Positions 1-5,590 of a DNA stretch of 5,590 nucleotides are shown piece after piece; position 1 is the first letter of the stretch, and the number at the start of each line of letters is the position of its first letter. The translations under genes were made by a program, and so were the position numbers. Below the pieces are notes generated by a model, which saw only the letters and a program-made list of their open reading frames with translations, had not been told where the DNA came from and ran no database searches. The stretch spans positions 1 to 5,590 of the forward strand of contig CATLVA010000125.1 in the NCBI GenBank assembly GCA_950060715.1, written 5' to 3'. This DNA is from an uncultured Oligoflexia bacterium. Lineage in GTDB: Bacteria; Bdellovibrionota; Bacteriovoracia; Bacteriovoracales; Bacteriovoracaceae.

Positions 1-779
1 CCAGTAATTTGCTTACGATATTTATTTAAAGCCGTATTTAGTAGTCTCAAAACATGGAATTTATCAGCAATAATTTGAGCATTAGGAAAGAAGTCTTTGG
101 CAAAGCTTTTGTAGGTGGCAGATAGGTCCATAACTATATTTTTTACGTTTTCTCGACCTGGAATATATTTTAAGGCTGCCTGAACCTGTCCACTTATGCG
201 GCCAGGAACTAACTCTCTGACTCGCTTGTTATTATAGTCTACAACGATTGTGGCAAACTCCATGTGCCCATATTTTTTATTTCGACAAAAACTGTGTTCA
301 TCGATACCTATAGTCTTAGGCCAAGGATCATTTTTTCTTTTTCTCCACTCCAACTCAAGTTGGTCGTAGTGACGCTTATAAATAGTTTTTGAACCAACCT
401 TAGTATGCCTCTGAACGCCCTTGAGGTTAGCAAAGTTATGACAGGTAAATAGAATATGCCTTTGCATTCTCTGAGAGATTCTGGCCCCTTTATTCACTCC
501 ATTAATAGACTCGGTATGAACCTTCTTGCAGCCACAGCATCTGAATCTCTTTTTTTGGATTTTAATCATTTTGGTTTTATCTAGTTGAGGAGCATCCAGA
601 ATTGTGACTATTCTTCTGTCATGAACTTTAAAACACTCCAGCCCACAGTTGGGGCACCATGAGGACTTAGAGTCGGACTCAGTATGGTAGATGACACATT
701 TTTTCTGATGAATATGCTCAAATTTAATAAGTTTGAGTTTCGGTAATAGTAAAAATTTCGTAAGCTTTGATTCGGACAT
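1..779 (-). CDS. ISL3-family transposase, N-terminal 259 residues (partial)
   Basis: This is a DDE transposase that cuts and joins the ends of its own element. The frame is open from ATG (779-777) to the window edge. A zinc ribbon is visible as C42-x2-C45 and C81-x2-C84. It is followed by a helix-turn-helix-like stretch around residues 115-135 (NFANLKGVQRHTKVGSKTIY). The RNase H-like core begins at PWPKTIGIDEHSF with the first catalytic aspartate D160; the second is D218 in VMDLSATY. The catalytic glutamate lies off the window. The start is supported by AAGGA (790-786) six bases upstream of ATG and by alignment with the start of the element B transposase. Over residues 150-259 more than half the positions match that neighbour by eye. 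No frameshift or stop is seen, so the visible part looks intact. The start codon sits inside an inverted-repeat arm described separately. Confidence 0.93.
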   Translation of the reverse strand, partial: MSESKLTKFLLLPKLKLIKFEHIHQKKCVIYHTESDSKSSWCPNCGLECFKVHDRRIVTILDAPQLDKTKMIKIQKKRFRCCGCKKVHTESINGVNKGARISQRMQRHILFTCHNFANLKGVQRHTKVGSKTIYKRHYDQLELEWRKRKNDPWPKTIGIDEHSFCRNKKYGHMEFATIVVDYNNKRVRELVPGRISGQVQAALKYIPGRENVKNIVMDLSATYKSFAKDFFPNAQIIADKFHVLRLLNTALNKYRKQIT

Positions 780-843
780 AGGATTTCCTTTTAGTTAAAA
801 TTTTTGGTGGTACATAAATTCTAACCGATTGATTTCCTATGTC
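775..843 (-). repeat. 9-bp inverted repeat over the element A transposase start codon
   Basis: The outer arm (835-843, reading GACATAGGA on the minus strand) lies at the element terminus. The inner arm (775-783, TCCTATGTC on the minus strand) contains the ATG at 779-777. The arms pair perfectly over 9 bp across a 51-nt loop, and pairing resumes after one mismatch further out. AAGGA (790-786) lies in the loop three bases from the stem. In an RNA entering from upstream, the folded form would bury the AUG beside its ribosome binding site. Element B has the same arrangement with two compensated base differences. What is seen is the repeat; a role in translational control is inferred. Confidence 0.75.
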
Positions 844-845
844 TG
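818..845 (-). promoter_or_regulatory. possible element A transposase promoter
   Basis: TAGAAT (823-818) is a fair -10 box. CAGACA (845-840) is 16 bases upstream and matches four of six -35 consensus positions. Transcription would begin around 810, downstream of the outer inverted-repeat arm. The corresponding place in element B carries TAAAAT (2121-2116) but no convincing -35 at normal spacing, so this is a weak call. Confidence 0.3.
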
Positions 846-899
846 TCTATCTTTCCTTAACGCAGAGAAAACACCATCAGGTGTGAAGAAAGTTAAAAT
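846..899. other. 54-bp spacer between the two insertion sequences
   Basis: This sequence lies between the upstream end of element A and the downstream end of element B. It could be host DNA left between two insertions, or part of either element if the ends are misplaced. It contains the terminator-like hairpin listed next. One plus-strand frame from 847 is open across it but has no start codon, and it gives no recognisable protein. Confidence 0.6.
863..884 (-). terminator. weak terminator-like hairpin downstream of the element B transposase
   Basis: On the minus strand ACACC-TGAT-GGTGT forms a 5-bp stem with a 4-nt loop (884-871), followed directly by TTTCTCTG. It begins about 15 bases after the transposase stop. 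The stem is short and the T tract is interrupted, so any termination would be inefficient. If it works, it would limit read-through from element B into element A. Confidence 0.35.
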
Positions 900-2077
900 C
901 AGGCATTAAGAACTCGCAGTCTGTAATTTGCAAAGTTTCTAAATCCGTAAGCCCTTTTAATTATTGATTTTGCAACATTGTTAAAGCCTTCGGTTTTAGC
1001 ATTTGTAATCCTAGTTTTAAAAAAGTTCAAGATTTCATTTTTCCAGTTCATCAATGTTTTTCGTAAACGCTTTAATTCTTTAACTTTAGAATAAGCGAGC
1101 CAATCCAGAATCTTAACCATACACCTTCTAGCCTTGTTGTAACCTCGACATCGATAGAGTCGATGAAGTGCTTCTTTTGCCATGTAAACTTCTTTTAAAT
1201 CAGGATGATCTTCTAGCCAGCGCTCTATGGCCTTTCTTTCAAAGACCTTAAGCTTAAATCCATTTTTGAGAAGCATTTTGCGAAGAGGATGTTTACGTTT
1301 ATCTCCGGTAATTTCCTTTCGCATACGGTTTATCGTTGGGTGAAGAAGGCGAACGACATGAAAGTGATCAGCGGTGATCTCAGCGTTTGGGAAGAAGTCT
1401 TTCACAAAGCTCCTATACGTCCCAGACAAGTCCATGGTGACATTCTTTACATTCTCTCGGCCTGGGATGTGCTTGAGCATCACTTGCAGATCAACGCTTG
1501 ATCGCGTAGGTAGAAGCTCTCTTGGCCTAGAGTTATTGTAATCAACAATCATGGTAACAAAGTCTCTGTGTCCTCGTTTTTTGTTTTTCATAAAGCCGTG
1601 CTCATCAATACCAATTGTCTTAGGCCATGGTGTTTTGTCTCGCATACGTTGTTTGAGCTCCAGTTGTTTGTAAAAGCGCTGATAGATGGTTTTAGAGCCG
1701 CAAGATGTATGTTTTCTGACTTTTTTGAGATCAGCGAAGTTCTCACAAGACCAAGAGATTTCTCGTTGCATGCGCTCAGTAAGTCGCTTTCCTGGGAGGA
1801 TTCCAGGGACCTTTTCATTAAAAGTTTTGTGGCAGTTTCTACATCGGTACCTTTTAGTTTTAAGCTTGAGAATCTGAAGCCTTCCTCGAACTAAAGTATC
1901 CTTGAGGGTTCTCTCACAGTACTGATGGATATAGACTTTATCAGAGCTGCAATGAGGGCAAGGAGCTCTTTTGAGCTTGGTCTTGCAATCAATATATATA
2001 AAACGCTTAAAACTTCTCACATGAGTGATTTCAAGGTTTGGCAAAACGATTAAAGATGATAATTTTAATCCGGGCAT
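899..2077 (-). CDS. ISL3-family transposase, full length (392 aa)
   Basis: This is a complete DDE transposase for cut-and-paste movement of element B. Visible in order are a zinc ribbon (C40-x2-C43 and C79-x2-C82), a DNA-binding region around residues 110-135 (ENFADLKKVRKHTSCGSKTI), and the RNase H-like fold. That fold carries D158 in IGIDEHGF, D216 in TMDLSGTY and E363 in NAKTEGFNN, split by a basic, helical insertion (about residues 255-355). These are the expected catalytic residues and spacing for ISL3 (DDE_Tnp_ISL3), and the length is in the family's usual range of roughly 400. The ATG (2077-2075) has AAGGA (2088-2084) six bases upstream. The TGA stop (901-899) overlaps the first base pairs of the terminal repeat, so the gene fills the element almost end to end. 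Nothing suggests inactivation. Confidence 0.96.
   Translation of the reverse strand: MPGLKLSSLIVLPNLEITHVRSFKRFIYIDCKTKLKRAPCPHCSSDKVYIHQYCERTLKDTLVRGRLQILKLKTKRYRCRNCHKTFNEKVPGILPGKRLTERMQREISWSCENFADLKKVRKHTSCGSKTIYQRFYKQLELKQRMRDKTPWPKTIGIDEHGFMKNKKRGHRDFVTMIVDYNNSRPRELLPTRSSVDLQVMLKHIPGRENVKNVTMDLSGTYRSFVKDFFPNAEITADHFHVVRLLHPTINRMRKEITGDKRKHPLRKMLLKNGFKLKVFERKAIERWLEDHPDLKEVYMAKEALHRLYRCRGYNKARRCMVKILDWLAYSKVKELKRLRKTLMNWKNEILNFFKTRITNAKTEGFNNVAKSIIKRAYGFRNFANYRLRVLNA
900..916 (+). repeat. element B terminal inverted repeat, transposase 3' side
   Basis: CAGGCATTAAGAACTCG matches CAGGCATAAGACTCG, the reverse complement of 2127-2141, with two single-base insertions. The repeat overlaps the transposase stop codon and its last five sense codons (901-916). 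Confidence 0.75.
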
Positions 2078-2139
2078 AAGATTTCCTTTGTTTAAATATT
2101 TTTGTGGTTATTAATATTTTACACAACGAGTCTTATGCC
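2073..2139 (-). repeat. 9-bp inverted repeat over the element B transposase start codon
   Basis: The outer arm (2131-2139, GGCATAAGA on the minus strand) is the core of the terminal repeat. The inner arm (2073-2081, TCTTATGCC on the minus strand) contains the ATG at 2077-2075. Pairing is perfect over 9 bp with a 49-nt loop, and AAGGA (2088-2084) lies in the loop two bases from the stem. The outer arm is probably also a transposase recognition sequence. The inner arm is thus a third, internal copy of the terminal core, in addition to those at 900 and 2131. Element A has the equivalent structure with a different but self-complementary sequence. Confidence 0.78.
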
Positions 2140-2141
2140 TG
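2127..2141 (-). repeat. element B terminal inverted repeat, transposase 5' side
   Basis: CGAGTCTTATGCCTG on the plus strand is the partner of 900-916. Its inner flank carries TAAAAT (2121-2116, minus strand), a possible -10 box for the transposase gene, placed so that a transcript from it would begin inside the element and lack this arm. Confidence 0.75.
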
Positions 2142-2149
2142 ACTCTTAA

Positions 2150-2211
2150 ACTCTAAATGCTATATGTTACATAGAATTGGGTGATGAACCTTACTTTTTC
2201 AGGCTGGTAGG
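2150..2211 (+). pseudogene. possible frameshifted 5' remnant of the following ORF
   Basis: The frame at 2150 (after TAA at 2147) reads LNAICYIELGDEPYFF and then leaves the frame of the next ORF at TTTTT (2195-2199). Adding one T to this run would join it to QAGRLQYHEMHKL and the rest of the 150-codon ORF. It has no ATG, GTG or ribosome binding site of its own, and it begins at the edge of element B. The reading is inferred from continuity of protein-like sequence alone. Confidence 0.35.
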
Positions 2212-2664
2212 TTGCAATATCATGAAATGCACAAGCTTGCATCAGAGCTAGTAACCATTTCCAGGGATATAAGAGATGGAAATAAAGATTTCTTGCATCT
2301 TGCTGATCATAAATTCGTAAGAAGATATTTAACTGAAGAACAGCTAGAACAATTATGTGAAGGCACTTTTGTATACACAAAAATTACTCCTAATACGTCT
2401 AAAGAATTCTGGATGATTTTTACTTCAGAGAATATTGAGTCTGAAATTGCTATTAAAGTTGAAGATGATATTCAAAGTATTGCTGACTATATACTTACAT
2501 TGACCACTAGGCTGAAACCATTATTTATTGATTCTGGCGATGGAAAATTGGACCAAGAGCGAATTGAAGAACAACTAAATAGGCTAGCCGGTAATATGCT
2601 ATTTATATTTGACGAACTTTCTCTTGAGGTTTCAAATCGTAAGGAAATAGAGTCTTTAAGGTAA
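2212..2664 (+). CDS. hypothetical protein, probably a 5'-truncated gene remnant (150 codons)
   Basis: I do not recognise this protein. The frame is open from just after a TGA at 2185 to TAA at 2662-2664. The possible starts are TTG (2212) and ATG (2227). Neither has a properly spaced Shine-Dalgarno sequence, which argues that the true N-terminus is lost or in another frame. The product would be soluble, acidic and mostly helical, with no signal peptide or membrane segment. A His-containing first helix (QYHEMHKLASEL) and a short stretch of beta character (TFVYTKI, FWMIFTSE) are followed by long amphipathic helices to the C-terminus (IEEQLNRLAGNMLFIFDELSLEV). It ends 15 bp from the convergent histidine kinase gene with no terminator visible between them. 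Even AT-rich codon use, like the kinase gene, supports real coding history. It may be a degraded host gene cut by element B. Confidence 0.5.
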   Translation: MQYHEMHKLASELVTISRDIRDGNKDFLHLADHKFVRRYLTEEQLEQLCEGTFVYTKITPNTSKEFWMIFTSENIESEIAIKVEDDIQSIADYILTLTTRLKPLFIDSGDGKLDQERIEEQLNRLAGNMLFIFDELSLEVSNRKEIESLR

Positions 2665-2679
2665 GCTCTAGTCTCGCAA

Positions 2680-3828
2680 TTAGGCTTTATGCCAAGGAAG
2701 AGTTATTTCAAAGCATGTGTGACCGTCAAGTAACTTATAGTGAAGGTCACCATCCATTTTATTTAACAGCTTTTTTGAAATACTAAGGCCCATCCCAGTT
2801 CCTTTGTTTACGTCTTTAGTCGTAAAAAATGGATTAAAGATATCTTTTACAATCTTATCTGGAATTCCTTTACCTGAATCGATAATTCTGAGGTGAAAAA
2901 CCTCGCTAAGCTCAGACTCAATTCTAATCCATGCAGATGCTTGTGTTTCTATTGCGTCTCTGGCGTTATTAAGAATATTAAGTAAGGCTTGCAAGAGTGT
3001 AACCTTATTTACTCTTAGATTAATTTCTCTATGTTCACCAGAACTTGCCACTTCAATTTTTATTCCATTATTTTTAAAATTATTTTCAGTAATGAGAAGA
3101 AGGTCTTCAATAAAAGTTCCAAGATGAATTTCCTCTACCTCTTCCTGTGAAGCGTCTCTGGAGAGATACCTCATGTTGTTTGTTATCTTGGCGATTCTTT
3201 GCGCTGTTGAAATGGTTTGGTCAATTCTATTTTCAAAACTTTCGAGATCTATTTTTCCTTTAGCTATCATTTTTTTAAGTATGCCTAAATTGCCTAAAAC
3301 GACTGATAGTGGGTTATTTATTTCGTGAGCAATACCACTTGCCATTTCACCTAAGCTTCGAATCTTTTCAGAATGGATCAAATGCTCTTGAGCTTCTTTG
3401 AGCTCTTCAAGCGTTTTGGTCATTTCGATTTCCATATTCTTGCGGTCAGAGATATCTGTGTAGATTCCTAAAATTCCAATAACATTACCGCTCTGATCAT
3501 GTAGTGGTACTTTACTTGTGAGTAGGGTACTTGTTGATCCATCAAGCTGTTTTTGAGTCTCTTCTAAGTTTAAGATTGGAGTATCTGTACTCATAACTTT
3601 TCGATCTATAGATCGAAAAAACTCAGCTTCTTCTTTAGTCCAGCAGCCGTCAAAATCGTTTTTACCTATAATTGAAGCCACGTCTTTAAAGCCTGCAGAC
3701 ACTGCGAATTGTCTGTTTGCTCCGAGGTATCTAAGGTTCGTATCCTTCCAAAAAATATAATAGGGTATATTATCTATGATCTGGTCTAGTACTATATTGA
3801 CCGATCTTTTACTGTTTAAATTACTCAT
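2680..3828 (-). CDS. soluble PAS-domain sensor histidine kinase
   Basis: This is a two-component sensor kinase that should autophosphorylate on a histidine and pass the phosphate to a response regulator not present here. A single PAS domain occupies about residues 12-128 (NIPYYIFWKDTNLRYLGANRQF to GILGIYTDISDRK). A coiled-coil linker spans about 129-158. The dimerisation domain has its H box at GIAHEINNPL with phospho-acceptor H168. The ATPase domain shows the N box around N284-N288 (NILNNARDA), the G1 box D317-S-G-K-G, the F box NPFFTTK (332-338) and the G2 box GTGMGLSI (343-350). All catalytic boxes are intact. No transmembrane segment or signal peptide is present, so it acts in the cytoplasm on an internal cue. 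The PAS domain lacks the LOV cysteine motif, and its ligand cannot be told. The start is ATG at 3828 with AGGTG (3837-3833) four bases upstream. It follows the cytochrome gene by 75 bp on the same strand. Confidence 0.96.
   Translation of the reverse strand: MSNLNSKRSVNIVLDQIIDNIPYYIFWKDTNLRYLGANRQFAVSAGFKDVASIIGKNDFDGCWTKEEAEFFRSIDRKVMSTDTPILNLEETQKQLDGSTSTLLTSKVPLHDQSGNVIGILGIYTDISDRKNMEIEMTKTLEELKEAQEHLIHSEKIRSLGEMASGIAHEINNPLSVVLGNLGILKKMIAKGKIDLESFENRIDQTISTAQRIAKITNNMRYLSRDASQEEVEEIHLGTFIEDLLLITENNFKNNGIKIEVASSGEHREINLRVNKVTLLQALLNILNNARDAIETQASAWIRIESELSEVFHLRIIDSGKGIPDKIVKDIFNPFFTTKDVNKGTGMGLSISKKLLNKMDGDLHYKLLDGHTCFEITLPWHKA
3597..3620. repeat. perfect 24-bp palindrome within the kinase gene
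   Basis: A core CGATCTATAGATCG (3602-3615) is flanked by T5 on the left and A5 on the right, making 24 bases that equal their own reverse complement. It lies in the PAS-coding region, over residues FFRSIDRK (about 70-77). As a single strand it could form a 10-bp stem with a UAUA loop. It contains two GATC sites. No known site is recognised. Confidence 0.9.
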
Positions 3829-3864
3829 TATTCACCTAATTTTTCAAGGTGGCTTTAGCACGGA

Positions 3865-3893
3865 AAATTAAGTTTCTCTTTAACAATTGTCAG
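3865..3893 (-). promoter_or_regulatory. possible promoter for the histidine kinase gene
   Basis: CTGACA (3893-3888) matches five of six -35 consensus positions. Exactly 17 bases downstream, TAATTT (3870-3865) is a poor -10. It lies in the 75-bp gap after the cytochrome gene, so the kinase may have its own transcript. No terminator was found in this gap, so co-transcription from the cytochrome gene is also possible. Confidence 0.3.
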
Positions 3894-3903
3894 GAAAGTG
3901 TCG

Positions 3904-5590
3904 CTATCTTAGTTTCCTGGGTCTACTTCCTCTATGCTCTGTAATTCGTAATCTTCGAGCAATTTTGGCAAATACTTCCTCGAAGGCAGCTCGAGAAAAT
4001 TGTGTATTTCCTAGACGCTGAATTATAGTAGAAAACTCGGGATCCCCTTGTAGCGACGTTAGCGTAGCAATATCTGTTCCCAGTTCTGTCGCAGCAGTAG
4101 TTAATCCAACTGATTCTTCGTAGCGTTCAAAAAATTTAAAAACAGGCTCACTCGATTGATTTTTAGTACTAATTCCAAGAGCAGAACTTGCTTGTTCAAA
4201 AAGCTGTTGATCTATATCCATTGCTCGATTCACTACGGAGTTACCTGGGTACATATCGAGTACATAATCAGTAAGAAAGTCATAGCCATCTGTATTAAGA
4301 GCATAGTCTCTGATTTCATCATCATTTCTTTTCATTCCTTGGAAATGACAATTCATACATGAAATTCCATTGACGACAGTTTTGTCTTTTCTAAATATAT
4401 CTTGCACAATATCTGTTGGGCCTCGATCTAGTCTTTGGCCTTTTTCTGTCGCGAGGTAGTATGCTTGGAACCCATTTGGCAAATTGAAAATAATTTCTCC
4501 ACCTGCATGAGTAAATTCCAATTTTCCTCTTCCACGGACGCTATCAAAAGGAGTGATAGGGTTTCTTAGAAGGTCATTTCTTCCCTCACTACTATTGAAA
4601 TCATAACTCTTCCAGTAGGCACCGTATCTAAACTCATGCCGCTCAATCATTCTATTATTTTGAGAAACCCCTGAATCATAAAAACCGGCCCTTATCACAT
4701 TTCGATCTCGGATATTATCGAATGTATCTACTCCAACCATTCTTTCGAGTGATCTTTCCGTCTCTGGTAGCTCCAGTATTTCGTGATAGAGAGGTGGTTG
4801 AGAGCCCTCGTATACAAACCAGTCTGCACGCATATATGGCAGTTTTCCAAAACCGGCTCTAAACTCTTTGGATAAATATTCTCCGTGGGAGCGTGAAGTT
4901 TGTAGCTTGTAAGGATAGGCGCGGTATAATTCTTCCCATTTTTTGCGATCCCAGCCTAGTTCCCTTAAATCAAAGCGATAGACTTCGTTTCCAATATTTT
5001 CAAGTTTGACGATATTTTGCTCCCAAGAAAGCGAGTTCATGAGTTTTTCAGTCGCTTTTCTAAATAGTTCAAGTTTATCATCACTCACTCCTTGAGCGTA
5101 TAAGTGAGTCATGGTGAAGTACCTAAGGTTTTTTCTTTTATTAAGATCGAAATTTTTTAAATCATTTATTATGGTGTTTTCAACGATGTCTGTGTGGTCG
5201 ATAAACTGAACAGGATTTTGTCCTGGTTGAGGCTGGGCAGGTTGGGCTGCAGGATCAATAACTGTCCCTCCCTTGGCCATATAATTGATCCAGTCGAGAA
5301 CAGCTTGAACTTCCTGAGGAGATACCTTCTTTCCATAAGGAGGCATTACCGCATCATCTCCTCCTTGCATCTGGGCAATGATGAAAGAATTTTGAGGGTT
5401 TTTTAGATCCACATATTTACTATTGATCAGAGTATCTAAATTGGCAGCAAGTCCGAAGTCACCATCATTGGCTTTTGTATCATGGCAACGGACACAGTAA
5501 TTATTGAGTACTTTTTGGGCAGCTGACGTTTCTGGGGTAAGTGCGCTGGCTTGAGCAAGCGCTGAAGATTTCTGGAAAGAACTGTCAAAG
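3904..5590 (-). CDS. di-heme c-type cytochrome, N-terminus beyond the window (561 residues visible)
   Basis: This is probably an exported electron-transfer or redox-enzyme protein with two covalently bound hemes. The frame is open to the right edge. A GTG at 5412 is not the start, because a heme site lies upstream of it in frame. Visible residues 22-106 form a small cytochrome c domain with CVRCH (32-36, at 5496-5482) and a likely distal methionine in VMPPYG (M82). A Pro/Gln-rich linker follows (about 112-127, DPAAQPAQPQPGQNP). A large domain of about 430 residues begins at FIDHTDIVENTI and carries a second heme motif, CMNCH (411-415, at 4359-4345), in NGISCMNCHFQGM. Resemblance to planctomycete/deltaproteobacterial-type multidomain cytochromes is from memory only. 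The signal peptide, expected from the biology of heme attachment, would lie off the window. The C-terminus (TEHRGSRPRKLR) is basic. The substrate and redox partner are unknown. It sits upstream of the kinase gene on the same strand, which may be chance. Confidence 0.9.
   Translation of the reverse strand, partial: FDSSFQKSSALAQASALTPETSAAQKVLNNYCVRCHDTKANDGDFGLAANLDTLINSKYVDLKNPQNSFIIAQMQGGDDAVMPPYGKKVSPQEVQAVLDWINYMAKGGTVIDPAAQPAQPQPGQNPVQFIDHTDIVENTIINDLKNFDLNKRKNLRYFTMTHLYAQGVSDDKLELFRKATEKLMNSLSWEQNIVKLENIGNEVYRFDLRELGWDRKKWEELYRAYPYKLQTSRSHGEYLSKEFRAGFGKLPYMRADWFVYEGSQPPLYHEILELPETERSLERMVGVDTFDNIRDRNVIRAGFYDSGVSQNNRMIERHEFRYGAYWKSYDFNSSEGRNDLLRNPITPFDSVRGRGKLEFTHAGGEIIFNLPNGFQAYYLATEKGQRLDRGPTDIVQDIFRKDKTVVNGISCMNCHFQGMKRNDDEIRDYALNTDGYDFLTDYVLDMYPGNSVVNRAMDIDQQLFEQASSALGISTKNQSSEPVFKFFERYEESVGLTTAATELGTDIATLTSLQGDPEFSTIIQRLGNTQFSRAAFEEVFAKIARRLRITEHRGSRPRKLR

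What the first reader, a model, noticed from the sequence alone, without database searches (positions are those of the whole stretch)
775..2139. Covarying hairpin over the transposase start codon in two diverged ISL3 elements
In both insertion sequences the terminal core has a perfect 9-bp inverted copy that covers the transposase ATG: element A at 835-843 with 775-783, element B at 2131-2139 with 2073-2081. The arm sequences differ between elements (GACATAGGA and GGCATAAGA) at two positions, and in each element both arms changed together. Loop length is nearly the same (51 and 49 nt). Compensated change in otherwise diverged leaders is the classic sign of selected base pairing. An mRNA entering from outside would carry both arms and hide the AUG, whereas an mRNA starting between the arms would not. 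Such fold-back inhibition is established for IS10 and IS50; I know of no description for ISL3. An alternative is that the inner arm is a transposase binding site that must match the terminus, giving autorepression.
Basis: partly seen in the sequence, partly recalled or inferred. Interest (0 to 1): 0.8.

Follow-up and report, generated by a model that had tools for sequence, protein, structure and literature searches.

The report
Antisense-RNA hairpin over transposase start
Many members of one family of bacterial jumping genes carry a hairpin-shaped stretch over the start of the transposase gene that, by several signs in the sequence, probably encodes a short antisense RNA able to throttle that gene, a built-in brake of a kind known from a few other elements such as IS10.

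Summary
The reported hairpin is real in both elements, but the outer arm is not the IS terminus: the terminal repeat lies about 45-50 nt farther out. Covariation reaches far beyond two copies. Of 146 non-redundant ISL3 leaders 102 have a stem score >=9, against 3.4% of arm-swapped leaders and 10 of 255 neighbouring genes. Arms differ completely between lineages; GTG starts carry C opposite in 4 of 4 window-type elements, ATG starts in 5 of 60. New evidence points to the other strand. An antisense -10-like box (TANNNT) lies 5-9 nt outside the hairpin edge in 49 of 71 window-type elements (7.3 expected). In actinobacterial elements it sits at a fixed place in codons 3-5 in 39 of 44, with T at a silent third position. 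One-sided arm changes are A.C rather than G.U (44:5), i.e. wobbles in antisense. An antisense U-tract is clear in window-type and Firmicutes sets, weak in Actinobacteria. I conclude that the leader most likely encodes an IS10 RNA-OUT-like antisense RNA, with read-through fold-back as a second effect. No RNA evidence exists here; distant gammaproteobacterial ISL3 elements mostly lack it.

The parts
3..779 (-). ISL3-family transposase of element A (runs off the window)
   Evidence: ORF; DDE_Tnp_ISL3 E 1.1e-22
775..783 (-). A, inner arm over the start codon (777-779)
835..843 (-). A, outer arm; overlaps -35-like CAGACA (840-845)
818..823 (-). A, predicted sense -10 TAGAAT between the arms (16 nt from the -35); predicted mRNA start about 810
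   Evidence: 9 of 12; for conservation in relatives
761..766 (+). A, predicted antisense -10 TAAGCT, 7 nt outside the hairpin edge
   Evidence: for relatives
773..852 (+). A, predicted antisense RNA hairpin (3' end uncertain, poor U-tract)
   Evidence: -24.1 kcal/mol, z -5.12; for the tail
856..892 (-). A, terminal inverted repeat (about); TTCTTCACACC starts at 890
   Evidence: by comparison with relatives
899..2077 (-). ISL3-family transposase of element B, complete
   Evidence: DDE_Tnp_ISL3 E 4.8e-56
2073..2081 (-). B, inner arm over the start codon (2075-2077)
2131..2139 (-). B, outer arm
2116..2121 (-). B, predicted sense -10 TAAAAT between the arms; predicted mRNA start about 2108
   Evidence: conserved column
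2060..2065 (+). B, predicted antisense -10 TAATTT (overlaps GATAAT 2058-2063), 6 nt outside the hairpin edge
2071..2148 (+). B, predicted antisense RNA hairpin (3' end uncertain; no clear U-tract here)
   Evidence: -24.1 kcal/mol, z -6.68; for the tail
2155..2190 (-). B, left terminal region (about), GGTTCATCACCC starts at 2190
   Evidence: by comparison; not a tested end

Best explanation
The leader of these ISL3 elements encodes a short antisense RNA of about 70-80 nt. Its promoter lies on the opposite strand inside the first codons of the transposase gene, and it starts at the edge of the inner arm. It folds into one long hairpin closed by the two arms, followed in many elements by a U-rich tract (an intrinsic terminator), and it covers the Shine-Dalgarno sequence and start codon of the transposase mRNA. 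In window-type elements the transposase mRNA is predicted to start in the loop, so its first ~35-40 nt are complementary to the antisense loop and 5' half, the IS10 RNA-IN/RNA-OUT arrangement (recalled). The antisense RNA would hold transposase translation down as copies accumulate. Because the DNA is palindromic, a read-through mRNA from outside also folds and hides its own start codon. Shown: covarying palindrome, positions of -10-like boxes, A/U tract on average, predicted folds. Inferred: that the RNA is made, pairs and represses.
For: (1) Pairing conserved without sequence: stem >=9 in 102 of 146 leaders versus 3.4% of 1022 swapped and 10 of 255 control genes. In 40 pairs of leaders most alike in -50..-16 (>=50% identity, both with stem >=7), 92 pair positions changed on both sides and stayed Watson-Crick. 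(2) In a structure-blind, tree-aware scan of 4465 column pairs (75 window-type leaders) seven of the first nine ranks are helix pairs: -35/-26, -36/-25, -63/+3, -59/-1, -64/+4, -54/-6, -58/-2 (E 0.017, 0.083, 0.27, 1.1, 1.4, 2.0, 11). (3) GTG starts carry C opposite in 4 of 4 window-type elements, ATG starts in 5 of 60. (4) Antisense TANNNT 5-9 nt beyond the hairpin edge: 49 of 71 window-type elements with stem >=7, expected 7.3; over all 146 leaders 99, i.e. window-type 51 of 76, actinobacterial 37 of 47, Firmicutes 10 of 15, gammaproteobacterial 1 of 8. Actinobacteria with stem >=7: at +12..+7 in 39 of 44, background 0.0006 per position, with T at codon 4 position 3 in 39 of 44 versus 0.114 in codons 11-96. 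(5) Further actinobacterial elements scored after the rule was written down: 13 of 17 stem >=9, 13 of 17 antisense box at edge +5..9, both in 12, 14 of 17 at +12..+7. (6) A per 10 nt just before the outer arm, versus 30-40 nt out: 5.11 versus 2.70 (66 window-type), 6.23 versus 2.69 (13 Firmicutes). (7) One-sided arm changes: A.C 44, G.U 5, other 9.
Against: No RNA data. The inner part of the hairpin shows the opposite wobble bias (G.U 93, A.C 40). Predicted energies of sense and antisense are equal overall (sense lower in 58, antisense in 72 of 131). The A.C excess near the start codon is confounded by a possible -35 in the outer arm, by coding and by the Shine-Dalgarno sequence. In window-type elements the antisense box overlaps conserved codons and its T is at a third position in only 30 of 49, so protein constraint may contribute. 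The U-tract prediction failed in the held-out Actinobacteria (mean 1.59 A per 10 nt; discovery set 2.27 versus 1.18), and A and B themselves have poor tails. No clear antisense -35 was found. The promoter scan of 700-2200 found 3 sites against 3.5 in shuffles; one of them is another possible antisense promoter inside the hairpin of A (773-801). In Actinobacteria no sense -10 was seen (0 of 47 in -52..-33), so loop-to-mRNA-5'-end pairing is unsupported there. Distant gammaproteobacterial ISL3 elements mostly lack the hairpin (3 of 8 at score >=7; 3 of 15 at >=9, hairpin and box together in 2 of 15).
Confidence: 0.67

Rival explanations
1. Sense fold-back only: the palindrome exists so that mRNA entering from outside hides SD and start codon, while the element's own mRNA starts in the loop and is translatable.
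For: In window-type leaders TANNNT in -52..-33 in 70 of 76 (48.3 in shuffles); spacing from the outer CA to TANNNT is 16-17 in 32 of 65. Start zone unpaired 0.18 in read-through versus 0.58 in own mRNA, own higher in 74 of 75; control genes 0.38 versus 0.46. Sense G.U excess in the inner stem, 93:40.
Against: Does not predict the antisense box at the hairpin edge, the codon-4 third-base T, the A-run before the outer arm or the A.C-type one-sided changes. No sense -10 seen in the Actinobacteria, where the start zone opens little (0.36 to 0.43), although the SD zone opens from 0.23 to 0.45 with an assumed start.
Confidence: 0.22
2. DNA-level operator: the two arms are inverted binding sites of transposase or another repressor (autorepression).
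For: Inverted repeats flank the predicted promoter; in one sub-lineage (L096, L147, L149, L152, L154, L194) arm-like sequence also lies near the other end.
Against: Arms differ completely between elements whose terminal repeats stay GGCTCTTC-like. Arm copies with <=1 mismatch near the 3' end in 21 of 107 elements, several of them hits of arms shorter than 9 nt. Centre-to-centre distance 28-80 nt with no 10.5-bp phasing, R 0.08, n 102.
Confidence: 0.05
3. No selection on pairing: template-switch repair at quasi-palindromes keeps the arms alike (mutational homogenisation).
For: Such a process is known in principle (recalled, not tested) and would also give paired changes.
Against: The palindrome lies over SD/start with an adjacent antisense box in 99 of 146 leaders; control genes rarely have such palindromes (10 of 255 at >=9); it persists over several phyla.
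Confidence: 0.03

Closest known systems
IS10 RNA-OUT / RNA-IN antisense control, with fold-back of read-through mRNA
   Same: Short antisense stem-loop RNA from a promoter inside the element, overlapping the 5' end, SD and start codon of the transposase mRNA; the same palindrome would make read-through mRNA fold back (IS10 details recalled; a passage of PMC4265352 states that IS10 encodes an antisense RNA binding the translation initiation region).
   Different: Unrelated transposase family; arms reach over the start codon or end just before it; antisense -10-like box lies within codons 3-7; no RNA evidence here.
ISPpu9 Asr9 and 5'-UTR structure (PMC8450116, passages seen)
   Same: Antisense RNA complementary to a structured transposase leader that buries the ribosome-binding site.
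   Different: Asr9 was proposed to stimulate translation and a second RNA (Ssr9) counteracts it; ISL3 is not mentioned in that text (0 occurrences).
IS256 asRNAs in enterococci (PMC10266640, passages seen)
   Same: Antisense RNA at the transposase start region from a sigma-70-type promoter; removing its -10 raised a reporter.
   Different: IS256 family; loss of the asRNA also lowered circle formation; no covarying palindrome in the passages seen.
IS30 and IS200 antisense RNAs (named in PMC8450116 passages; details recalled)
   Same: Antisense control of transposase translation.
   Different: Other families; not compared by sequence here.

Membership tests
ISL3 insertion sequence family | DDE_Tnp_ISL3 transposase | tested here: met
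   A E 1.1e-22 (partial), B E 4.8e-56
ISL3 insertion sequence family | terminal inverted repeats beginning GGCTCTTC-like, 8-bp target duplications (PMC11448079 passages) | tested here: inconclusive
   GGCTCTTC-like motif upstream in 67 of 94 relatives examined; A has TTCTTCACACC, B GGTTCATCACCC; neither element has both ends in the window and duplications were not tested
IS10-type antisense control (works like) | promoter inside the element opposing the transposase promoter | tested here: inconclusive
   -10-like boxes at a fixed place; no clear -35 and no transcript data
IS10-type antisense control (works like) | short, single stable stem-loop antisense RNA | tested here: met
   by prediction only: folds of A and B antisense, z -5.12 and -6.68; covariation
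IS10-type antisense control (works like) | antisense loop complementary to the 5' end of the transposase mRNA | tested here: inconclusive
   holds if the mRNA starts about -31, predicted from the -10 in window-type elements; no sense -10 in Actinobacteria
IS10-type antisense control (works like) | antisense RNA present and inhibiting translation in trans | not testable with these tools
   needs RNA mapping and reporters
Fold-back inhibition of read-through mRNA | both arms only in transcripts from outside; SD/AUG paired there and open in own mRNA | tested here: met
   window-type set only and by prediction; not supported in Actinobacteria, where no sense -10 was found

The most novel reading that the evidence does not exclude
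One large part of the ISL3 family, across Bdellovibrionota, Actinomycetota, Bacillota and some Pseudomonadota, carries a common or repeatedly maintained cis-antisense RNA system in which a single palindrome serves as sense -35/-10, antisense RNA body, antisense terminator and start-codon lock. Its antisense promoter is written into the codons of the transposase N-terminus and its apical loop (TTACCAC / TTGCGACGC) is conserved as the first contact with the mRNA. It would be among the most widely conserved regulatory RNAs of insertion sequences.
Probability: 0.52. Interest if true: 0.82.

Novelty: new member of a known kind. Interest (0 to 1): 0.72.

Why it matters
ISL3 elements are common, also on plasmids (4157 of 72,556 plasmid records matched transposase B at E <= 1e-3), yet the listings and passages I saw describe no control of their transposase. 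A widely shared antisense RNA would explain how these elements limit their own expression and copy number. It would also give a searchable RNA family: in 10 sources holding such leaders no Rfam model matched apart from two tRNAs. And it would provide a large natural series of covarying antisense/target pairs for studying how such RNAs diverge so that each element may inhibit only itself.

Tried and rejected
Counting G.U against A.C beside the longest Watson-Crick run was confounded by base composition; it was replaced by matched counts and by changes between similar leaders, which still carry promoter and coding confounders and were taken only from leaders with stem >=7. Comparing sense and antisense folding energy did not decide overall; only the 13 Firmicutes favoured antisense (12 of 13). 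The tree-aware scan on 145 leaders, and on 47 actinobacterial leaders, gave 1 and 0 pairs at E<0.05, perhaps because arm spacing varies and the arms misalign; on the window-type set 1 pair passed E<0.05, so I rely there on ranks plus the swap controls. The stem cut of >=7 proved weak (24% of swapped leaders and 68 of 255 control genes reach it), hence >=9. Arm-like matches at the stop codon of B, L003 and L137 were taken as coincidence with conserved last codons, not tested. A search for an antisense -35 was negative or weak.

Rows dropped before counts: 204 sequences gave 129 candidate starts, 91 kept as unique; of 57 actinobacterial candidates only those with a start at the expected distance were used; of 154 leaders 146 were kept at <=90% identity; plasmid loci L216 and L218 were left out for lack of a trustworthy start; of 20 held-out actinobacterial regions 17, and of 29 gammaproteobacterial loci 15, gave a usable start. 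The group called Bdel in scripts is the set of window-type relatives; most are Bdellovibrionota MAGs, but it includes two viral contigs and MAGs labelled otherwise. Literature: 10 searches, seen as listings, plus passages of PMC8450116, PMC4265352, PMC11448079 and PMC10266640, showed no description of a leader hairpin or antisense RNA in ISL3; none of the searches combined ISL3 with the word antisense, so absence from print is not established.
Full report
WHAT IS THERE. The window holds two diverged ISL3-family transposase genes on the minus strand, A (3-779, cut by the window edge) and B (899-2077), 49% identical over 260 aligned positions. The reported arms are exactly where stated and perfectly complementary. 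The sense leaders fold with z -5.67 and -4.24. The outer arm is not the terminus. Of 94 relatives with stem >=9 and enough upstream sequence, 67 show a GGCTCTTC-like terminal motif, at a median -117.5 (window-type), -123 (actinobacterial) and -131.5 (Firmicutes), i.e. a median 49.5, 63 and 68.5 nt outside the outer arm; 27 show no such motif and 3 have it within 35 nt. PMC11448079 (passages seen) gives GGCTCTTCG as an ISL3 terminus.

HOW GENERAL. From searches and fetches I assembled 146 non-redundant leaders: 76 window-type (mostly Bdellovibrionota), 47 actinobacterial, 15 Firmicutes, 8 gammaproteobacterial. With a strand-symmetric stem score, >=7 is reached by 71 of 76, 44 of 47, 13 of 15 and 3 of 8. 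Since >=7 is also reached by 24% of swapped leaders and 68 of 255 neighbouring genes, the sharper cut is >=9: 102 of 146 versus 3.4% of 1022 swapped and 10 of 255 control genes. The arms share no common sequence: GGCATAAGA, GGATCCATC, CGGGGGCA, GGCACTTTAATC, GCTCGTGGCC, GTCGAGGTCC. In Actinobacteria the inner arm usually ends just before the start codon (edge -1 in 28 of 44); in window-type elements it usually includes it. ISPfr2 (L219) and a Legionella plasmid element (L204) have 12-bp perfect stems; ISPpu12, ISKpn25, ISKox3 and ISEc53 show no convincing one.

COVARIATION. In 40 pairs of leaders most alike in -50..-16 (>=50% identity, both with stem >=7) 254 pair positions are unchanged, 92 changed on both sides and stayed Watson-Crick, 23 changed on both sides without, and 58 changed on one side only. 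L138 and L143, 94% identical in that region, differ by ATG to GTG with T to C opposite. Over the window-type set, GTG starts have C opposite in 4 of 4, ATG starts in 5 of 60 (Fisher P 2e-4, not corrected for relatedness). Only -35/-26 passes E<0.05 (0.017); the rest run from 0.083 to 11. On 145 mixed leaders one pair passes, on 47 actinobacterial ones none.

ARCHITECTURE. In window-type elements a -10 box (T 91%, A 97%, last T 99%) lies in the 5' side of an inner stem, most often 16-17 nt from a conserved CA in the outer arm (32 of 65). The apical loop carries a TTACCAC / TTGCGACGC-like motif, where the mRNA would start. In Actinobacteria no such sense -10 is seen (0 of 47).

WHICH STRAND. Four observations bear on this. 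First, one-sided arm changes between similar leaders are A.C 44, G.U 5, other 9: on the opposite strand the A.C cases are G.U wobbles. Near the start codon the whole set shows A.C 45 versus G.U 7 and in the SD zone 91 versus 51, but the inner stem shows the reverse, 40 versus 93, and sense and antisense energies are equal overall. So this sign alone does not decide; it is partly confounded by a -35, by codons and by the SD. Second, antisense TANNNT boxes are concentrated 5-9 nt outside the hairpin edge, the right distance for a transcript starting at the edge: 49 of 71 window-type elements, 7.3 expected. Their T is at a third codon position in 30 of 49, so protein constraint may add to it. In Actinobacteria 39 of 44 have the box at +12..+7 with background 0.0006 per position, because codon 4 ends in T in 39 of 44 although T is 0.114 at third positions of codons 11-96. 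That is a constraint at a mostly silent site across very different N-termini. Third, sense is A-rich just before the outer arm, so antisense has a U-tract after the hairpin: 5.11 versus 2.70 A per 10 nt (66 window-type), 6.23 versus 2.69 (13 Firmicutes), 2.27 versus 1.18 (44 Actinobacteria). Fourth, after writing the rules down I scored 17 usable of 20 further actinobacterial elements: 13 with stem >=9, 13 with the antisense box at edge +5..9, 12 with both, 14 at +12..+7; the third rule, an A-rich tract, was not met (mean 1.59 A per 10 nt). Several of the 17 share related arms, so they are not independent. Of 15 usable gammaproteobacterial loci 3 have stem >=9, 3 the box and 2 both, so the feature is not universal in ISL3.

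IN THE WINDOW. A has antisense TAAGCT at 761-766, 7 nt outside the edge; B has TAATTT at 2060-2065, 6 nt outside. The antisense hairpins fold at -24.1 kcal/mol each, z -5.12 and -6.68. Their tails (A: TCTATCTTTCCTTA; B: ACTCTTAAACTCTA) are poor U-tracts, so termination in these two copies is uncertain. A consensus scan finds the sense promoter of A (CAGACA, 16, TAGAAT) and, on the other strand, a second possible antisense promoter inside the hairpin of A (CGGACA, 17, TAAAAT, 773-801); the total, 3, is no more than in shuffles.

MECHANISM. I take the leader to encode an antisense RNA hairpin of the IS10 RNA-OUT type that binds the transposase mRNA 5' end, SD and start codon and limits translation; the palindrome also makes read-through mRNA self-locking. 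The pairing, the boxes and the predicted folds are shown; transcription, pairing in trans and repression are inferred. Operator and mutational explanations are disfavoured.

KNOWN OR NEW. Antisense control is reported for IS10, IS30, IS200, ISPpu9 and IS256 (passages). Ten literature searches, seen as listings, brought no account of either mechanism in ISL3, but none combined ISL3 with antisense. It would work like the IS10 system; homology with it was not tested and is not claimed. I rate it a new member of a known kind, unusual for its breadth and for an antisense promoter written into the transposase codons.

Noticed in passing
window 885-901: The outer end of A (about 890-892) lies within about 10 nt of the stop codon of B (899-901), and no right-end repeat of B is seen between them: A probably inserted into the right end of B.
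   Followed up: partly
window 871-884: The terminal repeat of A contains a small hairpin ACACCTGATGGTGT followed by TTTC, listed as terminator-like in the inward direction; similar sequence with a T-run occurs in L005 and L006. It could itself blunt read-through.
   Followed up: no
window 2103-2112 and 805-815; L055, L046, L004 leaders: An apical loop motif TTACCAC / TTACGAAGC / TTGCGACGC recurs across phyla although the stems below it differ; its role (mRNA start, first RNA contact, protein site) is unexplained.
   Followed up: partly
L096, L147, L149, L152, L154, L194: In this sub-lineage the outer arm (GGGGCA) belongs to or adjoins the terminal inverted repeat, and a copy lies near the other end.
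   Followed up: partly
inner stem of the leaders, partner < -16: The inner stem shows a sense G.U excess (93 G.U, 40 A.C; actinobacteria 32 to 10), opposite to the outer stem; not explained by the antisense model alone.
   Followed up: partly
window 3904-5589: Minus-strand ORF of at least 561 aa with CVRCH and CMNCH motifs (c-type-haem-like, motif recalled); its 502-aa form from an inner GTG matched no Pfam family.
   Followed up: no
window 2680-3828: PAS/HisKA/HATPase histidine kinase on the minus strand, next to an ORF 2212-2664 (+) without Pfam match.
   Followed up: no
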